Source: Alphaproteobacteria bacterium (GTDB lineage Bacteria > Pseudomonadota > Alphaproteobacteria > Caulobacterales > Aquidulcibacteraceae). Taken from it: a stretch of DNA of 64,000 nucleotides. The stretch spans positions 1-64,000 of the forward strand of contig JAIXQA010000043.1 of NCBI GenBank assembly GCA_027485915.1, given 5' to 3'. The position numbers and the translations under genes are program-made. A model generated the notes under the pieces. The model was not told the origin of the DNA. It saw only the letters and a program-made list of their open reading frames with translations, and did no database searches. Shown here piece by piece: positions 1 through 64,000 of this stretch; positions within the stretch are counted from its first letter, which is position 1, and every line of letters begins with the position of its first letter.

Positions 1-624
1 ATGAACAGACGTCACCTACTTCTAGCAGGACTTGTTGGACTGATGCCGGGCTTTGCCCAAGCGCAGGCCTTATCGGGTGCCCAGCGCACCGCTACGATTG
101 CCGCACTGACCCAGTCGATCAATGCGATCACGCGCATTCAGGGTCGGTTCTTGCAGACCAATCCCGATGGCAGCACGGTCGGTGGACGGTTCTGGTTGCA
201 GCGGCCTGGCAAAGTACGGTTTGAATATGACGCGCCTTCGCCACTCTTGCTGATTTCCGATGGGGCCACCGTTAGTTTGCAGGACCGGCGCTTGCGCACA
301 ACCGACCGTTATCCCCTTCGCAAGACACCCCTCTATTTCTTGCTCAAAGCCAATGTGAGCTTGGAAAAGGACGTGCTGGTAACAGGGGTGGAAAAGCGCG
401 GCGGCATGACCATCATGGCAGTACGCGACAAGGCCCGTCAGGCAGACGGCGAATTGACCATCATTTATGACGACACCGCCAAGCAATTGCGCGAATGGGC
501 GATTGCCGACCGTCAAGGCCGCGTCACACGCGTGCGCTTGGTTGAAGCTTCAACCGGGGCTGCGATCAATCAGAGCCTGTTTGCCACCCCGGGCCCCACC
601 CGAAAGTACGATCCGAAGAACTAA
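1..624 (+). CDS. lolA: Outer-membrane lipoprotein carrier protein LolA
   Basis: Periplasmic chaperone that takes lipoproteins released by the LolCDE transporter and carries them to the outer membrane. The 207-residue product starts with a Sec-type signal peptide (basic start, hydrophobic stretch, Ala-x-Ala site near residue 22). It continues with the LolA pattern: an early segment about forming a coat for lipid (GRFLQTNPDGS), then GRFWLQRPGKVRFEY and a YDAPSPLLLISDG strand, typical of the half-barrel fold. Length matches the family. The ATG is the first base of the window, so upstream control sequences and any earlier start cannot be seen. No partner Lol genes are nearby. The following gap holds a possible RNA gene and a terminator-like hairpin. 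Confidence 0.88.
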   Translation: MNRRHLLLAGLVGLMPGFAQAQALSGAQRTATIAALTQSINAITRIQGRFLQTNPDGSTVGGRFWLQRPGKVRFEYDAPSPLLLISDGATVSLQDRRLRTTDRYPLRKTPLYFLLKANVSLEKDVLVTGVEKRGGMTIMAVRDKARQADGELTIIYDDTAKQLREWAIADRQGRVTRVRLVEASTGAAINQSLFATPGPTRKYDPKN

Positions 625-678
625 AGCTCGCGGAATTGTGACAATTGCGTCACACGCAACAATTAAATACTTTTAATC

Positions 679-707
679 TTGCTTTTGTTTTGGAATGTGT
701 CTATCTT
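679..707 (+). promoter_or_regulatory. Candidate promoter for the small RNA after lolA
   Basis: TTGCTT at 679-684, a 17-base spacer, then TATCTT at 702-707. The surrounding bases are AT-rich, unlike the GC-rich structured stretch that follows. A transcript would start near 714. This is a match to a general sigma-70 form only. Confidence 0.4.
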
Positions 708-713
708 GCAACT

Positions 714-857
714 CATGGATGCAGGTCATCCGGACTGGCGTCGTCCCCCCGCTTTCAGTCCGCGACTGCAGTCCGATCGCCGGATTTCTCCCCGGCGCAG
801 ACCCGGCGTGCCCTGCGCTGATCGTCTGAACGCCCGGCCTTCATGGTCGGGCGTTTG
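714..857 (+). ncRNA. Putative structured small RNA with C-rich loop
   Basis: No convincing reading frame exists in this GC-rich gap. It contains consecutive inverted repeats: GGACTG (732-737) with CAGTCC (756-761), whose loop carries six consecutive C at 745-750; CCGG...CCGG (780-795 region); GCGCAG (795-800) with CTGCGC (813-818); and AACGCCCG (829-836) with CGGGCGTT (848-855), which ends in a short T run. A plausible promoter lies just upstream. C-rich loops that can pair with Shine-Dalgarno sequences are common in alphaproteobacterial trans-acting sRNAs. I do not recognise a named family. The last hairpin may instead simply terminate the convergent genes on either side. Confidence 0.38.
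829..857 (+). terminator. Terminator-like hairpin between convergent genes
   Basis: Perfect 8-bp inverted repeat AACGCCCG/CGGGCGTT with an 11-base loop and only three T after it. It sits between lolA (plus) and the membrane gene ending at 873 (minus), so it could serve either strand, or close the candidate RNA at 714. Confidence 0.45.
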
Positions 858-872
858 ACGTTTCCGGACAGA

Positions 873-1556
873 CTAAAACGGCTTAACGGCTCCAAAGAAG
901 GCCGTCGTGGCAATCCCAATCCAATAGCAATAGGCAATCATTCGACCGCGCCCGATGGATATTTCCAACTGGGTTTGAGCCGCCTGATTCGGGCCTTCGG
1001 CAAGCAGGCGGAACAATGTCGTCCACTCACGCATGATAAAGCGCAGCCCCAGTCCAAACACCAGCATCAAGGCATAGGTGAACATTTTGGCGGGATACCA
1101 GTAAGAACCGGTCTCAATCGCCAAGGGGCCGTGCCCCAAAAATGCGAGACTCGACACCGCGAATAAGGCCGGGATGAGGACAAAGCGAACTTTCTCGTCG
1201 AGCTTAGTGAGGGCAATGCCTGCATCAGTCTCACGCTTGAAAAAAGCTGCCCAACAAAGTGCTAGCCAAGATAGCGCCAGAACCCACATGGCGGCCAAGC
1301 CCATCCCATCTAAAAAGGGCACAAAGCCATAAAGATGGCCCATGTGGAGGCCGAGCGGCAGCAACAGAATAATGCCCGTCCGCGCTAAAATATCGATCCG
1401 ATAGGCGGTCTCCATATGACGACGACGTTCGTCTAAACTGAGGTCACGATTGGTCACATGATAGGAGGTTTGAAACACGCCCCACTCGCCACCCAACCAA
1501 TAGACCATGGCCAGTATATGCAGCCAGCGGACGACATCCACTTCATTGATGACCAT
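873..1556 (-). CDS. Polytopic membrane protein, unrecognised
   Basis: A 227-residue protein with about five to six hydrophobic segments (around residues 8-22, 58-78, 88-106, 124-142, 155-170 and the C terminus). The first segment reads VVRWLHILAMVYWLGG, a pattern seen in CopD/DUF2269-like membrane proteins where a conserved His lies in helix 1. I cannot assign it to a family with certainty. A good ribosome binding site (GGGGGA) stands 5 bases before the ATG. A 13-base element at 1597-1609 upstream is repeated before the DUF1330 gene at 3620, which suggests shared control with the next cluster. Function unknown; heme or small-molecule binding in the membrane is only a guess. Confidence 0.7.
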   Translation of the reverse strand: MVINEVDVVRWLHILAMVYWLGGEWGVFQTSYHVTNRDLSLDERRRHMETAYRIDILARTGIILLLPLGLHMGHLYGFVPFLDGMGLAAMWVLALSWLALCWAAFFKRETDAGIALTKLDEKVRFVLIPALFAVSSLAFLGHGPLAIETGSYWYPAKMFTYALMLVFGLGLRFIMREWTTLFRLLAEGPNQAAQTQLEISIGRGRMIAYCYWIGIATTAFFGAVKPF

Positions 1557-1596
1557 GCTTTCCCCCAGCCTACCAAGACCGCTTCCGCATTAGCTT

Positions 1597-1609
1597 AAAA
1601 GATATATCC
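1597..1609 (-). promoter_or_regulatory. Copy 1 of a 13-base palindromic element
   Basis: Read on the minus strand the sequence is GGATATATCTTTT, with a palindromic core GATATATC. It lies about 41 bases before the start of the minus-strand membrane gene (1556). The identical 13-mer occurs at 3563-3575, about 45 bases before a plus-strand gene, in the same orientation relative to the downstream gene. Candidate operator. Confidence 0.4.
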
Positions 1610-1644
1610 TTTCGCACAAGTGACAAAAGCGCGCACCCGCGCCG

Positions 1645-2649
1645 CTATTCAGGCGAGACACCGACCACGGCCTTGCCAATGTTTTGGCCCTGCATCAGGC
1701 GCTCGAACAAGGCCGGGGCATGTTCTAACCCAGTCACACGGTCCTCTTGATAACATAAGCTTCCTTCGGCAATCCACGCGCTCGCCTCGCCCACAAAAGC
1801 GTCCCAAAGGGGATAAAAATCATAGACGACAAGGCCCATAACCTGCGCCCGTTTGCCGACAACCAGGCCCGCATTCAGGCCCGGTGGGGGTTGATCAGCA
1901 TGATATTGGTCGACGAGCCCGCAGAGGACCATCCGCCCATAAAGCGCCAAGCGCATGAGGGCTTTAGACGCCATGTCGGTGGAGACATTTTCGAAATAGA
2001 CAGTTGGCGGCTCCGGTAAGGCGTTCGACAAAGCCTGCTCCCAGCCATCTTGTTTATAGTCGATACAGGCGTCAAAGCCGTAGGTCTCTGTCACCAACGC
2101 GCATTTCTGTGCCCCGCCCGCAATGCCGACAACACGCTTTGCCCCTCTGATGCGGGCGATCTGGCCCACCGTACCGCCGACTGGGCCTGCCGCGGCATCG
2201 ACCAGCACGACATCACCTGGGCCTACTTTCGCCAATTGGGTCATGCCAGCCCAAGCCGTCAGGCCCGGCATGCCCAGAACACCCGCATGGGCCGCCAGAG
2301 GTGCCGTCTTCGGGTTGAGCAATCGGAAACTGCCGGGGCCAAGATCGGCCATTTCTCGCCAGCCCACTTCCATGGCATGCACCCAATCGCCCACCTGAAT
2401 GCCGGAGGCCTTGCTTTCCAAGACCTGACAGACCGCAGCGCCTGGAATGGCGTCCGCGCGCGGCTCCGGGGCAGGTTCGCCCATATGTTTGCCGCGCAAG
2501 CGCGAGCCGACATAAGGGTCAAGCGAGAGATGGACGACCCGCACCAAAACCCCACCTTCCGGGCAGGAAGGCGCATCGACCTCTACCAAGGCAAAGTCAT
2601 CCGCACACGGGCGTGCAACCAGCGCATGCTTCAAGACGACCTGCTTCAT
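1645..2649 (-). CDS. NADP-dependent MDR-family oxidoreductase (CurA/PTGR-like)
   Basis: A 334-residue medium-chain dehydrogenase/reductase of the zinc-free alkenal/one reductase or leukotriene B4 dehydrogenase type, which reduces activated C=C bonds with NADPH. Evidence is the N-terminal GroES-like part (VVHLSLDPYVGSRLRGK, the usual LSLDPYMR-type motif) and a Rossmann part with the nucleotide loop DAAAGPVGGTVGQIARIRGAKRVVGIAG near residues 150-178. The signature VYFENVSTDM corresponds to the family's YFDNVGG motif. No zinc-ligand set is visible. The start overlaps the stop of the upstream VOC gene by 4 bases (ATGA), so the two are translationally coupled. Substrate unknown. Confidence 0.82.
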   Translation of the reverse strand: MKQVVLKHALVARPCADDFALVEVDAPSCPEGGVLVRVVHLSLDPYVGSRLRGKHMGEPAPEPRADAIPGAAVCQVLESKASGIQVGDWVHAMEVGWREMADLGPGSFRLLNPKTAPLAAHAGVLGMPGLTAWAGMTQLAKVGPGDVVLVDAAAGPVGGTVGQIARIRGAKRVVGIAGGAQKCALVTETYGFDACIDYKQDGWEQALSNALPEPPTVYFENVSTDMASKALMRLALYGRMVLCGLVDQYHADQPPPGLNAGLVVGKRAQVMGLVVYDFYPLWDAFVGEASAWIAEGSLCYQEDRVTGLEHAPALFERLMQGQNIGKAVVGVSPE

Positions 2650-3539
2650 AGCTCCACCAATTCAAACAAAATGCCGTCTGGGCCCCGCATCGTGGCCGCG
2701 CGCTTGCCTTGATAAATCTCACCCTGATGCACCGTCGGCGGCGTAATCAGCCATTTGGCGTGCTCGCGGACGCGCTCGCGGAAGTCTGGCAACACAATGG
2801 TAGACAGGCTTACCCCCTGCGGCAGGCGGCCTTTCCAGCCGGGACGAGGCCCAGCGGCAGGTGGCAATTGGTCAAACTCAAAGAAGACATCGCGGGCATG
2901 GGTTAAGGTTGCAATGGTGAATTTTTCTTCAAACGGCACGCCAAAGGCATTCGCGAGCATGGTGTAGACAATGTCCATATCGCGACCAAAGCTGAGGCCA
3001 AGCACATGTTGGCACCAGTTCAGAGCGCCTTGAAGGTCTGACACCGCACAAACATGGATGAATTGGCGGTCAATCAAACTGGTGGCACGCGGCAGATCAT
3101 ACATGGGCAGATCGTCGCGAATTTGCGTGAGATACACGATCTCATCATCCGGGCCTTGAACTTGCATCGGATAGATGGCCGGCATGCCGTCTAACTCTCG
3201 CGGCGGACCAATGATTCTAAACGGGCTTTGCAGCATCCGCTCATTCACTTTCAAGACGTCATCGACGCAAATTTCAATCGCCGCCCAGCCATAGGTCTTC
3301 AGCGCCTCATAGTCGGGATGGGGCTCGTCCTCGATCAGCCGCAGATAAATTTCAGCCCCGCTTTCAGGCTGCATCACCACATAGGGCAGGCCTGCACTTT
3401 CGGGGGCACCCCACGAACAAGCGAGGTCACGAGCCAAAACGCCACTCTCCACCGTGCGATAAAACAGCCAGTCGCGGTACAAGGCCTCTGACCGACTGAG
3501 GTCACGGACGTTTAATGTCGCAGCGCGCAAAAGTTTCAC
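2646..3539 (-). CDS. Two-domain VOC (glyoxalase/dioxygenase-fold) protein
   Basis: About 297 residues with two vicinal-oxygen-chelate halves: the first begins KLLRAATLNVRDLSRSEALYRDWL, the second RQFIHVCAVSDLQGALNWCQHVLGL near residue 155. Both show the beta-alpha-beta-beta-beta order, and an acidic C-terminal residue (GPDGILFELVEL) sits where the metal-binding Glu of the family is found. A longer frame extends upstream, but I chose the GTG at 3539 because AGGGAGGA lies 5 bases before it. It forms a coupled pair with the MDR reductase. Family members include glyoxalases, extradiol dioxygenases and methylmalonyl-CoA epimerases; the reaction here cannot be deduced. Confidence 0.78.
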   Translation of the reverse strand: MKLLRAATLNVRDLSRSEALYRDWLFYRTVESGVLARDLACSWGAPESAGLPYVVMQPESGAEIYLRLIEDEPHPDYEALKTYGWAAIEICVDDVLKVNERMLQSPFRIIGPPRELDGMPAIYPMQVQGPDDEIVYLTQIRDDLPMYDLPRATSLIDRQFIHVCAVSDLQGALNWCQHVLGLSFGRDMDIVYTMLANAFGVPFEEKFTIATLTHARDVFFEFDQLPPAAGPRPGWKGRLPQGVSLSTIVLPDFRERVREHAKWLITPPTVHQGEIYQGKRAATMRGPDGILFELVEL

Positions 3540-3562
3540 TTGCTTCCTCCCTATAAAGCAAT

Positions 3563-3575
3563 GGATATATCTTTT
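3563..3575 (+). promoter_or_regulatory. Copy 2 of a 13-base palindromic element
   Basis: GGATATATCTTTT in the 80-base gap between the divergent VOC and DUF1330 genes. It is identical to the element at 1597-1609 (opposite strand) and has partial symmetry beyond the core (GCAA before, TTGC after). It may act on one or both of the divergent promoters. Confidence 0.4.
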
Positions 3576-3619
3576 GCGGAAATTATGGAAGCCAGCCAAC
3601 CAAGAGTCGAGGACGGACT

Positions 3620-3913
3620 ATGCCAGCCTATATGATCGTCACCGTGCGGGTTCATGATCGCGAGCGGTTTCTCGAAGCCTATGGCAAGCCAACGGCAGCC
3701 TTGATTGCGCAGTTTGGCGGCAAATATATCGTCCGCGCGCCGGGCTGTGAAAGCTTTGAAGGCCCGCGTGGTAATGGCCTATCGGTTGTTGTGTCTGAGT
3801 GGCCGAACAAAGCTGCCATTGAAGCCTTTTGGAATAGCCCCGAGTACCAGCCCCTAAAAGCCGCGCGCCAGGCCATTTCAGAAGCCGATGTGCAAGTGGT
3901 GGAAGTGGCCTAA
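3620..3913 (+). CDS. DUF1330 family protein
   Basis: A 97-residue protein that matches the DUF1330 pattern throughout: MPAYMIVTVRVHDRERFLEAY at the start, then GGKYIVRAPGCESFEGP and a conserved WNSPEYQPLKAARQ near the end. The fold is a ferredoxin-like dimeric alpha/beta barrel (the ABM superfamily); small monooxygenase-like or stress roles have been proposed, but no activity is settled. It is transcribed away from the VOC/MDR pair. Its TAA overlaps the next ATG by one base (TAATG), so it is coupled to the exported protein that follows. Confidence 0.85.
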   Translation: MPAYMIVTVRVHDRERFLEAYGKPTAALIAQFGGKYIVRAPGCESFEGPRGNGLSVVVSEWPNKAAIEAFWNSPEYQPLKAARQAISEADVQVVEVA

Positions 3914-4704
3914 TGCGCGCGCTCGTCACATTCAGTTTGGCACTGGCCTTGGCCGGATCGGCTTGGGCGAAAAGCTTACCCCCGCCGGATCCTGATCAGC
4001 CCTTGATTGGCGCGCGGATGGAGAACCCCACTTTGAGTGCTCGCGTCATCGTTGAGCGCGCAACGGCCCATGCTGGCGGAGAAAGTTGGCGACGGCCGAT
4101 GACCTTGTATTTGGAAGGCTATGGCACCTTCTATGCCCCAGACGGCACACCCTTGATTCATGAGAGCCACAAAATGTGGCGCATCTATCCAGAGTTCAAA
4201 CCCCAAGCCCATAATGCCGATGGGAAAGTGCGGATCGAGAGCCGTCGGGCGGGCAAGATCGTGACCTTCCTAGCCTTTGATGGCGCGCGGACCTATGGCC
4301 CCGACGGGGTTTTGCCGCCTTCAGCGGCCGATAAACAATGGGCTGAGAATTTCGGCTTTGGCGTCATCCGCTTTGCCTTGGACCAAGGCTTTACCCTTGC
4401 CCGCCAGCCCGATGATCTCGTTGACGGCCAGCCGGTCTACCGGATTGAAGTCACAGACCCAACAGGGGCCAAGACCTTGTTTGGCATATCAAGGGCAGAT
4501 TACGCCATCCTGTCGGTTGGCTTTGCCACGCCGCGCGGCTGGCATGAGCGCATCTACTCCAACTTTTACACAAAGCCCGGCCTGTCGTGGGTCCAGCCCG
4601 GCCGCATCCGCCTCTATTATAATGGGGTGAAACAGAACGAAATCGTCTGGCGCGACTTCAAACTCAATGAGCCGATGGCGGATGGTCTTTTCACCGGACC
4701 ATGA
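3913..4704 (+). CDS. Exported protein of unknown function
   Basis: A 263-residue protein with a clear signal peptide (MRALVTFSLALALAGSAWA, cleavage after residue 19). The mature part is rich in short beta-strand patterns (IRLYYNGVKQNEIVWRDFKLN near the C terminus, VYRIEVTDPTGAKTLFGIS near residue 175), similar in feel to LolA/LolB-like half barrels that bind hydrophobic ligands. I do not recognise the family. It is translationally coupled to the DUF1330 gene and followed 36 bases later by the acylase gene, so the three probably form one operon. A periplasmic binding or lipid-handling role is an inference only. Confidence 0.68.
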   Translation: MRALVTFSLALALAGSAWAKSLPPPDPDQPLIGARMENPTLSARVIVERATAHAGGESWRRPMTLYLEGYGTFYAPDGTPLIHESHKMWRIYPEFKPQAHNADGKVRIESRRAGKIVTFLAFDGARTYGPDGVLPPSAADKQWAENFGFGVIRFALDQGFTLARQPDDLVDGQPVYRIEVTDPTGAKTLFGISRADYAILSVGFATPRGWHERIYSNFYTKPGLSWVQPGRIRLYYNGVKQNEIVWRDFKLNEPMADGLFTGP

Positions 4705-4740
4705 TTAGGCTGCCCGCTTAACCGAAACGGAGAGCGTGCC

Positions 4741-7059
4741 ATGAAACCTTGGATGATGCCGCCAATCCTTTTGACCTTTATCGTGGCTGGACAAGTCCAA
4801 GCGCAGAGCTTGCCGCCCAGCGTCACGCAAGAAGCCCGCAATTTGCCGGGCCTTTCCCAAGCAGGCGAGATCATTATTGATCGGGCTGGCATTCCTCATA
4901 TTTATGCGGCCAATGCGCGCGATGGCTTCTTCCTGCAGGGCTATGCCGTGGCGCGCGACCGGCTGTGGCAGATTGATTTGTGGCGCAAGCGTGGCCTCGG
5001 CCGCCTCGCTGCCAGCTTTGGTCCAAGCTATGTGGAACAAGACCGCGCGGCACGCCTCCTCCTCTATCGCGGCGATATGGCCGCCGAATGGAAAGCCTAT
5101 CCGGCTGAGGCCAAGGATTGGACCGAAGGCTTTGTCGCCGGCATCAATGCCTACATCGACGAGACCGAGCGCGGACAGCAAAGGCTGCCTATCGAGTTTA
5201 CGGCAACCGGTACAAGACCAGAGCGCTGGCTGGCCGATGATGTGGTCCGCATTCGCTCCAATGCTTTGGCCTCAAACCTCACCTCAGAAGTGGCCCGTGC
5301 CCGTGCGCTGTGCGGCGGGGATGTGAAGCTAGAGCCTTTGCGGCGCAGGCTAGAACCCGCCACAGACGTCAAAATCCCGCAAGGCCTCGATCCATGCGAT
5401 ATCCCACAAAACGTCCTTGATACCTTCACCCTTGGGACCAGTGAGGTGAAATTTGACGGCAAAGTCTTGGTGATGGCGCACCAAGACCCCGACAGCCAAG
5501 AGGGCTCCAATAACTGGGCGATAGGCCCAGAACGCAGCACAACCGGTCGGCCAATTCTCGCCAATGACCCCCATCGCGCGCAGTCCATACCCAATTTGAG
5601 ATATCTTTCCCACATTGATACGCCCGACCTAAAACTAGCGGGTGCGGGCGAGCCGGCATTACCCGGCATTAGCTTTGGCCATAATGGCGAAATTGCTTGG
5701 GCCATAACAATCTTTGCGATTGATCAGCAGGATCTCGTTGTCAACGACGCAAAAGTCGCTTTGACGGAGGTCCGCGAAACCATCGAGGTTAAGGGTCAAG
5801 CGCCACAAGAAGCCGTTCTGAAGTTTAGCCCCGATGGGCCGATCCTGCATGAAGACCATGCGACCAAACGCAGTTTTGCGCTTCGTACGACATGGAGCCA
5901 ACCCGGGGGCTCGGCCTATTTCAATGCGACTTGGGCCTTCAAAGCTAAGTCTTGGGACGAGTTTTTGGTGGCGCGGAATCGGTGGGGCGCACCGCCCCTA
6001 AACTTGCTTTTTGCTGACAAGAAAGGCGACATTGGCTGGGCCCCGGGCGGTTTTGTGCCCAAGCGCAAGGCGGGCGACGGCCTGTTGCCTGTGCCTGCTG
6101 GCGATCCATACAGTTGGGCTGGGTTGCTCGACCCCAAGCTCATGCCCATCCAGCACAATCCGAAAGAGGGCTTTATTGCGACGGCCAATGAGATGAATGT
6201 GCCCGCAGGCTATCCCCATTTCCTCGCCTTGGAATGGACCGACTCTAGCCGAGCGACCCGCATTCATGAAGTGATCCGGTCCAAACCCAAATTTAGCCTC
6301 ACCGACGCTATGGCTTTGCAAAATGATGTCACCTCCCCCTTTGCGCGCCGAACGGTGGCGCTCCTCAAGGATTTGAAAGGACGAAGCCCGGCTGAAGTCT
6401 CTGCCCTGTCGCTCTTGGCTGGGTGGGATGGCTCTATGGGGGCGGACTCTGCCCGTGCGTCCTTGTTTGAGATTTGGGCAGGTCGCTTTTTGGGCGAGAG
6501 TGCGGTGAAGCATTTGGTCCCCGAAGCGGCCCGTGCCAATTTTGGTCGCCCGCCCGCGACGTCAGTCATCCCAGCGCTAGAAGATGGCGCACTCCTGGGC
6601 GCAAACCCCGCCCAAAAGCGCAGCGATATTCTCCTCGACTCGCTCGGCCTTGCTTGGGCGGAAGCTGAGCGTCGGATGGGGGCAGATGCACGCCAATGGC
6701 GCTGGGGCAGTTTGCATGTCGCCGATTTTAAGCCAGCCTTGCCCATCCCCGGCCGCGATGCTGAGCGCCGTGTAGGTCCCTTCCGCATCGGCGGCAGTGG
6801 CACAAGCCCAAATGCGACAAGCTGGACGGGCGACTATAAGTTTGCCTCTGGCCCGTCGGTGCGTTTGGTGATGGATGTGGGCGCCTGGGACAATAGCGTG
6901 GTCATCAATAATCCCGGCCAATCGGGCGACTCCACCAGCCCGCATTATCGCGACCTGTTCCCGCTCTGGGCAAGTGGCCGCTATGTACCCTTTGTTTGGA
7001 CCCGCGCCCGGGTGTTGCAAGAGGCAGAGCACGTTATCAAAGTTGCACCGGGGCAGTAG
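4741..7059 (+). CDS. Penicillin-acylase family Ntn hydrolase
   Basis: A 772-residue precursor of a periplasmic N-terminal-nucleophile amidohydrolase. It has a signal peptide (about residues 1-22) and an alpha-chain segment with the family motif GYAVARDRLWQIDLWRKRGLG (67-87). The autocleavage site is EGSNNWAIGP, with Gly255 followed by nucleophile Ser256, and FGHNGEIAWAIT supplies the usual oxyanion region. The family hydrolyses amides such as penicillins, acyl-homoserine lactones and cyclic lipopeptides; the size fits AHL/aculeacin-type acylases as well as penicillin G acylases, so substrate is open. It probably shares a transcript with the DUF1330 and exported-protein genes upstream. Confidence 0.87.
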   Translation: MKPWMMPPILLTFIVAGQVQAQSLPPSVTQEARNLPGLSQAGEIIIDRAGIPHIYAANARDGFFLQGYAVARDRLWQIDLWRKRGLGRLAASFGPSYVEQDRAARLLLYRGDMAAEWKAYPAEAKDWTEGFVAGINAYIDETERGQQRLPIEFTATGTRPERWLADDVVRIRSNALASNLTSEVARARALCGGDVKLEPLRRRLEPATDVKIPQGLDPCDIPQNVLDTFTLGTSEVKFDGKVLVMAHQDPDSQEGSNNWAIGPERSTTGRPILANDPHRAQSIPNLRYLSHIDTPDLKLAGAGEPALPGISFGHNGEIAWAITIFAIDQQDLVVNDAKVALTEVRETIEVKGQAPQEAVLKFSPDGPILHEDHATKRSFALRTTWSQPGGSAYFNATWAFKAKSWDEFLVARNRWGAPPLNLLFADKKGDIGWAPGGFVPKRKAGDGLLPVPAGDPYSWAGLLDPKLMPIQHNPKEGFIATANEMNVPAGYPHFLALEWTDSSRATRIHEVIRSKPKFSLTDAMALQNDVTSPFARRTVALLKDLKGRSPAEVSALSLLAGWDGSMGADSARASLFEIWAGRFLGESAVKHLVPEAARANFGRPPATSVIPALEDGALLGANPAQKRSDILLDSLGLAWAEAERRMGADARQWRWGSLHVADFKPALPIPGRDAERRVGPFRIGGSGTSPNATSWTGDYKFASGPSVRLVMDVGAWDNSVVINNPGQSGDSTSPHYRDLFPLWASGRYVPFVWTRARVLQEAEHVIKVAPGQ

Positions 7060-7090
7060 CGGCACGCCACAAACAGGGCCGCCCCTTCCC

Positions 7091-7378
7091 CTACAAATTC
7101 CCAACAACTACGCGGAACGGATGGATGGTGTGGGACTTAAACACGCCGGCGAGCGCATAGGGGTCGTTGGCGGCAAAAGCTTCGACCGCGGCTTGATCGG
7201 CGACATCCAAGATAAAGTGCGAGCCGATCGGCCCACCGTCTGGGGCACTTAGAACAGGGCCAGCCAGTTTCACCGCAGCACCAAAGGTGCCGACATAATC
7301 CAGATGAGCCGGGCGGGTAGCCAAGCGCTGATCTAACGCGCCATCATGATCCAAGCAGGTCAAGAGAAATAAGGTCAT
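7091..7378 (-). CDS. YciI-like protein
   Basis: A 95-residue protein of the YciI/YCII superfamily, a ferredoxin-like fold related to muconolactone isomerase. Visible signatures are RPAHLDYVGTFG near residue 22, with the conserved His of the family, and SHFILDVADQAAVEAFAANDPYALAGVF, in which the DPY/F-AGVF motif is diagnostic. Its ATG overlaps the gpsA stop by one base (TAATG), so it is the second gene of a gpsA-yciI operon, an arrangement common in alphaproteobacteria. The reaction is not known. Confidence 0.82.
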   Translation of the reverse strand: MTLFLLTCLDHDGALDQRLATRPAHLDYVGTFGAAVKLAGPVLSAPDGGPIGSHFILDVADQAAVEAFAANDPYALAGVFKSHTIHPFRVVVGNL

Positions 7379-8370
7379 TAGTCTGCCTCCACCTTGAATG
7401 GCCGCGAAAGTAGTTTGCCAATGGCCTGTGCCACATCCACCTGTCCAGCCAAGATGGCAGCGACGGCTTCACAAATTGGCATGGCCACGCCTTTGCTGGC
7501 GGCAAGTTCTAAGAGGGCTGGGGCAGTTGAGGCCCCTTCGGCGATGCTGCGCTTACCCGCTGTGGCTTCTTGAAAGCTCTGTCCTTGGCCCAAGGCATAG
7601 CCCAGAGCGAAGTTGCGGGAGGTGGCGCTCGAGCAGGTCAAAACCAAATCACCCAAGCCGCAGAGGCCGGCCAACGTGCGCGCGTCGGCTCCCATGGCAA
7701 CGCCAAGCCGGGTCATTTCTGCGAATCCGCGTGTAATCAGCGCGGCGCGTGCACTTTCGCCCAAGCCACGGCCCTCGGCCATGCCACATGCAATCGCCAG
7801 CACATTTTTCACCGCGCCGCCAATTTCAGCCCCGACTAAGTCGGTTGCTAGATAAGGCCTAAAGGTCGCAATGCCGATTAGATCGACCAAGCGCGCACCA
7901 ATCGTCGGGTCGCTACAGGCCAAAGTGACCGCCGTTGGTAAACCAATTGCGACGTCCTTAGCGAAGCTCGGCCCGGATAAAACAGCGCCGACACAGTCCG
8001 GCAACACTTCGGCCAGCACATCGGTCATGAGTTTTTGGCTGCCCTGCTCAATGCCCTTGGAGCATAAAACAACAGGTGTGCCTGCGCGCACATGGGGGGC
8101 GAGTGCACTTAAGGTCTGTCGCATGAATTGGGCTGGCACCACCGCTAAAATGGCATCAGCGGAGGCTAAGTCCGGCAAGTGCCCCGTGGCCCGAATATGA
8201 GGCGACAACTTAACCTGCGGCAAGAACAGGCTATTTTCGCCAGACCTTGCAATGCTGTCCAGAACTTCAGGCTCTAGCGCCCATAGACAGACGTCATGTC
8301 CAGCGGTTGCGGCCACTTGCGCCAAAGCGGTGCCCCAAGCGCCGGCCCCTAGGATGCCAATCTCTGCCAT
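7378..8370 (-). CDS. gpsA: NAD(P)-dependent glycerol-3-phosphate dehydrogenase
   Basis: Reduces dihydroxyacetone phosphate to sn-glycerol-3-phosphate, the backbone of phospholipids. The 330-residue product begins with the nucleotide-binding loop [14 protein letters not shown] and contains [20 protein letters not shown] (the family's GPSFA motif) and the C-terminal catalytic region [16 protein letters not shown] with its conserved Lys. Length is normal. The frame is open 14 codons further upstream, but homologues begin directly at the Rossmann strand, so I set the start at 8370. It is divergent from the TetR gene at 8472 and coupled to the yciI-like gene. The shared 101-base control region holds the TetR operator candidate. 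Confidence 0.93.
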
Positions 8371-8424
8371 TTTGTGCCTGTTTTCCCCGTGTAAATTTGA
8401 CGCAGCCGTCAAGTTTATAAAAAC

Positions 8425-8446
8425 TGAACATTTTGTTGATTGTTCA
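8425..8446 (+). promoter_or_regulatory. Candidate TetR operator (site 1)
   Basis: Inverted repeat TGAACA (8425-8430) / TGTTCA (8441-8446), that is TGAAC-N12-GTTCA, 26 bases before the TetR start codon. A nested repeat TGTTGA/TCAACA overlaps it. TetR-family repressors usually bind palindromes next to their own gene. Identical arms and spacing occur at site 2 (10300-10321). Confidence 0.55.
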
Positions 8447-8471
8447 ACATTTCCAGTCTAAGGGGTTTCGC

Positions 8472-9059
8472 ATGGATGAGAAAGCAGAAACCCGCGATCG
8501 TATCTTGGAAGCCGCAGGTCGGCGGTTCGAGCATTACGGCTATAGCAAAACCACGATGTCGGAGATTGCCTCCGACCTCAAGATGTCGACTGGGAATCTT
8601 TACAGATTCTACCCCTCTAAGCTCGACATTGCTGAGGCCCATGCCCGTGCGCATGAGTGCGACGAGGACGAGATGATGGAGGCTGTCGTGGCCTCTGGCG
8701 GTTCTGCCGGTGTGCGGCTACGGGAATTTCATCGCGTGATCCTTGAGCATACGTTCAAGCTGATCGATGAGAGCAAGAAGATTTTTGAGCTGGCACAAGC
8801 CATCTCCCGCGAACGCCCGGCCTATGCCAATCGTCGCCTAGCCATCGAACGCGTCTATCTGGTCCGTATGCTCGAAGATGGGATGGCTGAAGGCCTGTTT
8901 GAACCGCACGACAATCTGGACGAACTGGCAGAGATGATCCAGTGCGCCACGATGAAGTTTCGCTATCCACAGCTTTATAATTGCTTCCGGATCGACATGC
9001 TCCGTCGGGAACTCGAGGGCACAATGGACCTGATTTATAAAGGTCTCCTCAAGCGCTAA
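8472..9059 (+). CDS. TetR/AcrR family transcriptional regulator
   Basis: A 195-residue one-component regulator. The N-terminal helix-turn-helix reads ETRDRILEAAGRRFEHYG...TTMSEIASDLKMSTGNLYRFYPSK (residues 6-50), a textbook TetR DNA-binding domain. The C-terminal ligand domain is rich in charged helices and resembles the C-terminal part of regulators with DUF-type or YsiA-like domains; the ligand is unknown. I chose the ATG at 8472 because AAGGGG lies just before it; the frame is open 13 codons further up, but those would run through the operator. It is divergent from gpsA. The same palindrome geometry in front of the small ORF at 10389 suggests that this is a second target. Confidence 0.9.
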   Translation: MDEKAETRDRILEAAGRRFEHYGYSKTTMSEIASDLKMSTGNLYRFYPSKLDIAEAHARAHECDEDEMMEAVVASGGSAGVRLREFHRVILEHTFKLIDESKKIFELAQAISRERPAYANRRLAIERVYLVRMLEDGMAEGLFEPHDNLDELAEMIQCATMKFRYPQLYNCFRIDMLRRELEGTMDLIYKGLLKR

Positions 9060-9396
9060 TCCGACCAAGCGAAGTGGAGCGCGGTTGGGTTCCCGGTCAT
9101 CCCGGCACGAGCGCCAGCTAAGAGCGGGGACCCGATGGGACTTTGCGTCAGGAGGTCCCGATTGGCAGCGCCTTAGTATCCTGAGCCATAAGAATAGTCT
9201 GCTTGTGACTGACTGCATTTTAGACAAGTGGTCAGGCAAGTCAGCCAGTGAATATTGTCACTTGAGTCATTCAAACGAGATGCAAACTAATTCCCTGCTG
9301 ACTACAACAACGATAGACCGCAGCTGGCCGTAAGGGGACGGTCTTGTTTGGAGGTTGAGGGGGCTAGATTAGCTGTCTTTAACATTATTAGCCAAA
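9060..9396. other. Gene-free stretch, AT-rich with a repeat remnant
   Basis: No supportable gene. The first part carries the hairpin-forming repeat described at 9087-9133. The remainder is clearly poorer in GC (25 of 60 bases in 9241-9300) than the flanking genes and shows no ribosome binding site/start combination. The one open frame (9085-9333) has a composition unlike local proteins. Confidence 0.6.
9087..9133. repeat. Hairpin-type interspersed repeat remnant
   Basis: GGGTTCCCG (9087-9095) faces CGGGGACCC (9125-9133), with GTCATCCCGGC inside. This is the form of the small GTCATCCCGG...GGGACCC palindromic repeats scattered through many alphaproteobacterial genomes. A more degraded, inverted relative seems to lie at 51380-51420. 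Confidence 0.4.
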
Positions 9397-9864
9397 TCAT
9401 TCTGAGTATGGATTTTCAGCTTGAAGTCCGTTGCTATCCAACCAAATGTCCTCTGAAAGTGCCCTCACACGCACACAAATCCGTTCGTGGTCTGGATATG
9501 TAATTACATCAGTTGCTGCGCGTGTGCCAACTACGAGGTACTTTGCCGCACTATCGGCCCGATTCTCTAGAAAATGTCCTATTGGTGAACCAGCTGGGAA
9601 CGTAGCAGCGTCGCCGGGATTGAGTACGGTTGTTTCACCGCCCTCATGCAAGACTACTTGGCCATCAAGAACATAAATCATCTCGTCTTCATTGAGGTGC
9701 CAATGACTAATCGAAGAGCGCGAGTTTGGCTTAAGAGTTTCAATAAGTGCGCCAAACTGTGTGAGTCCCCCTGGTTCACTAATCCAGCGCGACTCAATTG
9801 CTCCGACATTGGTTTCTCTGTCGCACACCTCTAAAATCATTTTGTCAAATTGGACTGCAGGCAT
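9397..9864 (-). CDS. Cupin domain protein
   Basis: A 155-residue single-domain cupin. Motif 1 is HWHLNEDEMIYVLDGQ (about residues 54-69), giving the two His and one Glu of the metal site, and motif 2 is PGDAATFPAGSPIGHFLEN (about 83-101), with the third His. Small cupins bind metal and act as isomerases, oxygenases or sensors; nothing here narrows the substrate. GGAGAA is placed 7 bases before the ATG. The DNA is lower in GC (28 of 60 bases at 9421-9480) than the neighbouring genes, so it was probably acquired. A short open frame (9865-10059) ends directly before its start codon. Confidence 0.8.
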   Translation of the reverse strand: MPAVQFDKMILEVCDRETNVGAIESRWISEPGGLTQFGALIETLKPNSRSSISHWHLNEDEMIYVLDGQVVLHEGGETTVLNPGDAATFPAGSPIGHFLENRADSAAKYLVVGTRAATDVITYPDHERICVRVRALSEDIWLDSNGLQAENPYSE

Positions 9865-10059
9865 CTAACTTTCTCCTGTTAAGTACTGTTTTGCATGTTG
9901 CTTGACGTGCCCTCTCGCACCACAACGAGTCAACGCCAAGTTTAGGGCGTCCAATGCCCGCTTTCGAGCAATCCGCTCTGCGCGGTACTGTGCATTCCAT
10001 CCATGGAATGCACCAGGGTCAAGCAAGTCTTGAGATCGTCGAAGTGGGGCCTTGGCCAA
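9865..10059 (-). CDS. Uncertain small ORF upstream of the cupin gene
   Basis: An open frame of 64 codons that would start at a TTG (10059) without a visible ribosome binding site and stop (TAG) immediately before the cupin ATG. Its predicted product is basic and Arg/Ala-rich with no recognisable motif. The abutting stop/start would be consistent with coupled translation, but the weak start and atypical composition make a decayed gene fragment equally likely. Confidence 0.22.
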   Translation of the reverse strand: MAKAPLRRSQDLLDPGAFHGWNAQYRAERIARKRALDALNLALTRCGARGHVKQHAKQYLTGES

Positions 10060-10297
10060 ATAACTTAAAACGACTCAATGCGTCGCTTCGCTTGCCTTGA
10101 AGCCATCTGACAATTGTCTCTGCGCAAGATGCGCGCTCCAACTCGAACTAAGCCTTTGCGTAGGCATAGCCTGCAGCAAAGGCTGTCTCAGTGAAAACGA
10201 TAACCAGTACCGCAGTGCCTCAGTTGGTGCAGTCCTGTCGGACCCCACCCTCCAGCCCACCCTCCAAAGCCACCCATTTCCAACCTTTCAAATAATT
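10060..10297. other. Gene-free stretch before the small-ORF unit
   Basis: Two overlapping short open frames cross this region on opposite strands (10075-10260 minus, 10097-10351 plus), but neither has a ribosome binding site or protein-like composition. It may be the decayed remains of an older gene. Nothing else is evident. Confidence 0.5.
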
Positions 10298-10323
10298 AAT
10301 GAACGATATGCAAATTGTTCATT
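10298..10323 (+). promoter_or_regulatory. Candidate TetR operator (site 2)
   Basis: Perfect inverted repeat AATGAAC (10298-10304) / GTTCATT (10317-10323) with a 12-base spacer. It overlaps the first two bases of the -35 box at 10322. The inner arms TGAAC/GTTCA and the spacing are identical to site 1 (8425-8446), so the TetR protein encoded at 8472 is the natural candidate to bind here. Confidence 0.6.
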
Positions 10324-10350
10324 GACAAGCGTGCAGCGTTTCCCTATATA
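10322..10350 (+). promoter_or_regulatory. Consensus-like sigma-70 promoter
   Basis: TTGACA at 10322-10327, an exact 17-base spacer, and TATATA at 10345-10350. This is the best match to a housekeeping promoter seen in the window. Transcription would begin near 10357, about 32 bases before the ATG of the small ORF at 10389. Confidence 0.7.
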
Positions 10351-10388
10351 GACTGTACAAACACAGAAAACAGAAACGGATCCTCCCC

Positions 10389-10502
10389 ATGACCAACACC
10401 AATTCGAACCCACACCTCTGGAGCTTAACTTTGGCCACCTTCCTCGTGCTCTCCATCCTCGCCCCCGTTGGCGAATTGGCTGCCCGGGCTGCAGGCTACT
10501 AA
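10389..10502 (+). CDS. 37-residue putative small membrane protein
   Basis: ATG to TAA, 37 codons: a short polar N terminus rich in Asn/Thr (MTNTNSNPHLW), one hydrophobic stretch of about 20 residues (LTLATFLVLSILAPVG), then a short tail GELAARAAGY. That layout fits a single-span membrane protein. It stands alone between a strong promoter 39 bases upstream and a strong terminator at 10594, with a candidate TetR operator over the promoter. The ribosome binding site is poor (GGAT followed by CCTCCCC), which leaves open that the transcript acts partly as RNA. No family recognised. The codon content (GCC, CTC, GGC) fits the genome. Confidence 0.55.
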   Translation: MTNTNSNPHLWSLTLATFLVLSILAPVGELAARAAGY

Positions 10503-10511
10503 CCCCCTTGA

Positions 10512-10587
10512 TCGGGCTGCAGCCCGACAAATCTCTCAGCAAAACCCGCTTCCAAGCCCCACGTCTCCCCCCCCAAAATCGGACGTG
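10512..10587 (+). ncRNA. Structured 3' region with C8 loop (possible sRNA moiety)
   Basis: After the stop of the small ORF come a 12-base perfect palindrome GGGCTGCAGCCC (10512-10523) and a stem CACGTC (10560-10565) / GACGTG (10582-10587) whose 16-base loop contains eight consecutive C (10567-10574). Exposed C-rich loops that can pair with Shine-Dalgarno sequences are characteristic of many alphaproteobacterial sRNAs. With the terminator that follows, this could be the regulatory end of a dual-function transcript. Confidence 0.4.
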
Positions 10588-10593
10588 CTACTC

Positions 10594-10626
10594 TGCCGCC
10601 AAAGCTCTGTGCTTTGGCGGCATTTT
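10594..10626 (+). terminator. Strong intrinsic terminator
   Basis: Perfect 12-bp stem TGCCGCCAAAGC (10594-10605) / GCTTTGGCGGCA (10611-10622) with a 5-base loop, followed by TTTT. It closes the transcription unit that starts at 10357. Confidence 0.85.
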
Positions 10627-10732
10627 CATGTGTGAAAGGCACGGCATGGTAAGAAATGAGCGACGCTTTTGTGCGATAACGCCTTGAACCGAAGGGCAGA
10701 CGACTTCTACCTGCCAACCGAGAGGCACAATC

Positions 10733-11704
10733 GTGGTCAGCCAGCCCCTAGCAGAGACGCCCGTCATCAGCGTGATTATCCCAACCTTTCACCGTCCAGA
10801 CGGTGCCTTGGCGGCTGTGCGTTCGATCCTAGGCCAAGAAGGCGCGCCATCGCTGGAAATTATTTTGGTCGACAATGACGCCAAACAATCCTGCAAGGCC
10901 GTTGCGGACCAATTGACACAAGAGGCCGGTCAAACGCCTTTCACCTATGCGGTCGAGCCTGCCGCAGGCGTTGCCAATGCGCGCAACAAGGCCGTCAGCC
11001 TAGCCCGAGGGACCTTTGTCGCTTTCTTGGATGATGATGAAGTGGCTAAGCCAAATTGGCTGGCCAATCTGGTCAAGGCGCAACAAGAAACCGGTGCCGA
11101 TGTGGTGTTCGGTCCGATTGAAGCCCGCCTACCCGCTGACCACAACGTACCCCACACCTATTTTCAAAATTTTTTCTCACGCCATCTTGATGGGCCAACA
11201 CGCCTGATTGAGATCCCCTATGGCTGCGGCAATTGCTTTTTGAAGCGCGAAACCGTCTTCACCAAGCCCGAGCCATTCAATCCCGCTGCCAATGAAACCG
11301 GCGGTGAGGACGATATTTTATGGCGTGAAGTGGTGGCAAGCGGCGGGAAGTTCGGCTGGGCGCAGGATGCGTGGGTCTATGAAGACGTACCACCCAGCCG
11401 GGCAACTTGGGCGTATCTGACTAAGCGCGCTTTTGCCTTTGGCCATAATACGACAGGCCAATGGTATAATCGGGCCGACCGAGATTACGTGCGCATGGTG
11501 ATTTCCATGTTCAAAGGCGTGGCGCAGGCGCTCGCCCTCGCCCCTTTGGTCGCGCTTTTGTGGATGACGCGCCACGACCGTCTGGCCTGGGCCTATGACA
11601 AGATGTGGCGCGGCTTGGGCAAAGTCTTCTGGTTCGGACCGTTTCGGGTGGGCTTTTATGGCGCCGCCGCCCAGAAGAAACAGCTTGCCACGCAAAAGGC
11701 CTAA
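10733..11704 (+). CDS. Family 2 glycosyltransferase
   Basis: A 323-residue GT-A-fold transferase that moves a sugar from a nucleotide donor to an unknown acceptor. The N terminus [20 protein letters not shown] is the GT2 nucleotide-binding strand; [14 protein letters not shown] near residues 95-110 supplies the DxD metal motif, and [12 protein letters not shown] near 192 the catalytic acidic region. A hydrophobic segment near the C terminus (about residues 262-283) could anchor it to the membrane. The start is GTG with GAGAGG nearby. It ends in a 4-base convergent overlap with tsaD. No sugar-biosynthesis genes are adjacent. Confidence 0.85.
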
Positions 11705-12810
11705 GCCTTCGCGCCCTTGCGCCCGGTCTTATACATCGGTGCGGCGCGCGCAGCTTCGGCGTCCAAAGGCCAGCGCGGGCGTGCTTGCGCATCTAAATCA
11801 TCGGTTAGCCCTAGGGCTAAGCGCTCTGCCCCGGCTAGCGCGATCATCGCAGCATTATCGCCGCAATAGGCCAAGGCCGGGGCAAAGTAAGTCCAGCCTT
11901 GTTGGTCGCAGAGGGCTTGCAAACGGCTGCGCAGGGCGAGATTTGCGGCCACGCCACCGGCGACAACAAAGCGGCCAGCCTCGCCTGCCTCCAAGCCCAT
12001 CTTATCCATCGCGTGACCGGTGCGATCCACCAACACATCGCCAACAGCGGCCTGAAAACTGGCACCCAGATCAGCAATATCCTGTTCGCTCAACGTCCCC
12101 AAAGCTGCCGCCTCGCGCGCAACAGCGGTTTTGAGGCCAGCGAACGAAAAGTCGCAACCTAAACGCCCTTTAAGTGGCCTAGGCAGATCAAATCTTTTGG
12201 GATCTCCTGCGCGCGCAGACCGCTCGACTGCAGGCCCGCCTGGATAGCCAAGACCCAGAACTTTTGCAGTCTTGTCAAAGGCCTCCCCTACCGCATCATC
12301 AATGGTAGAGCCCAGGCGTTCACACGCATCAAGGCCTGCCACACGCAAAAGCTGACAATGACCACCCGAAACCAAAAGCAATAGATAAGGGAAAGGCACA
12401 TCGGCTTCGAGACGGGGGGAAAGCGCATGGCCCTCGAGGTGATTAACCGCCACCAGCGGCAGGTCTCGGGCGAGGGAAATCGCTTTACCGGTCAATAGGC
12501 CCACCATTACCCCACCAATCAGGCCGGGCCCTGCAGTTGCCGCCACACCGGTTAAATCATCAAATCCAATGCCGGCCTCTGCCAGCGCTTGGAGAATGAT
12601 GCGATCAATCACTTCGACATGGGCGCGCGCTGCAATTTCTGGCACCACGCCGCCATAGGGCGCATGTGCCTCGATCTGACTGGCGATGATGCTGGATAAA
12701 ACGCGCGCTCGACCATCCTGCAAAACCACCACGGCTGCAGCGGTTTCATCGCAACTTGTTTCTAGTCCAAGGACGATTTGTGGATCAGAAGGGGGCATCT
12801 GTCCGCTCAT
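11701..12810 (-). CDS. tsaD: tRNA N6-adenosine threonylcarbamoyltransferase TsaD
   Basis: Transfers the threonylcarbamoyl group to A37 of ANN-decoding tRNAs (t6A), working with TsaB, TsaE and TsaC. The 369-residue product starts [16 protein letters not shown], the ASKHA ATP-binding strand, and carries the metal motif NHLEGH (HxxxH) near residue 117, [22 protein letters not shown]-type residues, and [13 protein letters not shown] near 275. Length is slightly above the usual 340. It is divergent from hemC (50-base gap), a conserved alphaproteobacterial arrangement, and overlaps the upstream glycosyltransferase tail by four bases. Confidence 0.95.
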
Positions 12811-12860
12811 GCTGGCTCCGAAGCTTGACCTGCCTTGCCACTAGGGGTGATTAGTATGAG

Positions 12861-13826
12861 ATGCAACGCTCTGAACTGGAACCTATCATGCGCATTGGTG
12901 CTCGCGGCTCTCCTCTTTCGCTGGCCCAGACTGGCCAACTCCGCGCCCTATTGGCTGAAGCGCTGGGCATTCCAAGTGCCGAAATTGAAGATCGCCTGCC
13001 CATCGTACCCATCACGACCACAGGCGACCGCATTCAGGACCGGCCTTTGAGCGAGGCAGGCGGCAAAGGCCTGTTCACCAAGGAACTCGATGATGCGCTG
13101 TTGGATGGCCGGATTGATTGCGCCATTCACTCCCTCAAGGATGTACCAACCCAATTGCCAGATGGCATTGTCCTGTTGGCCGGGCCAGAGCGGGAGAACC
13201 GCCGCGACGCCTTGGTCACCGTCGAAGGAACAGGTCTTGATGATTTGAAGCCCGGTGCCGTGATTGGCTCTGCTAGTTTGCGACGGGCTGCGCAATTGCT
13301 GCATGCCCGCCCGGATCTGACCATTGTCTCTTTGCGCGGCAATGTCGGCACGCGGCTTGAAAAACTAAAGGCCGGCCAATGCGATGCAACCTTGTTGGCC
13401 GCAGCAGGCTTGGCGCGACTGGGCTATAGCGATGTCCCCCATGTGCTGCTGGATCCGGTCGCCATGCCCCCCGCCATCGGCCAAGGAGCTTTGGCCATAA
13501 CCGCGCGGGCGGGCGATGCCGCCACCGCCGCGGCTTTTGCCAGAATTGCCGATCCTGTTACAGAAATTGAAGTCGCCGCTGAACGGGCCTTTTTGTCAGC
13601 CCTGGATGGGTCCTGCCGCACCGCCATTGGTGCACTGGCAAGCTTGGACGCCGCGGGCACTTTGACCTTTATCGGTGAGGCCTTGCAGGCCGATGGGCAA
13701 GAGCGTTGGCGCTGTGACGGAACCCTGACCCACGCCACAAAGGATAAAGCCGAAGCCTTGGGAGCCGAGCTGGGCCAGAAGGTCAAGCATATGGCCGGCA
13801 ATGCTTTTGCAGGGGCACATGGATGA
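12861..13826 (+). CDS. hemC: Hydroxymethylbilane synthase HemC
   Basis: Condenses four porphobilinogens into hydroxymethylbilane in heme synthesis. Signatures: RIGARGSPLSLAQT near the start, GKGLFTKELDDALLDGRIDCAIHSLKDVPTQLP around residues 72-104, and LDGSCRTAIGA near 250, whose Cys carries the dipyrromethane cofactor. Length (up to 321) is normal. An internal ATG at 12888 (MRIGARGS) is an equally good start. The 3' end overlaps hemD, so the two are coupled. It is the first gene of a hemC-hemD-Mic60-hemY operon. Confidence 0.95.
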   Translation: MQRSELEPIMRIGARGSPLSLAQTGQLRALLAEALGIPSAEIEDRLPIVPITTTGDRIQDRPLSEAGGKGLFTKELDDALLDGRIDCAIHSLKDVPTQLPDGIVLLAGPERENRRDALVTVEGTGLDDLKPGAVIGSASLRRAAQLLHARPDLTIVSLRGNVGTRLEKLKAGQCDATLLAAAGLARLGYSDVPHVLLDPVAMPPAIGQGALAITARAGDAATAAAFARIADPVTEIEVAAERAFLSALDGSCRTAIGALASLDAAGTLTFIGEALQADGQERWRCDGTLTHATKDKAEALGAELGQKVKHMAGNAFAGAHG

Positions 13827-13827
13827 G

Positions 13828-14547
13828 ATGAACGCTTGTGTGATCACGCGGACAGAGCCTGGTGCCCATGCCACAGCCGAAGCGGTGCGTGGGCTTGGAC
13901 TAAATCCGTTGATCATGCCAGCTGCCCGCGTTGAGATAACCCCTGCGACCCTTGATCTCGAAGGCGTCCAAGCCTTGTTGATGACCAGTGCGGCGGCAGC
14001 GCGCGCGATCCAGATAACCGAGACTCTTAAGGCCTTGCCACTCTATGCAGTTGGCGATGCCACAGCCGAAGCCGCTTTGGCGGCAGGCTTTGAAACGGTG
14101 ATCTCTGCAGGCGGCGATGGGGCGACTTTAGCGGTTTTGGCCGCCGACCGCATGAGCCCACGCCAAGGGGCCTTATTACACTTACGCGGTCGCGAAGTGG
14201 CCGGTGACGTCACCGGCATGTTGCGGGCCTGTGGCTTTGAAGCGCGCCATGTTGAAGTCTATGCCACCCACGATCACCCCGACTTTAAGGCTCAAATTCA
14301 AGACAGATTACGCCATGATGCGGGCTATATCCTGATCCATTCCCCCGCAGGGGCGAGAAGGCTGGCCGCTGCTGTAAGCGATCGGGAGGGTGAGCTTGGA
14401 CGCTGGACCTTGCTGGGCCTCTCGGCAGCTTGCATTAAGTCACTGGAACATTTGGGGTTTAGAAACGTTTTGGTTGCGGAATCACCGGACGAGGACGCCT
14501 TGATAGATGCCTTGCGCGATGAAGTTGCGAAACAAAGCCTTGAGTGA
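13828..14547 (+). CDS. hemD: Uroporphyrinogen-III synthase HemD
   Basis: Cyclises and inverts ring D of hydroxymethylbilane to give uroporphyrinogen III. The family is poorly conserved, but the order is clear: CVITRTEPGAHATAEAVRGLG at the start, ALLMTSAAAARAI, LPLYAVGDATAEAALAAGF near residue 75, ATLAVLAADRMSPRQGALLHLRGREVAGD, and a C-terminal LLGLSAACIKSLEHLGF. The frame is open from 13801 and ATGs lie at 13801, 13819 and 13828. I prefer 13828, directly after the hemC stop and in line with homologues that begin just before the VxTRxxPGA strand; GGATGAG precedes it. Its position after hemC supports the call strongly. Confidence 0.88.
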   Translation: MNACVITRTEPGAHATAEAVRGLGLNPLIMPAARVEITPATLDLEGVQALLMTSAAAARAIQITETLKALPLYAVGDATAEAALAAGFETVISAGGDGATLAVLAADRMSPRQGALLHLRGREVAGDVTGMLRACGFEARHVEVYATHDHPDFKAQIQDRLRHDAGYILIHSPAGARRLAAAVSDREGELGRWTLLGLSAACIKSLEHLGFRNVLVAESPDEDALIDALRDEVAKQSLE

Positions 14548-14574
14548 ATGGGCGCAGCAGAGTTTAACTAGATT

Positions 14575-15909
14575 ATGGCTGATGAAAAACTTCCCCCAGA
14601 CCCGCTTGATTCGACTGTAACGCCTGAGCCGAAGGTTGAGAAAAAGCCTGTTTCAGACCCCTTCTTGGATGCCCAATTGCGGGCCGTTGGCTCGTCATCT
14701 TCAAGGGCGAGTGAGTCGGGCGTCAGTGCGCCCGCGTTTCCATCGTCGACCCCTGAAGCGGCAAGCGCCAAGCGCGCCGGGGTTGGCCTGTTCACCGTCC
14801 TTATCTTCTCCACGGCCGCTGCCTGCGGTGGTGCGGTTCTGGCACTGGCTGCATTAAGTCAGCCCGCCTTGATGAAGCAGGTTGGGCTTGGCCAATTGGT
14901 GGGGCAGGATCAGACCCGTCAAAATCAAGCCGAGGCGCAAGTTGCCGCTGTTGCGGCCCGCCTTGCGGCACTTGAGGGTCGTGTCTCCCGCTTAGAGGGG
15001 CCAAAGCCTGCCGCTCAAGCTAATCCATCCGCCCCTGTTGATCCCGCAGCGCCGGCCACGCCTCCCCTTGCTCCAATAGTGGACACCGCGGCACTAGATG
15101 GAGAGTTGAAGGGCGTTTCAGGCCGCGTAACCGCAATTGAAACCCGCTTGGCAGCCTTGGACCCTACCGGGGCAGGTGGTGCCATCATCGCCAGCCTGCA
15201 AGCCGAAATTGCCGGCTTAAAAATTATGGTTCAAACCCTCCAGAACCAAGCCGCACAGGCCCCCTCGCCGGGTGTGACTTTTGCCGTGATCAATCTGGTG
15301 GAAGCGGCCAGCAGGCCCGGGCCATTCTGGCCAGAGTTTGAGACCGTCCGCGCGGCTTTGCCGGGGTTGCCCGAAGTGGCGGCTTTGGAAGATTTCGCCC
15401 GCAATGGCGTTCCGACCCGCACTTTGCTGCAAGAGCGGTTCGCAGCGCTGGAGCCCGCCATTGTCGCTAGCGATCGTGCCGCCCAACGGGAAAGTGGCTT
15501 CTGGGGCTGGATTAAGGGCTTTTTTGCCGATCTGGTTCGTGTTGAGAAAGTGCCCGATGTGAACGGCACCAGCGCACAATCGAGTTTGCTGCGCGCCAAG
15601 GTGAAGCTGGATCAGGGTGATCTAGCTGCCGCCGTGGAAGAGGTGAAGGCCGTAAGCCCAGCCCCAGCCATTGTCAGCGAATGGATCGCCGGTGCGCAAG
15701 GCCGCCTGATCCTTGAAAGCCGATTGGCCGCCGTGCGTGGTGCCGTGGAACGTGGGACCCGGGTGCCGCCACCGCAATCAGCCGCGACGCCGGCTCTATC
15801 ACCACCTGCCGCCGCCAGCGCCCCGGTTGGCATTATTCCTGCAACGCCGGGCCCTGTGGGTGCAGCTAAAGCACCTGCAGCCCAACAAAAGCAAGGAAAC
15901 CTGCCATGA
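14575..15909 (+). CDS. Alphaproteobacterial Mic60/mitofilin-family membrane protein
   Basis: A 444-residue protein with a Pro-rich cytoplasmic N terminus, one membrane span (about residues 69-94, GVGLFTVLIFSTAAACGGAV), and a long helical/coiled-coil region (about 105-225) with heptad-like AALEGRVSRLEG and AIETRLAAL. The C-terminal helical module (about 235-395) starts FAVINLVEAASRPGPFWPEFETVRAALPG. This layout and its place between hemD and a hemY-like gene match the alphaproteobacterial homologues of mitochondrial Mic60, which shape the inner and intracytoplasmic membranes and contact outer-membrane proteins. The C terminus is an Ala/Pro-rich tail. ATGA overlap with hemY couples their translation. 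Confidence 0.82.
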   Translation: MADEKLPPDPLDSTVTPEPKVEKKPVSDPFLDAQLRAVGSSSSRASESGVSAPAFPSSTPEAASAKRAGVGLFTVLIFSTAAACGGAVLALAALSQPALMKQVGLGQLVGQDQTRQNQAEAQVAAVAARLAALEGRVSRLEGPKPAAQANPSAPVDPAAPATPPLAPIVDTAALDGELKGVSGRVTAIETRLAALDPTGAGGAIIASLQAEIAGLKIMVQTLQNQAAQAPSPGVTFAVINLVEAASRPGPFWPEFETVRAALPGLPEVAALEDFARNGVPTRTLLQERFAALEPAIVASDRAAQRESGFWGWIKGFFADLVRVEKVPDVNGTSAQSSLLRAKVKLDQGDLAAAVEEVKAVSPAPAIVSEWIAGAQGRLILESRLAAVRGAVERGTRVPPPQSAATPALSPPAAASAPVGIIPATPGPVGAAKAPAAQQKQGNLP

Positions 15910-17399
15910 AACTGATCCGACTGATCGTCCTGATCATTTTGGGACTAGCTATGCTGGCGGGCTTTATCTTTTTGGCCATTCAACCTGGCGAGATTGTTTA
16001 TAATGACGGCCTGAAGAAGGTGAGCGTCGGGCCAGGCGTCGCGGCTGCAATCCTGATGGGCATCACGATTTTGATGACCGCGACTTGGGGCTTTATCGGC
16101 TGGCTATGGAGCTTGCCCGGTCGCATGAAGCGCGCTCAGCAAGAAAATGCGCGCAAGAAGTGCTTGGACACGCTGGGCCTGTCGATGGCAGCCTTTGAAG
16201 CAGGTGAGATTTCTGAAGCGCGACGTCAGGCGCAGAAGGCTTTGGGCTTTGCCCCAGATGCCGCCAGCGCCAAATTCTTAGCGGCCAAGTCTGCCGTTGT
16301 GGCGGGCGATGGGGCCGCAGGGGAACGCCTTTATGGCGAGCTAACAGACGTGGCTGGCTATGGCGTGGCAGCCCGGCGTGGCTTGGCAGAGCTTGCCTTG
16401 AACCGTGGCAATATGGCCGCGGCGATTTCCCATGCTGAAGCGGCATTGCAAAGCTCTAAAAAGGCGCCTTGGCCCGCTGAATTCCTATTTAGCCGCCGCG
16501 TCTTGGCCGCCGATTGGGATGGCGCTTTGGCCGCTCTTGATGATGCTGAAAAGCGTGGCTTGGTTGGCCAAAAGACCGCGACGCGCCGCCGCGCAGTTGT
16601 CCTGACGGCGGCCGCACACCGGGCCGAGCGTATGATGGAGCCGGCCCAAGCGCTTGAACTCGCGCAGCGCGCCAGCAAATTTGCCGCGGGCTTTGCGCCT
16701 GCAGCTGTCATGGCCGCCCGCCTGCAAGCCATAATCGGCAAGCAATGGCAGGCAGCCGGAACTTTGGAATCCGCATGGGAGGCCGCACCGCACCCCGCTT
16801 TGGCGATTGCCTATAAGGATCTGAAAAGCGAAGAGACTCCGCAAACCCAAGCGCGCTGGCTGGATGGCCTGATCCGCTTGAACCCTAACCATCGTGAAAG
16901 CCGCATCCTGGCGGTCGAGCAAGCTTTGTTGAACCAAGATGCGGTGACCGCCATCCAAGCCCTGGAGCCTTTACTGGCCGAGCGACCCACCTCGCGCATT
17001 TTGGCCTTGCGTGCTGCGGCAGCGAAAGCCTCGGGCGATGAAGCCGGTGCACGCGAGTGGTTGGGCAAAGGTGCAAACGCCCCCCGCGAGCCTGATTGGT
17101 CAGACCTTGACCCAGATGGTAGCGCGTTTGCCTATGAGGATGCCGATTGGGCGCGCCTGATCGAATCCTATGGGGAACGTGGTCTGTTGATCCATCCTCG
17201 CCTTGAACGATCCGATACCGAGCGTTTGGTTGCGCCAGAGCTGGCTGCTTTGACAGAGCGCACGTTGGCAACCGGCGCGACCGAGGGAGAGGCTGGACCA
17301 CTTGTGCCCGATGACCCGGGTATTGGTGCCTTCGACGGGCTCGGTGCGGACGAAGACGAAGCCCCTGCCTCGACCAAAAAGTCGTGGTTGAAATTCTAG
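15906..17399 (+). CDS. hemY: HemY-like TPR membrane protein
   Basis: A 497-residue protein of the HemY_N/TPR family: two N-terminal membrane spans (about residues 3-25 and 42-66) followed by helical repeats typical of TPRs (AFEAGEISEARRQAQKALGFAPDAASAKFLAA near 95-127). The family is linked to heme synthesis by gene context (hemCDXY); a direct activity is not established, and it should not be confused with protoporphyrinogen oxidase HemY of Gram-positives. The tail after residue 440 is acidic and low in complexity. It overlaps the Mic60 gene by four bases and ends six bases before the convergent thyA. Confidence 0.85.
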   Translation: MKLIRLIVLIILGLAMLAGFIFLAIQPGEIVYNDGLKKVSVGPGVAAAILMGITILMTATWGFIGWLWSLPGRMKRAQQENARKKCLDTLGLSMAAFEAGEISEARRQAQKALGFAPDAASAKFLAAKSAVVAGDGAAGERLYGELTDVAGYGVAARRGLAELALNRGNMAAAISHAEAALQSSKKAPWPAEFLFSRRVLAADWDGALAALDDAEKRGLVGQKTATRRRAVVLTAAAHRAERMMEPAQALELAQRASKFAAGFAPAAVMAARLQAIIGKQWQAAGTLESAWEAAPHPALAIAYKDLKSEETPQTQARWLDGLIRLNPNHRESRILAVEQALLNQDAVTAIQALEPLLAERPTSRILALRAAAAKASGDEAGAREWLGKGANAPREPDWSDLDPDGSAFAYEDADWARLIESYGERGLLIHPRLERSDTERLVAPELAALTERTLATGATEGEAGPLVPDDPGIGAFDGLGADEDEAPASTKKSWLKF

Positions 17400-17405
17400 T
17401 CAGAT

Positions 17406-18257
17406 CTAGACCGCGACAGCTGCCTTGATATGGGGATGGGCCTGATAGCCTTCTAGCTTGAAATCGCTATAGCTGAAGCCAAACAGGTCCTTGACGTCTG
17501 GGTTCAATATCAAACGTGGCAAGGCCATCGGCTCACGCGTGATTTGTAAGCGGGCTTGATCGAGGTGGTTTAGATATAAATGGGCATCGCCCAAAGTATG
17601 CACAAAGGTGCCTGGCTTGAGACCCGTGACCTGTGCCAACATCAGGGTCAATAAGGCGTAAGAAGCGATATTGAAGGGTACGCCCAAAAACACATCGGCC
17701 GAGCGTTGGTACAATTGGCAGCTCAATTTGCCGTCTGTTGAGACGTGAAACTGGAACAAGCAATGGCATGGTGGCAAGGCCATATCGTCGACATCGGCCG
17801 GGTTCCACGCCGAAATCACATGCCGTCGCGACCAGGGGTTCGACTTGAGTGCCGTCACCAATTGGCTGATTTGATCAATGGATCGCCCATCTGGCGCGGC
17901 CCAGGACCGCCATTGCTTGCCGTAAACCGGGCCTAACTCTCCGTCCGCATCGGCCCATTCGTCCCAAATGGAGCAGCCATTTTCCTTCAACCAAGCAATA
18001 TTGGTTTCGCCACGCAAGAACCACAATAGTTCGATGATGATCGAACGGGTATGCAGCTTCTTGGTTGTCAAAAGTGGGAAGCCATCGGCCAAATCAAAGC
18101 GCATCTGACGGCCAAAAACGCCCAAAGTCCCTGTCCCGGTGCGGTCTTCGCGCTTTTGACCATTCTCCAAAATATCGGCCAGCAAGGCTTGATAGACACG
18201 GTCCGCATGGGTGGCAGGGACAGCCTCTGTCGTAGCGGGAAAATGTCCGTCAGCCAT
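17406..18257 (-). CDS. thyA: Thymidylate synthase ThyA
   Basis: Methylates dUMP to dTMP using methylene-tetrahydrofolate. The 283-residue protein has all the family blocks: [48 protein letters not shown], and [11 protein letters not shown] with nucleophile Cys164. [20 protein letters not shown] and [14 protein letters not shown] follow. An N-terminal extension of about 18 residues ([18 protein letters not shown]) precedes the usual start of the domain, and no better start is visible. The folA (dihydrofolate reductase) gene, a common neighbour, is not in the window. It is divergent from the SDR gene. Confidence 0.96.
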
Positions 18258-18431
18258 GAACTCTCATTCCTGTCTTAGTTGTGCGTTATCTTAACACCAC
18301 GATTCGGCCAGACCAATGGATAAGTGATCGCCTGCTGCAGGCACTCAGCGCAGAGGCCATAAAAGTTTTGGCTTTGCATCGCGCCTGAGTTGGTCCACAA
18401 ACTTAGGAAAACACCTATGAGGGAGGCAAGC

Positions 18432-19394
18432 ATGGCGCGCATTTCAGAATTACAGAAACCGATCAATTCCGGCTTTGGGATGCGGTCATCGGCGATGGAC
18501 GTGATCCAAGGTATTGATCTCACGGGCAAGACCGCCGTGGTGACCGGCGGCTATTCCGGCCTCGGCCTTGAAACGGTGCGGGCACTCGCCAGCGCTGGGG
18601 CTCGCGTGATTGTGGCTGCCCGTCGCCCAGATACCGCCGCGACCGAGCTTGCTGGCATTGCCGGCAAGATTGAGATCGCAGCCCTCGACCTCGGAGACCC
18701 CGCCAGCATCGACGCATTTGGTGCGAGCCTGACTGGACCTGTCCATATCCTCATTAATAATGCTGCCATCATGGCCAATCCTTTGACCCGCGACAGCCGC
18801 GGCTATGAAAGCCAGTTTGCCACCAATCATTTAGGCCACTTCCATTTGGTTGGCCGCTTGTGGGACAATTTGGTGGCGGCCAAAGGGGCCCGCGTCGTCT
18901 CGGTCTCCTCCATCGGTCACCGCATCGGTGCGGTTGACCTGTCAGACCCAAATTTTGAGACGACACCTTATGACAAATGGCTGTCTTATGGGCGCGCCAA
19001 AAGCGCCAACAGCCTGTTTGCGGTGGAGTTAGATGCGCGCGGCAGGGCTCATGGCATCCGCGCCTTCTCGGTCCATCCCGGCGGCATTATGACCAACCTT
19101 CAGCGCCATTTGCCACAAGAGGAAATGATTGCCATGGGCTGGATGGACAAAGAGGGCAATCTGAGCCCGATGTTCAAAACAGCCGAACAAGGGGCGGCGA
19201 CCAGCGTGTGGTGTGCAACCTCGCCGCACTTGGACGGCATGGGTGGCGTCTATTGTGAGGATTGCGACATTGCCGTTCGCTATGTGGAAGGCGGCAAGGC
19301 CTATGGCGAAGTGCGCGACCACGCGGTCGACCAGGATGCCGCCCGCGACCTCTGGGCATTGTCAGAAAAATTAACCCGTGTTTCATATGGTTAA
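18432..19394 (+). CDS. Short-chain dehydrogenase/reductase (retinol dehydrogenase-like)
   Basis: A 320-residue NAD(P)-dependent SDR. It shows the classical TGGYSGLGLETVRALASAGARVIVAAR nucleotide loop (about residues 38-64), HILINNAAIM, NHLGHFHL, VSSIGHR and an SYGRAKSANSLF active site with YxxxK near 190. Length and the N...H-x-F-L motif resemble the retinol dehydrogenase/WW-oxidoreductase-like group. The frame begins further upstream at a TTG, but GGGAGG placed 5 bases before ATG 18432 fixes the start. Substrate unknown. It stands alone between divergent thyA and the SNase gene. Confidence 0.88.
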   Translation: MARISELQKPINSGFGMRSSAMDVIQGIDLTGKTAVVTGGYSGLGLETVRALASAGARVIVAARRPDTAATELAGIAGKIEIAALDLGDPASIDAFGASLTGPVHILINNAAIMANPLTRDSRGYESQFATNHLGHFHLVGRLWDNLVAAKGARVVSVSSIGHRIGAVDLSDPNFETTPYDKWLSYGRAKSANSLFAVELDARGRAHGIRAFSVHPGGIMTNLQRHLPQEEMIAMGWMDKEGNLSPMFKTAEQGAATSVWCATSPHLDGMGGVYCEDCDIAVRYVEGGKAYGEVRDHAVDQDAARDLWALSEKLTRVSYG

Positions 19395-19503
19395 ATCCAA
19401 AAATCAATAAAAATTATATGAATACCTAAAATAAGACTCGACAAGATCAAAACAAGAACATAGGCTCACCTCATTCGCAGCACTTCAGAAGGCAGGGCGT
19501 GTG

Positions 19504-20325
19504 ATGGTACTAGATAAGTCTATGAAATTGATTGGTTTGTTTGGAATTCTTGTGGCGACATCAGCCGCTGCTCCCAGCTTTGAACGCGGGGAGACGGGCC
19601 AAGTCAGCAAGGTCCTCGATGGGGATAGTTTTGTCCTCGATTCCGGACTTGAAGTTCGTCTCGCAGAGGTGGAAGCCCCGCGCGTCCGCCCCGGCGATAT
19701 CTGGGGGCCGCGGGCAACGCGCGACCTTGAGCGGCTGATTCTGGGTAAAAAGGTTGAATTGCGCTATGGCGGCCTGCGGCGCGATCGTCGCGGGCGGGCT
19801 ATTGCCCATGTCTTTGTGCCGCAAGGCTTGGGCAAAGAAGGGGTCTGGGTTCAATCGGCCTTGTTGAAGAATGGGCTGGCGCGGGTACACACGTATGCGG
19901 ATAACCGCCGCGCGATTGGCGACCTCTGGCAGGCAGAACGCGAAGCAAGGCGTGCTGGCCGCGGGGTGTGGACCGCAGGTCCGTATCAAGTCCGCTTCGC
20001 CACCCCCGAAGCGCTGCAGGGCGGCATCAACAGCTTCCAATTAATGGAAGGCAAAGTGGAAAATGCCAGCCAGCGCGGCAAGGTTATCTTTTTAAACTTT
20101 GGCACAGATGAAAAGACCGACGTTACGGCAATCGTGCCCGAAACCGCGTTCCCGCGCTGGCGTGGTGGCGCGCAGGATTTGTTGGCGCTTCAGGGTCGCA
20201 CGATCCGCGTGCGCGGCTATGTACGCAATTCAAACGGCCCCAGCGTCTGGGTGGACCATCCAGAACAGATTGAATTCATCATGACCCCCGCCGCACCGCG
20301 TCAGCAAGCAAGCCTAAAGCCCTAA
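19504..20325 (+). CDS. Exported SNase-like (thermonuclease) domain protein
   Basis: About 273 residues. A hydrophobic N terminus (MKLIGLFGILVATSAAA) forms a signal peptide, followed by a staphylococcal-nuclease OB fold: GQVSKVLDGDSFVLDSGLEVRLAEVEAPR, then RDRRGRAIAHVFV and AREARRAGRGVWT. The nuclease Asp-Gly-Asp and R...E-A-P pattern is present in recognisable form, but the classical catalytic Arg/Glu set is not all obvious, so activity is uncertain. A C-terminal part (about 175-265) resembles a second OB-like unit. A GTG at 19501 and ATGs at 19504 and 19522 are possible starts; the last gives the cleanest signal peptide. The AT-rich gap before it (19395-19500) is the likely promoter region. 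Confidence 0.78.
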   Translation: MVLDKSMKLIGLFGILVATSAAAPSFERGETGQVSKVLDGDSFVLDSGLEVRLAEVEAPRVRPGDIWGPRATRDLERLILGKKVELRYGGLRRDRRGRAIAHVFVPQGLGKEGVWVQSALLKNGLARVHTYADNRRAIGDLWQAEREARRAGRGVWTAGPYQVRFATPEALQGGINSFQLMEGKVENASQRGKVIFLNFGTDEKTDVTAIVPETAFPRWRGGAQDLLALQGRTIRVRGYVRNSNGPSVWVDHPEQIEFIMTPAAPRQQASLKP

Positions 20326-20350
20326 GGGCCTGCTGCCAGTAGCCCCCGTC

Positions 20351-21667
20351 TCAAACGGGCGATACTGGCGCGCCACCTTTGCGGGCCTTGATCAAGCGAG
20401 CGGACATGCCGCGCACCTCACCCATGGCCTTCAGTGGGGACAGATTTGGCTCGGCCGGCTGTCCACGACCGAGCCGATAGAATTGGCTATAATACCAATA
20501 AATGCCGGCAAAGCCTTGTATCGTGCGGATCAGTTTAATGGGGGATTTGGGCCCAAAGAAGCCTGGCCGCTCTTGCAGCTGTTGTTCCCACGCGGGCAAA
20601 TGATCTTTGGTACCCTCAAGGAGGGCATTGGCGGCTTTCAGGTCGATGGTCAAAGGCCGAGCCATGCCAATTACGTCCACGCCTTCGTCTAAGGCTGCTT
20701 GCATGCCCGACAGCGTGCGCAAGCCACCGGTAAGCATGATGGGCATGGTGACTTCGCGGCGCAAGGTACGGGCAAAGTCGATGAAATAGGCTTCACGGGC
20801 TAGGGTTGAGGCGCTTTTGGTCGGCCGCGGCGCATTTGGGTCTAAGCCTTCCATCCCCATCATTTCAGGGGCTTCATAATTGCCGCCAGAGACTTCTAGC
20901 AGATCTACACCGAGCTCTTGCAGCCATTTGGCCACTTGCACGGAATCCTCAGTCGTCAGGCCACCTTTTTGGAAGTCTGACGAGTTAAGCTTAACGCCAA
21001 TCGCAAAGCCCGGGCCTACAGCAGCACGGGTCTGGCGCACCACTTCCAACAAGGGCCGCGCCCGATTTTCAAGCGGGCCGCCATAGAGGTCGGCACGTTG
21101 ATTGGCTAAGGGGTTGAGAAAGGAAGATAAAAGATAGCCGTGGGCGGCATGGACTTGCACGCCGGTAAAGCCAAAAGCCTGACAAGTTAGGGCCGCTTGC
21201 ACAAAGGCTTGGATGACGCCTTCAACCTCTTCCGGGCTCATGGCTTGGGGTTCGCCAAATTGACCACCTGGAAGACCCAGCTTCACCGCCGAAGGGGCCT
21301 TGGGATGAGGATTGACCAATTTCTGGGTTTGCCGGCCTGCATGGCTGATCTGGGCCCAAAGATGCGTACCCTGCGCGGTGCCAGCCTGTGTCCAAGCCCG
21401 TAAGGCTGCTTCGGCCTCTGGGGTGGGTACGGCGGACAAGATGACATTGCCGGGCCGCTCTAAATGGTCCGCGTCGATGATGACATTACCGGTAATCAGA
21501 AGACCACAACCGCCGTGTGCCCAGCCCTCATACAAGCGCACCAAGCCAATGGTTGGGACACCGCGGCTATCAGCTAAGCCTTCGGTCATGGCCGCTTTGG
21601 CCAGACGGTTCTTTAAAACCGCCCCGCAGGGCAGCGTGAGAGGGCTCTGGATCGTCGTGGTCGTCAT
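20351..21667 (-). CDS. Old-yellow-enzyme family NADH:flavin oxidoreductase
   Basis: A 438-residue FMN-dependent TIM-barrel enzyme that reduces activated alkenes. Motifs: LKNRLAKAAMTEGLAD near the start (flavin contacts), LWAQISHAGRQ, the FTGVQVHAAHGYLLSSFLNPLANQRADLYGG active-site segment with the His/His pair of dienoyl-CoA-reductase-type OYEs, and MPIMLTGGLRT plus VDVIGMARPL for the phosphate loop. The C-terminal iron-sulfur/flavodoxin parts of FadH are missing, so this is a single-domain enzyme. I chose ATG 21667 over an open extension. It lies just downstream of lpdA on the same strand and may be cotranscribed. Confidence 0.87.
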   Translation of the reverse strand: MTTTTIQSPLTLPCGAVLKNRLAKAAMTEGLADSRGVPTIGLVRLYEGWAHGGCGLLITGNVIIDADHLERPGNVILSAVPTPEAEAALRAWTQAGTAQGTHLWAQISHAGRQTQKLVNPHPKAPSAVKLGLPGGQFGEPQAMSPEEVEGVIQAFVQAALTCQAFGFTGVQVHAAHGYLLSSFLNPLANQRADLYGGPLENRARPLLEVVRQTRAAVGPGFAIGVKLNSSDFQKGGLTTEDSVQVAKWLQELGVDLLEVSGGNYEAPEMMGMEGLDPNAPRPTKSASTLAREAYFIDFARTLRREVTMPIMLTGGLRTLSGMQAALDEGVDVIGMARPLTIDLKAANALLEGTKDHLPAWEQQLQERPGFFGPKSPIKLIRTIQGFAGIYWYYSQFYRLGRGQPAEPNLSPLKAMGEVRGMSARLIKARKGGAPVSPV

Positions 21668-21726
21668 GGCAACTCTCTCGCTTCGAGCTAATGTTGGATT
21701 GGGCCCGAAAGCCGTACCCACTGGGA

Positions 21727-23130
21727 CTACATTTGCATGGCCCAGCCATCAACGGCTTTGCCAGCTTCACGCATGGCTTCTGACATCGTCGGGTGGGCAT
21801 GACAGGTGCGCGCAATATCTTCGGCCGACGCGCCAAATTCCATGGCAAGGCAGGCTTCGCCAATCATTTCACCTACGCCAACACCGATCATATGCACGCC
21901 CAAGATGCGGCGGGTCTCAGCATGTTCGAGGATTTTCACAAACCCATCGGTCTCATGATTGGTGCGGGCGCGGCTATTGGCCATGAAGGGGAATTTGCCG
22001 ACCTTATAGGGCGTGCCTGCAGTCTTTAATTCTTCTTCGGTTTTACCGACGCTCGCCACTTCTGGATTGGTATAGACCACGCCTGGAATGACGTCGAAAT
22101 TCACATGACCCGACTTGCCCGCCATGATTTCAGCCACGGCAGCGCCTTCTTCTTCCGCCTTATGGGCCAACATCGGGCCATAGGTCACATCGCCAATCAC
22201 ATAGACGCCCGGCGCGGTCGTCGCCCAATGGGTGGAGGGAATGAAGCCGCGCGCATCGGTGGCAATGCCAACGGTCTCCAGCCCCAGACCTTCGGTATAG
22301 GGTTTACGGCCGATGGACACTAAGACAACATCGGCTTCCAGCACTTTACTATCGCCGCCCTTGGCCGGTTCCACGGTGACTTTCACGCCAGAGCCATTAT
22401 TTTCCACTTGGGTCACCTTGGTGCCCAGCTCAAAAATCATGCCCTGCTTCTTTAGGATACGCATGAATTGGGTGGAGACCTCCCCGTCCATCGTCGGCGT
22501 GATGCGGTCGAGATATTCCACCACGGTAACTTCCGCCCCCAATCGACGCCAGACAGAACCCATTTCAAGGCCGATATAGCCTCCGCCAATCACAATCATT
22601 TTCTTCGGTACCGCAGCCAATTTCAGAGCACCAGTCGACGAGACGATGCGCTCTTCATCAATGCTCACGCCGGGTAAGGACAAGATGTCAGAGCCAGTGG
22701 CAATCACGATATTCTTGGTTGCAAGGCTGGAGACCGCACCATCAGCTGCGGACACCGTGACCGTACCCGGCCCTGCAATCGAACCTGTTCCAACCAGATA
22801 CGTGATCTTGTTCTTTTTCATCAAGAACTCAACGCCCTTGGTCAGGCCATCAACGGCATCATCCTTCTGGGCTAGCATTTTGGCGAGGTTGAGCGAAACG
22901 CCGGTGACTTCGATGCCCATTTCGGCAAAATGATGCTGCGCGGATTCATAGGCTTCCGACGCATGCAATAGTGCTTTGGAAGGGATACAGCCAACATTAA
23001 GGCAGGTACCACCTAAGCGACCACGCTTTTCGATAATGGCGGTCTGCAGTCCCAGTTGGGCTGCCCGAATGGCACAATTATAGCCACCTGGACCGCCACC
23101 TATGATGACGACGTCAAACTGTTCTGCCAT
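21727..23130 (-). CDS. lpdA: Dihydrolipoyl dehydrogenase (E3)
   Basis: Flavoprotein that reoxidises the dihydrolipoyl arm of the 2-oxo acid dehydrogenase complexes with NAD+. The 467-residue chain has the FAD loop [21 protein letters not shown], the redox disulfide [20 protein letters not shown], the NAD loop [21 protein letters not shown] near 178, the second FAD segment [22 protein letters not shown], and the C-terminal active site [18 protein letters not shown] precedes the ATG. Its place after odhB, separated by a small membrane-protein gene, shows that it serves the 2-oxoglutarate dehydrogenase complex; it may also serve pyruvate dehydrogenase. Confidence 0.96.
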
Positions 23131-23238
23131 GAAAAAAGCTCCTGATTGGATGATTTCAACGACCGCTATTACGCCCCTTGGGCTGCAACCGCTACATAGG
23201 GATGGACCAAATTCTGCAATTGATCGCGCGAAACTCTC

Positions 23239-23682
23239 TCACGTCAGAGCCATGGTCAGGGTGAGCCAGAAAAAGAGGGTGAAGCTAGCCAGAAGGGCGA
23301 CGCATTGCGCCGCATCCACCAAACGCTCCATCGGAGTGGTCTGATACAAGATGAGGCGGATATCCCGACACGTCATGAACAAGATACAATCAATCGCCAA
23401 GGCCACGCCCAAAGCCCAAAAAGCCAGCGAGCTGGAGAAGGCTATAGCCACCAAACTGGTCACCAGAGCGGCAATCGAGACACGCCAAGCAGCGGCCCGC
23501 CACCCCATAGCATAATTGGCCATGAGATCGAGGTGATGTTGGGGGGTTTCTGCCAAGGCCTCGGGGACTGGTCCCTCGCCCTCCAGCACTTTGGTAACTT
23601 GGGTTGCAAGCCACAGACCCAGTATGCTGGAGATCGCATAGAGAAAAACGATGATCCCGGCGAGGGTTAGCATGAAATCCAT
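23239..23682 (-). CDS. Small membrane protein inside the odh operon
   Basis: 147 residues with four hydrophobic segments (about residues 4-26, 64-82, 86-105 and 122-145) and a short cytoplasmic loop rich in His/Pro/Leu (PEALAETPQHHLDLMANYAMGW). No family is recognised. It sits between odhB and lpdA on the same strand with gaps of 39 and 108 bases, so it is likely transcribed with the complex genes. Genes for unknown membrane proteins at this point are seen in some alphaproteobacteria. A role in the complex itself is not supported by anything in the sequence. Confidence 0.68.
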   Translation of the reverse strand: MDFMLTLAGIIVFLYAISSILGLWLATQVTKVLEGEGPVPEALAETPQHHLDLMANYAMGWRAAAWRVSIAALVTSLVAIAFSSSLAFWALGVALAIDCILFMTCRDIRLILYQTTPMERLVDAAQCVALLASFTLFFWLTLTMALT

Positions 23683-23721
23683 CCCAGCCCTAAAGGCTTA
23701 GTCACGACTGGTGCGCCCTGA

Positions 23722-24921
23722 TTAGATGTCCAACAGCATACGCTCTGGGTCTTCCAAGCACTCTTTCACGCGTACGAGGAAGGTCACAGCCTCTTTGCCA
23801 TCGACGATCCGGTGGTCATAGGACAGAGCCAGATACATCATCGGGCGAACCACAATCTGACCGCCAACAACCATTGGGCGATCTTGGATCTTGTGCATGC
23901 CCAAAATACCCGATTGTGGGGCATTCAGGATGGGCGTCGACATCAGCGAGCCATAAACCCCCCCATTAGAGATAGTGAAGGTGCCACCCTGCATATCATC
24001 AATGCTCAAAGCGCCATCGCGGGCCTTCTTGCCGAGATCAGAAATGCCCTTTTCAATGCCGGCAAGGCCCAAGTCTTCGGCATTGCGCAGAACAGGAACG
24101 ACCAAGCCCTTGTCGGTGCCGACCGCGACGCCAATGTCATAGAAGTTCTTGTAGATAATGTCGGTGCCATCAATTTCGGCGTTTACGGCCGGCACGTCTT
24201 TCAAGGCGACGATACAGGCTTTTACAAAGAAGCTCATAAAGCCCAGTTTTGCGCCATGCTTCTTTTCAAAAATGTCTTTGTACTTATTGCGCACGGCCAT
24301 GACATTGGTCATGTCGACTTCGTTAAAAGTCGTCAGCATCGCGGCGGTATTTTGCGCGTCTTTCAGGCGACGGGCGATGGTTTGACGCAGGCGCGTCATC
24401 TTCACACGCTCTTCGCGGGCACCCAAAGCCCGCGGGGCCGAAGGGGCTACAACGACGGGGGCAGGTGCTGCGGCCAAAGCCGCCACAGCAGCTAGGGCAT
24501 CCCCCTTGGTGATCCGGCCATCTTTGCCACTGCCGGTTACCGCGCTGGCGGGCACACCCGCGGTTTCCAAAGCACGCGCCGCAGATGGCATGGGCTCGTG
24601 CGTCGCTGTAGGCGCAGGCGCGGTGGCGGGCGCAGCAACTGGGGCTGGGGCTGCGGCGGGCTTTGCGGCGGCTGGGCTTGCGGATGCACCAGCTTCGACG
24701 CGACCAATCACCATGCCCGGGGTTACGGTTGCGCCATCGGTCGCCAAGATTTCAGCCAGAACACCATCAGCCGGAGCTACAACTTCCAAAGCAACCTTAT
24801 CGGTTTCAATCTCGACCAGAATCTCGTCCTTTTTGACCGCATCACCGGCCTTTTTAGACCAAGAACCAATCGAGCCTTCGGCAACGGATTCTCCCATAAC
24901 GGGGACGACGATATCGAGCAT
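23722..24921 (-). CDS. sucB: 2-Oxoglutarate dehydrogenase E2 (dihydrolipoyl succinyltransferase)
   Basis: Core of the 2-oxoglutarate dehydrogenase complex, which passes the succinyl group from lipoamide to CoA. The 399 residues show one lipoyl domain ([13 protein letters not shown]...[18 protein letters not shown], lipoyl Lys near 43), an Ala/Pro-rich linker (about 80-115), the E3-binding domain ([31 protein letters not shown]), a second linker, and the catalytic domain ending [16 protein letters not shown] with the His-x-x-x-Asp-Gly site. ATG 24921 has GGAGG 5 bases before it; the frame is open 12 codons further. It follows odhA directly. Confidence 0.96.
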
Positions 24922-24999
24922 AAAACCTCCAGCGGAGTCAGAATGGTGAAGGGGCAACAGGCCCCAATATAAGGATCGAAAGCGAGTTTCGCCAGTTGA

Positions 25000-27984
25000 T
25001 CAGTAGGTCATCGCCTCATTGAGGAAGGTCTCAAGTTCGCGAATATGCTTCTTCATCAAGCCGGCAGCGGTTGAAGCCGAGGCGGGACGGCCAACATAGG
25101 CCGCACGCTTGGCTTTGTTCTTTGTCTTGCCAAGAACCCATTCAATATTGGGCTCCATGAAGTTCCAAGCACCCATGTTCTTGGGTTCCTCTTGGCACCA
25201 AACCACGTCGGCATTTTTAAAGCGCGACAATTCGGTGATCATGGACTTGGCCGGGAATGGATATAGCTGTTCAACGCGCAAGATCACCACATCGTTCAAT
25301 CCGCGCTTTTCGCGTTCCTCAAACAGATCATAATAGACCTTGCCCGAGCAGAGGATCACACGCTTGATCTCTGAATCCTCTTTCAAAGTAACAGTCGTGG
25401 TTTCTGGACGATAATGCGCATCATCCCACAAAATGCGGTGGAAGGACGAGCCGGGGCCCATTTCTGCCAAGGTTGAGATACAGCGCTTGTGGCGCAATAA
25501 CGACTTGGGCGACATCACGATCAAGGGCTTACGGAATTGACGATGGATTTGGCGACGCAGCACGTGGAAATAATTGGCTGGCGTCGTGCAATTCACAACT
25601 TGCATATTGTCTTCTGCGCACAACTGCAGGAAACGCTCAAGCCGGGCAGAGGAGTGTTCCGGTCCCTGGCCTTCATAGCCATGCGGCAAGAGCATCACCA
25701 AGCCACTCATGCGCAGCCACTTGCGCTCACCCGAACTGATAAATTGGTCGATGACGACCTGTGCACCATTCACAAAGTCGCCGAATTGGCCTTCCCAAAT
25801 GGTCAAGCTATTGGGGGCAGAAAGTGAATAGCCATATTCATAGCCAAGCACTGCCTCTTCTGACAAAGCGCTATCGATCACTTCATATTGGGCTTGGGTC
25901 GTCGAGATATTGTTGAGCGGTGTGTAACGCTGCTCAGTCAATTGGTCGACGAAATGGCTGTGGCGGTGCGAGAAGGTGCCCCGGCAAGAGTCTTGGCCGG
26001 ACAATCGAACCGGGAAGCCTTCATCGAGCAAAGAGGCAAAAGCCAAATGCTCGCCCAAAGCCCAGTCAATGTTCTCACCCGTTTCAACCATTTTCTGACG
26101 GGCTTGCACCACACGCTCCACGGTTTTGTGGATGGTCAAATCAGCCGGAATATTGGTGATCTTGGTGCCCAAGTCTTTCAACTTCTCGATCGAAAGATTG
26201 GTATCGCCACGACGGTCTTCACCCTCTGGCAATCCAAGGCCCGACCAGACTCCGTCCAGCCAATCTGCTTTGTTTGGCTTATAGGTCTTTGCCGCCTCAA
26301 ACTCGCTTTCGAGGAAGGCTTCAAATTCTTTGATTTCGGCCTCAACCTCTTCAGCTGTGACAACACCTTGCTCGATCAGGCGTGCAGCATAGAGTTCGCG
26401 CGTGGGCTTTTGGTTCTTGATCTTGGCGTACATGACGGGGTTCGTCATGGTAGGATCATCGCCCTCATTATGGCCAAAACGACGATAGCAGAACATGTCG
26501 ACCACCACGTCTTTGGCAAACTTCTGGCGATATTCAGTTGCCACCTTCGCTGCAAACACCACCGCCTCGGGATCGTCGCCGTTTACGTGGAAAATAGGGG
26601 CTGCCACCATCAGCGCGACGTCGGATGGGTAAGGCGATGAACGCGAGAAGCGCGGTGCGGTGGTAAAGCCGATCTGGTTATTGACGATCAGATGGACTGT
26701 CCCGCCCGTGCGGTGACCACGAACGCCGGAAATCGCAAAACACTCTGCCACCACGCCTTGACCTGCAAAGGCCGCATCACCGTGGAGCAGGAGCGGCATA
26801 ACAGCGCGGAATTGATCGGCCTTCTCGGGCCCATGCGTCATCATCTTAGCGCGGCACTTGCCCAAAACCACGGGATTGACGATTTCAAGGTGGGATGGGT
26901 TTGGCGTCAGCGATAAGTGCACGCTATTGCCGTCAAACGCGCGATCTGACGAAGCACCCATGTGGTATTTCACGTCGCCAGAGCCATCGACATCGTCCGG
27001 CGTAGCAGAGCCACCTTGGAATTCGTGAAAGATGACATGATAGGGCTTGCCCATCACGGCAGACAACACGTTCAAGCGGCCACGGTGAGGCATGCCCAGA
27101 ACAATGTCTTTCACGCCTAAATTACCGCCGCGCTTGATGATTTGTTCCATTGCGGGGATCAGGGCTTCACCACCGTCCAAGCCGAAGCGCTTCGTTCCAG
27201 GGAAGCGCTTGTGCAGGAATTTCTCAAACGTTTCGGCTTGGATGACTTTGCTCAAGATCGCCTTTTTGCCTTCATTTGTGAAAGCAATACTTTTATCTGG
27301 ACCTTCAATCCGCTCTTGCAACCAAGACTTCTCGGCGGGGTCCGAAATATGCATGAACTCAATACCGACCGTTGAACAATAAGTGCGGTTGAGAATATCC
27401 AGCATCTGGCGGGGGGTCGCATATTCCATGCCGAGCACGAAATCGATGAAGATCGGCCGGTCCATATCTTCTGGGCCAAATCCATAGGATTCAGGTTGCA
27501 ACTCTGGCTGGGGCTCACGGCCTTCATCCAGACCTAGAGGGTCGAGCTTGGCAGCCAAATGACCGCGAATACGGAAAGCGCGGATCATCATCAAAGCCTT
27601 GATGCTGTCGCGCGTGGCGCGCATCACATCAACTTCCGAAACGGGCTTGCCCGCACTGGCAGGGGCTGCTGCGGCTTTTTCGGCCAGCTTCTTTTCGATC
27701 TTGGGCTCAATCAGCGCCCAATTGCCATCGAGCATAGCGACCCATTCGCCGACTTCAGACTTTGGCCAGTCATTGCGCTTCCAAGAAGGGCCGCTGGCGG
27801 CGCGCTGTGCCTCACCTGCCCCATCCCCCATCCCAGCAAAGAAGCTGGCCCATGACGCATCAACCGAGGCTGGATTGGCCGCCCATTTGGCATATTGCTG
27901 CTCGATGAAAACAGCATTGCCGCCATATAGGAATGAGGTGTCGAGGAGTGCGGAATTTTGCGCGCTGCGCATGTCGTCTGCCAT
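25000..27984 (-). CDS. sucA: 2-Oxoglutarate dehydrogenase E1 component
   Basis: Thiamine-diphosphate enzyme that decarboxylates 2-oxoglutarate and succinylates the E2 lipoyl arm. About 994 residues. The N-terminal segment TSFLYGGNAVFIEQQYAKWAANPASV matches the E1 peptide that binds E2/E3, and KIEKKLAEKAA is a linker. FGLDGGEALIPAMEQII and IVLGMPHRGRLNVLSAVMGKP form the substrate/ThDP region, and the binding motif runs GDAAFAGQGVVAE...NNQIGFTT near 420-450. LLPHGYEGQGPEHSSARLERFLQL lies in the second ThDP half. A start at 27999 adds MDGWL and is also possible. The operon order sucD-odhA-odhB-(membrane)-lpd is seen on this strand. Confidence 0.96.
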   Translation of the reverse strand: MADDMRSAQNSALLDTSFLYGGNAVFIEQQYAKWAANPASVDASWASFFAGMGDGAGEAQRAASGPSWKRNDWPKSEVGEWVAMLDGNWALIEPKIEKKLAEKAAAAPASAGKPVSEVDVMRATRDSIKALMMIRAFRIRGHLAAKLDPLGLDEGREPQPELQPESYGFGPEDMDRPIFIDFVLGMEYATPRQMLDILNRTYCSTVGIEFMHISDPAEKSWLQERIEGPDKSIAFTNEGKKAILSKVIQAETFEKFLHKRFPGTKRFGLDGGEALIPAMEQIIKRGGNLGVKDIVLGMPHRGRLNVLSAVMGKPYHVIFHEFQGGSATPDDVDGSGDVKYHMGASSDRAFDGNSVHLSLTPNPSHLEIVNPVVLGKCRAKMMTHGPEKADQFRAVMPLLLHGDAAFAGQGVVAECFAISGVRGHRTGGTVHLIVNNQIGFTTAPRFSRSSPYPSDVALMVAAPIFHVNGDDPEAVVFAAKVATEYRQKFAKDVVVDMFCYRRFGHNEGDDPTMTNPVMYAKIKNQKPTRELYAARLIEQGVVTAEEVEAEIKEFEAFLESEFEAAKTYKPNKADWLDGVWSGLGLPEGEDRRGDTNLSIEKLKDLGTKITNIPADLTIHKTVERVVQARQKMVETGENIDWALGEHLAFASLLDEGFPVRLSGQDSCRGTFSHRHSHFVDQLTEQRYTPLNNISTTQAQYEVIDSALSEEAVLGYEYGYSLSAPNSLTIWEGQFGDFVNGAQVVIDQFISSGERKWLRMSGLVMLLPHGYEGQGPEHSSARLERFLQLCAEDNMQVVNCTTPANYFHVLRRQIHRQFRKPLIVMSPKSLLRHKRCISTLAEMGPGSSFHRILWDDAHYRPETTTVTLKEDSEIKRVILCSGKVYYDLFEEREKRGLNDVVILRVEQLYPFPAKSMITELSRFKNADVVWCQEEPKNMGAWNFMEPNIEWVLGKTKNKAKRAAYVGRPASASTAAGLMKKHIRELETFLNEAMTY

Positions 27985-28113
27985 AAGCCAACCGTCCATT
28001 CGTGGGGACGGTCGGTCAGGGCGAAGGAAGTCGGCCTTGCCCGGCCGTCACACATTTACGTCTATATAGTCATTCGCTTTTCAGGCGAGCGCTTTATTTA
28101 TGCTTAAAGCACA

Positions 28114-28998
28114 TCAACCCTTAAGAACTTCCAACAATGTTGAACCCAATGCAGCGGGCGATGGCGCGACGCGAATACCTGCGGCTTCCATGGCTGCAAT
28201 CTTGTCTTCCGAACCACCTTTACCACCCGCGATGATCGCGCCGGCATGGCCCATGCGACGGCCTGGCGGTGCGGTACGACCAGCGATAAAGCCTGCCATG
28301 GGCTTCTTCCGGCCACGCTTAGCTTCATCCAGAATGAATTGGGCGGCATCTTCTTCGGCGCTGCCACCGATTTCACCAATCATGATAATCGACTGGGTCT
28401 CGGGGTCGGCCAAGAACATTTCCAACACGTCGATAAACTCGGTTCCCTTTACTGGGTCACCACCGATCCCAACAGCGGTGGTTTGGCCAAGACCGGCGTT
28501 TGAGGTTTGGAAGACGGCTTCATAGGTCAAGGTGCCCGAACGCGACACGATGCCGACATTGCCCTTTTTGAAAATGGAGCCGGGCATAATGCCGATCTTG
28601 CACTCATCGGGGGTCAACACGCCGGGGCAGTTTGGCCCGATGAGGCGTGACTTTGAGCGCTCAAGCCGGCTTTTTACTTGCACCATGTCGGAAACAGGAA
28701 TGCCTTCGGTAATACAAACGATTAGCTCGATCTCGGCCTCAATGGCTTCAATGATGGCAGCAGCAGCCCCCGGAGGTGGGACATAGATGACGGTCGCGTC
28801 TGCGCCCGCGACATCCTTAGCCTCTTGCACCGAATTGAACACCGGAAGACCCAAGTGGGTTTGCCCACCTTTGCCGGGGCTTACACCACCGGTCATACGT
28901 GTGCCATAAGCCAGCGCTTGTTCTGAGTGGAAGGTTCCGTTCTTTCCGGTGAAGCCTTGGCAGATTACCTTGGTTTCTTTATTGATCAGGATCGACAT
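28114..28998 (-). CDS. sucD: Succinyl-CoA synthetase alpha subunit
   Basis: Alpha subunit of the enzyme that makes ATP or GTP from succinyl-CoA. The 294 residues contain the CoA-binding Rossmann start [39 protein letters not shown], the substrate loop [48 protein letters not shown], and the phosphohistidine site RRMGHAGAI near residue 245. GGGAGG-type pairing is weak (GAGGGC) before the ATG. In many alphaproteobacteria sucC precedes sucD directly; here sucC is 11 kb away (39927-41129). The 137-base gap upstream, 28999-29135, is the likely promoter region of the odh operon. Confidence 0.96.
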
Positions 28999-29135
28999 GA
29001 GGCCCTCGGCTTGCAGCTAATGTGTTGGCCGTCGTGTTAGCGCAGCCCGCACGACTTGCAAACCGAAAGAGGCGGTAATCACCACATGAATCTCACCTCG
29101 CCTAAGGTCAGATGGGGCATCCGGATATCAAAAGG

Positions 29136-30122
29136 CTAATCTGCGACCTTCAGCATGATTTTTCCGGCATGGGTATTGGCCTGCATTTTGGCTTGGGCGG
29201 CTTCGGCATCTTCCAGATCAAACACCGAATCCACGACAGGCCGGACGAGGCCTTGCGCAACCCAAGGCCAGACATGGGCTTCAACGGCACGGGCGAGGCG
29301 CGCTTTTTCGGCCACAGGGCGTGCGCGTAAGGTCGAGCCGGTCAAGGTTAGGCGCTTCAGCATCAGGGCCATCAGGTTCAGTTCGACTTGCGGACCTTGC
29401 AGAAAGGCGATTTGGACACAACGCCCATCCATCTTCAAGCAATCGAGGTTCTGCTGGACATAGGATCCGCCGACCATATCTAGGACCACATCCACCCCGC
29501 CCTCGGCTTTGATGATTTCGGCAAAGCTCTGTGCGCGATAATCAATTGCAACATCAGCACCAAGCTTGGCACAGAGGTGAGATTTTTCTGGCCCGCCCGC
29601 AGTGGCAAAGACTTTGGCGCCATGGGCTTTGGCCATTTGAATGGCGGTCGTGCCAATGCCGGATGCCCCGCCATGGACCAAAAAGGCTTCGCCGGGCAGC
29701 AGAGCAGCACGCTCAAACACATTTGCCCAGACGGTTAGGACGGTTTCGGGCAAAGCGGCAGCTGCGAGCAGGCTGATACCCTCAGGCACAGCCATACAAG
29801 AACCTTCATCCGCCCAAGCGTAATCGGCATAGCCACCACCAGGCAAAAGGGCACAAACCTTATCGCCCAACTTCCAGCGCGAAACATCGGGGCCAATCGC
29901 CACAATCTCGCCCGAGCATTCTAGCCCCATGGTCTCTGGCGCGCCTTTTGGCGGCGGATAGGCCCCCATGCGTTGGATCAAATCAGGTCGGTTTATCCCC
30001 GCATAGGCGACTTTGATCAAAACTTGGCCAGGACCAGCAACGGCGCGATCGAGGTGTTCAACCCGCAAAGGAGCGCCGGGGGATGCAATAATCGCACGCA
30101 TTTTTTCAGGAAGGGCTGTCAA
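29136..30122 (-). CDS. NAD(P)H quinone oxidoreductase of the MDR family (PIG3/QOR-like)
   Basis: A 328-residue zinc-free medium-chain reductase. Its start reads MTALPEKMRAIIASPGAPLRVEHL, as in the TP53I3/PIG3-like group. The body has GINRPDLIQRMGAYPPPKGAPETMGLECSG, the nucleotide loop FLVHGGASGIGTTAIQMAKAHGAKVFATAG (about residues 145-173) and DMVGGSYVQQNLDCLK. I kept the TTG start at 30122, since GGAG lies 8 bases before it and homologues start the same way; ATG 30101 is the alternative. It lies upstream of sucD with a 137-base gap and is divergent from the DUF1192 gene (41 bases). The physiological quinone or enone substrate is unknown. Confidence 0.85.
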   Translation of the reverse strand: MTALPEKMRAIIASPGAPLRVEHLDRAVAGPGQVLIKVAYAGINRPDLIQRMGAYPPPKGAPETMGLECSGEIVAIGPDVSRWKLGDKVCALLPGGGYADYAWADEGSCMAVPEGISLLAAAALPETVLTVWANVFERAALLPGEAFLVHGGASGIGTTAIQMAKAHGAKVFATAGGPEKSHLCAKLGADVAIDYRAQSFAEIIKAEGGVDVVLDMVGGSYVQQNLDCLKMDGRCVQIAFLQGPQVELNLMALMLKRLTLTGSTLRARPVAEKARLARAVEAHVWPWVAQGLVRPVVDSVFDLEDAEAAQAKMQANTHAGKIMLKVAD

Positions 30123-30163
30123 ATTTGAGACTCCGGCGCCAAAATGGGATCAGGAGGCCACTC

Positions 30164-30346
30164 ATGCTCGACGATGATCCATTCGCCAAGTCAAAACCCC
30201 AGTCTGTTCGCTTAGAAGATTTGTCCATTCGCGAGCTTCAAGAGCGCATTTCTGACCTCGAGGTGGAAATTCGGCAAATAAACGACCTAATTAAGGCGAA
30301 AGAAGGCAGCAAAAAGGCGGCAGATTCCTTTTTTAAGACAAGCTGA
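30164..30346 (+). CDS. DUF1192 family small protein
   Basis: 60 residues: the N terminus MLDDDPFAKSKPQ is followed by a charged helix-forming stretch (VRLEDLSIRELQERISDLEVEIRQINDLIKAKEGSKKAADSFFK), which is the whole DUF1192 pattern. It probably forms a coiled coil. CAGGAGG stands 6 bases before ATG 30164, which settles the start; the longer frame is spurious. In alphaproteobacteria this gene is often next to rcdA (DUF1465) and the quinone oxidoreductase, as here. No function is known. Confidence 0.85.
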   Translation: MLDDDPFAKSKPQSVRLEDLSIRELQERISDLEVEIRQINDLIKAKEGSKKAADSFFKTS

Positions 30347-30384
30347 CCCCAAAAGCGGCACGGCCTTTGCTGTAACACTTTCAG

Positions 30385-30399
30385 GAAGCACGGTGCTTC
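30385..30399. repeat. 15-base perfect palindrome before rcdA
   Basis: GAAGCAC-G-GTGCTTC, within the 216-base gap between the DUF1192 gene and rcdA. As RNA it could form only a short hairpin and has no clean T run (TTCC follows), so it could be a weak terminator of the upstream gene or a protein-binding site for rcdA control. Confidence 0.35.
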
Positions 30400-30562
30400 T
30401 TCCTCTCAAACGAAGGCTCTGGGCTGGAGCTTTGGTTTACCTGAGTGGGACTGATCAGGATTGAAATGGAAAGCGTTCTAAAATGGAGCTTTCCAGATCA
30501 AGCACTTGGCCCGCAGCAGTTTGCGGGTTAAAGACTGTGATTAAAGAAGGGCGGAATGCCGC

Positions 30563-31087
30563 ATGTTGACGGAAGTTTCAAAACAGACCTTGGGTCAAAA
30601 AACAGCGTTCGATCGGATCGCAGACTTTGCGAGTTCGGACATTTTTGAACGTATGTTCCGCGAAGGTATGGACCTGGTTGAGGAAACCGCAGCTTATTTG
30701 GATGGCGATGGCCGGCAGGAAGCACGCAACCTCGACCGTACGGCGGCTTTAGCCTATGCATCTGAAAGCATGCGTTTGACGACCCGTCTGATGCAATCGG
30801 CATCTTGGTTGCTGGTACATCGTGCCGTGCGCGAAGGCGAAATGACCGCACGCGACGCCCATGATCCCAAATATCGCCTCGGTGCCCGCGCGGTTTGTAG
30901 CGCCGATAAGCTGCCGCTCGCCGAATTGCCTGCACGCTTACTGGACTTACTTGAGCGCTCCAAGCGGCTATACCAGCGGGTGGATCGCATGGAGGCCAGC
31001 TTATTTGAAGCAAGCGAAGCGCCCGCGGAAAATCCGGTCAATGCTCAATTGATGCGGCTTCAGGCCGCGCTTGGTGCCTTGGATTGA
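30563..31087 (+). CDS. rcdA: DUF1465 family protein, RcdA homologue
   Basis: 174 residues that follow the RcdA pattern from end to end: [57 protein letters not shown] (about residues 28-86), then [18 protein letters not shown] and [23 protein letters not shown]. In Caulobacter, RcdA is an adaptor that helps ClpXP degrade the cell-cycle regulator CtrA, working with CpdR and PopA; its role in other species is less clear. The fold is a three-helix bundle dimer. It overlaps the 3' end of the hybrid kinase gene on the opposite strand by 28 bases. The neighbours match its usual surroundings (DUF1192, L31). Confidence 0.83.
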
Positions 31088-33390
31088 AAAAAGTCCGTTT
31101 CATTCTGCAACTCACATAGCGAAATGGCTGCATCAATTGCGGCCATCAAGCTTGGCAAATGGATCGGTTTGGCGGCGTGGGCATCTGCGCCCGCCTCGAT
31201 CTGGGCATCAATTTGATGCTGCAACGCATTAGCGGTGAGCGCGACGATCGGTGTCCGGCTGCGGTTTTCACGGATTTCTTGCGCCCGAATGGTGCGAATA
31301 GCGGTTGCCCCATCCATCACGGGCATTTGCATATCCATCAGAATAGCGTCGTACTGGCCGGATTGCCACGCTTCGACGGCTTCCTGACCATTCTGAGTAA
31401 AAATCATGTCGACCTCAAAGTTCGACAATAGGGCCTGGAGCACCAATTGATTGGTTTGATTGTCTTCAGCAACCAAGAGCCTCATGGGAAGAGCTGATTG
31501 GGCTTCGGCGCTTTCCCGCACAGGCAGCCCAGCATTCTGGCTGCTGGTCGCCAAGGTCTCGGGTTCTTCCAAAGGTGCGGAAACTGTTTGAAGTGGCAGG
31601 GCACAGGTAAAGATAGAGCCGACCCCGACCTCACTTTCGACCGACAAGATGCCACCCATGGCTTCCGTCATGGCTTTAGCGATTGACAAACCAAGGCCCG
31701 TGCCGCCGTAAATGCGGGTGTGTGAGGAATCCGCTTGGGTAAATTTCTCAAACAAATGTGCCAGACGTTCGGGGGGAATACCGATACCAGTGTCTGAAAC
31801 CGAAACCACCAATTCTCGTGCTGGGCCCAGTCCCAGCGAGATGGTGACAACGCCCTGCTCGGTGAACTTGATTGCGTTGGACACCAGATTGAACAGAATT
31901 TGTCGCAAACGAGCCGGATCACCCCGACGCCAGTCGGTCGCATCTGAGGCAATCTCGACTTCCAAGCGAATGTCTTTGGCCGACGCCCGCGCATCAAATA
32001 AATCCCGAGCCGATTCCACCAGCTTCTGCGGCGCGAACGCAATGGACTCCAGCTCAATCTTGCCAGCTTCAATTTTCGACATATCGAGAATATCGTTTAA
32101 CAATAGCAACAGCATGTCACTCGACTCGATCATGACCGATAGCATTTTGCGCTGATCGTCTTTCATTGGGGTTTTCATCAGGGCTTGCGCCATTCCGATT
32201 ACCCCATTCATGGGAGTGCGAATCTCGTGACTCATCATCGCTAAGAATTCTGACTTAGCCTGCGCAGCATGTTCGGCGCGGATACGGGCTAAGGCATTTT
32301 CCTTAAACACGCTCAAGGCGCGCGCCATCCCACCAATCTCGTCAGCCCGCTTTTGGTAAGGCGGATCAATGCTGAAGTCGGCGTTAGCAACTTGGCGCAT
32401 GGCTGTGGTCAACTGGCTCAAGGGTTGAACCACGCCGTCGCGGACAACCGTCAGGACGCCAAGGAGAGCGATGAAAAACAGGCCAATGGTGGCTGCCAAC
32501 ACATAATTCTGGCTGGTCTCCAGCCGGACGATGCGCACTTGCAGACCCCGTATCAGCTCTTGATTGGCCGCCAAGGCCGTCCTTACAACTGCATTGCGCG
32601 CGATTTGGGCGTTGGTTTGCGCCGCATTTGGGTCTGGATTTTCAATCAGGCTTTCAATTTCTTGCGACATCGCGATCTTGAGGTCCGCTAGCCCAAGCTC
32701 CCGCGTGCGCGCCTGATCTGATGCGCGGACAGCATTATCAATCGATGCCTCAAAGGACTGCGCCTTGGCGTTGAGATTGCCTTGGTGCTTGGCAACTAAG
32801 CGCCAGAAGGAATGCTCTGGACTTTGGACCGCCACATTGATGTTTGTTTTGGCCGAGCCATAATAGCCGATCTGTTCAATCAGTGGGGTTGCGTGAATGG
32901 CCACTGCTTGCATGAGATAAAAGGTTGAAATCTCGGTATCGAGGATGAGGTTTGAGCTTTCGACGACTCGAACAAAATGTTTCTGGCTGACCGCCAAGAT
33001 ATCGCGAACCTGGCGCGGGTCATAAGATTTCATCCCTTGCAACTCGCCGACAGCGGCCTTGAGCGCTGGAAAGTCGTCTTGAAACTGCAATGAACGTGGG
33101 GTTTTGGCGCGCGCCTCAATCACTCGGTCGAGTGCTGGCTGCAAGATTTGAGGAATTGGCTTTTCATCCGCCAAGGATGAGGCTGCATTGGCCATCGTGG
33201 CATGCAGGACCAAAAGGGGCTCAAGATAGCGTGCACCGCTGAGCTCTGACTCTGAAAAGGCGATTTCCTGATTTTGCTCTTGAATAAGTTGTGCAGTCAA
33301 AAAGCAGACAGGCAGCGCAAATAGGACGAACGCAAGTGCAAGACGGCGTGCAATAGATCGAGATACAAAAGAAAAAAGCGCTCGGAACAT
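31060..33390 (-). CDS. Membrane hybrid sensor histidine kinase
   Basis: 776 residues. Membrane spans at about 15-34 and 296-317 enclose a large helical periplasmic sensor domain of about 260 residues, as in TorS/NarX-like sensors. A HAMP segment follows (about 318-372), then HisKA with [16 protein letters not shown] (phospho-acceptor His388). The HATPase has [10 protein letters not shown] and [18 protein letters not shown], and a receiver domain follows with [11 protein letters not shown] and [12 protein letters not shown]. It lacks an Hpt domain, so an unlinked phosphotransferase is needed. No response regulator gene is adjacent. The kinase sits beside rcdA in tail-to-tail orientation; whether the two are linked in function is not known. 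Confidence 0.93.
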
Positions 33391-33446
33391 GCCAAGCGCT
33401 TTATCCTATCTGAGTAACCATCCAGTTAAATCAACCAGATAAATAC

Positions 33447-33671
33447 TTATTTCTTCATGAAACCAGCAAACTTGTCCTTGAAGCGGGCAACACGGCCACC
33501 GCGGTCAAGAAGCGTATTGGTCGAACCTGTCCAAGCAGGATGCACACTTGGGTCGATGTCCAATGACAAGGACTTGCCTTCGCCACCGATGGTCGAGCGG
33601 GTCTTGTAAGTGGTCCCATTGGTCATCACGATGGTGATGAAATCATAATTAGGATGTGTATCGGCTTTCAT
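33447..33671 (-). CDS. rpmE: 50S ribosomal protein L31
   Basis: 74 residues of the bL31 family: [45 protein letters not shown], then a basic tail [17 protein letters not shown]. There are no cysteines, so it is a zinc-free form, as usual in alphaproteobacteria. It sits at the periphery of the large subunit near the central protuberance. The 193-base gap upstream (33672-33864) is the promoter region shared with the divergent ABC exporter gene. Confidence 0.95.
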
Positions 33672-33864
33672 CTTCGTGTCCTGCGCGCAGGCCCGGAACG
33701 GGCGCGCGATGTTGAGAGCGGCTTTGAACCAAATAGAGCGGCGCGGTTAGAGGAAAATCGCCTCTGAGTCTAGTGTTGCGCGCAGGTCGTGCGCAGAGAA
33801 CGGACAATCAATTTAACTGCTGACAATATTTCACGTGGCGCGCGCGCGTGCTAACTCCCTGCCC

Positions 33865-35715
33865 ATGACCGATACCCCTGCCAGCCGCGTCGTCGAGGAT
33901 CGTCCCAGTCGCGGTGCCTTACAAGCCGAATTGACCGCAGATGCAGCCGCAAAGCGCGGTCGCAGCTCTGATTTGCGTCCGCTGACGCGTTTAATCCCCT
34001 ATATCCAAAGGCGTCCGAAAGACTTGGCGGCTGCCGCTATCTTCCTCCTGCTCGCTGCGGCAGCAACCTTGGCCCTGCCCGTCGCGGCCCGCGCGCTGGT
34101 CGACCGAGGCTTTGCGACCGCGACCCCAGAAGCAGTCAATCAGTGGTTTTTGATGCTGGTGGCCGTGGCCCTTTGCATGGCGGTCTTCTCGGCCTCGCGT
34201 TTTTATTTCGTGACGAAACTCGGTGAGCGGGTCGTCGCGGACTTGCGGGCGGACGTCTATGACCGCCTAATTGGGCTTTCGCCCTCCTACTTCGCCCGTG
34301 TGCGCACCGGCGAGGCGCTGTCGCGCTTGACTGTGGACGCGACGCTAATTGAATCCTTGGTGGGCTCATCGGCCTCCATCGCCATCCGCAACTTGGTCAT
34401 GCTGGCAGGTGGTTTGTCGATGATGGTGGTGACAAGTCTGAAGCTGACCTTCATGGTTCTGCTAATCATCCCCTTGGTCTTGGTCCCTTTGTTCACCATC
34501 GGGCGGCGGGTTCGCGCGCTATCAACCTCTGCGCAAGACCGCGTGGCCGAAGCAGCTGCCGAAGCGTCAGAAAGCCTCGATGCGGTGGAGACCGTGCAAG
34601 CCTTTGGCCGCGAAGATTATGCACGCTCTCGCTTTCGCCAGGCGATTGAGACCAGCTTTACCGCTGCCCGCCGCCGGATCGCCGCGCGCAGCCTCATGAC
34701 CGCCGTGGCGATTGCCATTGTGTTTTGCGGCATTTCTTTTGTGCTTTGGGAAGGCACGCGGTCGGTGCTTGCAGGTTCGATGACGCCCGGCGCCCTGACC
34801 CAATTTGTCATTCTTTCGGTGCTGACTGGTTCTGGCGTTGGGGCTTTGGCAGAAGTTTGGGGTGACGTGCAAAAGGCGGCGGGTGCAACCCAACGTTTGT
34901 CGGAAATCTTGGACGAAGTGCCAGAAATTGCAGCCCCAACGCAAGTGGTCAGCTTCCCCGCAGATGCACCGGGCCTTGTAACGTTTAAGAATGTTGCCTT
35001 TGCCTACCCAAGTGACGGCGAACGTAGTGCCCTCAAAGGCGTCAGCTTTGAGGTAAAGCCCGGCCAGACGGTTGCCATTGTCGGCCCCTCAGGCGCGGGT
35101 AAGTCGACCCTATTTAAGCTGCTACTGCGCTATTACGACCCTGCCGCTGGCGCAATTGAAGTGGACGGCATTGATGCGCGCGATACCGACCCCATCACTT
35201 GGCGCCATCGCTTCGCCTATGTGTCGCAAAACCCAGATTTATTCACCGGCACAGCCATGGACAATATTTTGTTCGGCAATGAAGGCGCGACTTCGGACAT
35301 GGCCCAAGATGCCGCGCGCCGGGCAGAAGCTGAGCCCTTCATCCTCGCCCGTCTGGGCGGCTATGACAAAGCCATTGGCGACCGGGGCCGCGCGCTTTCG
35401 GGGGGTGAGCGTCAGCGTCTGGCGATTGCCCGCGCGCTTGTCCGCGATGCACCAGTCTTGCTATTGGATGAAGCCACCAGTGCGCTGGATGCAGAGAATG
35501 AGCGCTTGGTGCAAAAGGCCTTTGATGAAGCCATGGCCAATCGCACGACTTTGGTGATCGCCCATCGCCTCGCCACCGTACAGCGCGCCGATTGGATCAT
35601 CGTGCTGGAAGACGGAAAAGTCGCCGAACAAGGCACGCACAGCGAACTTGTGGCGCAAGGCGGCCTTTATGCCCATCTCGCGAAGCTCCAATTTGAAACC
35701 CAAACTCAGGCGTGA
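33865..35715 (+). CDS. ABC exporter with fused membrane and ATPase domains
   Basis: About 616 residues. After a polar N terminus come six membrane spans in two groups (about residues 45-175 and 240-310), in the style of MsbA/MdlB-type exporters; GERVVADLRADVYDRLIGLSPSYFARVRTGEALSRLTVD is the usual first cytoplasmic loop. The ATPase has Walker A GPSGAGKST, Q-loop YVSQNPDLF, LSGGERQRLAIARAL, Walker B VLLLDEATSAL and an IAHRLATV switch His. An upstream GTG (33835) would give an Arg/Ala-rich extension; ATG 33865 is preferred. It works as a homodimer or half-transporter; cargo could be lipid or drug. It overlaps the next gene by four bases. Confidence 0.9.
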   Translation: MTDTPASRVVEDRPSRGALQAELTADAAAKRGRSSDLRPLTRLIPYIQRRPKDLAAAAIFLLLAAAATLALPVAARALVDRGFATATPEAVNQWFLMLVAVALCMAVFSASRFYFVTKLGERVVADLRADVYDRLIGLSPSYFARVRTGEALSRLTVDATLIESLVGSSASIAIRNLVMLAGGLSMMVVTSLKLTFMVLLIIPLVLVPLFTIGRRVRALSTSAQDRVAEAAAEASESLDAVETVQAFGREDYARSRFRQAIETSFTAARRRIAARSLMTAVAIAIVFCGISFVLWEGTRSVLAGSMTPGALTQFVILSVLTGSGVGALAEVWGDVQKAAGATQRLSEILDEVPEIAAPTQVVSFPADAPGLVTFKNVAFAYPSDGERSALKGVSFEVKPGQTVAIVGPSGAGKSTLFKLLLRYYDPAAGAIEVDGIDARDTDPITWRHRFAYVSQNPDLFTGTAMDNILFGNEGATSDMAQDAARRAEAEPFILARLGGYDKAIGDRGRALSGGERQRLAIARALVRDAPVLLLDEATSALDAENERLVQKAFDEAMANRTTLVIAHRLATVQRADWIIVLEDGKVAEQGTHSELVAQGGLYAHLAKLQFETQTQA

Positions 35716-36938
35716 AAGTCAGGTTGATGAAACTCTCACAGATTATTCTTCTAACCGGTGTCGCGATTGTTGGGATCCTGTCCTATACGTGGTTCCGCAC
35801 AGCGGCTCGCGCAGGTGAATTCACCACTTTGGTCCCCGTTTTTGACGGCAGTTGCGTCGATATTGCCGGCATGCCCGGCGCGGAAGATATGGCGATTGAC
35901 CGCAGCGGCGGGCGTATTTTTGTTTCTTCGGATGATCGCCGCGCCGCCGCGCAAGGCAAGCCCGTTCGCGGTGGTATCTACAGCCTACCCGTCGACAGTC
36001 TGGCAAGCCCTGGGCCGCTGAAGGACCTAACGGGCGGCCAGCCTGCCGCCTTCCACCCGCATGGCACATCCTTATTCCGCGGCCCTGATGGCAAAGTGAC
36101 GCTTATGGTGGTGAACCATCCTAAAGGTGCGATGGACTATAGCGGCACAACAGTCGAGGTTTTCGACGCTCAAGCTGACGGTAGCCTGAAATTGCGGCGC
36201 ACCGTGGCCATTCCGGGCCTCACCCGCATCAATGACATTGTCGCGACGGGTGCCAATAGCTTCTACGCCACGAGCGAAAGCGACCTCGAACGCGGCTCGC
36301 TCGCAGAAAGCCTCAGCTTTGTGACCGGGGATGATCGTACAGGCGCGATTTGGTATTTTGATGGCAGCACTGGCAAGAAACTCGATAGCGGGCTTGGCTT
36401 TGCTAACTCGTTGGCACTCTCCAACGATGGCAAGACACTTTATGCAAGCGCCACCATCAGTCGCAGCATCTTCCTCTATGACCGGGATGTCGCCACGGGT
36501 GCCATTAAACGCCGCGATGCCGCATTACTCGGCACGGGCGTTGATAATCTCGATGTCGACCCAGAGGGCATTGTGTGGATGGCCGCCCATCCCAAAATGC
36601 TGAGTTTCATCCAGCACGCAGGTAATCCAGCCAAGCCGTCACCCAGCCAAATTTTGATCCTTGAGCCGTCGCCCACTGGCAAGGGCGGCAAGATTGATCA
36701 GGTCTATTTGAAGGATGGCAAGGACGGCTTCTCCGGCGCATCGGCCGCCATTCGGGTTGGTTCGACCATGGTACTGGGCAGCGTGTTTGAGAAGTCGGTA
36801 CGGGTTTGCCAATTGCCGAAAGTATGGCGCCAATCTGAAAGTCACCCCGCGCAAAGGCTGTTAGATACCGAACGGGATGAGTTGAAGAAAGAGGCTGAGA
36901 AGGCCGCCAAAGCGGGTGCCGCTGAACCTGCCAAATAG
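35712..36938 (+). CDS. Paraoxonase/arylesterase-like beta-propeller protein
   Basis: 408 residues. A signal-anchor helix (about residues 8-25) precedes a six-bladed propeller with the paraoxonase calcium-site motifs in order: GAEDMAID (Glu-Asp), HPHGTSLF (His), LTRINDIVATG (Asn), GFANSLALS (Asn) and GVDNLDVDPEG (Asp-Asn). The family includes lactonases and arylesterases that can hydrolyse acyl-homoserine lactones. The GTG at 35712 overlaps the ABC exporter stop by four bases (GTGA); an ATG at 35727 is also possible. An acidic/Ala-Lys tail follows the domain. It is probably in one operon with the exporter and pdeM. Confidence 0.84.
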   Translation: MKVRLMKLSQIILLTGVAIVGILSYTWFRTAARAGEFTTLVPVFDGSCVDIAGMPGAEDMAIDRSGGRIFVSSDDRRAAAQGKPVRGGIYSLPVDSLASPGPLKDLTGGQPAAFHPHGTSLFRGPDGKVTLMVVNHPKGAMDYSGTTVEVFDAQADGSLKLRRTVAIPGLTRINDIVATGANSFYATSESDLERGSLAESLSFVTGDDRTGAIWYFDGSTGKKLDSGLGFANSLALSNDGKTLYASATISRSIFLYDRDVATGAIKRRDAALLGTGVDNLDVDPEGIVWMAAHPKMLSFIQHAGNPAKPSPSQILILEPSPTGKGGKIDQVYLKDGKDGFSGASAAIRVGSTMVLGSVFEKSVRVCQLPKVWRQSESHPAQRLLDTERDELKKEAEKAAKAGAAEPAK

Positions 36939-36944
36939 AGGCCG

Positions 36945-37643
36945 ATGATGCGGGGCCATGCCTTTCAGCTTCATGAGACCCCCGTTATTGCTTTAGCGGG
37001 GGCGGCGCTATTTCTGCCGCGGACTGAGACGCTGGTTGTCTCTGACCTACATTTCGAAAAGGGCTCAGCCTTTGCCGCCAAAGGGGTTATGCTACCACCC
37101 TTTGATACTGCCGAAACCTTGCGCCGTCTGGGGCTCTTAATGGCGCAAACTGCGCCAAAGGTCCTGATTGCTTTGGGCGATAGCTTTCACGATTTAGGTG
37201 CCGGCGGTCGGCTGGCGGAATCGGATAAAGTCAAGCTGGAAAGCTTGGTTGGCCAAGCGGAAACCATCTGGATTGAAGGCAATCACGACCCAGCGCCTCC
37301 GGCTTGGCTGGCCGGTCAGCGAGCGGCTGAGTTGGCCCATGATGGCTTGTTGTTTCGTCATGAACCAACGGGGCGGGTCCCCGGCGAAGTCGCAGGGCAT
37401 TTACACCCCTGTGCGCGCGTGACTGGCAAGCGCGGTGGCAGCATACGTCGGCGCTGCTTTGTAACCGACGGGCGAAGCCTGATTATGCCGGCCTTCGGGG
37501 CGTTCACCGGTGGACTGAACCTGTTTGATCCTGCCTTTGAAGGGCTGTTTCACGGCCCCATCCATGCACTAATGCCCAGTGGAACGGGCGCGACAGGTAA
37601 GGTCCATGCGATCGCGGCGAAAAACCTAACGCGCTCACAATAA
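36945..37643 (+). CDS. pdeM: Ligase-associated DNA damage response endonuclease PdeM
   Basis: 232 residues of the metallophosphoesterase superfamily: LVVSDLHFEKGSAFAAKGVMLPPFDTAETL (Asp-x-His), ALGDSFHDLGAGGRL (Gly-Asp), WIEGNHDPAPP (GNHD/E) and FRHEPTGRVPGEVAGHLHPCARV (His pairs) are all present. The family is usually encoded beside an Lhr-type helicase, an exonuclease and an ATP-dependent DNA ligase. None of these lies in this window, so the gene is away from its usual partners and follows the paraoxonase-like gene by six bases. The enzyme needs two metal ions. Activity in DNA repair is inferred from family context only. Confidence 0.86.
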   Translation: MMRGHAFQLHETPVIALAGAALFLPRTETLVVSDLHFEKGSAFAAKGVMLPPFDTAETLRRLGLLMAQTAPKVLIALGDSFHDLGAGGRLAESDKVKLESLVGQAETIWIEGNHDPAPPAWLAGQRAAELAHDGLLFRHEPTGRVPGEVAGHLHPCARVTGKRGGSIRRRCFVTDGRSLIMPAFGAFTGGLNLFDPAFEGLFHGPIHALMPSGTGATGKVHAIAAKNLTRSQ

Positions 37644-37691
37644 TAGTCTGTGGTCCAAAGACCATGGCACGTGATCTGCGGGGGGCAGGCT

Positions 37692-38003
37692 ATGAACGCC
37701 CTCTCGCCCTATGCAGCTTTTGCTTCTGTGCCATATCGGCACAAAGTCAGTGCTGTGCCGGCGATTGAGCCGATCCCGGAGGATCTTCGAGGGTCAAGTC
37801 AGGATTATACAAGCCGGGCCCATTTTGACAGAACGGCCTCAGCGCGTGACCGCTATGACGCCAATAGCGCCGCTGCTGGCTTTTCCATTCATGTCTTAGT
37901 GGAAGCTGGCCTGACGGGCGAGGATCCCTTTGCAGCCCTGCGGGGCGCAAAGGCCTATCAAACGCGCATGCGTCAGACCCGCCGTGTGCAATTGGTCGTC
38001 TAG
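37692..38003 (+). CDS. Small hypothetical protein
   Basis: 103 residues from the ATG at 37692, which follows GGGGGCAGG (the frame extends 14 codons further without a better start). The middle (ASARDRYDANSAAAGFSIHVLVEAGLTGEDPFAALRGAKAYQTRMRQTRR) is typical of short alphaproteobacterial hypothetical proteins; no known domain. It starts 48 bases after pdeM and ends in a 4-base convergent overlap with the helix-turn-helix-like gene at 38000. Function unknown. Confidence 0.6.
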   Translation: MNALSPYAAFASVPYRHKVSAVPAIEPIPEDLRGSSQDYTSRAHFDRTASARDRYDANSAAAGFSIHVLVEAGLTGEDPFAALRGAKAYQTRMRQTRRVQLVV

Positions 38004-38329
38004 CTGCGCTTAAGCATTGTCTCTAGCACCGCAACCTTGGCCTCGAGCGTTGCGATACGCCTCATCAGAAGCTCGATCTGTGCCTCTGAACTTACCTGTT
38101 TAGCCGCAACCGGGGTGGAAATGCCGCACCGATTAGCGACTTCTACGGCAGGCACGTCCAGCAAAGCCGAGAGAAGCTCCACGTCTCGGGCTTGGACTTC
38201 CATCTGATCCTTAAACACCAAATCCAGCTCTTCGCGGCTCCAACCTACCGCGCGGGCCATATCTTCCTTTTGCAGGTTGCGCGTGGCTAAGCGTTTGAGG
38301 AACCAGCTTGCGTCAAAAAAGAGGGCCAA
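38000..38329 (-). CDS. Putative XRE-like DNA-binding protein with coiled-coil tail
   Basis: 109 residues. The N-terminal part (LKRLATRNLQKEDMARAVGWSREELDLVFKDQMEVQARDVELLSALLDVPAVEVANRCG, about residues 11-69) has the spacing of a lambda-repressor-like helix-turn-helix. The C-terminal 30 residues are a likely coiled coil (LMRRIATLEAKVAVLETMLKRS). It is the last of three minus-strand genes after the glycosyltransferase at 38847, starting six bases from the membrane gene. DNA-binding is inferred; there is no named family. Confidence 0.6.
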   Translation of the reverse strand: MALFFDASWFLKRLATRNLQKEDMARAVGWSREELDLVFKDQMEVQARDVELLSALLDVPAVEVANRCGISTPVAAKQVSSEAQIELLMRRIATLEAKVAVLETMLKRS

Positions 38330-38334
38330 GCCGA

Positions 38335-38793
38335 TTAGTCCCCGTAGGAATCATATTTGGAACTGCCGCGGCCGCCTGAAGGCGCACTGGCGATGTTGAA
38401 GATTACGCCGCCAATCATGTCGAGCCAGCACATCAGAGTCAAAAGAAAGAAGGTGGAGGTCGCAAACGCCTCAAACATCAAAAATGCCCCCGCGCAGGAG
38501 AGGGCCAACAACACAGCCAATGTGTGGTGGATGATGGCATAGCGGCTGACACCCACGCCGCGCGTCAATTCAAAGAACAGGATGACCAAGCCCATCATCA
38601 ACAGCAAATCGCCGCCAGACAGCGCCCAAGGCGCCCCCGAGGGCATGGTGAGCAGGAAGACCCCCTTCTCAATCGATTGGGTAAAGACATCTGGCCCGCG
38701 CGTAGAGGCTGTGACCCCGCCAAAAAGCGCATAGATCAAGACCGGGATCGTCAAGATCGGCACCATCTCAAAGATACGTCTCAACACCAGCAT
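38335..38793 (-). CDS. Small polytopic membrane protein
   Basis: 152 residues with four hydrophobic spans (about 9-26, 59-76, 86-104 and 108-130) and a Gly/Ser-rich cytoplasmic tail ending SSKYDSYGD. No family is recognised. It lies between a glycosyltransferase and the helix-turn-helix-like gene, all on the minus strand with gaps of 53 and 5 bases, so the three are likely cotranscribed. A role as a membrane partner of the glycosyltransferase is conceivable but unsupported. Confidence 0.62.
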   Translation of the reverse strand: MLVLRRIFEMVPILTIPVLIYALFGGVTASTRGPDVFTQSIEKGVFLLTMPSGAPWALSGGDLLLMMGLVILFFELTRGVGVSRYAIIHHTLAVLLALSCAGAFLMFEAFATSTFFLLTLMCWLDMIGGVIFNIASAPSGGRGSSKYDSYGD

Positions 38794-38846
38794 GGCTTCG
38801 AATCACCCACGTTTCTTATGCGCTGCCGTCTAGAGTGAACCCACAC

Positions 38847-39605
38847 TCACGTTTCGTCCACATGGCCAAAGTCGCGGCGGCGGGTTCTAAGCCAAATCAC
38901 GCCGCCCAAGTCGGTCACAGCGGCCAAGAGACGGCCGAGATTGGTGTATTTGGATGCACCGGTTGAGCGGTGACGATGGTTGACGACCGCAAACTCTGCA
39001 GCGGCCCCTTCGCGTTGCACCAAGGCGGGCATGTAGCGATGCATGTGATCGAAATAGGGGAGGCGCAGAAACAGGTCACGCCGGATCACTTTAATGCCGC
39101 ATCCAGAATCATCGGCCCCATCGCGCAATAAAGCTTGGCGCACATTGTTAGCAAAACGAGAAGCGATTTTCTTGGCTTGGCTGTCTTGCCGCTTCACACG
39201 ACGCCCACCGACAAAGCCTAGGCCCTGCGGCGCGTCTGGCCGATTGAGCTGATGGAGAAGCTTTGGCAAGTCGGCCGGATCATTCTGACCATCGCCATCC
39301 AGTGTGCCGATAACAGGGGCACGCGCAGCCAAGACGCCATTCATGATCGCCCGGCTTTGGCCAGCATTCTTGCGGTTCGCCAGCACGCGCAAAGCCGGAT
39401 AGGTGGCTTTCAGCGCTTGAAGCTTAGCATGGGTATCGTCCTTGGACGCATCATCGACGAAAATCATCTCATAGGCCCAACCATCTAGGGCCGCAGCGAT
39501 TTCCTGCACCAAACCTGCCACTGCCCCGCTCTCATTATGGACAGGGACCACAACAGAAATATCGAGCGGTTCAGGGCGGGGCACAGGTGGATTCGGTGAG
39601 GACAT
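38847..39605 (-). CDS. Family 2 glycosyltransferase (polyprenyl-phosphate sugar synthase-like)
   Basis: 252 residues that match the DPM1/GtrB-like group: ISVVVPVHNESGAVAGLVQEI at the start, EMIFVDDASKDDTHAKLQAL (DDxSxD), KNAGQSRAIMNGVLAARAPVIGTLDGDGQNDPADLPKLL (DxD), then RDGADDSGCGIKVIRRDLFLRLPYF with the conserved Gly-Ile/Cys-Gly-Ile. The C terminus lacks the two membrane spans of GtrB. Such enzymes charge polyprenyl phosphate with a sugar for glycolipid or lipid A modification. It precedes two minus-strand small genes and follows the terminator of sucC. Confidence 0.86.
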   Translation of the reverse strand: MSSPNPPVPRPEPLDISVVVPVHNESGAVAGLVQEIAAALDGWAYEMIFVDDASKDDTHAKLQALKATYPALRVLANRKNAGQSRAIMNGVLAARAPVIGTLDGDGQNDPADLPKLLHQLNRPDAPQGLGFVGGRRVKRQDSQAKKIASRFANNVRQALLRDGADDSGCGIKVIRRDLFLRLPYFDHMHRYMPALVQREGAAAEFAVVNHRHRSTGASKYTNLGRLLAAVTDLGGVIWLRTRRRDFGHVDET

Positions 39606-39869
39606 GATTGGGCTTTAGCGCGGCACGCCAAGAAGGGCTAGTTGGTGCCTCAGGAAAGGAAAGGGTTTCGTGCGATTACGGTGCCGTAAGTCTGTCCAAG
39701 AAGCCTTCACGTGTCAAAGCGGGGATGTCCCGAATAGGTTTCGGCACGACTTGGCCGCCAATCGCCCATGCGACCTAGCGACTCATCGATCAGCTTCAAT
39801 AAAGCCTCCCGCGCCTCGTCTTTTTCAACTGGCTGCTCGACTTGGGTAAGCCCATTCAAGAATCGCAAC
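39606..39869. other. Gap between sucC terminator and glycosyltransferase
   Basis: No supportable gene. A minus-strand frame ending at 39707 gives a protein-like tail of about 50 residues, but no start codon with a ribosome binding site exists between the terminator and that stretch. The region nearest 39606 probably holds the promoter of the minus-strand glycosyltransferase gene. Confidence 0.5.
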
Positions 39870-39896
39870 AAAAAAGGCCCCCGTGAGGAGGCCTTT
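39870..39896 (-). terminator. Intrinsic terminator of sucC
   Basis: On the minus strand, AAAGGCCTCC-TCAC-GGGGGCCTTT forms a 10-bp stem with one T-G wobble and a 4-base loop, followed by six T (plus-strand A run 39870-39875). It starts 30 bases beyond the sucC stop codon. Confidence 0.88.
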
Positions 39897-39926
39897 ATTG
39901 AGGTCGATACCGCGCTGTTGGCGGAA

Positions 39927-41129
39927 TTAAGCCGCCTTGCGAACCGCCGCGACGATCTTTTGCGCTGCATCGGCGAGATCATCGGCTGGCACCACGGCCA
40001 GACCGCTGTCGCGCAGGATTTGCTTGCCCAATTCGACATTGGTGCCTTCCAAGCGCACGACCAATGGAACCTTCAGGCCCACGTCGGTGATTGCGGCAAC
40101 TACGCCTTCGGCGATCACGTCACAGCGCATGATGCCACCGAAAATATTGACCAAAATGCCCTTTACGGCAGGGTCTGCGGTAATGATTTTGAAAGCCGCC
40201 GTTACTTTTTCGCGCGTTGCGCCGCCACCGACATCGAGGAAGTTGGCAGGCTCTTCGCCATAGAGTTTGATGATATCCATGGTCGCCATAGCCAGGCCTG
40301 CACCATTGACCATGCAGCCAATCGTGCCGTCGAGTGCGATATAGGCGAGGTCATATTTTGAAGCCTCAATTTCCTTATCGTCTTCTTCCGACAGGTCGCG
40401 CATGGCGGCCCATTCAGGGTGACGGAATTCAGCATTGGAATCAAAGCTCATCTTCGCATCCAAGCAGACGAGCTTGCCTGTGCCTTCTTCGACAATCAGT
40501 GGGTTGATTTCGCACATTTCCATGTCGCCCTTGGTGAAGGCGGTATAGAGCTTCACGCAGAGATCATGGCATTCATCGGCTTGGCCAGCGTCCAAATTCA
40601 GCGCTTTAGCAACCTTGGCACTGTCAGCTGGCGTAACGCCGAGGGCAGGGTCGATCACGATGGTGGAGATTTTTTCGGGCGTGTCATGTGCGACCGTCTC
40701 AATGTCCATGCCGCCTGCTTCAGACGCCACAAAAGCCACACGGCCAGTGCCACGATCAACCAGAACCGATAGATAAAGTTCGCGCGCAATATCTGCGCCG
40801 CCGGCGATATAAAGACGCTGAACTTGCTTGCCAGCAGGACCGGTTTGCACGGTCACCAACGTATTGCCGAGCATGTCCTTGGCGTGAGCCGCAACTTCAT
40901 CGAGATTAAAGGCAAGGCGCACGCCGCCTTTAGCTTCGGGTGGGAGTTCTTTGAACTTGCCCTTGCCGCGGCCACCGGCGTGGATTTGCGACTTCACCAC
41001 CCACATGGAGCCACCCAATTTCTGAGCAGCAGCCTTGGCTTCATCTACCGAAAAAGCGGCAATGCCGGGAGGAACGGGAAGGCCATAATTTGCGAGGACT
41101 TCCTTGGCCTGATGTTCATGAACGTTCAT
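39927..41129 (-). CDS. sucC: Succinyl-CoA synthetase beta subunit
   Basis: Nucleotide-binding subunit of succinyl-CoA synthetase. The 400 residues begin [22 protein letters not shown] and contain the ATP-grasp motifs [27 protein letters not shown], and the C-terminal [37 protein letters not shown]. The frame extends nine codons upstream, but the ATG at 41129 follows GGGGAC and matches homologues. It has its own terminator (39870) and the 218-base gap upstream (41130-41347) for a promoter, so it is expressed separately from sucD at 28114. The two subunits must still be made in equal amounts. Confidence 0.96.
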
Positions 41130-41347
41130 GGATGAAATGTCCCCTGTGCAGCACAAAATTCGTTACGCGCTTCTAGCCAGCCCTGCCGACGCACGCAACC
41201 GCTTGATCCACCCGCTTGCAGGTTGAACGCAATGGTCGAAGTGGCTCAACCATAAATAGCTAGACAATCTCAAGTCATTTTGGACTCATGCGACTTGGGC
41301 GATTGTCAAAAAAGGAGGTGCGTCTGTCGTCCTAAAAGGCGAAAAAC

Positions 41348-42838
41348 ATGGCAGAAGTCACTGACTATGATGGGCAGACCACATCGTCCGCATCGGATGA
41401 CCCACCCCCAGAGGCTGTCGCGGCGGCTATGGCGCAAGCCTTGTGTCGGTTGGCACAATTGGACCCGAAATACTCGGCGGCCAAGCCTGCAGGCCGGCTG
41501 TTTGCTTCCTTGGTGCTGCTGACATGCATTTGGGCATTTGTTGCCATCATGACAGGCATCGGTACCGACACCTTAGCTTGGGTTATCATGATTTTGGCAC
41601 TTGGCGTCTGCCTTTTCCGCCTCTGGGCTTGTTGCGTACCCGAACGAACCCCATCCCGACAACAAGAAGTCGGCCCAAACCCCGAAGAGCCAGTCTGGAC
41701 GGTGCTGATCGCGCTATATCGTGAGGCCGGATCGGTCGCATCCTTGGTGACGGCCTTAGGCAATTTGGACTGGCCACATGAAAAGCTCGACCTTGTATTT
41801 GCCTGTGAGGCTGATGACACCGAAACCCTGGCCGCACTTGCACTTTGGCGACATCGCACCCGGTTTCGGACGATTTCCGTCCCGAATGGCGGGCCGCGGA
41901 CCAAGCCAAAAGCCCTGCAGACCGCTTTGCCCTTTTGTCGCGGGCGCTATCTGACCATTTATGATGCCGAGGACCTCCCCGCACCTAGCCAAATCCGCGA
42001 GGCGTGGCACGCTTTTTTGCGGGGCCCTGCGACACTCGCTGTCGTGCAAGCGCCACTGGTGATTTGGAATGCGCGGGAAAGCTGGATCAGCCGACAATTT
42101 GCGCTGGATTATGCGATTTGGTTCCGCCTGATCCTGCCAGCTTTGGTACGACTTTCCCGATTTCTACCTTTGGGCGGAACCTCTAATCACTTTGACATTC
42201 ATCATCTGCGCGGCGTTGGCGGATGGGACCCCTACAATGTGACTGAAGACGCAGATTTGGGGGCTAGACTAGCCCGTTGCGGCTATACCGCCAGCTTGAT
42301 CCATAGCCCTACCTACGAAGAGGGAACACCGACCTTAGGTGCTTGGGTGCGCCAGCGCGGTCGGTGGATACAAGGCCACATCCAAACCGTAAGCGTCCAT
42401 TTGCGCAGGCCAAATAGGCTGATCGGGCAACTTGGCTTGAGTGGCCTGTTTGCTTTCTTCCTAGGATTGAGCGCAGGGCCCCTCAATGCCGCATTAATAC
42501 TGCTTTCCACCCTTTTGGCTGTCGGCCAAGTGACTGGCGACGGCTGGGGGCAAGTCTTGGCTTGGGCCAGTTTAATGGGGTTAAGCCAAATCTTTGTCGG
42601 CATGATAGCGGTGCATCGCGATGGCAGAAGGGGCCTCTGGATCGCCTGCCTGGCCTTCCCACTCTATCAACTTTGCCAAATTCCCGCGCTGTGTCGGGCG
42701 ATTTGGCGTATCTATCTTTCACCGTCGATCTGGGACAAAACCAAGCATGGCGCAGAGGCGCGGCCGCACAGGTCGTCCTTTCCCAAAGGTCAACACACAG
42801 TAGGCGAGCCGCAGACTTGGATTGGGCAACAACTTTAG
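41348..42838 (+). CDS. Processive family 2 glycosyltransferase (cellulose synthase-like)
   Basis: 496 residues. Two N-terminal membrane spans (about 55-72 and 77-96) precede a GT2 domain with VWTVLIALYREAGSVASLVTAL, an Asp motif EADDTETLAAL, the DxD-like YDAEDLPAPSQ, NVTEDADLGARLARCGY (the TED acidic motif) and QRGRWIQG (QxxRW), the signature of processive synthases. Three or more C-terminal spans follow (about 370-450). The polymer or lipid product is unknown. The ATG has AGGCGA before it. A small two-span protein gene starts close to its 3' end in another frame, and no c-di-GMP PilZ domain is visible. Confidence 0.84.
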   Translation: MAEVTDYDGQTTSSASDDPPPEAVAAAMAQALCRLAQLDPKYSAAKPAGRLFASLVLLTCIWAFVAIMTGIGTDTLAWVIMILALGVCLFRLWACCVPERTPSRQQEVGPNPEEPVWTVLIALYREAGSVASLVTALGNLDWPHEKLDLVFACEADDTETLAALALWRHRTRFRTISVPNGGPRTKPKALQTALPFCRGRYLTIYDAEDLPAPSQIREAWHAFLRGPATLAVVQAPLVIWNARESWISRQFALDYAIWFRLILPALVRLSRFLPLGGTSNHFDIHHLRGVGGWDPYNVTEDADLGARLARCGYTASLIHSPTYEEGTPTLGAWVRQRGRWIQGHIQTVSVHLRRPNRLIGQLGLSGLFAFFLGLSAGPLNAALILLSTLLAVGQVTGDGWGQVLAWASLMGLSQIFVGMIAVHRDGRRGLWIACLAFPLYQLCQIPALCRAIWRIYLSPSIWDKTKHGAEARPHRSSFPKGQHTVGEPQTWIGQQL

Positions 42839-43035
42839 TTCTTCTGGCGATTAGTCTCAGCGGGTTTGGCTTTGCGTCGTGGCGAGCCTCGAGGCCAGCA
42901 GAGTTTGGCAAAGTTCGCCTTATCCCTTGGACAACGGTATCGCTTATCTGTGGCGTTGCGGCCATCTTTATACTGGTCCATGCGGTCAATTTATTGGGCA
43001 TAAAAACGGGTAGCGTTTCTGGCCCGATGCGGTAA
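42817..43035 (+). CDS. Small two-span membrane protein overlapping the glycosyltransferase end
   Basis: About 72 residues starting at a TTG inside the last codons of the glycosyltransferase gene (frame +1 relative to it). Hydrophobic spans (about residues 3-20 and 38-58) flank a short basic loop (WRASRPAEFGKVRLIPW), and the end reads GIKTGSVSGPMR. The start is weak (GGCGAG 7 bases before). The overlap, the span layout and a normal codon pattern after the overlap support coupled expression with the glycosyltransferase, perhaps as an accessory subunit. The long frame upstream to 42562 is a shadow of the glycosyltransferase. Confidence 0.5.
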   Translation: MDWATTLVLLAISLSGFGFASWRASRPAEFGKVRLIPWTTVSLICGVAAIFILVHAVNLLGIKTGSVSGPMR

Positions 43036-43147
43036 TCACAAGCGCCAACATCTGCCCAGCTTTGGGGGGCTAGTCAGCGCCTGCCAAGGGTTCTAATTAA
43101 AATGCAACGCCCATGAGAGGCGGCCCATGAAGGTGAGCGGAGGCATC

Positions 43148-44338
43148 ATGACCGACATTGAGACTTTTCGACAAGAAACGCGGGCTTGGCTTGAAGCCAA
43201 TTGCCCAGCCTCTATGCGTACGCCTATGCCGGAGAGCGAAACCGTATGGGGTGGTCGTAACGCCACGTTTAAAAATCCGGACTCAAAAATTTGGCTTGAG
43301 GCAATGGCGTCGAGGGGTTGGACTGCCCCTAAATGGCCCAAAGCCTATGGCGGTGGTGGCCTGACTGGGGAAGAAGATCGCGTGCTGCAGGATGAATTGC
43401 GCCGCATCCATGCACGCCCCGCTCTCCTGTCCTTTGGGATATGGATGTTTGGCCCGGTAATCTTAGAGTTTGGCACTGAAGAGCAAAAACAAACCTATTT
43501 GCCAGATATGGTTCATGGCCGGACTTGGTGGTGCCAAGGCTATTCAGAGCCCGGGGCTGGTTCAGACTTGGCGGGCCTGCAGACACGTGCCGTCCTTAAT
43601 GGCGATCATTATGTCGTCGACGGGCAAAAGGTCTGGACCTCTTATGCCAACCATGCCGATTGGATGTTGTGCCTTGTGCGGACCGAACCCAATGCGCCGA
43701 AGCATGAAGGCATTTCGGTTCTTCTGTTTGATATGAAGACCCCCGGCGTCGAGGCCCGCCCGATCAAATTGATCTCAGGCGCTTCCCCGTTCTGCGAGAC
43801 CTTCCTCACCAATGTGCGCGTACCGGCAAGCCAAATGCTGGGCCCGAAGAATAAGGGCTGGGATGTCGCAAAACGCATCTTGCAGTTTGAACGCACCAAT
43901 ATTTCGGCCTCTGGCTTTGGCAGTGGCGCTGGGCTCGATCTGGTCGATGCCGCCAAGGAATCGATTGGGCTGGAAAATGGTAAGCTGGCCAATAGCGATT
44001 TGCGGTCACGCATCACCAAACAGCGCATGTATGAACGTGCCTTTCATTTGACCATGCGCCGTGGCCAAGAAGAAGCAAAAGCGGGGGCTGAAGTCTCGCA
44101 TTATGCGTCTGTCTTGAAGATTGCCGCCGCCAAACTCAACCAAGACAAAACTGAACTTCTTGTCGAGGCTTTGGGCATGGAAGGTCTAGGCTGGGAAGGC
44201 GAAGGCTATCGCCCAGAGGCGCTCAAGGTCACACGTGACTGGCTACGCGCCAAAGCCAATTCGATTGAGGGCGGCACCTCAGAAGTCAATTTGAACATTG
44301 TGGCCAAGCGCGTGCTTGGCTTGCGCGACCACCAATAG
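43148..44338 (+). CDS. Acyl-CoA dehydrogenase, subunit 1 of a pair
   Basis: 396 residues of the acyl-CoA dehydrogenase fold. The order runs from an N-terminal helical domain (FRQETRAWLEANCPASMRTPMPES), through WCQGYSEPGAGSDLAGLQTRA (flavin/substrate loop) and DGQKVWTSYANHADWM, to the C-terminal SIEGGTSEVNLNIVAKRVLGL motif. GGAGG 5 bases before ATG 43148 fixes the start. Close to this gene (nine bases further) begins a second, shorter acyl-CoA dehydrogenase; such pairs form alpha2-beta2 heterotetramers in sterol or bile-acid side-chain degradation (FadE26/27, ChsE types). The substrate here is unknown. Confidence 0.9.
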   Translation: MTDIETFRQETRAWLEANCPASMRTPMPESETVWGGRNATFKNPDSKIWLEAMASRGWTAPKWPKAYGGGGLTGEEDRVLQDELRRIHARPALLSFGIWMFGPVILEFGTEEQKQTYLPDMVHGRTWWCQGYSEPGAGSDLAGLQTRAVLNGDHYVVDGQKVWTSYANHADWMLCLVRTEPNAPKHEGISVLLFDMKTPGVEARPIKLISGASPFCETFLTNVRVPASQMLGPKNKGWDVAKRILQFERTNISASGFGSGAGLDLVDAAKESIGLENGKLANSDLRSRITKQRMYERAFHLTMRRGQEEAKAGAEVSHYASVLKIAAAKLNQDKTELLVEALGMEGLGWEGEGYRPEALKVTRDWLRAKANSIEGGTSEVNLNIVAKRVLGLRDHQ

Positions 44339-44347
44339 GAGGGATCG

Positions 44348-45460
44348 ATGGCATTTTCACTCAACGAAGACCAAACCCTCCTAAAAGACGCAGCCGACGG
44401 GTTTTTCGCCGATAACGCACCGGTGGCCAGCTTCAGGAAGCTGCGCGACACGAAAGCAACGCTCGACCCTTCGCTTTGGGGTGAGATCGGGGCCATGGGC
44501 TTTGCCGGTGCTTTGATTGGCGAACAACATGGCGGCTCAGACATGGGTTTGCGCGCGATGGGCCTCGTCCTTGAAGCGCAAGCCCGCACGCTCGGCGTCT
44601 CGCCCCTGTTTCAAACCGGCCTGATGGGCGCGACCATTTTGAAGCTGCAGGGCACTGCCACTCAACAAGACGAACTTCTGCCAAAGATCGCAGATGGCAG
44701 CCACAGCTTTGCTTTGGCGCTCGACGAAGGCGCGCATCATGCCCCGCACAAAATTGAAACCAAAGCGACTAAGACTGAAAATGGGTGGAGCCTTTCGGGC
44801 AAGAAGCGCTTTGTCTCAGATGGGGCACACGCGCAGACCCTGATCATCATCTCCCAAACCGAGACAGGCCTTGGCGCGTTTTTGGTCCCAGCGGAGACAG
44901 CCGGTGTTGCGCGTCAAGCTTTGTCGGGCGTTGATTCCCGTGACTTGGCCGATGTGACCCTTGACGCGGTGGCCGTTGAAGAAGCGGCCTATCTGGGCGG
45001 CAAGCCGCTGGATGAAGCGACCCTGGACCTCATCTTGGATCACGGACGGATCGGCTTGTGCTGTGAAATGATGGGCCTAATCGGTGCAAGCTTTGAGATG
45101 ACTCATGATTACCTCAAGACTCGCACCCAATTTGGTCAACTGATCGGCTCGTTCCAAGCGTTGCAGCATCGGGCGGCGGCGATGCTGGTTGAAATCGAGT
45201 TGACCAAATCCTGTGTTGTCGCCGCAATTGATGCGATTGAGCGCGGCAAGGGCGTCGGTGAAGCCGTCAGTTTAGCAAAAGCACGGGCCGGCGACACTTT
45301 GCAATTGGTAACCAATGAGACGATCCAGATGCATGGTGGGATTGGCATGACGGACGCCCATGACAGTGGCTTTTACTTGAAGCGTGCACGGGTCTTAGAA
45401 ACCGTCTACGGATCAAGTGGATTTCATCGCGATCGCTGGGCAAAACTTCACGCCTATTAG
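44348..45460 (+). CDS. Acyl-CoA dehydrogenase, subunit 2 of a pair
   Basis: 370 residues. It begins MAFSLNEDQTLLKDAADGFFADNAP, continues with GFAGALIGEQHGGSDMGLRAMGLVLEAQA and EMTHDYLKTRTQFGQLIGSFQALQHRAA, and ends GGIGMTDAHDSGFYLKRARVLETVYG. The middle beta-domain is degenerate compared with its partner (few of the usual flavin/substrate residues), as expected for the minor subunit of a heterotetramer. AGGAGGGATCG precedes the ATG, nine bases after the stop of subunit 1. Expression as one transcript is likely. No CoA ligase, hydratase or thiolase gene follows. Confidence 0.9.
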   Translation: MAFSLNEDQTLLKDAADGFFADNAPVASFRKLRDTKATLDPSLWGEIGAMGFAGALIGEQHGGSDMGLRAMGLVLEAQARTLGVSPLFQTGLMGATILKLQGTATQQDELLPKIADGSHSFALALDEGAHHAPHKIETKATKTENGWSLSGKKRFVSDGAHAQTLIIISQTETGLGAFLVPAETAGVARQALSGVDSRDLADVTLDAVAVEEAAYLGGKPLDEATLDLILDHGRIGLCCEMMGLIGASFEMTHDYLKTRTQFGQLIGSFQALQHRAAAMLVEIELTKSCVVAAIDAIERGKGVGEAVSLAKARAGDTLQLVTNETIQMHGGIGMTDAHDSGFYLKRARVLETVYGSSGFHRDRWAKLHAY

Positions 45461-45528
45461 AAATTGGCCTAGCCCTTTTATTCCTAAGGGCCACCCGAAA
45501 CGAAATATCAATCACTTTAGCATTAAAT

Positions 45529-45556
45529 GGACCCCTATGTGTATGAGGAGGGGTCC
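45529..45556 (+). promoter_or_regulatory. Hairpin covering the ribosome binding site of the FIST gene
   Basis: GGACCCC (45529-45535) and GGGGTCC (45550-45556) form a perfect 7-bp stem with a 14-base loop, ending three bases before the ATG at 45559. The Shine-Dalgarno AGGAGGGG (45546-45553) is half inside the stem, so the start site would be masked until the stem opens. This could act as a translational switch; it could also be an operator at DNA level. Confidence 0.5.
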
Positions 45557-45558
45557 AG

Positions 45559-46683
45559 ATGCGCCACCGTGTTTTGCATTATCAACAAGGCTCTTGGCAG
45601 GTGCCAGCGGACTTTAGGCCGGACTCCTATGAAGTCGTTTTCTCCTTTCTCGACCCAGATGTGGCCCGCACCACCAAAGCCTTTGCAGAGCTGAAGGCCC
45701 TGCTGCCGAACGCCCAAGTCATTGGCTGCACAACCGGTGGCGAGATTGCTAATAGCCAAGCCTATGTCGGTGGTGGCTTTGCCGCGGCCCTTGGTTTCGA
45801 CAATGTCAGCGTCCAAGTGGTGGAGGCCGATATTGGTGCCGCGGGCGAAAGCTTTGGTATCGGTGAAACGCTGGCTAATCGCTTTGAGGGTGAAGATTTG
45901 GCGGGCGTCTTTATCGTCTCTGACGGCGCACGCGTGAATGGCTCAGCCTTAGTTGAAGGCTTCCGCAGCGTATTAGGCCCACATGCTTCGATCAATGGTG
46001 GTCTGGCTGGTGACGGTGACCGTTTCGGCGAAACCTTAGTTGGTTGCTCGGGTGAATTGAGCCCCGGTAAGGTGGTGGCAGTCGCTTTCTTCGGTACTGG
46101 CTTGCGTCTGCGCACGGGTTCTTTCGGCGGCTGGGAAGTATTTGGCCCAATGCGGAAAATCACGAAATCCGAGGGCAATACGCTCTATCAGCTGGACAAT
46201 AAATCCGCCCTTGAGCTTTACAAGCGCTACCTCGGCGACGAAGCCGAGAAACTGCCGGGCTCGGCGCTCTTTTACCCGCTTCAAGTCAGTAACCCAGCGA
46301 ACCCCGCAGATACTGTTGTGCGCACGATCCTTGGCATTGACGAAGCAACCGGGGCAATGACCTTTGCTGGTGACATGCCTGAAGGCTGGACCGCCCAATT
46401 AATGGTGGGCGAAACCAATGGTCTGATCGAAGGTGCAGGCAAAGCAGGCCTGGCCGCGGCAGGCGGCGATAATCATGGCTTTGCCATGCTCGTTTCCTGT
46501 ATCGGCCGTCGCCTTCTGTTAGGTCAACGGGCCACGGAAGAGGTTCGTGCGGTCGTCGATGCCTTAGGCGGTATCGCGCACGCCGGCTTTTATTCCTATG
46601 GCGAAATTTCGCCCAACGGCTTCCAGGGTACGTGCAATTTGCACAATCAGACCATGACGGTCACGGTGTTCGAGGCGGCCTAA
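45559..46683 (+). CDS. FIST domain sensor protein
   Basis: 374 residues with the FIST N half (VFSFLDPDVARTTKAFAELKALLPNAQVIGCTTGGEIANSQAYVGGGFAAALG) and the FIST C half (about 205-345, GEISPNGFQGTCNLHNQTMTVTVF at the end). FIST domains bind small ligands, probably amino acids or their derivatives, and usually signal to histidine kinases or chemoreceptors. The stop overlaps the start of a soluble hybrid kinase gene by one base (TAATG), so the pair is one sensor system. A masking hairpin covers its ribosome binding site. No membrane segments. Confidence 0.88.
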   Translation: MRHRVLHYQQGSWQVPADFRPDSYEVVFSFLDPDVARTTKAFAELKALLPNAQVIGCTTGGEIANSQAYVGGGFAAALGFDNVSVQVVEADIGAAGESFGIGETLANRFEGEDLAGVFIVSDGARVNGSALVEGFRSVLGPHASINGGLAGDGDRFGETLVGCSGELSPGKVVAVAFFGTGLRLRTGSFGGWEVFGPMRKITKSEGNTLYQLDNKSALELYKRYLGDEAEKLPGSALFYPLQVSNPANPADTVVRTILGIDEATGAMTFAGDMPEGWTAQLMVGETNGLIEGAGKAGLAAAGGDNHGFAMLVSCIGRRLLLGQRATEEVRAVVDALGGIAHAGFYSYGEISPNGFQGTCNLHNQTMTVTVFEAA

Positions 46684-48386
46684 TGCACAGTTTGCTGGCG
46701 CGCCAGATCGAACAATGCACTGATCAAGAAGGGAAACTGGATCAAGAGCGGCTCTATGCTTTGATCTCGTCTGCCTATGATGATGATGCACGGGCACGCC
46801 ACCGGTTAGAACGCTCCATCACCTTGATGTCGGAGGAAATGGCCGAGCTGAATGCGCAGATTGCGATGGAGGCCCGCCAGACCCTGACGCGCTATATTCT
46901 TGAATCACGCGACGCTTTGATCACGCTGGATGCGGACAATCAGATCCTTCTGATGAACCATGCGGCCGCTCAAGCCTTTGGCGTAGAAGATGCACGGGCG
47001 GTTTCAGGGACCCTGATTGATCGGTTTATTGACCCGGCTCACCTGAATGAGGGACAGGTCAGCACGTTCAATGGCCGGCATTGCGCTGGCTACGACGTGC
47101 CGATTTCGGCAACCTTCAGTTTGGGGACCGTGGATGGCACGGCCTTCCGCATCATTGCGTTGCGCGATGAGACCGAGCGGCGCGCGCGCGAAGAAGCCCT
47201 AGAAATCGCGAAGCAAACCGCCGAGCACGCCAATGAAGCCAAGTCCAGCTTTTTGGCGATGATGAGCCATGAGTTGCGTACCCCGCTGAACGCACTCTTG
47301 GGCTCTGCTGAATTGATGGCGCGCACCAAGTTGGACGACACGCAAGCCAATTATGTGCGTATGTTTAATGAAGCCGGACGCCTGATGATGGCGATGGTCA
47401 ATGACGTGCTCGATTATGCCAAGATTGAAGCGGGCCAGTTGGAAATCGAGCAACATCCAACTAGCCTAAGACAATTGGCGCGCGAGCTAGATACTTTGTG
47501 GGGGCCGCATGCGGCGTCAAAGGGCCTCTATCTAAAAATTGATACCGATCGACTCGACTGGGACATGGTGATTGGGGACCCGACACGCCTGCGGCAAATC
47601 GTCTTCAATCTGGTGTCTAATGCCGTGAAGTTCACGGTCTCGGGCGGCGTAACCATTCGGCTGAATAGCGTCACCAATGGGCGTGAATGCCGAATGGATA
47701 TTGAGGTTGAAGATACAGGCGTTGGCATTCCGCTCGACCGACAAGCTTCCATCTTCAAAGCCTTCATTCAGGCAGACAGCACAATCACACGCCGTTTCGG
47801 TGGCACGGGCTTAGGCCTTGCGATAGCAAAATCCCTTGCCCAGCAGATGCAAGGCGATCTGACCGTGAGTTCGACACCGGGCAAAGGTTCAACCTTCTTG
47901 TTCCAAGCGCGATTTGAAGCAACACTTGAACAGGAAGATGCCGCGCTTGATGCGGTTCCAGAGGGCGAAATCACCCGGCCGCTTCAGGTCTTGGCTGTGG
48001 ATGATAATGCGCTTAACCGGCAAATCCTCTCCGCCATGCTCGATCTTTGGCCCGTTCAAACGGTTTGGGCAACCAATGGCGTTGAGGCACTGGAAGCCAT
48101 GGCGCTGCAAGTCTTTGATGTCGTTTTGATGGACGTGCAAATGCCAGTTATGGACGGCCTGACCGCGACGCGCCGGGTCCGTGAAGGCTACGGCCTCAAT
48201 CGTCATACCCCCATTGTTGCCTTGACCGCCAACGCGCGCAAAGAAGATCGCGAGCAATGTATGGCTGCGGGCATGACCGACTTTGTGACCAAACCCATCA
48301 GCGCAGAGGCCCTCGCCAACGCTTTGATGCGCGCCACACAAATGAACGAAGGGTCTGAGGACCACGACGTCGCCATCACGGCTTAA
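46683..48386 (+). CDS. Cytoplasmic hybrid histidine kinase (PAS-HisKA-HATPase-REC)
   Basis: 567 residues with no membrane span. An N-terminal helical/coiled-coil part (about 1-65) leads to a PAS domain (about 68-165, AQAFGVEDARAVSGTLIDRFIDPAH). The HisKA has [18 protein letters not shown] (His196); the HATPase has NLVSNAVKFT, VGIPLDRQASIFKAF and GTGLGLAIAKSLAQQM; the receiver has VLAVDDNALNRQILSAML and VVLMDVQMPVMDG. The frame is open further upstream inside the FIST gene, but TAATG coupling at 46683 gives the real start. Its input is most likely the FIST protein next to it. No Hpt or separate regulator is nearby. Confidence 0.93.
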   Translation: MHSLLARQIEQCTDQEGKLDQERLYALISSAYDDDARARHRLERSITLMSEEMAELNAQIAMEARQTLTRYILESRDALITLDADNQILLMNHAAAQAFGVEDARAVSGTLIDRFIDPAHLNEGQVSTFNGRHCAGYDVPISATFSLGTVDGTAFRIIALRDETERRAREEALEIAKQTAEHANEAKSSFLAMMSHELRTPLNALLGSAELMARTKLDDTQANYVRMFNEAGRLMMAMVNDVLDYAKIEAGQLEIEQHPTSLRQLARELDTLWGPHAASKGLYLKIDTDRLDWDMVIGDPTRLRQIVFNLVSNAVKFTVSGGVTIRLNSVTNGRECRMDIEVEDTGVGIPLDRQASIFKAFIQADSTITRRFGGTGLGLAIAKSLAQQMQGDLTVSSTPGKGSTFLFQARFEATLEQEDAALDAVPEGEITRPLQVLAVDDNALNRQILSAMLDLWPVQTVWATNGVEALEAMALQVFDVVLMDVQMPVMDGLTATRRVREGYGLNRHTPIVALTANARKEDREQCMAAGMTDFVTKPISAEALANALMRATQMNEGSEDHDVAITA

Positions 48387-48484
48387 GCATCCAGCCGATA
48401 AGAAACACCCCGGCAACTTGAACGCCGTTTGCGAGCGCTCTAGACCTAAGCTGGTCTGGCATTTTTCGGTATTGGGGGCGCAAC

Positions 48485-51244
48485 ATGTTCAAATCTCGCT
48501 TGATGATGGCTTTGATTGCCACAACGGCTCTGATGCCCGCAATCGGGTTTGCCCAAAGCCAGAGTATTCCACACGAAGAATTGGGCGCAGTCGGCACCGT
48601 CCCGCCAGTGGCCGCTGATTTCTATTGGCCTGGTGCGAATTACGATCCTGCGGTTCCCTCGCCAAAGAGCGTTTTGGGCTATCAGATTGGCGAGGCCATC
48701 ACGCCGCACGCCCAAATCATCCGCTATTTTGAAACTTTGGCGGCCTATGCCCCCGATCAGATGAAGATTTTTGATTATGGCCGGTCCTGGCAGGGCAAGC
48801 GCCTCATCTATGCAGCCATTGGCAGCCCAGAAAAAATTGCCAATCTGGATACGATCCAAGCAGATGCCCAAAAGCTTGCTGATCCGCGCAAGCTGTCCGC
48901 TGGAGAAGCCGAAGCCATTATCGCCCGGCACCCAGCCGTCGTTTGGCTCGCCTATTCTGTCCATGGCGATGAAATTGGGCCTGCTGATTCCTCGCTCCAG
49001 CTTGCCTATCATTTGCTGGCCGCCCGCGGCGACCCGCGCATGGCTGACATTAAGCGCAATACGTTGATCATCATCGTGCCGATCCAAAATCCAGATGGTC
49101 GCGATCGCTTTATCGGTACGAATTTGAACGGCACCGGCATAATACCCAATGGCGACCCGCTTTCGGCTGAGCGCGATCAGCCTTGGCCCGGCGGGCGCGT
49201 CAACCATATGCAATTCGACCTAAACCGCGACTGGTTCGCCCTTACCCAGCCCGAAACCCGCGGGCATACGGCAGCGGTTCTGAAATACTACCCGGTTGTG
49301 GTGGTCGATAGCCATGAAATGGGCAGCGACCGCAGCTTCTTCTTTCCACCAGAGGCCCAACCCATCAATCCGAATGTTACGGGAGAACAACTCGCCCTCA
49401 AGAACCTTTTGGGTCAAAACAATGGACGCTGGTTTGATAAGCTCGGCCTGCCCTATTTCACCCGCGAGAGCTATGATTTATTCTATCCGGGCTATGGCGA
49501 CGGCTGGCCGACCGCTCATGGCAGCATTGCCATGACGTTCGAGCAGGGGTCATCGCGCGGCATGATCGCCAAGCGATCAGACGGCACACAGTTTGCCTTC
49601 CGAGATACGGTCAAGAGCCAATTCGTCGCCGTTTTGTCGACGATTGAAGTCGCCGCGCGTGAGCGGGGACGTTTTGTCCGCTCGTTCTACGATTTCCGAC
49701 GCACAGCCATTGCAGAAGGCAAAAGCGAGGCGGTAAAGTCCTATATCCTGCCAACGCAGACCGATCAGTCCAGCACTGATAAATTAGCCGCCTTGCTCAG
49801 CCGGCAAGGCATTGAAGTCAGCCGTACGACCAGCAATTTCACGGCCTGTGGACGGACTTTTGCCGCCGGCTCTTATGTGGTGTCATCCGCGCAGCCTGCA
49901 AAACGCCTGATCCGCAATTTGTTGGAAGCCGATACGGCCATGGAAGCCAACTTTGTGGCCGAGCAAGAGCGCCGGCGCCGTGCGGGTTTGGGCGACCAAA
50001 TTTATGATGTGACAGGTTGGTCCTTGCCGTTACTCTATAATGTCGAGACGGTACCTTGCACGATCGATCCAAACGTGAGTGGCCAGAGAGCCAGCACGGC
50101 AATGATCCAACCCGGCCAAGTGATCAATCCAGACGCCCAAGTCGCCTTTATTGCAGCCTCAGGCTCCACCGCCACGTCCCGCTTCATGGCCAAGGCGCTG
50201 CAGCGCGGAATTGTGCTTCGGTCGATGGAAGAAGCGTTCACGTTAGAAGGCAAAACCTATCCAGCTGGCAGTTTGGTGGTTGCCCGCAGCGAAAATGGCA
50301 CCGACCTTACAAACCAGCTCTCCAGCCTCGCGGCCGAAACCGGCGCGGTTTTGACTGGCTTCAACTCCTCTTGGGTCACCAATGGCCCAAGCCTAGGCTC
50401 GGATAAGGCGATCAAGCTGCGCAATCCGCGTATCGTTTTGGCGTGGGATAGCCCCACCGACCGGAATTCCGCTGGCGCGACCCGCTATGTGCTAGAGCGT
50501 AAGTTTGGTGTGCCCATAACACCCGTTCGGATCAGGCGTTTGGCGAGCCAACCCTTAAGCGGCTATGATGTTATTATCTTGCCCGATAGCGAAGGCAGTT
50601 ATGGGGCCGCCTTGGGCGAGGCCGGTGCGCGAAACCTGCGGGCCTTTGTGCAAAATGGCGGCGTACTGATCTCGCTTGGCACTGCGACAGGTTGGTTGGC
50701 AGACCCGGACGTTGATCTGATCGGACTGCGCCGAGAGGCGGCAAGTGTTACAGAAGCTGAAGCTAAAGGTCGCTTGCCAGAAGCCAAAGCGAAGCCCGGT
50801 GCTTCGGGCGTCGATGGCGTGAATTTCGCGGATGAGGCCAGCTATAAGCAAGCTATTGCCGAAACAAGCCGCGACCCGACTGAGCTAGACGGGGCCATTT
50901 TGCGCGGCGAGACCGCTAAAGATCATTGGCTAACGGCAGGTATTGCGCCAACGCTTCATATGATGGTTGCAGGATCTGACATCTATCGGCCCCTGACGGC
51001 CGATGTCGGCGACAATGTCGTGCGATTTGCCGGGCCAAACCAAGTGCGGGCCAGCGGGATCGTCTGGGATGATATCGGCAAACAATTGGCCTTTAAGCCT
51101 GCTCTCGCCGTCCAACCCAAGGGACGTGGCTATGTTGTAGCTTTCACGATTGATCCAACCTATCGCGGCATGGCCGACGGCTTGGATTCGCTGATCATGA
51201 ACGCCATCTATTTCAGCGCAGCCCGTGCCCGTCCAGTGCGGTGA
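48485..51244 (+). CDS. Exported M14-family zinc carboxypeptidase-like protein
   Basis: 919 residues. Signal peptide (about residues 1-24), then an M14 catalytic domain in which the zinc ligands are seen as SVHGDEIG (His-x-x-Glu, about residue 160) and DSHEMG (His, about 277), with TFEQGSSRG (about 349) giving the general-base Glu. NPDGRDRF is the usual substrate strand. The large remaining C-terminal half (about 400-919) has no familiar domain but shows a class I glutamine amidotransferase-like stretch (VIILPDSEGSYGAALGEAGARNLRAFVQNGGVLISLG near 685-720). Such proteins cleave peptides in the periplasm or outside. The gene is alone, 98 bases after the kinase gene. Confidence 0.87.
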   Translation: MFKSRLMMALIATTALMPAIGFAQSQSIPHEELGAVGTVPPVAADFYWPGANYDPAVPSPKSVLGYQIGEAITPHAQIIRYFETLAAYAPDQMKIFDYGRSWQGKRLIYAAIGSPEKIANLDTIQADAQKLADPRKLSAGEAEAIIARHPAVVWLAYSVHGDEIGPADSSLQLAYHLLAARGDPRMADIKRNTLIIIVPIQNPDGRDRFIGTNLNGTGIIPNGDPLSAERDQPWPGGRVNHMQFDLNRDWFALTQPETRGHTAAVLKYYPVVVVDSHEMGSDRSFFFPPEAQPINPNVTGEQLALKNLLGQNNGRWFDKLGLPYFTRESYDLFYPGYGDGWPTAHGSIAMTFEQGSSRGMIAKRSDGTQFAFRDTVKSQFVAVLSTIEVAARERGRFVRSFYDFRRTAIAEGKSEAVKSYILPTQTDQSSTDKLAALLSRQGIEVSRTTSNFTACGRTFAAGSYVVSSAQPAKRLIRNLLEADTAMEANFVAEQERRRRAGLGDQIYDVTGWSLPLLYNVETVPCTIDPNVSGQRASTAMIQPGQVINPDAQVAFIAASGSTATSRFMAKALQRGIVLRSMEEAFTLEGKTYPAGSLVVARSENGTDLTNQLSSLAAETGAVLTGFNSSWVTNGPSLGSDKAIKLRNPRIVLAWDSPTDRNSAGATRYVLERKFGVPITPVRIRRLASQPLSGYDVIILPDSEGSYGAALGEAGARNLRAFVQNGGVLISLGTATGWLADPDVDLIGLRREAASVTEAEAKGRLPEAKAKPGASGVDGVNFADEASYKQAIAETSRDPTELDGAILRGETAKDHWLTAGIAPTLHMMVAGSDIYRPLTADVGDNVVRFAGPNQVRASGIVWDDIGKQLAFKPALAVQPKGRGYVVAFTIDPTYRGMADGLDSLIMNAIYFSAARARPVR

Positions 51245-51560
51245 CGTTTCGAACAGGGTTTGTTGTCTCGGATAGCGCAGCGGGTCCCGAATCTTCTGCC
51301 GCGCAATCCACTTTCCATGATGTTGTCATACCCGGTGGCATCAGCCGAAGGGGGCCTTCTGCAGCAACCTCTCTGAGGTCCCAGCGCGCCACGTCGTTCC
51401 CGCGACGATGACAGGATGTAAGCGCTCTCCTCTCCTGGTGGGAGCGTGGTCGGGGGGTGGGGCCTATGCGCAGCATTTAAGGGTACAAGCCCCCCCCGGA
51501 GGTTTCCGTGCGAGGCCAGAAGGCGATTCCGCTCCGTCAAAAAAGTCGCTTGACACGGAT
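51245..51560. other. Gene-free region with repeat remnants before the GntR gene
   Basis: No gene found. 51380-51420 has the reverse form of the small GTCATC...GGGACC repeats also seen at 9087-9133. 51440-51510 has runs of G (51450-51461) and C (51488-51495) that could fold on each other. A frame from 51408 continues into the GntR gene but has a composition unlike a protein. Confidence 0.45.
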
Positions 51561-51584
51561 GGTGTATTACTATACCAACACACC
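51561..51584. promoter_or_regulatory. GGTG-N16-CACC operator candidate for the YtrA-type regulator
   Basis: GGTG at 51561-51564 and CACC at 51581-51584 with exactly 16 bases between. I recall this arrangement as the operator reported for YtrA-subfamily GntR repressors in Xanthomonas. TTGACA (51550-51555) lies just before it and TATACC (51571-51576) within it, so a repressor here would cover the promoter of the operon at 51627. Confidence 0.6.
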
Positions 51585-51590
51585 AGAACG

Positions 51591-51609
51591 CTAGAACAGC
51601 AAGTTCTAG
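51591..51609 (+). repeat. Perfect 7-bp inverted repeat in the GntR leader
   Basis: CTAGAAC (51591-51597) and GTTCTAG (51603-51609) with a 5-base spacer, between the operator and the GntR ribosome binding site. It would form a small hairpin in the leader RNA, or be a second protein-binding site. Confidence 0.5.
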
Positions 51610-51626
51610 TCCATTGGGAGTTGTCT

Positions 51627-51992
51627 ATGACGCAAGCTTGGCGCGACGATCAACCCATCTGGAGGCAGATCAAGGACCGTGTCCTATCTGCCATTCTGGA
51701 TGGAGGTATAAAGGAAGGAGAGCCTTTGCCGTCTGTTCGGCAGGTGGCTTTGGACCTTCAAGTCAATCCTCTGACCGTTTCAAAGGCCTATCAAGAATTG
51801 GCCGATGACGGGCTGGTCGAACGTCGCCGCGGGCTGGGCATGTTTGTCATCGACGGTGCGCGCAAAGGCTTAAGCGCCAGCGAACGCAACACCTTCCTAA
51901 AAGAAGAATGGCCTGTCGTGGTGACACGGATCAAACGCTTGGGCTTGAGCGTGCAGGAATTGTTAAAAGACGTTGAGGGGAATGGGCAATGA
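51627..51992 (+). CDS. GntR-family regulator, YtrA subfamily
   Basis: 121 residues: a winged helix-turn-helix (QPIWRQIKDRVLSAILDGGIKEGEPLPSVRQVALDLQVNPLTVSKAYQELADDGLVERRRGLGMFV, about residues 8-74) followed by a short helical tail of about 45 residues, which is the mark of the YtrA group. Members repress an adjacent ABC transporter operon and respond to cell-envelope stress in several bacteria. The start is ATG 51627, six bases after GGGAG; a longer frame upstream crosses the operator. Its stop overlaps the next ATG by four bases. The operator candidate lies 43 bases upstream. Confidence 0.9.
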   Translation: MTQAWRDDQPIWRQIKDRVLSAILDGGIKEGEPLPSVRQVALDLQVNPLTVSKAYQELADDGLVERRRGLGMFVIDGARKGLSASERNTFLKEEWPVVVTRIKRLGLSVQELLKDVEGNGQ

Positions 51993-52837
51993 CGGAAGTA
52001 TTGATTTCGGCCAAGGGTTTGGCGAAGAATTATGGCAAGAAGCAAGCGCTGAAGCCAACCAACCTCGAAATTCCAGCTGGTCGGATTGTTGGTGTGATCG
52101 GGGCCAATGGTGCCGGTAAGTCCACCCTGCTCAACTGCCTGCTCGGTCTGTCTGACTATGAAGGCGATCTGCAAGTCATGGGGATGAACCCCTTGATGCA
52201 ACGCGCCGCGCTGATGGAACAAGTCTGCTTCATCGCCGACGTCGCCACGCTGCCCCGCTGGGCCAAAGTGGCCGACATTCTCGACTGGGTTGCTGGCCTA
52301 CATCCAAAGTTTGACCAAGCCAAAGCCGTAGCGCGCCTTAAGACCACAACGGTTCAGTTGGACTCCAAGGTCAAGTCGCTCTCCAAGGGCATGATCGTGC
52401 AAGTCCATTTGGCGATTGCCCTAGCGATTGATGCGCGCATTTTGGTTTTGGACGAGCCAACTTTGGGCCTCGACATCGTCAATCGTCGCGGCTTCTACGA
52501 CGCCATCCTGTCGGACTTCTTTGACGAGACCCGCACCGTGATCATCACGACCCACCAGGTCGATGAAGTCGAGCCCATCTTGAGCCATGCGATCTTCATC
52601 CGAGATGGGGCCGTTACACTCGATGCTTCGATGGACGTGGTTGCTGAGCGCTTTTTGGCCGTGGATGTCCTCGACAACCAGAAAGCAGAGGCCGAAGCCT
52701 TGCGGCCACTTTACAGCCGCTCACTACTTGGGCGCACCACCTTTGTGTTCGACGGCGTTGCCGCCGACCACTTGAAGGCTTTTGGCGAACCACGTCGGGT
52801 TGGCCTCGCCGATTTGTTTGTCGCTTTGGCTCAATAG
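51989..52837 (+). CDS. ABC transporter ATP-binding protein
   Basis: 282 residues with Walker A GANGAGKSTLL (about residue 36), Q-loop-like CFIADVATLPRW, signature variant SLSKGMIVQVHLAIALA (in place of LSGGQ), Walker B ILVLDEPTLGLD, and a switch His in TTHQVDEVE. The signature sequence with Ser-Lys-Gly is typical of YtrB-type ATPases. It probably powers the permease at 53134 through coupled translation with the GntR gene (4-base overlap). A role in export or in sensing envelope damage is likely but not proven. Confidence 0.9.
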   Translation: MTEVLISAKGLAKNYGKKQALKPTNLEIPAGRIVGVIGANGAGKSTLLNCLLGLSDYEGDLQVMGMNPLMQRAALMEQVCFIADVATLPRWAKVADILDWVAGLHPKFDQAKAVARLKTTTVQLDSKVKSLSKGMIVQVHLAIALAIDARILVLDEPTLGLDIVNRRGFYDAILSDFFDETRTVIITTHQVDEVEPILSHAIFIRDGAVTLDASMDVVAERFLAVDVLDNQKAEAEALRPLYSRSLLGRTTFVFDGVAADHLKAFGEPRRVGLADLFVALAQ

Positions 52838-52843
52838 GGGGAG

Positions 52844-53137
52844 ATGATGATTACTGGACTACTATTCACCCTAGCCCAACGTCAGGCACCGGCCGAAGGT
52901 CGGCCCTTTCCGGGCAAGTCTTTGAACGCCAAAGCTGGCGCGCCAAAGCAAACGCTGATTCCATCCAGTGGCGATGTTGTCGTGAAGCTGGCGCGCACAT
53001 CGGGTGTCGTTTTGGCACTTGTCGGCCTCGTGCTTCTGGGCGTTGGCGGCGTGGAATGGTCTTTTGACCCCGCCAACGGCCTCAATATTCAAACAGCTGT
53101 TGTCAGCTTCACCCTTCCTGCGGGAGTGTTCTCATGA
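52844..53137 (+). CDS. Small single-span membrane protein of the ABC operon
   Basis: 97 residues, with a polar N terminus (Gln/Pro/Lys-rich) and one membrane span (about residues 52-72, GVVLALVGLVLLGVGGVEW), after which about 25 residues face the periplasm. It is not homologous to a named family by eye. It lies six bases after the ATPase gene and overlaps the permease start by four bases (ATGA), so it is made with both. Function unknown; a transporter accessory subunit is the simplest reading. Confidence 0.66.
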   Translation: MMITGLLFTLAQRQAPAEGRPFPGKSLNAKAGAPKQTLIPSSGDVVVKLARTSGVVLALVGLVLLGVGGVEWSFDPANGLNIQTAVVSFTLPAGVFS

Positions 53138-54192
53138 ACAAATTTTTGACCCTCATTCGGCGGGACATGGCCGATAATCGTGGTGCTTTGGTTATCACCC
53201 CCATGGTGATCGCCGCTATCCTATTGGCCGTCACCTTGTTTGCAACTTTGACTGGCAATGCCCGCTTTGGCTTTGATCCAGAAGATTACGCCAATGCTCC
53301 TCAGAACCGGGGCGCTCAAGGCCAAGTGGTCATTGATGCTGAAAACGGACCAGCTACCGTTAAACGTGGCCTGGATGGCAAGATCACCATCACCAGCGCC
53401 GATGGACGTACCAAGACGTTGGATCAGACGATTGATCCCAAAACCAAAGCCGGCATTGAAACCGTCTTGCCGCTCGGAACGGCAGTAGCATCTGTCCTTC
53501 CGCTCGTGATTGCCCTGATTACAATCTTGTTCGTCTTGGCAGGCTCGTTGCATGACGAGCGCAAGGATCGCACCATTCTGTTCTGGAAATCCATGCCGGT
53601 CAGTGATCTTCAAACCACCAGTGCCAAGCTCGTCTCTATTGTTGGGGTCGGTCTGTTCTTCGCCTTCGCCGTAACGATTGTCTTGCACATAGCGATCACC
53701 GGTCTGGCTGTTGCGACCATTGGCAATGTTGGCATCACAGGCATCAGCGCTGCCACGGTATTCGCCAATGCTTCCAAAGTATGGACGGTTTTGGCGGTAG
53801 GGCTCCTGATCTATGTCGGTTGGGCATTGCCGGTTTATGGCTGGGTCAGCATGGTCAGCGCTTGGGCTCCTAAAATGCCCTTCGTTGCAGCCTTCGCCCC
53901 ACTGTTCGTAGTCCCCTTGGTCTATATGGCGATTGCTTATCGTGGCGATGACAATGACGCGATCCTCAACGCCTTGTGGGAACCTGCTGGCCGACTGATT
54001 GGCGAGCCGATGACCCAAGGCATGAGCAACATAAATGTGCCCAATAGCGAGAATCTGCCCTCAATCCCTGTCGCTGAGATTCTAGAGCAATTGTCCAGTA
54101 GTCTTTCCGAGCCCGGCTTCTGGATTGGCATAGGGGTGGCAGGAGCCTTCATCCTTGCCGCCAGCGAAATCCGCCGCCGTCGGGCACTCTAA
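53134..54192 (+). CDS. ABC transporter permease (ABC-2 type)
   Basis: 352 residues with a membrane span near the N terminus (about 24-42), a large soluble loop (about 45-110), and a block of five spans (about 125-145, 165-195, 205-230, 240-275 and 330-345). HDERKDRTILFWKSMPVSDLQTTSAKLVS in the first cytoplasmic loop is the sequence expected in ABC-2/YtrC-like permeases, where it contacts the ATPase. It is the last gene of the GntR operon; a terminator follows at 54212. Confidence 0.84.
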   Translation: MNKFLTLIRRDMADNRGALVITPMVIAAILLAVTLFATLTGNARFGFDPEDYANAPQNRGAQGQVVIDAENGPATVKRGLDGKITITSADGRTKTLDQTIDPKTKAGIETVLPLGTAVASVLPLVIALITILFVLAGSLHDERKDRTILFWKSMPVSDLQTTSAKLVSIVGVGLFFAFAVTIVLHIAITGLAVATIGNVGITGISAATVFANASKVWTVLAVGLLIYVGWALPVYGWVSMVSAWAPKMPFVAAFAPLFVVPLVYMAIAYRGDDNDAILNALWEPAGRLIGEPMTQGMSNINVPNSENLPSIPVAEILEQLSSSLSEPGFWIGIGVAGAFILAASEIRRRRAL

Positions 54193-54211
54193 GGGTCGGC
54201 GAACCAACTCA

Positions 54212-54249
54212 CCACCAGGGCCATCGACCGTGTGTCGGTGGCCTTTTTT
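54212..54249 (+). terminator. Intrinsic terminator of the GntR/ABC operon
   Basis: GGCC-ATCG-ACCG (54219-54230) faces CGGT-GGCC (54236-54243) around a 5-base loop, followed by six T (54244-54249). The stem has an internal bulge. It lies 20-57 bases after the permease stop and just before the DUF4386 gene. Confidence 0.65.
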
Positions 54250-54273
54250 GTCCCTTTCAACAAGGCCAAGCCT

Positions 54274-54969
54274 ATGACCTCTCGCCCGCAATTCTGGACT
54301 TATGCTCGCCTTACCGGCCTCCTGCTTTTGGTGGTGACGCTGACCCATATGGCCGGATTTCAGATCGCTAGTTCTTTTGTTGTCGCTGGCGACTTTGCAG
54401 CGACGGGCGCAAAGATCGCCCATGACGAAGGACTCTATCGTTTGGCGCTCCTCAGCTACAGCGCCTCCAGCATCTTAAGCGTCGCGCTAGCCATCACCTT
54501 TGCGCTGTGGATCGCACCGATCAGCCGATTAGGCGCGGGGCTTGTCCTCGGCTGGCGTCTGTTTGAAGCCATCGCCTCGACCATGGCTTGGGCCATCCGC
54601 TTTGCCTTGGTCGACAATCAAATCAAGCCCAATCTTCTGGGACCAGCGGGGGCAGAGGCGCTGCATCGCATCGGGCGCGATACCTCCAATGCGGCCTTTG
54701 ACCTTGGGGCGATTGGACTGGCTTTGGCGACTTTGATCGGCTTCCTTATCCTGTTTCAAGCGCGCAGCCTGCCGCGCCTTCTGTCCATCGTCGCGATGGT
54801 AGGTGCTATGCTCATTCTGGTGAGTTCCATCGTGACTTTAGGCTGGCCCGAGACAGAAATTCCAAGCTCAATTGCTTTTGCCGTGACCTTATTGAGCAAT
54901 TTGATCATCGGGGTTTGGATTTTGGTACGGGGTGACCGCTCACCACACGCAAAGATGCTGGCACAATAG
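54274..54969 (+). CDS. DUF4386-type membrane protein
   Basis: 231 residues with six hydrophobic spans (about 8-28, 55-75, 85-105, 140-160, 165-185 and 195-220). The sequence YARLTGLLLLVVTLTHMAGFQIASSFVVAGDFAATGAKI and the later FRLFEAIASTMAWAIRFALV-type stretch match DUF4386 family proteins, whose function is unknown. The ATG at 54274 is 31 bases after the terminator poly-T start, so it must be transcribed from its own promoter or by read-through. The reading frame is open from 54232, but those codons overlap the terminator. Confidence 0.75.
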   Translation: MTSRPQFWTYARLTGLLLLVVTLTHMAGFQIASSFVVAGDFAATGAKIAHDEGLYRLALLSYSASSILSVALAITFALWIAPISRLGAGLVLGWRLFEAIASTMAWAIRFALVDNQIKPNLLGPAGAEALHRIGRDTSNAAFDLGAIGLALATLIGFLILFQARSLPRLLSIVAMVGAMLILVSSIVTLGWPETEIPSSIAFAVTLLSNLIIGVWILVRGDRSPHAKMLAQ

Positions 54970-55028
54970 GCTTGACACCCAAGCCTATGTCTATAGCCCG
55001 TGATTGAAACACCTCACAGGGGTCGGTC

Positions 55029-56366
55029 TTGGCGTTTGAAGCAAATTTCGATGGTTTGGTTGGTTTAACCCATAATTATGGCGGGCTCAGCACGGGGAAT
55101 TTGGCCTCTGCGGCCAATGCAACCGCGGTGTCTCGCCCGAAAGAAGGTGCCCTTCAAGGCCTAGCCAAAGCCAAAAGACTTGCCGATGCGGGACTGGTTC
55201 AAGGCCTATTGCCACCCCATGAACGGCCGCATCTGCCCACGTTGAAAGCTATTGGGTTTTCTGGTTCTGACGCCGATATCCTTGCGCAAGCTTGGCAGGC
55301 AGATCCAGCTTTGGTGCGCAATGTCTCATCTTCCGCACAAATGTGGGCGGCCAATGCGTCGACGGTGTCGCCTTCCGCTGATTGCGCGGATGGGCGTTTG
55401 CATTTCAGTCCAGCAAACTTACTAACCATGCCTCATCGGGCCTTGGAGGCCAGCCAAACCGAGCGCAGCTTGCGCGCAATCTTTGCCAATCCGAACCACT
55501 TCACCGTTCATAAGGCCCTACCCTATCAGCCCCTTTTTGCCGACGAGGGCGCTGCCAACCACATGCGCCTATGTGCCAATCATGGTGACGCAGGCGTGGA
55601 GATCTTTGTTTGGGGCCGCAATGGCTTTGGCCAACAGGAAACCCGCTTCCCGGCTCGCCAGACTCTACAAACAGGCGAAGCCATTGCGCGCCGTCATGGC
55701 CTTGCACCTGAGCGCGTCCTGCATCTTCAGCAAAGCCGGAAAGCGATTGAGGCTGGTGCTTTCCATAATGACGTGGTGGCCGTGGCGAGCCTGCAGGTCT
55801 TGTTCTGTCACGAGCACGCGTTCGAAGATCGACTGGGCGCCTATGAGGCGATCAAACGGGCCTGCGATGGCCTGATGGAGGTGGCGATTGTAGAGGTAAC
55901 AGAGGCCGATGTGCCTTTGGCGGACGCGATTAAATCCTATTTATTCAACACCCAATTGCTGGCGATGCCCGGTGAAGACCGCTTGGTGCTCATCGCGCCC
56001 GAAGAGTGCCGCGAGAATGCAGCCACCCATGCCTATCTGGAAAAGCTGGTGGCCAGCAATGGACCGATCGGTCGAGTCCAATTCGTTGATGTGCGTCAGT
56101 CCATGCGCAATGGTGGCGGGCCAGCCTGTTTGCGCCTGCGGGTGGTGCTGGATGATGCCAAGCTGGAAGCGATCAGCGCGCGGGCTGTGCTCAATGAGGC
56201 CTTGTATAACGACTTGGTCGCGTGGGTGAACCGCCACTATCGCGAGACATTGGGGCCAAATGATCTGGCTGACCCCAACCTCCTCCTTGAAGGGCGGACC
56301 GCCTTGGACGAGCTGACCCAGATCATGAAACTGGGCTCAGACTTCTATCCCTTCCAGCGCGGCTGA
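55029..56366 (+). CDS. astB: N-succinylarginine dihydrolase AstB
   Basis: Hydrolyses N2-succinylarginine to succinylornithine, ammonia and CO2, the second step of the AST pathway for arginine breakdown. The 445 residues show EANFDGLVGLTHNYGGLSTGNLAS (guanidine-modifying fold start), MWAANASTVSPSADCADGRLHFSPANLLTMPHRA, HNDVVAVAS, and C-terminal FVDVRQSMRNGGGPACLRLRVVL with catalytic Cys in the GGGPACLR motif. The start is TTG with GGGG before it. The other ast genes (astA, astC, astD, astE) are not in the window, so this gene is isolated, beside a transporter of the AbgT type facing it. Confidence 0.93.
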   Translation: MAFEANFDGLVGLTHNYGGLSTGNLASAANATAVSRPKEGALQGLAKAKRLADAGLVQGLLPPHERPHLPTLKAIGFSGSDADILAQAWQADPALVRNVSSSAQMWAANASTVSPSADCADGRLHFSPANLLTMPHRALEASQTERSLRAIFANPNHFTVHKALPYQPLFADEGAANHMRLCANHGDAGVEIFVWGRNGFGQQETRFPARQTLQTGEAIARRHGLAPERVLHLQQSRKAIEAGAFHNDVVAVASLQVLFCHEHAFEDRLGAYEAIKRACDGLMEVAIVEVTEADVPLADAIKSYLFNTQLLAMPGEDRLVLIAPEECRENAATHAYLEKLVASNGPIGRVQFVDVRQSMRNGGGPACLRLRVVLDDAKLEAISARAVLNEALYNDLVAWVNRHYRETLGPNDLADPNLLLEGRTALDELTQIMKLGSDFYPFQRG

Positions 56367-56374
56367 ACGGCTTC

Positions 56375-57994
56375 CTATTTGGCCCCGGGCAGGCTGTAAT
56401 GCACCGAGGCACCCGGTCCCAAAGGCCAGTCGAAATAGACCCAAGCCGCTGTCATCGCCATGCCAGCAACCATGAAGGCCAAAGCAAATGGCAACATCAT
56501 GGAAAGAAGCGTGCCGACGCCAACATTCTTGTCCCATCGCCTACAAAAGGCGAGGACAAGCGGGAAGTAAGACATCAAGGGCGTGGCGATATTGGTATAG
56601 CTATCGCCCATTCGGTATGCCGCTGTGGTCATTTCAGGCGAGATGCCCAAAAGCATGAACATCGGCACGACGACAGGTGCCATCGCACTCCACTTCGCCG
56701 AAGCCGAACCAATGAACAAGTCTAAGAAAGACGAGAAGGCTTGGACGCAGACGAGTAAGAAGGGGGCTGGCAGGCTCAATTCCTTCAAAGCGGCTGCCCC
56801 ATTGATCGCAGCAATCGGGCCAAGGTTTGACCAGCTGAACATCGCGATGAAATGGGCGGCAAAGAAAGCAAAGACGATATAAGGGGCGAGCGAACGGATA
56901 CCCTCATTCATCATGGAAACAACATCTGACGACGAGCGGATCGACTTGACCGACACGCCAAACGCGATGCCGCCCAACAGAAAAATGAGTGTAAAGGCTG
57001 CAATCAGGCCCTGATAGAAGGGTTGCAACTGCGCTGTGCCCTTCTGGCTTTCATCAATCAGCGGGGTGAAACCAGGCCACAAGGACAGGGCCGCAAATAG
57101 GGCAATGACCAATAGCGCTGTGACCCCAGCCCAAGCGAGGCCACGCTTTTCTTCTGAGGTGACAACTGACTTGGCTAATTCCGCCTTCAGATCATCGTCG
57201 GGACTGCCCGTCCACGGCCCGAGACGCGGTTCTAAAACCCGGTCTGTGATAAACCAGATGATCGGAGTGAAGAGAATAACGATGGCCAGAATGAACCACC
57301 AATTGCCCAAGGGGTTCATCGTCCAAGTCGGGTCAATGATGCGGGCGGCTTCTTGAGTAAAGCCGAACAAGAGCACGTCGAGCTGACCCGGCGTGATATT
57401 GCCGGCAAACCCACCAGAAACCGCTGCGAAAGCGGCGGCAATCCCCACCAGCGGATGACGGCCTGCGGCCGCATAGACCAAGCCGCACAAAGGAATGAAA
57501 ACCACATAGCCCGCGTCTGAGGCATGGTGACTGGTCATGCCGATCAAGCAGACCACAGGGGTCAGAAAGGCGCGGGGCAAATCGCGTAGGCTGTTGCGGA
57601 TCAAGGCGCTAAACAGGCCGGAACGTTCGGCCACCGCCGCACCCAGCATCACGACCAAAACCACGCCTAAAGGCGCAAAGCCGGTCAGGGTACGTGGCAT
57701 ATCCACAATCAGCCTCTTGAGATTTTCTTCAGAGAACAAGCTAGTTGCGTCGAAGATCAGAAGCCCATCCTTCAGCACAGCGCCACTGGGTGGTTTCTCA
57801 CCGGAGAAGGGTAGCGAGGCAGACCAGCCCAACGCAGAGCCAATCACGGAGAGCACCATTAAAAAGCCAATCAGCCAGACAAAAATCATGACTGGGTCGG
57901 GCAATAGGTTTCCGACACGCTCAACCCACGCTAGGAAACCGCGCTGGGTGTTTGGGACAGGCTTGGCGGGAGGCGTGGCTTGGGTCATAGACAT
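56375..57994 (-). CDS. AbgT family transporter
   Basis: About 539 residues and 11-13 membrane spans. The start [25 protein letters not shown] is typical of AbgT, and [46 protein letters not shown] is the conserved substrate region. Members carry p-aminobenzoyl-glutamate inward or export sulfonamides by proton drive. The frame is open to 58051; ATG 57994 or 57988 is the likely start. It is convergent with astB, eight bases away. Whether it moves a succinylated amino acid here is a guess from context. Confidence 0.92.
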
Positions 57995-58110
57995 CTCGGA
58001 AATCGTTGAAGGCGCGTCATGTGCCTGTTTCTCAGTGGCTGTGCATCTCACAATGTTGGCATCTGTCCGACATATGTTCTATTCAGCCATCCTTTAGGAG
58101 CCAATCATTC

Positions 58111-58752
58111 GTGTCGGACCGTCCAAAATCGCGACTTTATCTCATCACGCCGCCGAAAATTGAAAATCTCGACCACTTTGCCAAGACCCTGCAGGGAGTC
58201 ATAGAGGCTGGCGATGTGGCTTGCCTGCAATTGCGCCTGAAAGGGGCCAGTGATGCTGAAATCCTAGCCGCTGCAGCCGCAATCTTTCCCTTAGCCCAAG
58301 AGTTGGGGGTAGCATGCCTGGTGAATGATCGCGCTGATCTGGCCAAGCTTGCGGGCGCTGATGGGGTGCATATTGGACAGTCAGACGGCACCTTGGCAGC
58401 GGCGCGCAAACATGTTGGCAAGGATGGTATCGTTGGCGTCACCTGTCACGACAGCCGCCACTTGGCGATGGAAGCTGCCGAAGCGGGGGCCGATTATGTC
58501 GCTTTTGGTGCCTTTTTCGACACCGCCACAAAAGCGGCACCAACACGCGCCAATGTGGACATACTTTCATGGTGGCAAGAGATTATGGAAATTCCCTGCG
58601 TCGCTATTGGCGGCATCACGCCAGATAATGGGGCAGACCTCGTGAGAGCCGGGGCGGACTTTTTGGCCGTTTCTGCCGGGGTTTGGTCCTGGCCATCGGG
58701 TCCGATCGCGGCAAGTGCTGCTTTTAAGGAGATGTTCGACGCATGCGCTTAA
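58111..58752 (+). CDS. thiE: Thiamine-phosphate synthase family protein
   Basis: 213 residues of the TIM-barrel ThiE/TenI family, which joins hydroxymethylpyrimidine diphosphate and thiazole phosphate. Motifs: [10 protein letters not shown] at the start, [63 protein letters not shown] and [30 protein letters not shown]. The CHDS in place of a typical SxHS motif is a small variation. The frame is open to 58006, but GTG 58111, ten bases after TTAGGAG, is the best start. It overlaps the Sel1-protein gene by 10 bases. There is no other thi gene here. Confidence 0.82.
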
Positions 58753-59666
58753 CCCGTCTGCGCCAGACTTTATTCGCTTTAGCCCTTGTGTTGCCCGGGC
58801 ACGCGATGGCGCAAGCCCCCGCAAGCCCGATGGCTCTTGAAGCGGAAGCCGATCAACGCGCGCTAGAAGCTGCCGTATCTGCCTTACGGGCTGGTCAGTA
58901 TCGCGATGCGCTCAGCCTAGCTGAAAACTTGGCCTCGCGCGGCAATCCTAAGGCGGCAGCCTTAGCTGGGTCCATCTACGAGCAAAATCTGATTGATACG
59001 GCAACGCCAGAAGCCGCTGTGCGCTGGTATCGCCGCGCGGTCACCGGCGGCAATAGCGATGCCATGTTGGGCTTGGCGCGCTTAGGGCTGGCGCGAAAGG
59101 GCGGGTCAACCCCGAGCGAAGCGCTCACCATGCTGCAACGGGCCGCTGCCAATGGACGAAAAGAAGCCTTGGCCCCTTTGGGCGACTTATTTCTTTCCGG
59201 TGCGGCTGGGCCAAAGGATCGTACACGGGCTGCAAGCATTTATGCTCAGGCCGCTGCCTTTGGCGATGCTGATGCTGCCTATGCAGCAGGCATCCTCTAT
59301 GCCGATGGCGACCCAGATCCCATGGACGATCCCTTGAAGGCCATCAACTATCTCCGTCAGGCCGCCCAAGCTGGGCGTGCCGATGCCTCGGCGGATTATG
59401 GGCTGATGCTCTATCAGGGTCGGGGTGTCGCACGCGATCTGAAAGGGGCTGCGCAATGGTTTAAGGCAGCAGCTGAAGGCGGGGACCTCGATGGGGCTTT
59501 TTATTGGGCTTTGGTCAATGCCAAGGGCGAAGGAACGCCGCAGAACCTTGAGCTTGCTGTCCAATGGGCTCGTGTTTCCAAAGGCTCTTCTCCCGACGCC
59601 GACCGCCTGTTAGCGCAGTTGGAGACCATCGCCGCCAAACCAAAACCAGCTACCAGCAAGCCCTGA
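58743..59666 (+). CDS. Exported Sel1-like repeat protein
   Basis: 307 residues with a signal peptide (about 1-23) and six or so Sel1/TPR-like repeats of 36 residues: [84 protein letters not shown] and [28 protein letters not shown]. Such solenoids act as scaffolds for protein contacts in the periplasm. It overlaps thiE by 10 bases and precedes the DUF4175-like gene by 65. Function unknown. Confidence 0.86.
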
Positions 59667-59731
59667 ATTCAGCCTGTTTCTGGCTCCTAAATCGATTCAC
59701 AAACAAGCCGTGCATGTGGTAGACCAAGCAG

Positions 59732-62170
59732 GTGTTAGCACCAACCACCCCTCCCCTGTCGACGCGGCGCGCCCTTGCGAAGACCATTCGCGCGGATGCG
59801 ATGGTAAAAGGGCTGCGAACGCTCTGGCCGCCTTTGTGTCTCTTGGCTAGTGTCGGGGCAGCAGGCAGCTACTTAGAAGGCTTACCACCAGCATTGGTAT
59901 CGGCCTTGGCAGGTCTGACATGGTTGTTCAGCGCTTATTTGTTTTGGCGTGGCTGGCACGTCTTCCACCCCATGACGGAGTACGAAGCCGGTCGCGTCTT
60001 GGAGAAAGCCGCTGGCCTAGAAGAATTACGTCCGCTGACAGGTGGCGAAGACCGGCGGATCAGCGGCGATGACGCTCTCTGGTCTTGGCACCAACGTCGC
60101 TTGATTGAAGCAGCAGCGGCTTTATCCACCCCTGTGAAGCCGAAGCTAAACTGGCAAGACGCTTCGAAGGCGTTCGTTTTGATTGTGGCGCTCGGGCTTT
60201 GCTGGTTGAACCCCTTGGCGACTGCACGCGCCCTGACGTTTGATCTGTCACCCTTGATGGGCGACAGTGATCTTGTCGTTGAAGTATGGGCCGAACCGCC
60301 CAGCTATACGGGCTTGCCCCTTATCCGACTTGACCGCGACCAAAGCGAGGCAGCTTTACCTTTAGGGTCGCGCATCACGGCCCGTGTCGACGGCGCGCGC
60401 GGTGCGCCTGTACTGCGGGGACCATCCCGCACAGCGCGGCTAAAGCCAGCGCAAGGCGCAGCCTGGCAAGGCCAAATTGAGATCACCCGTTCTGGCACCT
60501 TGAAACTTGATCGCCTCGGGACGCGAGCACAGTGGCATATAGAAGCCACCCCAGATCAGAAGCCTCAGCTAACTTTACCCAATCCGATCCAGATTGATCC
60601 AAAAGGGCGGCTGGATGTTTCCTTTCAAGCCAGCGATGACTATGGCTTGGCCGCAGCCTTTGTGCGCATCCGGCCAATGAAGGTGCCGGAAGGTCTGGCT
60701 GGGCGCTCGGTCTTTGATACACCCATCCCGTTGGAGGGGGCCACGGGTGAAAATGGGGCAAGGCGAGTCTTTGTGGAAGTCGCCGATCACCCGCTGACTG
60801 GGCTTCAAGTTGAGGCGCAGGTCGTTGTGCGCGACGGCTTGGGGCAGGAAACAGCATCTAAGCCAACCAGACTGACCTTGCCGGAACGAAATTGGCAATC
60901 CAGCCTCGCTGGTGCCTTGCAAGAGGTAAGGTTGATGATTTTGCGCGAAGCGCGGCCCTATCAACGCCCCTTGCCGCGCTTTGCCACTTTGCTTGAGCCT
61001 ATTGACGATGGCGGGCCAAAAACCGACGCGGTCTATTTGGGGCCCATCAAGCTAGACTTGACCGACCCGCAGCCCGGTGCCCCACAGGGTATTGCGAAGG
61101 CAACCCGTCATCTTGAAGCCATTGCCGAAGCGATGGCGCAACTGGGCTTGAGCGACCTTGGTCAATTGAGCCTGCATTATACGCTGGAGCGCTTGCGCCT
61201 CGCGCGCACGGTGGCTGATGCCCACAGCGTGGCCCCTCTCTTATGGCAAATGGCTTTGCAGATTGAAGCCAGCAACCAAACCCCCGCCCAACAGAAGATC
61301 GCCCAAGCACGCGAGGCCTTGAAACAAGCGCTCGAGCAAGGTGCGTCGCCCGAGCAAATCCAGCAATTGACGCAAGAGCTGCGCGAAGCGGTGGGTGAGC
61401 GTCTGCAGGAATTGGCCCAGCAGGGTGCTTCGGGTGAAGGGGGCGAGCAAGATACATCAGGCCCCGAAATTAGTGCCGGTGATCTGGAAGATCGCCTGCG
61501 AGAGCTAGAAGAATCGGGCAGCTCAGGCGCACGCGAAGACGCCTTGGCGCAATTAGATCAGCTCGATGAGCTGCTCGAAAATCTCCAACCGGGCAGCTCC
61601 GGGCCAGGCGAGGGGCAAGCTGAGGGTCAGGGCCAAGGCGGGCCTCTGGACAATGCGATGCGCCAGCAGAGGTCGCTTTCGGATCAAACAGAACAATTGG
61701 GGGAAACCTCGCCTTCAGATCAATCACAAAGAACGGCAGAAGACCTTGCCAACCAACAAGAAGGCTTGGCCGATGCATTGGGGGGCAATACCCAGAGTGA
61801 TCCATCGAAAGAGGAAAGCGCAGAAAATCAGAATAAGCGCCAAGCAGCCGAGGCCATGCGGGAGGCTGCTCAAGCCCTAAGAGACGGTGATCTTAACCGC
61901 GCCCAAGATGCGCAGTCCCGTGCCATGCAAGCCTTGCGACAAGCAGCGGAATCCAACCCACAGGGTCAAGCATCCGGGTCGGGTGGACCCGAAGACCCCT
62001 TAGGCCGGACGCTCCCGAAACAGGACGACGGCAAGGCCACCAAAGTCCCGGATGCCGTTGAAAAGCGGCGCGCTCGTGATGTGCGCGATGAATTGCGACG
62101 TCGCCAAGCTGATCCCCAACGCGACAAAAACGAACGTGACTATATTGACCGACTTTTGCAGGAACGCTAG
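59732..62170 (+). CDS. DUF4175 (TIGR02302-type) membrane protein
   Basis: 812 residues: two N-terminal spans (about 31-47 and 51-72) and a third near 150, a periplasmic beta-rich part (about 180-390: DLVVEVWAEPPSYTGLPLIRL, IQIDPKGRLDVSFQASDDYGLAAAFVRIRP), and a long charged, Gln/Glu/Ser-rich helical C-terminal half (about 500-812) with repeated QAREALKQALEQG, REAAQALRDGDLNRAQDAQSRAMQALRQAAE and RRRQADPQRDKNERDYIDRLLQER. This is the alphaproteobacterial TIGR02302 pattern; role unknown. The start is a GTG at 59732 with a weak ribosome binding site. In many species lysA is beside it; it is not here. Confidence 0.86.
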   Translation: MLAPTTPPLSTRRALAKTIRADAMVKGLRTLWPPLCLLASVGAAGSYLEGLPPALVSALAGLTWLFSAYLFWRGWHVFHPMTEYEAGRVLEKAAGLEELRPLTGGEDRRISGDDALWSWHQRRLIEAAAALSTPVKPKLNWQDASKAFVLIVALGLCWLNPLATARALTFDLSPLMGDSDLVVEVWAEPPSYTGLPLIRLDRDQSEAALPLGSRITARVDGARGAPVLRGPSRTARLKPAQGAAWQGQIEITRSGTLKLDRLGTRAQWHIEATPDQKPQLTLPNPIQIDPKGRLDVSFQASDDYGLAAAFVRIRPMKVPEGLAGRSVFDTPIPLEGATGENGARRVFVEVADHPLTGLQVEAQVVVRDGLGQETASKPTRLTLPERNWQSSLAGALQEVRLMILREARPYQRPLPRFATLLEPIDDGGPKTDAVYLGPIKLDLTDPQPGAPQGIAKATRHLEAIAEAMAQLGLSDLGQLSLHYTLERLRLARTVADAHSVAPLLWQMALQIEASNQTPAQQKIAQAREALKQALEQGASPEQIQQLTQELREAVGERLQELAQQGASGEGGEQDTSGPEISAGDLEDRLRELEESGSSGAREDALAQLDQLDELLENLQPGSSGPGEGQAEGQGQGGPLDNAMRQQRSLSDQTEQLGETSPSDQSQRTAEDLANQQEGLADALGGNTQSDPSKEESAENQNKRQAAEAMREAAQALRDGDLNRAQDAQSRAMQALRQAAESNPQGQASGSGGPEDPLGRTLPKQDDGKATKVPDAVEKRRARDVRDELRRRQADPQRDKNERDYIDRLLQER

Positions 62171-62205
62171 CCCGTTAAAATGTTCTTGACAGCATCACTG
62201 CCATC

Positions 62206-62224
62206 ATGACAGTATGACTGTCAT
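62206..62224. promoter_or_regulatory. Palindrome over the TetR start codon (autoregulator candidate)
   Basis: ATGACAG (62206-62212) and CTGTCAT (62218-62224), a perfect 7-bp inverted repeat with a 5-base spacer, covering the TetR start codons at 62214 and 62223. A third TGACAG occurs at 62187-62192. TTGACA (62186-62191) gives a -35 candidate, but no clear -10 stands at the right distance. Confidence 0.6.
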
Positions 62225-62813
62225 GAATGAGACTTTGACCAAATCCCATCGCGACCGCCAACGTGACGCTACCGCTGAGATCATCTTGGCAGCGGTCGGG
62301 CGGTGCTTGGAAGATGTGGAGTTGGCAGACCTGACCTTCACCCAAGTTGCCCGGGTTGCGGGCTTGGGTGAACGGACAATTTATCGTCACTTCCCAAATA
62401 AAGAAGCCCTGTTGGATGGCTGGTGGCGCGCCCATAAGTCGCGGCTGGACCAAGAGGCCTTCCCAGACACGCTGGCTGCACTGCTTGCCTTTCCGGTGAA
62501 GGCCTTCCCCGCCTTTGATGAGGAAGCCGAGATCATGCGCGGCGCTGTCCTCTCCCCACAAGGTCGGGCCATGACCCTTGCGCGCAATGAAGAACGGCAA
62601 GCAGCAATCCGCCGCGCTGTGCAAGCAGAGCTTGGCCCGGAAGCTTCGGAAGAGACGGTGCTAACCGTGTGCGCCAGCGTGCAACTTTTCCAATCTGCAA
62701 CCGCTTGGCTTACCATGCGGGACTATTGGGATCTGAAGGGCGACCAGTCTGGGCAGATCGCGCGACGCGCCATCCAAGCCATTTTTTCTGCCGCACGTGA
62801 AGGCACTTTGTAG
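62214..62813 (+). CDS. TetR/AcrR family transcriptional regulator (second)
   Basis: 199 residues (or 196 from ATG 62223). The N-terminal helix-turn-helix reads RDATAEIILAAVGRCLEDVELADLTFTQVARVAGLGERTIYRHFPNKEALLDGWWRAH (about residues 17-74). The C-terminal ligand domain is poorly conserved. It is first of an operon with the 155-residue protein (9-base gap, TAGGAG) and the membrane protein (15-base gap). The palindrome at its start codon, with no room for a normal leader, suggests a leaderless or very short leader transcript under self-repression. Confidence 0.88.
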   Translation: MTVMNETLTKSHRDRQRDATAEIILAAVGRCLEDVELADLTFTQVARVAGLGERTIYRHFPNKEALLDGWWRAHKSRLDQEAFPDTLAALLAFPVKAFPAFDEEAEIMRGAVLSPQGRAMTLARNEERQAAIRRAVQAELGPEASEETVLTVCASVQLFQSATAWLTMRDYWDLKGDQSGQIARRAIQAIFSAAREGTL

Positions 62814-62822
62814 GAGTATCCA

Positions 62823-63290
62823 ATGATTTTACATGCCTCTATTTCCGCGATCGACCCGAGGCATGTGGCTGAGGTGCTTGCCGAACTTTGGGAGGGGGAG
62901 GCCCTGCCCTTTGCCCCAGTTTCCGGAGCGTGGATTGCCATGGCAGGGGACGAGCGTGGTACCGGGATCGAGGTTTACCCCAAAGGCCGCGCCCTGATCC
63001 CCGGTTCTGGCGATGCCATGTTTGACACCACCGATCTCGATCATCCATCTTGCTATGGCGCAACCCATTTGGCAATCCAATGCCACAAGAACCAAGACGC
63101 AATTCAGGCCATAGCCGAGCGCGAAGGCTGGCGGTCGGTCCGCTGCTCGCGCGGTGGCATGTTTGATGTCATCGAATTTTGGATTGAAAATGCCACTATG
63201 ATTGAAGTCCTGACTTCTGAAATGCAGACGGATTATCAAGCCACGTCATCGATTGAGGCTTGGCGCGAAGCCATCGGCCAGATGGCTTGA
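62823..63290 (+). CDS. Hypothetical protein, possible N-terminal VOC-like fold
   Basis: 155 residues. Predicted pattern alternates strand and helix: MILHASISAIDPRHVAEVLAELW, ATHLAIQCHKNQDAIQAIAEREGWR, CSRGGMFDVIEFWIENATMIEVLT. The HxxI...E-x-W/I-E-V pattern is like the metal-binding edge of a vicinal-oxygen-chelate domain, but the family is not identified. RBS TAGGAG lies six bases before the ATG. Part of the TetR-led operon, so possibly a target enzyme or binding protein. Confidence 0.65.
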   Translation: MILHASISAIDPRHVAEVLAELWEGEALPFAPVSGAWIAMAGDERGTGIEVYPKGRALIPGSGDAMFDTTDLDHPSCYGATHLAIQCHKNQDAIQAIAEREGWRSVRCSRGGMFDVIEFWIENATMIEVLTSEMQTDYQATSSIEAWREAIGQMA

Positions 63291-63305
63291 ATTAGGGGGA
63301 TGGGA

Positions 63306-64000
63306 ATGACTACGATTGAAACTCTTGAGAAGCCCAAGCGCTTCTATCAAACCATGGCGTGGGTCTTTGTGGCCGTTGCTTTTGGGGGCTTTATCCCGAC
63401 CTATTGGCTGAAGCTGATGGACGGTAGCTTTGCTGGCAAGCCTATCCTGCACATTCATGGGTTCCTCTTGTTTGCTTGGGTGTTGTTTTATGCGGTACAG
63501 GTCAATTTTGTAGCCAACCGCAAGATAGCTGATCATCGAAGCTGGGGGATTGCAGGCGTCTCATTATTCACGGCGCTCGGCATCTCCATCATCCTTGCGG
63601 CGATCAATACAATCAAGCTCGGGGAAACAACTGGCTTTGCGACCCAAGCCGCCTCTTTCTCCATTGTCACCTTCTCGGGCATCGCCATCATTGCAGTCTT
63701 TATCACGCTGGCAATCATGAATGTGCATCGGTCAGATTGGCATAGTCGCTTGATGACCTTGTCCTTTGTGCCCTTGTTGCAAGCCCCAATGGCACGACCA
63801 TTTGCGGTCCTTATGACACCGCCGGGGGCCATAGGACCGCCACCAGTTTTCGTAACCTTGCCGCCAGCGATCGTCATTGACCTCATCCTGGTCGCAATGC
63901 TGATCTATGACCGCAAAGTCACGGGCCGTTTCCACCCCGTTACCGTTTGGGGGGCGGTCGCCATCATCGCGGTACAGATTTTGTGCGTGCCCGTCTCAAC
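63306..64000 (+). CDS. Polytopic membrane protein, truncated by window end
   Basis: At least 231 residues and open at position 64000, so the C terminus is missing. Hydrophobic spans occur about every 25-30 residues (about 17-37, 50-70, 82-101, 116-137, 148-168 and 190-210). The first loop holds HIHGFLLFAWVLFYAVQ, with two His in a helix that could bind heme or metal. GGGGGATGGGA before the ATG supports the start. It is the third gene of the TetR operon. I cannot name the family. Confidence 0.72.
   Translation, partial: MTTIETLEKPKRFYQTMAWVFVAVAFGGFIPTYWLKLMDGSFAGKPILHIHGFLLFAWVLFYAVQVNFVANRKIADHRSWGIAGVSLFTALGISIILAAINTIKLGETTGFATQAASFSIVTFSGIAIIAVFITLAIMNVHRSDWHSRLMTLSFVPLLQAPMARPFAVLMTPPGAIGPPPVFVTLPPAIVIDLILVAMLIYDRKVTGRFHPVTVWGAVAIIAVQILCVPVS

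Follow-up and report, generated by a model that had tools for sequence, protein, structure and literature searches.

Four described systems come closest to the locus analysed here, three of them through the transcript and the fourth, the FadR-type TetR repressors, through the regulator. The CIN1 locus of Rhodobacter sphaeroides combines the DUF1127 protein CcaF1 with the CcsR1-4 RNAs, CcaF1 being a 71-aa RNA-binding DUF1127 protein transcribed from an RpoHI/RpoHII promoter (PMC10253847). The alpha-r14 or cuckoo RNAs, such as NfeR1 (RF02344), have three hairpins with an identical CCUCCUCCC in each loop (PMC10746234), and SisA-D (alpha-R8) of Caulobacter are described as sRNAs in the Hfq interactome with the anti-Shine-Dalgarno core UUUCCUCCCU (PMC12559287). 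The unit found at positions 10298-10626 of our window (the whole stretch of 64,000 nucleotides that was analysed) is like CIN1, where the gene of a small protein shares its transcript with regulatory RNAs and an intrinsic terminator downstream (PMC10253847), the RNA part being putative here. It is like the alpha-r14 RNAs, whose hairpins combine stems that vary with C-rich loops of the anti-Shine-Dalgarno type (PMC10746234).

All transcribed elements of the unit lie on the plus strand. Operator O2 of the micropeptide promoter occupies 10298-10323 (core 10300-10321), where it abuts and slightly overlaps the -35 box; a preliminary description had called it a perfect inverted repeat, and the repeat is present but imperfect, with 11 of 13 positions paired, including all of the outer seven. 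The promoter, TTGACA-N17-TATATA (10322-10350), has its TTGACA at 10322-10327 and its TATATA at 10345-10350, the spacer being exactly 17 bases as described, and it is conserved in relatives. The leader GGATCCTCCCC (10378-10388) carries a short Shine-Dalgarno-like GGA plus a C-rich stretch set against the ATG, so that the ribosome site, earlier judged poor, is weak yet not absent (GGA 8 bases 5' of the ATG). The micropeptide gene follows at 10389-10502 (ATG at 10389, TAA at 10500-10502) and encodes the 37-aa peptide MTNTNSNPHLWSLTLATFLVLSILAPVGELAARAAGY with one hydrophobic stretch of membrane-span length, as judged by Kyte-Doolittle hydropathy only. Downstream are the palindrome CGGGCTGCAGCCCG (10513-10526), a short GGGC/GCCC hairpin that contains GGGCTGCAGCCC, then a C-rich-loop hairpin (10560-10587) with the stem CACGTC/GACGTG and eight C in its loop at 10567-10574, and finally the intrinsic terminator (10594-10626), a perfect 12-bp stem with a run of four T. 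The promoter, 37-codon frame, palindrome, C-loop hairpin and terminator had all been noted before, and each was recovered as described.

The RNA of the predicted transcript folds better than 200 of 200 shuffles (z = -3.8). A generic scan of 9000-11500 does not list the promoter of the unit because its rule requires the -10 box to end in T; it found promoters and terminators in no excess over shuffles in that interval, and lists the terminator of the unit as its longest stem. No minus-strand promoter was found within the unit by the sigma-70-type scan of 9000-11500, which also misses the plus-strand promoter. The window has no Rfam match at the gathering score; low-score matches, all to eukaryotic or viral families, were matched by the terminator stem or by chance and were set aside.

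The genus of the window's genome, Aquidulcibacter / Ca. Phycosocius (order Caulobacterales), is represented by nine genomes including its own. A DNA search with the 333-bp unit matched all of the other eight (8/8) and G013, a genome of another genus; its total of 11 of 61 genomes includes the window's own genome and a 20-base match in G055. Contigs matching the pattern of the operator plus -35 box come from Hyphomonadaceae bacterium UKL13-1, Aquidulcibacter sp., Ca. Phycosocius bacilliformis, Ca. P. spiralis and three MAGs. The window-genus unit is also carried by locus L031 (CAMDDL010000006.1), in a MAG labelled Maricaulis salignorans, a species label that looks doubtful. Across the genus, the alignment retains the operator, both promoter boxes, the leader GGA..CTCYCC-ATG, the start, the stop and the terminator, and many orthologues have AGGA, AAGGA or GGAG at a spacing similar to that of the window's GGA. 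The CTCCCC directly 5' of the ATG (leader 10378-10388) is kept in the genus, in G013 and in three g13 genomes, and reads CTCTCC in P. spiralis. The sequence of the palindrome at 10513-10526 is not conserved; inspection by eye found other short G/C hairpin-like sequences there in several genus genomes.

Within the genus the micropeptides are 49 to 97% identical to that of the window, and their frame is under purifying selection, with a pooled pN/pS of 0.26 (36 pairs) and with 48, 22 and 112 differences from the window at the first, second and third codon positions. This is the pattern of a translated gene, and the conservation strongly supports translation of the micropeptide frame. The C-terminal motif of the peptide recurs in genera g6 and g13, and is absent from G025. 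A profile search of the order gave matches in g13 genomes, two of which were profile members; weak matches at L044, L045 and L046 were not counted because they lie inside longer frames, nor was a second peptide in G025 (L047). This L047 peptide (G025:C8:126908-127018) is of a similar type, and no such operator was seen by eye in the 250 bases upstream. The statement that the peptide has no known family holds for the libraries searched: the window's peptide has no Pfam or NCBIfam match at E 0.01, and none of 11 peptides matched either library above cut-off, one giving a sub-threshold Pfam match to DUF5665 (17.3 of 27 bits).

These results bear directly on the view that the frame is untranslated and the transcript a small RNA. 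The shortness of the frame, the weak GGA ribosome site in the window and the conserved C-rich loop all speak for this, and the preliminary description had thought an RNA role likelier than a peptide. The comparison does not support that preference: the frame is conserved with mostly third-position changes, the start and the C-terminus with its recurrent motif are retained, a hydrophobic one-span peptide follows 84 of 92 equivalent operator site readings (see below), and family f2 shows the C-rich motif no more often than shuffled tails would. We regard an RNA without a peptide as hardly credible.

The candidate regulator is encoded 1.2 kb upstream of the unit. Its gene, tetR (8472-9059, plus strand), specifies a TetR-family repressor of 195 aa with PF00440 and PF17935 above both Pfam cut-offs, in a scan of the product started from an upstream TTG at 8433; PF00440, the N-terminal TetR HTH, scores 43.8 bits against a gathering score of 24. 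An AlphaFold2 model has the two-domain all-helical TetR fold with a mean pLDDT of 90.4. Operator O1, TGAACATTTTGTTGATTGTTCA (8425-8446), stands between tetR and gpsA (NAD-dependent glycerol-3-phosphate dehydrogenase, 7378-8412, minus strand) and shares with O2 the TGAAC-N12-GTTCA architecture, of which the whole window has these two matches and no third. On the far side of the micropeptide are a glycosyltransferase family 2 gene (10733-11704, plus strand), not found in P. spiralis, and tsaD (11701-12810, minus strand). The unit had been thought to sit alone in a lower-GC accessory stretch. GC does fall to about 0.50, but with tetR and the same operator motif nearby, in a mostly conserved neighbourhood, the unit is not alone, and the picture of an isolated accessory element is not supported. 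The spacer between tetR and the peptide (9060-10290) is of low GC in the window and contains a 155-aa cupin gene; the gap between tetR and the peptide after it is about 150 bases in G005 and G006.

In seven of the nine genus genomes tetR adjoins the peptide, usually in the order gpsA - tetR - peptide - glycosyltransferase - tsaD. O1 is identical in 8/9 of these genomes and O2 is present in 9/9 and in G013; a search of ten genomes with a related 22-base pattern found, besides O1 and O2, one recurrent site and four scattered ones. Might the operator then belong to a different regulator, with the TetR gene merely adjacent? In UKL13-1 (G004), tetR lies about 13 kb from the peptide (contig C1, 2713480 and 2727164), and in G001, a genome 94% complete, O2 is kept and tetR was not found at threshold. 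G004 nevertheless retains both operators unchanged despite the separation, and the same motif stands before tetR in 8/9 genus genomes and in 26/28 loci outside the order. The motif before tetR itself is the usual sign of autoregulation, and we consider a different regulator very improbable; the separation in UKL13-1 provides a natural test of control in trans. Overall, the comparison bears out the earlier description of a regulated, self-terminated transcript encoding a small membrane-type peptide under a TetR-type operator, and very probably this DNA holds a genuine gene, its product a one-span membrane peptide of 37 residues and its switch the nearby TetR-type repressor.

We found that the arrangement extends well beyond the genus. 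The TetR gene has matches in 52 of 60 family genomes (E 1e-20) and in 40 of 367 sampled genomes of the class, or 27 of 270 genera (E 1e-35). Within the order, 126 of 398 genomes, from 14 of 59 genera, contain the pattern of O2 plus TTGA; the reversed-pattern control gave zero among the matches listed, and apart from G109 the matching genomes belong to families f1, f2 and f5. We attribute the site variant shared by G109 (family f4) and G250:C17 (L173) to chance, as the L173 site lies inside a long reading frame. Among 92 site readings inspected, a subset of the sites listed that comprises 30 loci returned by searches and 60 fetched regions, 84 precede a hydrophobic peptide that has a single hydrophobic stretch and measures 31-57 residues (median 38); in 80 of the 84 a tetR lies nearby on the same strand within the fetched stretch. 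The rule for calling peptides asked for 25-70 codons, a hydropathy above 1.5 and an ATG or GTG no more than 270 bases away, and took the longest ATG start. It overextends some N-termini, and the shuffle controls are those of a stricter rule. The best-scoring spacer is 17 in 69 of the 84 equivalent promoters. Of the eight remaining readings, three come from a pair of acyl-CoA dehydrogenase loci and three stand ahead of an NAD-dependent epimerase; another falls within an unrelated frame, and the last is the other-strand version of a site already counted. In family f2, loci L180, L187 and L194 have the operator and TTGA just before an NAD-dependent epimerase/reductase gene, and their site variant is also listed for G278 and G310. 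Most of loci L101-L119 have a second, tandem micropeptide about 300-350 bases after the first and without this operator; in the loci read, a GATGTTCGCANNNGCANCATC-like inverted repeat lies 5' of it, perhaps the site of another regulator.

Starting instead from tetR, an operator with at most one mismatch lies upstream in 8/8 loci of the genus, 22/24 of the rest of the family, 8/10 of the other order families and 26/28 outside the order (shuffle mean 0.32, maximum 2), the last being loci from ten families that were returned for 38 class matches and are not independent within a family. Within 600 bases downstream of tetR, the corresponding counts are 5/8, 20/24, 9/10 and 22/28 (shuffle mean 0.46, maximum 3), and the shuffle means for both positions are below 0.5 in every group. 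A micropeptide under the strict rule is found downstream in 3/8, 19/24, 8/10 and 20/28 (shuffle mean 0.74, maximum 3), with shuffle means of 0.12 to 0.74 across groups. The low genus counts (operator 5/8, peptide 3/8) are due to long spacers and to peptides just under the strict hydropathy rule. Since profile comparison detected no homology among the micropeptides of f1, f2 and f5, these are equated by position, size and operator control.

Outside the order, the pattern search gave six matches, and its reversed-pattern control 2 in 385 genomes. Three of the six look real: G765 has tetR, operator and peptide, G401 has operator and peptide with the tetR match on another contig, and G424 has tetR and operator with a long next gene. 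The matches in G410, G508 and G596 look like chance. Agrobacterium TetR genes from a plasmid search are 34-35% identical and were not taken as orthologues. Judged by these patterns, the same predicted repressor-plus-tiny-peptide module is present in many other Alphaproteobacteria, sometimes with a C-rich transcript tail that resembles a regulatory RNA.

A small hydrophobic peptide that occurs in tandem copies in some genera also recalls the toxic peptides of type I toxin-antitoxin systems. Linkage to tetR across the class, purifying selection on the frame and a mostly stable neighbourhood in the genus all argue against a toxin, which we hold to be quite improbable. Ten sampled families outside the order and three within it have a repressor whose operator stands in front of both its own gene and tiny membrane-type genes. 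This spread points to a basic function, one that annotation would have missed because the genes are under 60 codons.

A third operator-type site, TGAACATACTGTATTTTATTCA, recurs in 8/9 genus genomes and suggests a further target. In the seven genus genomes checked (G008 left out), an acyl-CoA dehydrogenase gene begins 130-135 bases beyond the site; at L084:5083-5104 (G000:C41:9082-9103) the site is between this gene and a divergent 102-codon gene. At the same locus a wax-ester synthase/DGAT gene is found two genes on, on the other strand. We searched 32 genomes for orthologues of the acyl-CoA dehydrogenase and found 21 with one, and none in the six f5 genomes searched. An operator-type site falls within 300 bases of the orthologue in 10/21 (shuffle mean 0.21, maximum 2), namely 9/10 in f2, 1/5 in f1 and 0/6 outside the order. 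The divergent gene encodes a small protein, about 100-120 residues long and exported-looking. In all f2 orthologues that carry the site (9/9), the better promoter match spans the operator and points to this small gene. The third target may therefore be the small divergent gene, either in place of the acyl-CoA dehydrogenase or in addition to it.

This position between divergent genes, with the promoter mostly toward the small one, lowers the case for fatty acyl-CoA as the signal of the repressor, and we consider that ligand unlikely. Thermus FadR with lauroyl-CoA ranks 2-3 in a Foldseek search with the TetR model, a likeness within the TetR fold common to both, and Bacillus FadR aligns full length with the TetR profile (3whb, E 1e-8). 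Against the FadR equivalog NF053878 of NCBIfam, the window's TetR scores 18.3 bits, far below the cut-off of 200. QacR superposes on the model with Z 19.1 and an rmsd of 2.1 over 180 residues, and QacR and EthR2 fit as well as or better than FadR; the fold searches (Foldseek and structure comparison) favoured no single ligand, with FadR, EthR2 and QacR fitting alike. The window's TetR also differs from FadR-type TetR repressors in that its recurrent target is a micropeptide.

The C-rich part of the transcript is less uniformly kept than the peptide. The relatives retain both across the genus, the peptide frame in 9/9 genomes and the C-rich hairpin stem in 8/9, the exception being P. spiralis (G006). 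This stem is almost invariant in the genus, so covariation cannot test it there; in G003, G007 and G008 the terminator loop is C-rich as well. Four C-rich motifs were tried per family (CCTCCC, CTCCC, TTCCTCCC and runs of six C). Family f5 has CCTCCC in 19/20 tails, against a shuffle mean of 4.4 and maximum of 10, and none on the complement strand. Among 14 of its tails 17 of 23 base pairs changed on both sides, compared with 6.8 in shuffles and with 6 at most when the pairing partners were slid, in a structure predicted from the same sequences on which the pair changes were counted. These 14 of the 20 tails are L207-L220; L201-L206 were left out, their tails being longer or differently built. 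CTCCC is found in 19/30 tails in f1 (shuffle mean 8.1, maximum 15), where CCTCCC (5/30, mean 3.3) and runs of six C (9/30, mean 4.9, maximum 10) do not exceed shuffle maxima. Neither CCTCCC (9/34; shuffle mean 3.9, maximum 10) nor CTCCC (10/34; mean 10.2) is above shuffles in f2. TTCCTCCC is rare but above shuffles in both f1 (3/30; mean 0.3, maximum 2) and f2 (4/34; mean 0.2, maximum 2), and runs of six C do not pass the shuffle maximum in any family tested. A C-rich, anti-Shine-Dalgarno-like tail is, on these counts, a recurrent but not universal part of the predicted module.

An ordinary TetR-controlled mRNA, in which the C-rich hairpin and the terminator merely protect or end the transcript and the peptide is the only product, is a rival explanation. 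In its favour, conservation of the C-rich motif is narrower than that of the peptide and operator, f2 tails are often a terminator alone or run into the next gene with the motif not above chance, and both CCTCCC and five C are missing from three g13 tails. The two-sided changes and near-constant CCTCCC of the f5 tails argue against it, as does the recurrence of C-rich stretches in different surroundings in G013 and G020. We give this peptide-only explanation somewhat less than an even chance. The preliminary suggestion of an RNA function through the C-rich loop gains from the comparison as a possibility, and we rate RNA activity of the tail as nearly an even prospect.

Taken together, the unit is probably the target gene of the TetR repressor 1.2 kb upstream, with a membrane peptide and a possible C-rich RNA. 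The operator, promoter, TetR linkage and peptide conservation come from comparison, and from them we infer binding, the direction of control, membrane insertion, peptide action, RNA activity and a ligand in the following scheme. The repressor would bind its own promoter at O1 (autoregulation) and, at O2 against the -35 box, would block the micropeptide promoter. Both promoters would be held low until a ligand releases the repressor, the signal possibly being envelope- or lipid-related. Release would yield a transcript that starts near 10357, ends at 10626 and measures about 270 bases; its translation would give the 37-residue peptide, which would sit in the inner membrane. Within the mRNA or cut off from it, the C-rich hairpin with the terminator might serve as a short RNA and pair with Shine-Dalgarno sequences.

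A broader version would make this an Alphaproteobacteria-wide switch, in which one TetR responding to an envelope or lipid signal controls very small envelope proteins (one-span micropeptides, a small exported protein and perhaps the acyl-CoA dehydrogenase), and the micropeptide transcript gives both a membrane peptide and a 3' anti-Shine-Dalgarno RNA. We think it rather unlikely that all of this holds; if it did, membrane and translation would respond together. The operator motif offers a handle for finding such genes and for testing the signal, the peptide and the RNA separately.

Set beside the systems with which we began, the unit differs from CIN1 in its 37-aa hydrophobic peptide without a Pfam match (so no DUF1127), in its TetR-type operator and in having a single C-rich hairpin as opposed to four RNAs. 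Compared with the alpha-r14 RNAs, it has one loop of eight C that reads UCCCCCCCCAAAAUCG, not CCUCCUCCC. The window has no match to RF02344 at the gathering score; the best of nine related loci scanned (L143), the tail of G013, matches the alpha-r14 model over its full length, at 25.8 bits against 58.8 (E 0.25). In relation to SisA-D, the peptide 3' regions of G020 and G032 contain UUUCCUCCCG, with nine of the ten UUUCCUCCCU bases, whereas the 10-mer UUUCCUCCCU is absent from the window's tail, and the C-rich motif here is the tail of a peptide mRNA. By its sequence the tail resembles the CIN1/CcsR, alpha-r14 and Sis RNAs without matching the definition of any of them. We found no description of a TetR-micropeptide module in the literature covered, from which subscription papers and preprints were largely absent. 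Neither TetR autoregulation nor the joining of a small protein to a C-rich RNA is new in kind; what we have not seen in that literature or in the family libraries is that these are combined with one-span micropeptides and that the combination extends beyond the order. Beside the CIN1/CcsR loci, the module may represent an independent case of a small protein joined to a C-rich anti-Shine-Dalgarno RNA.
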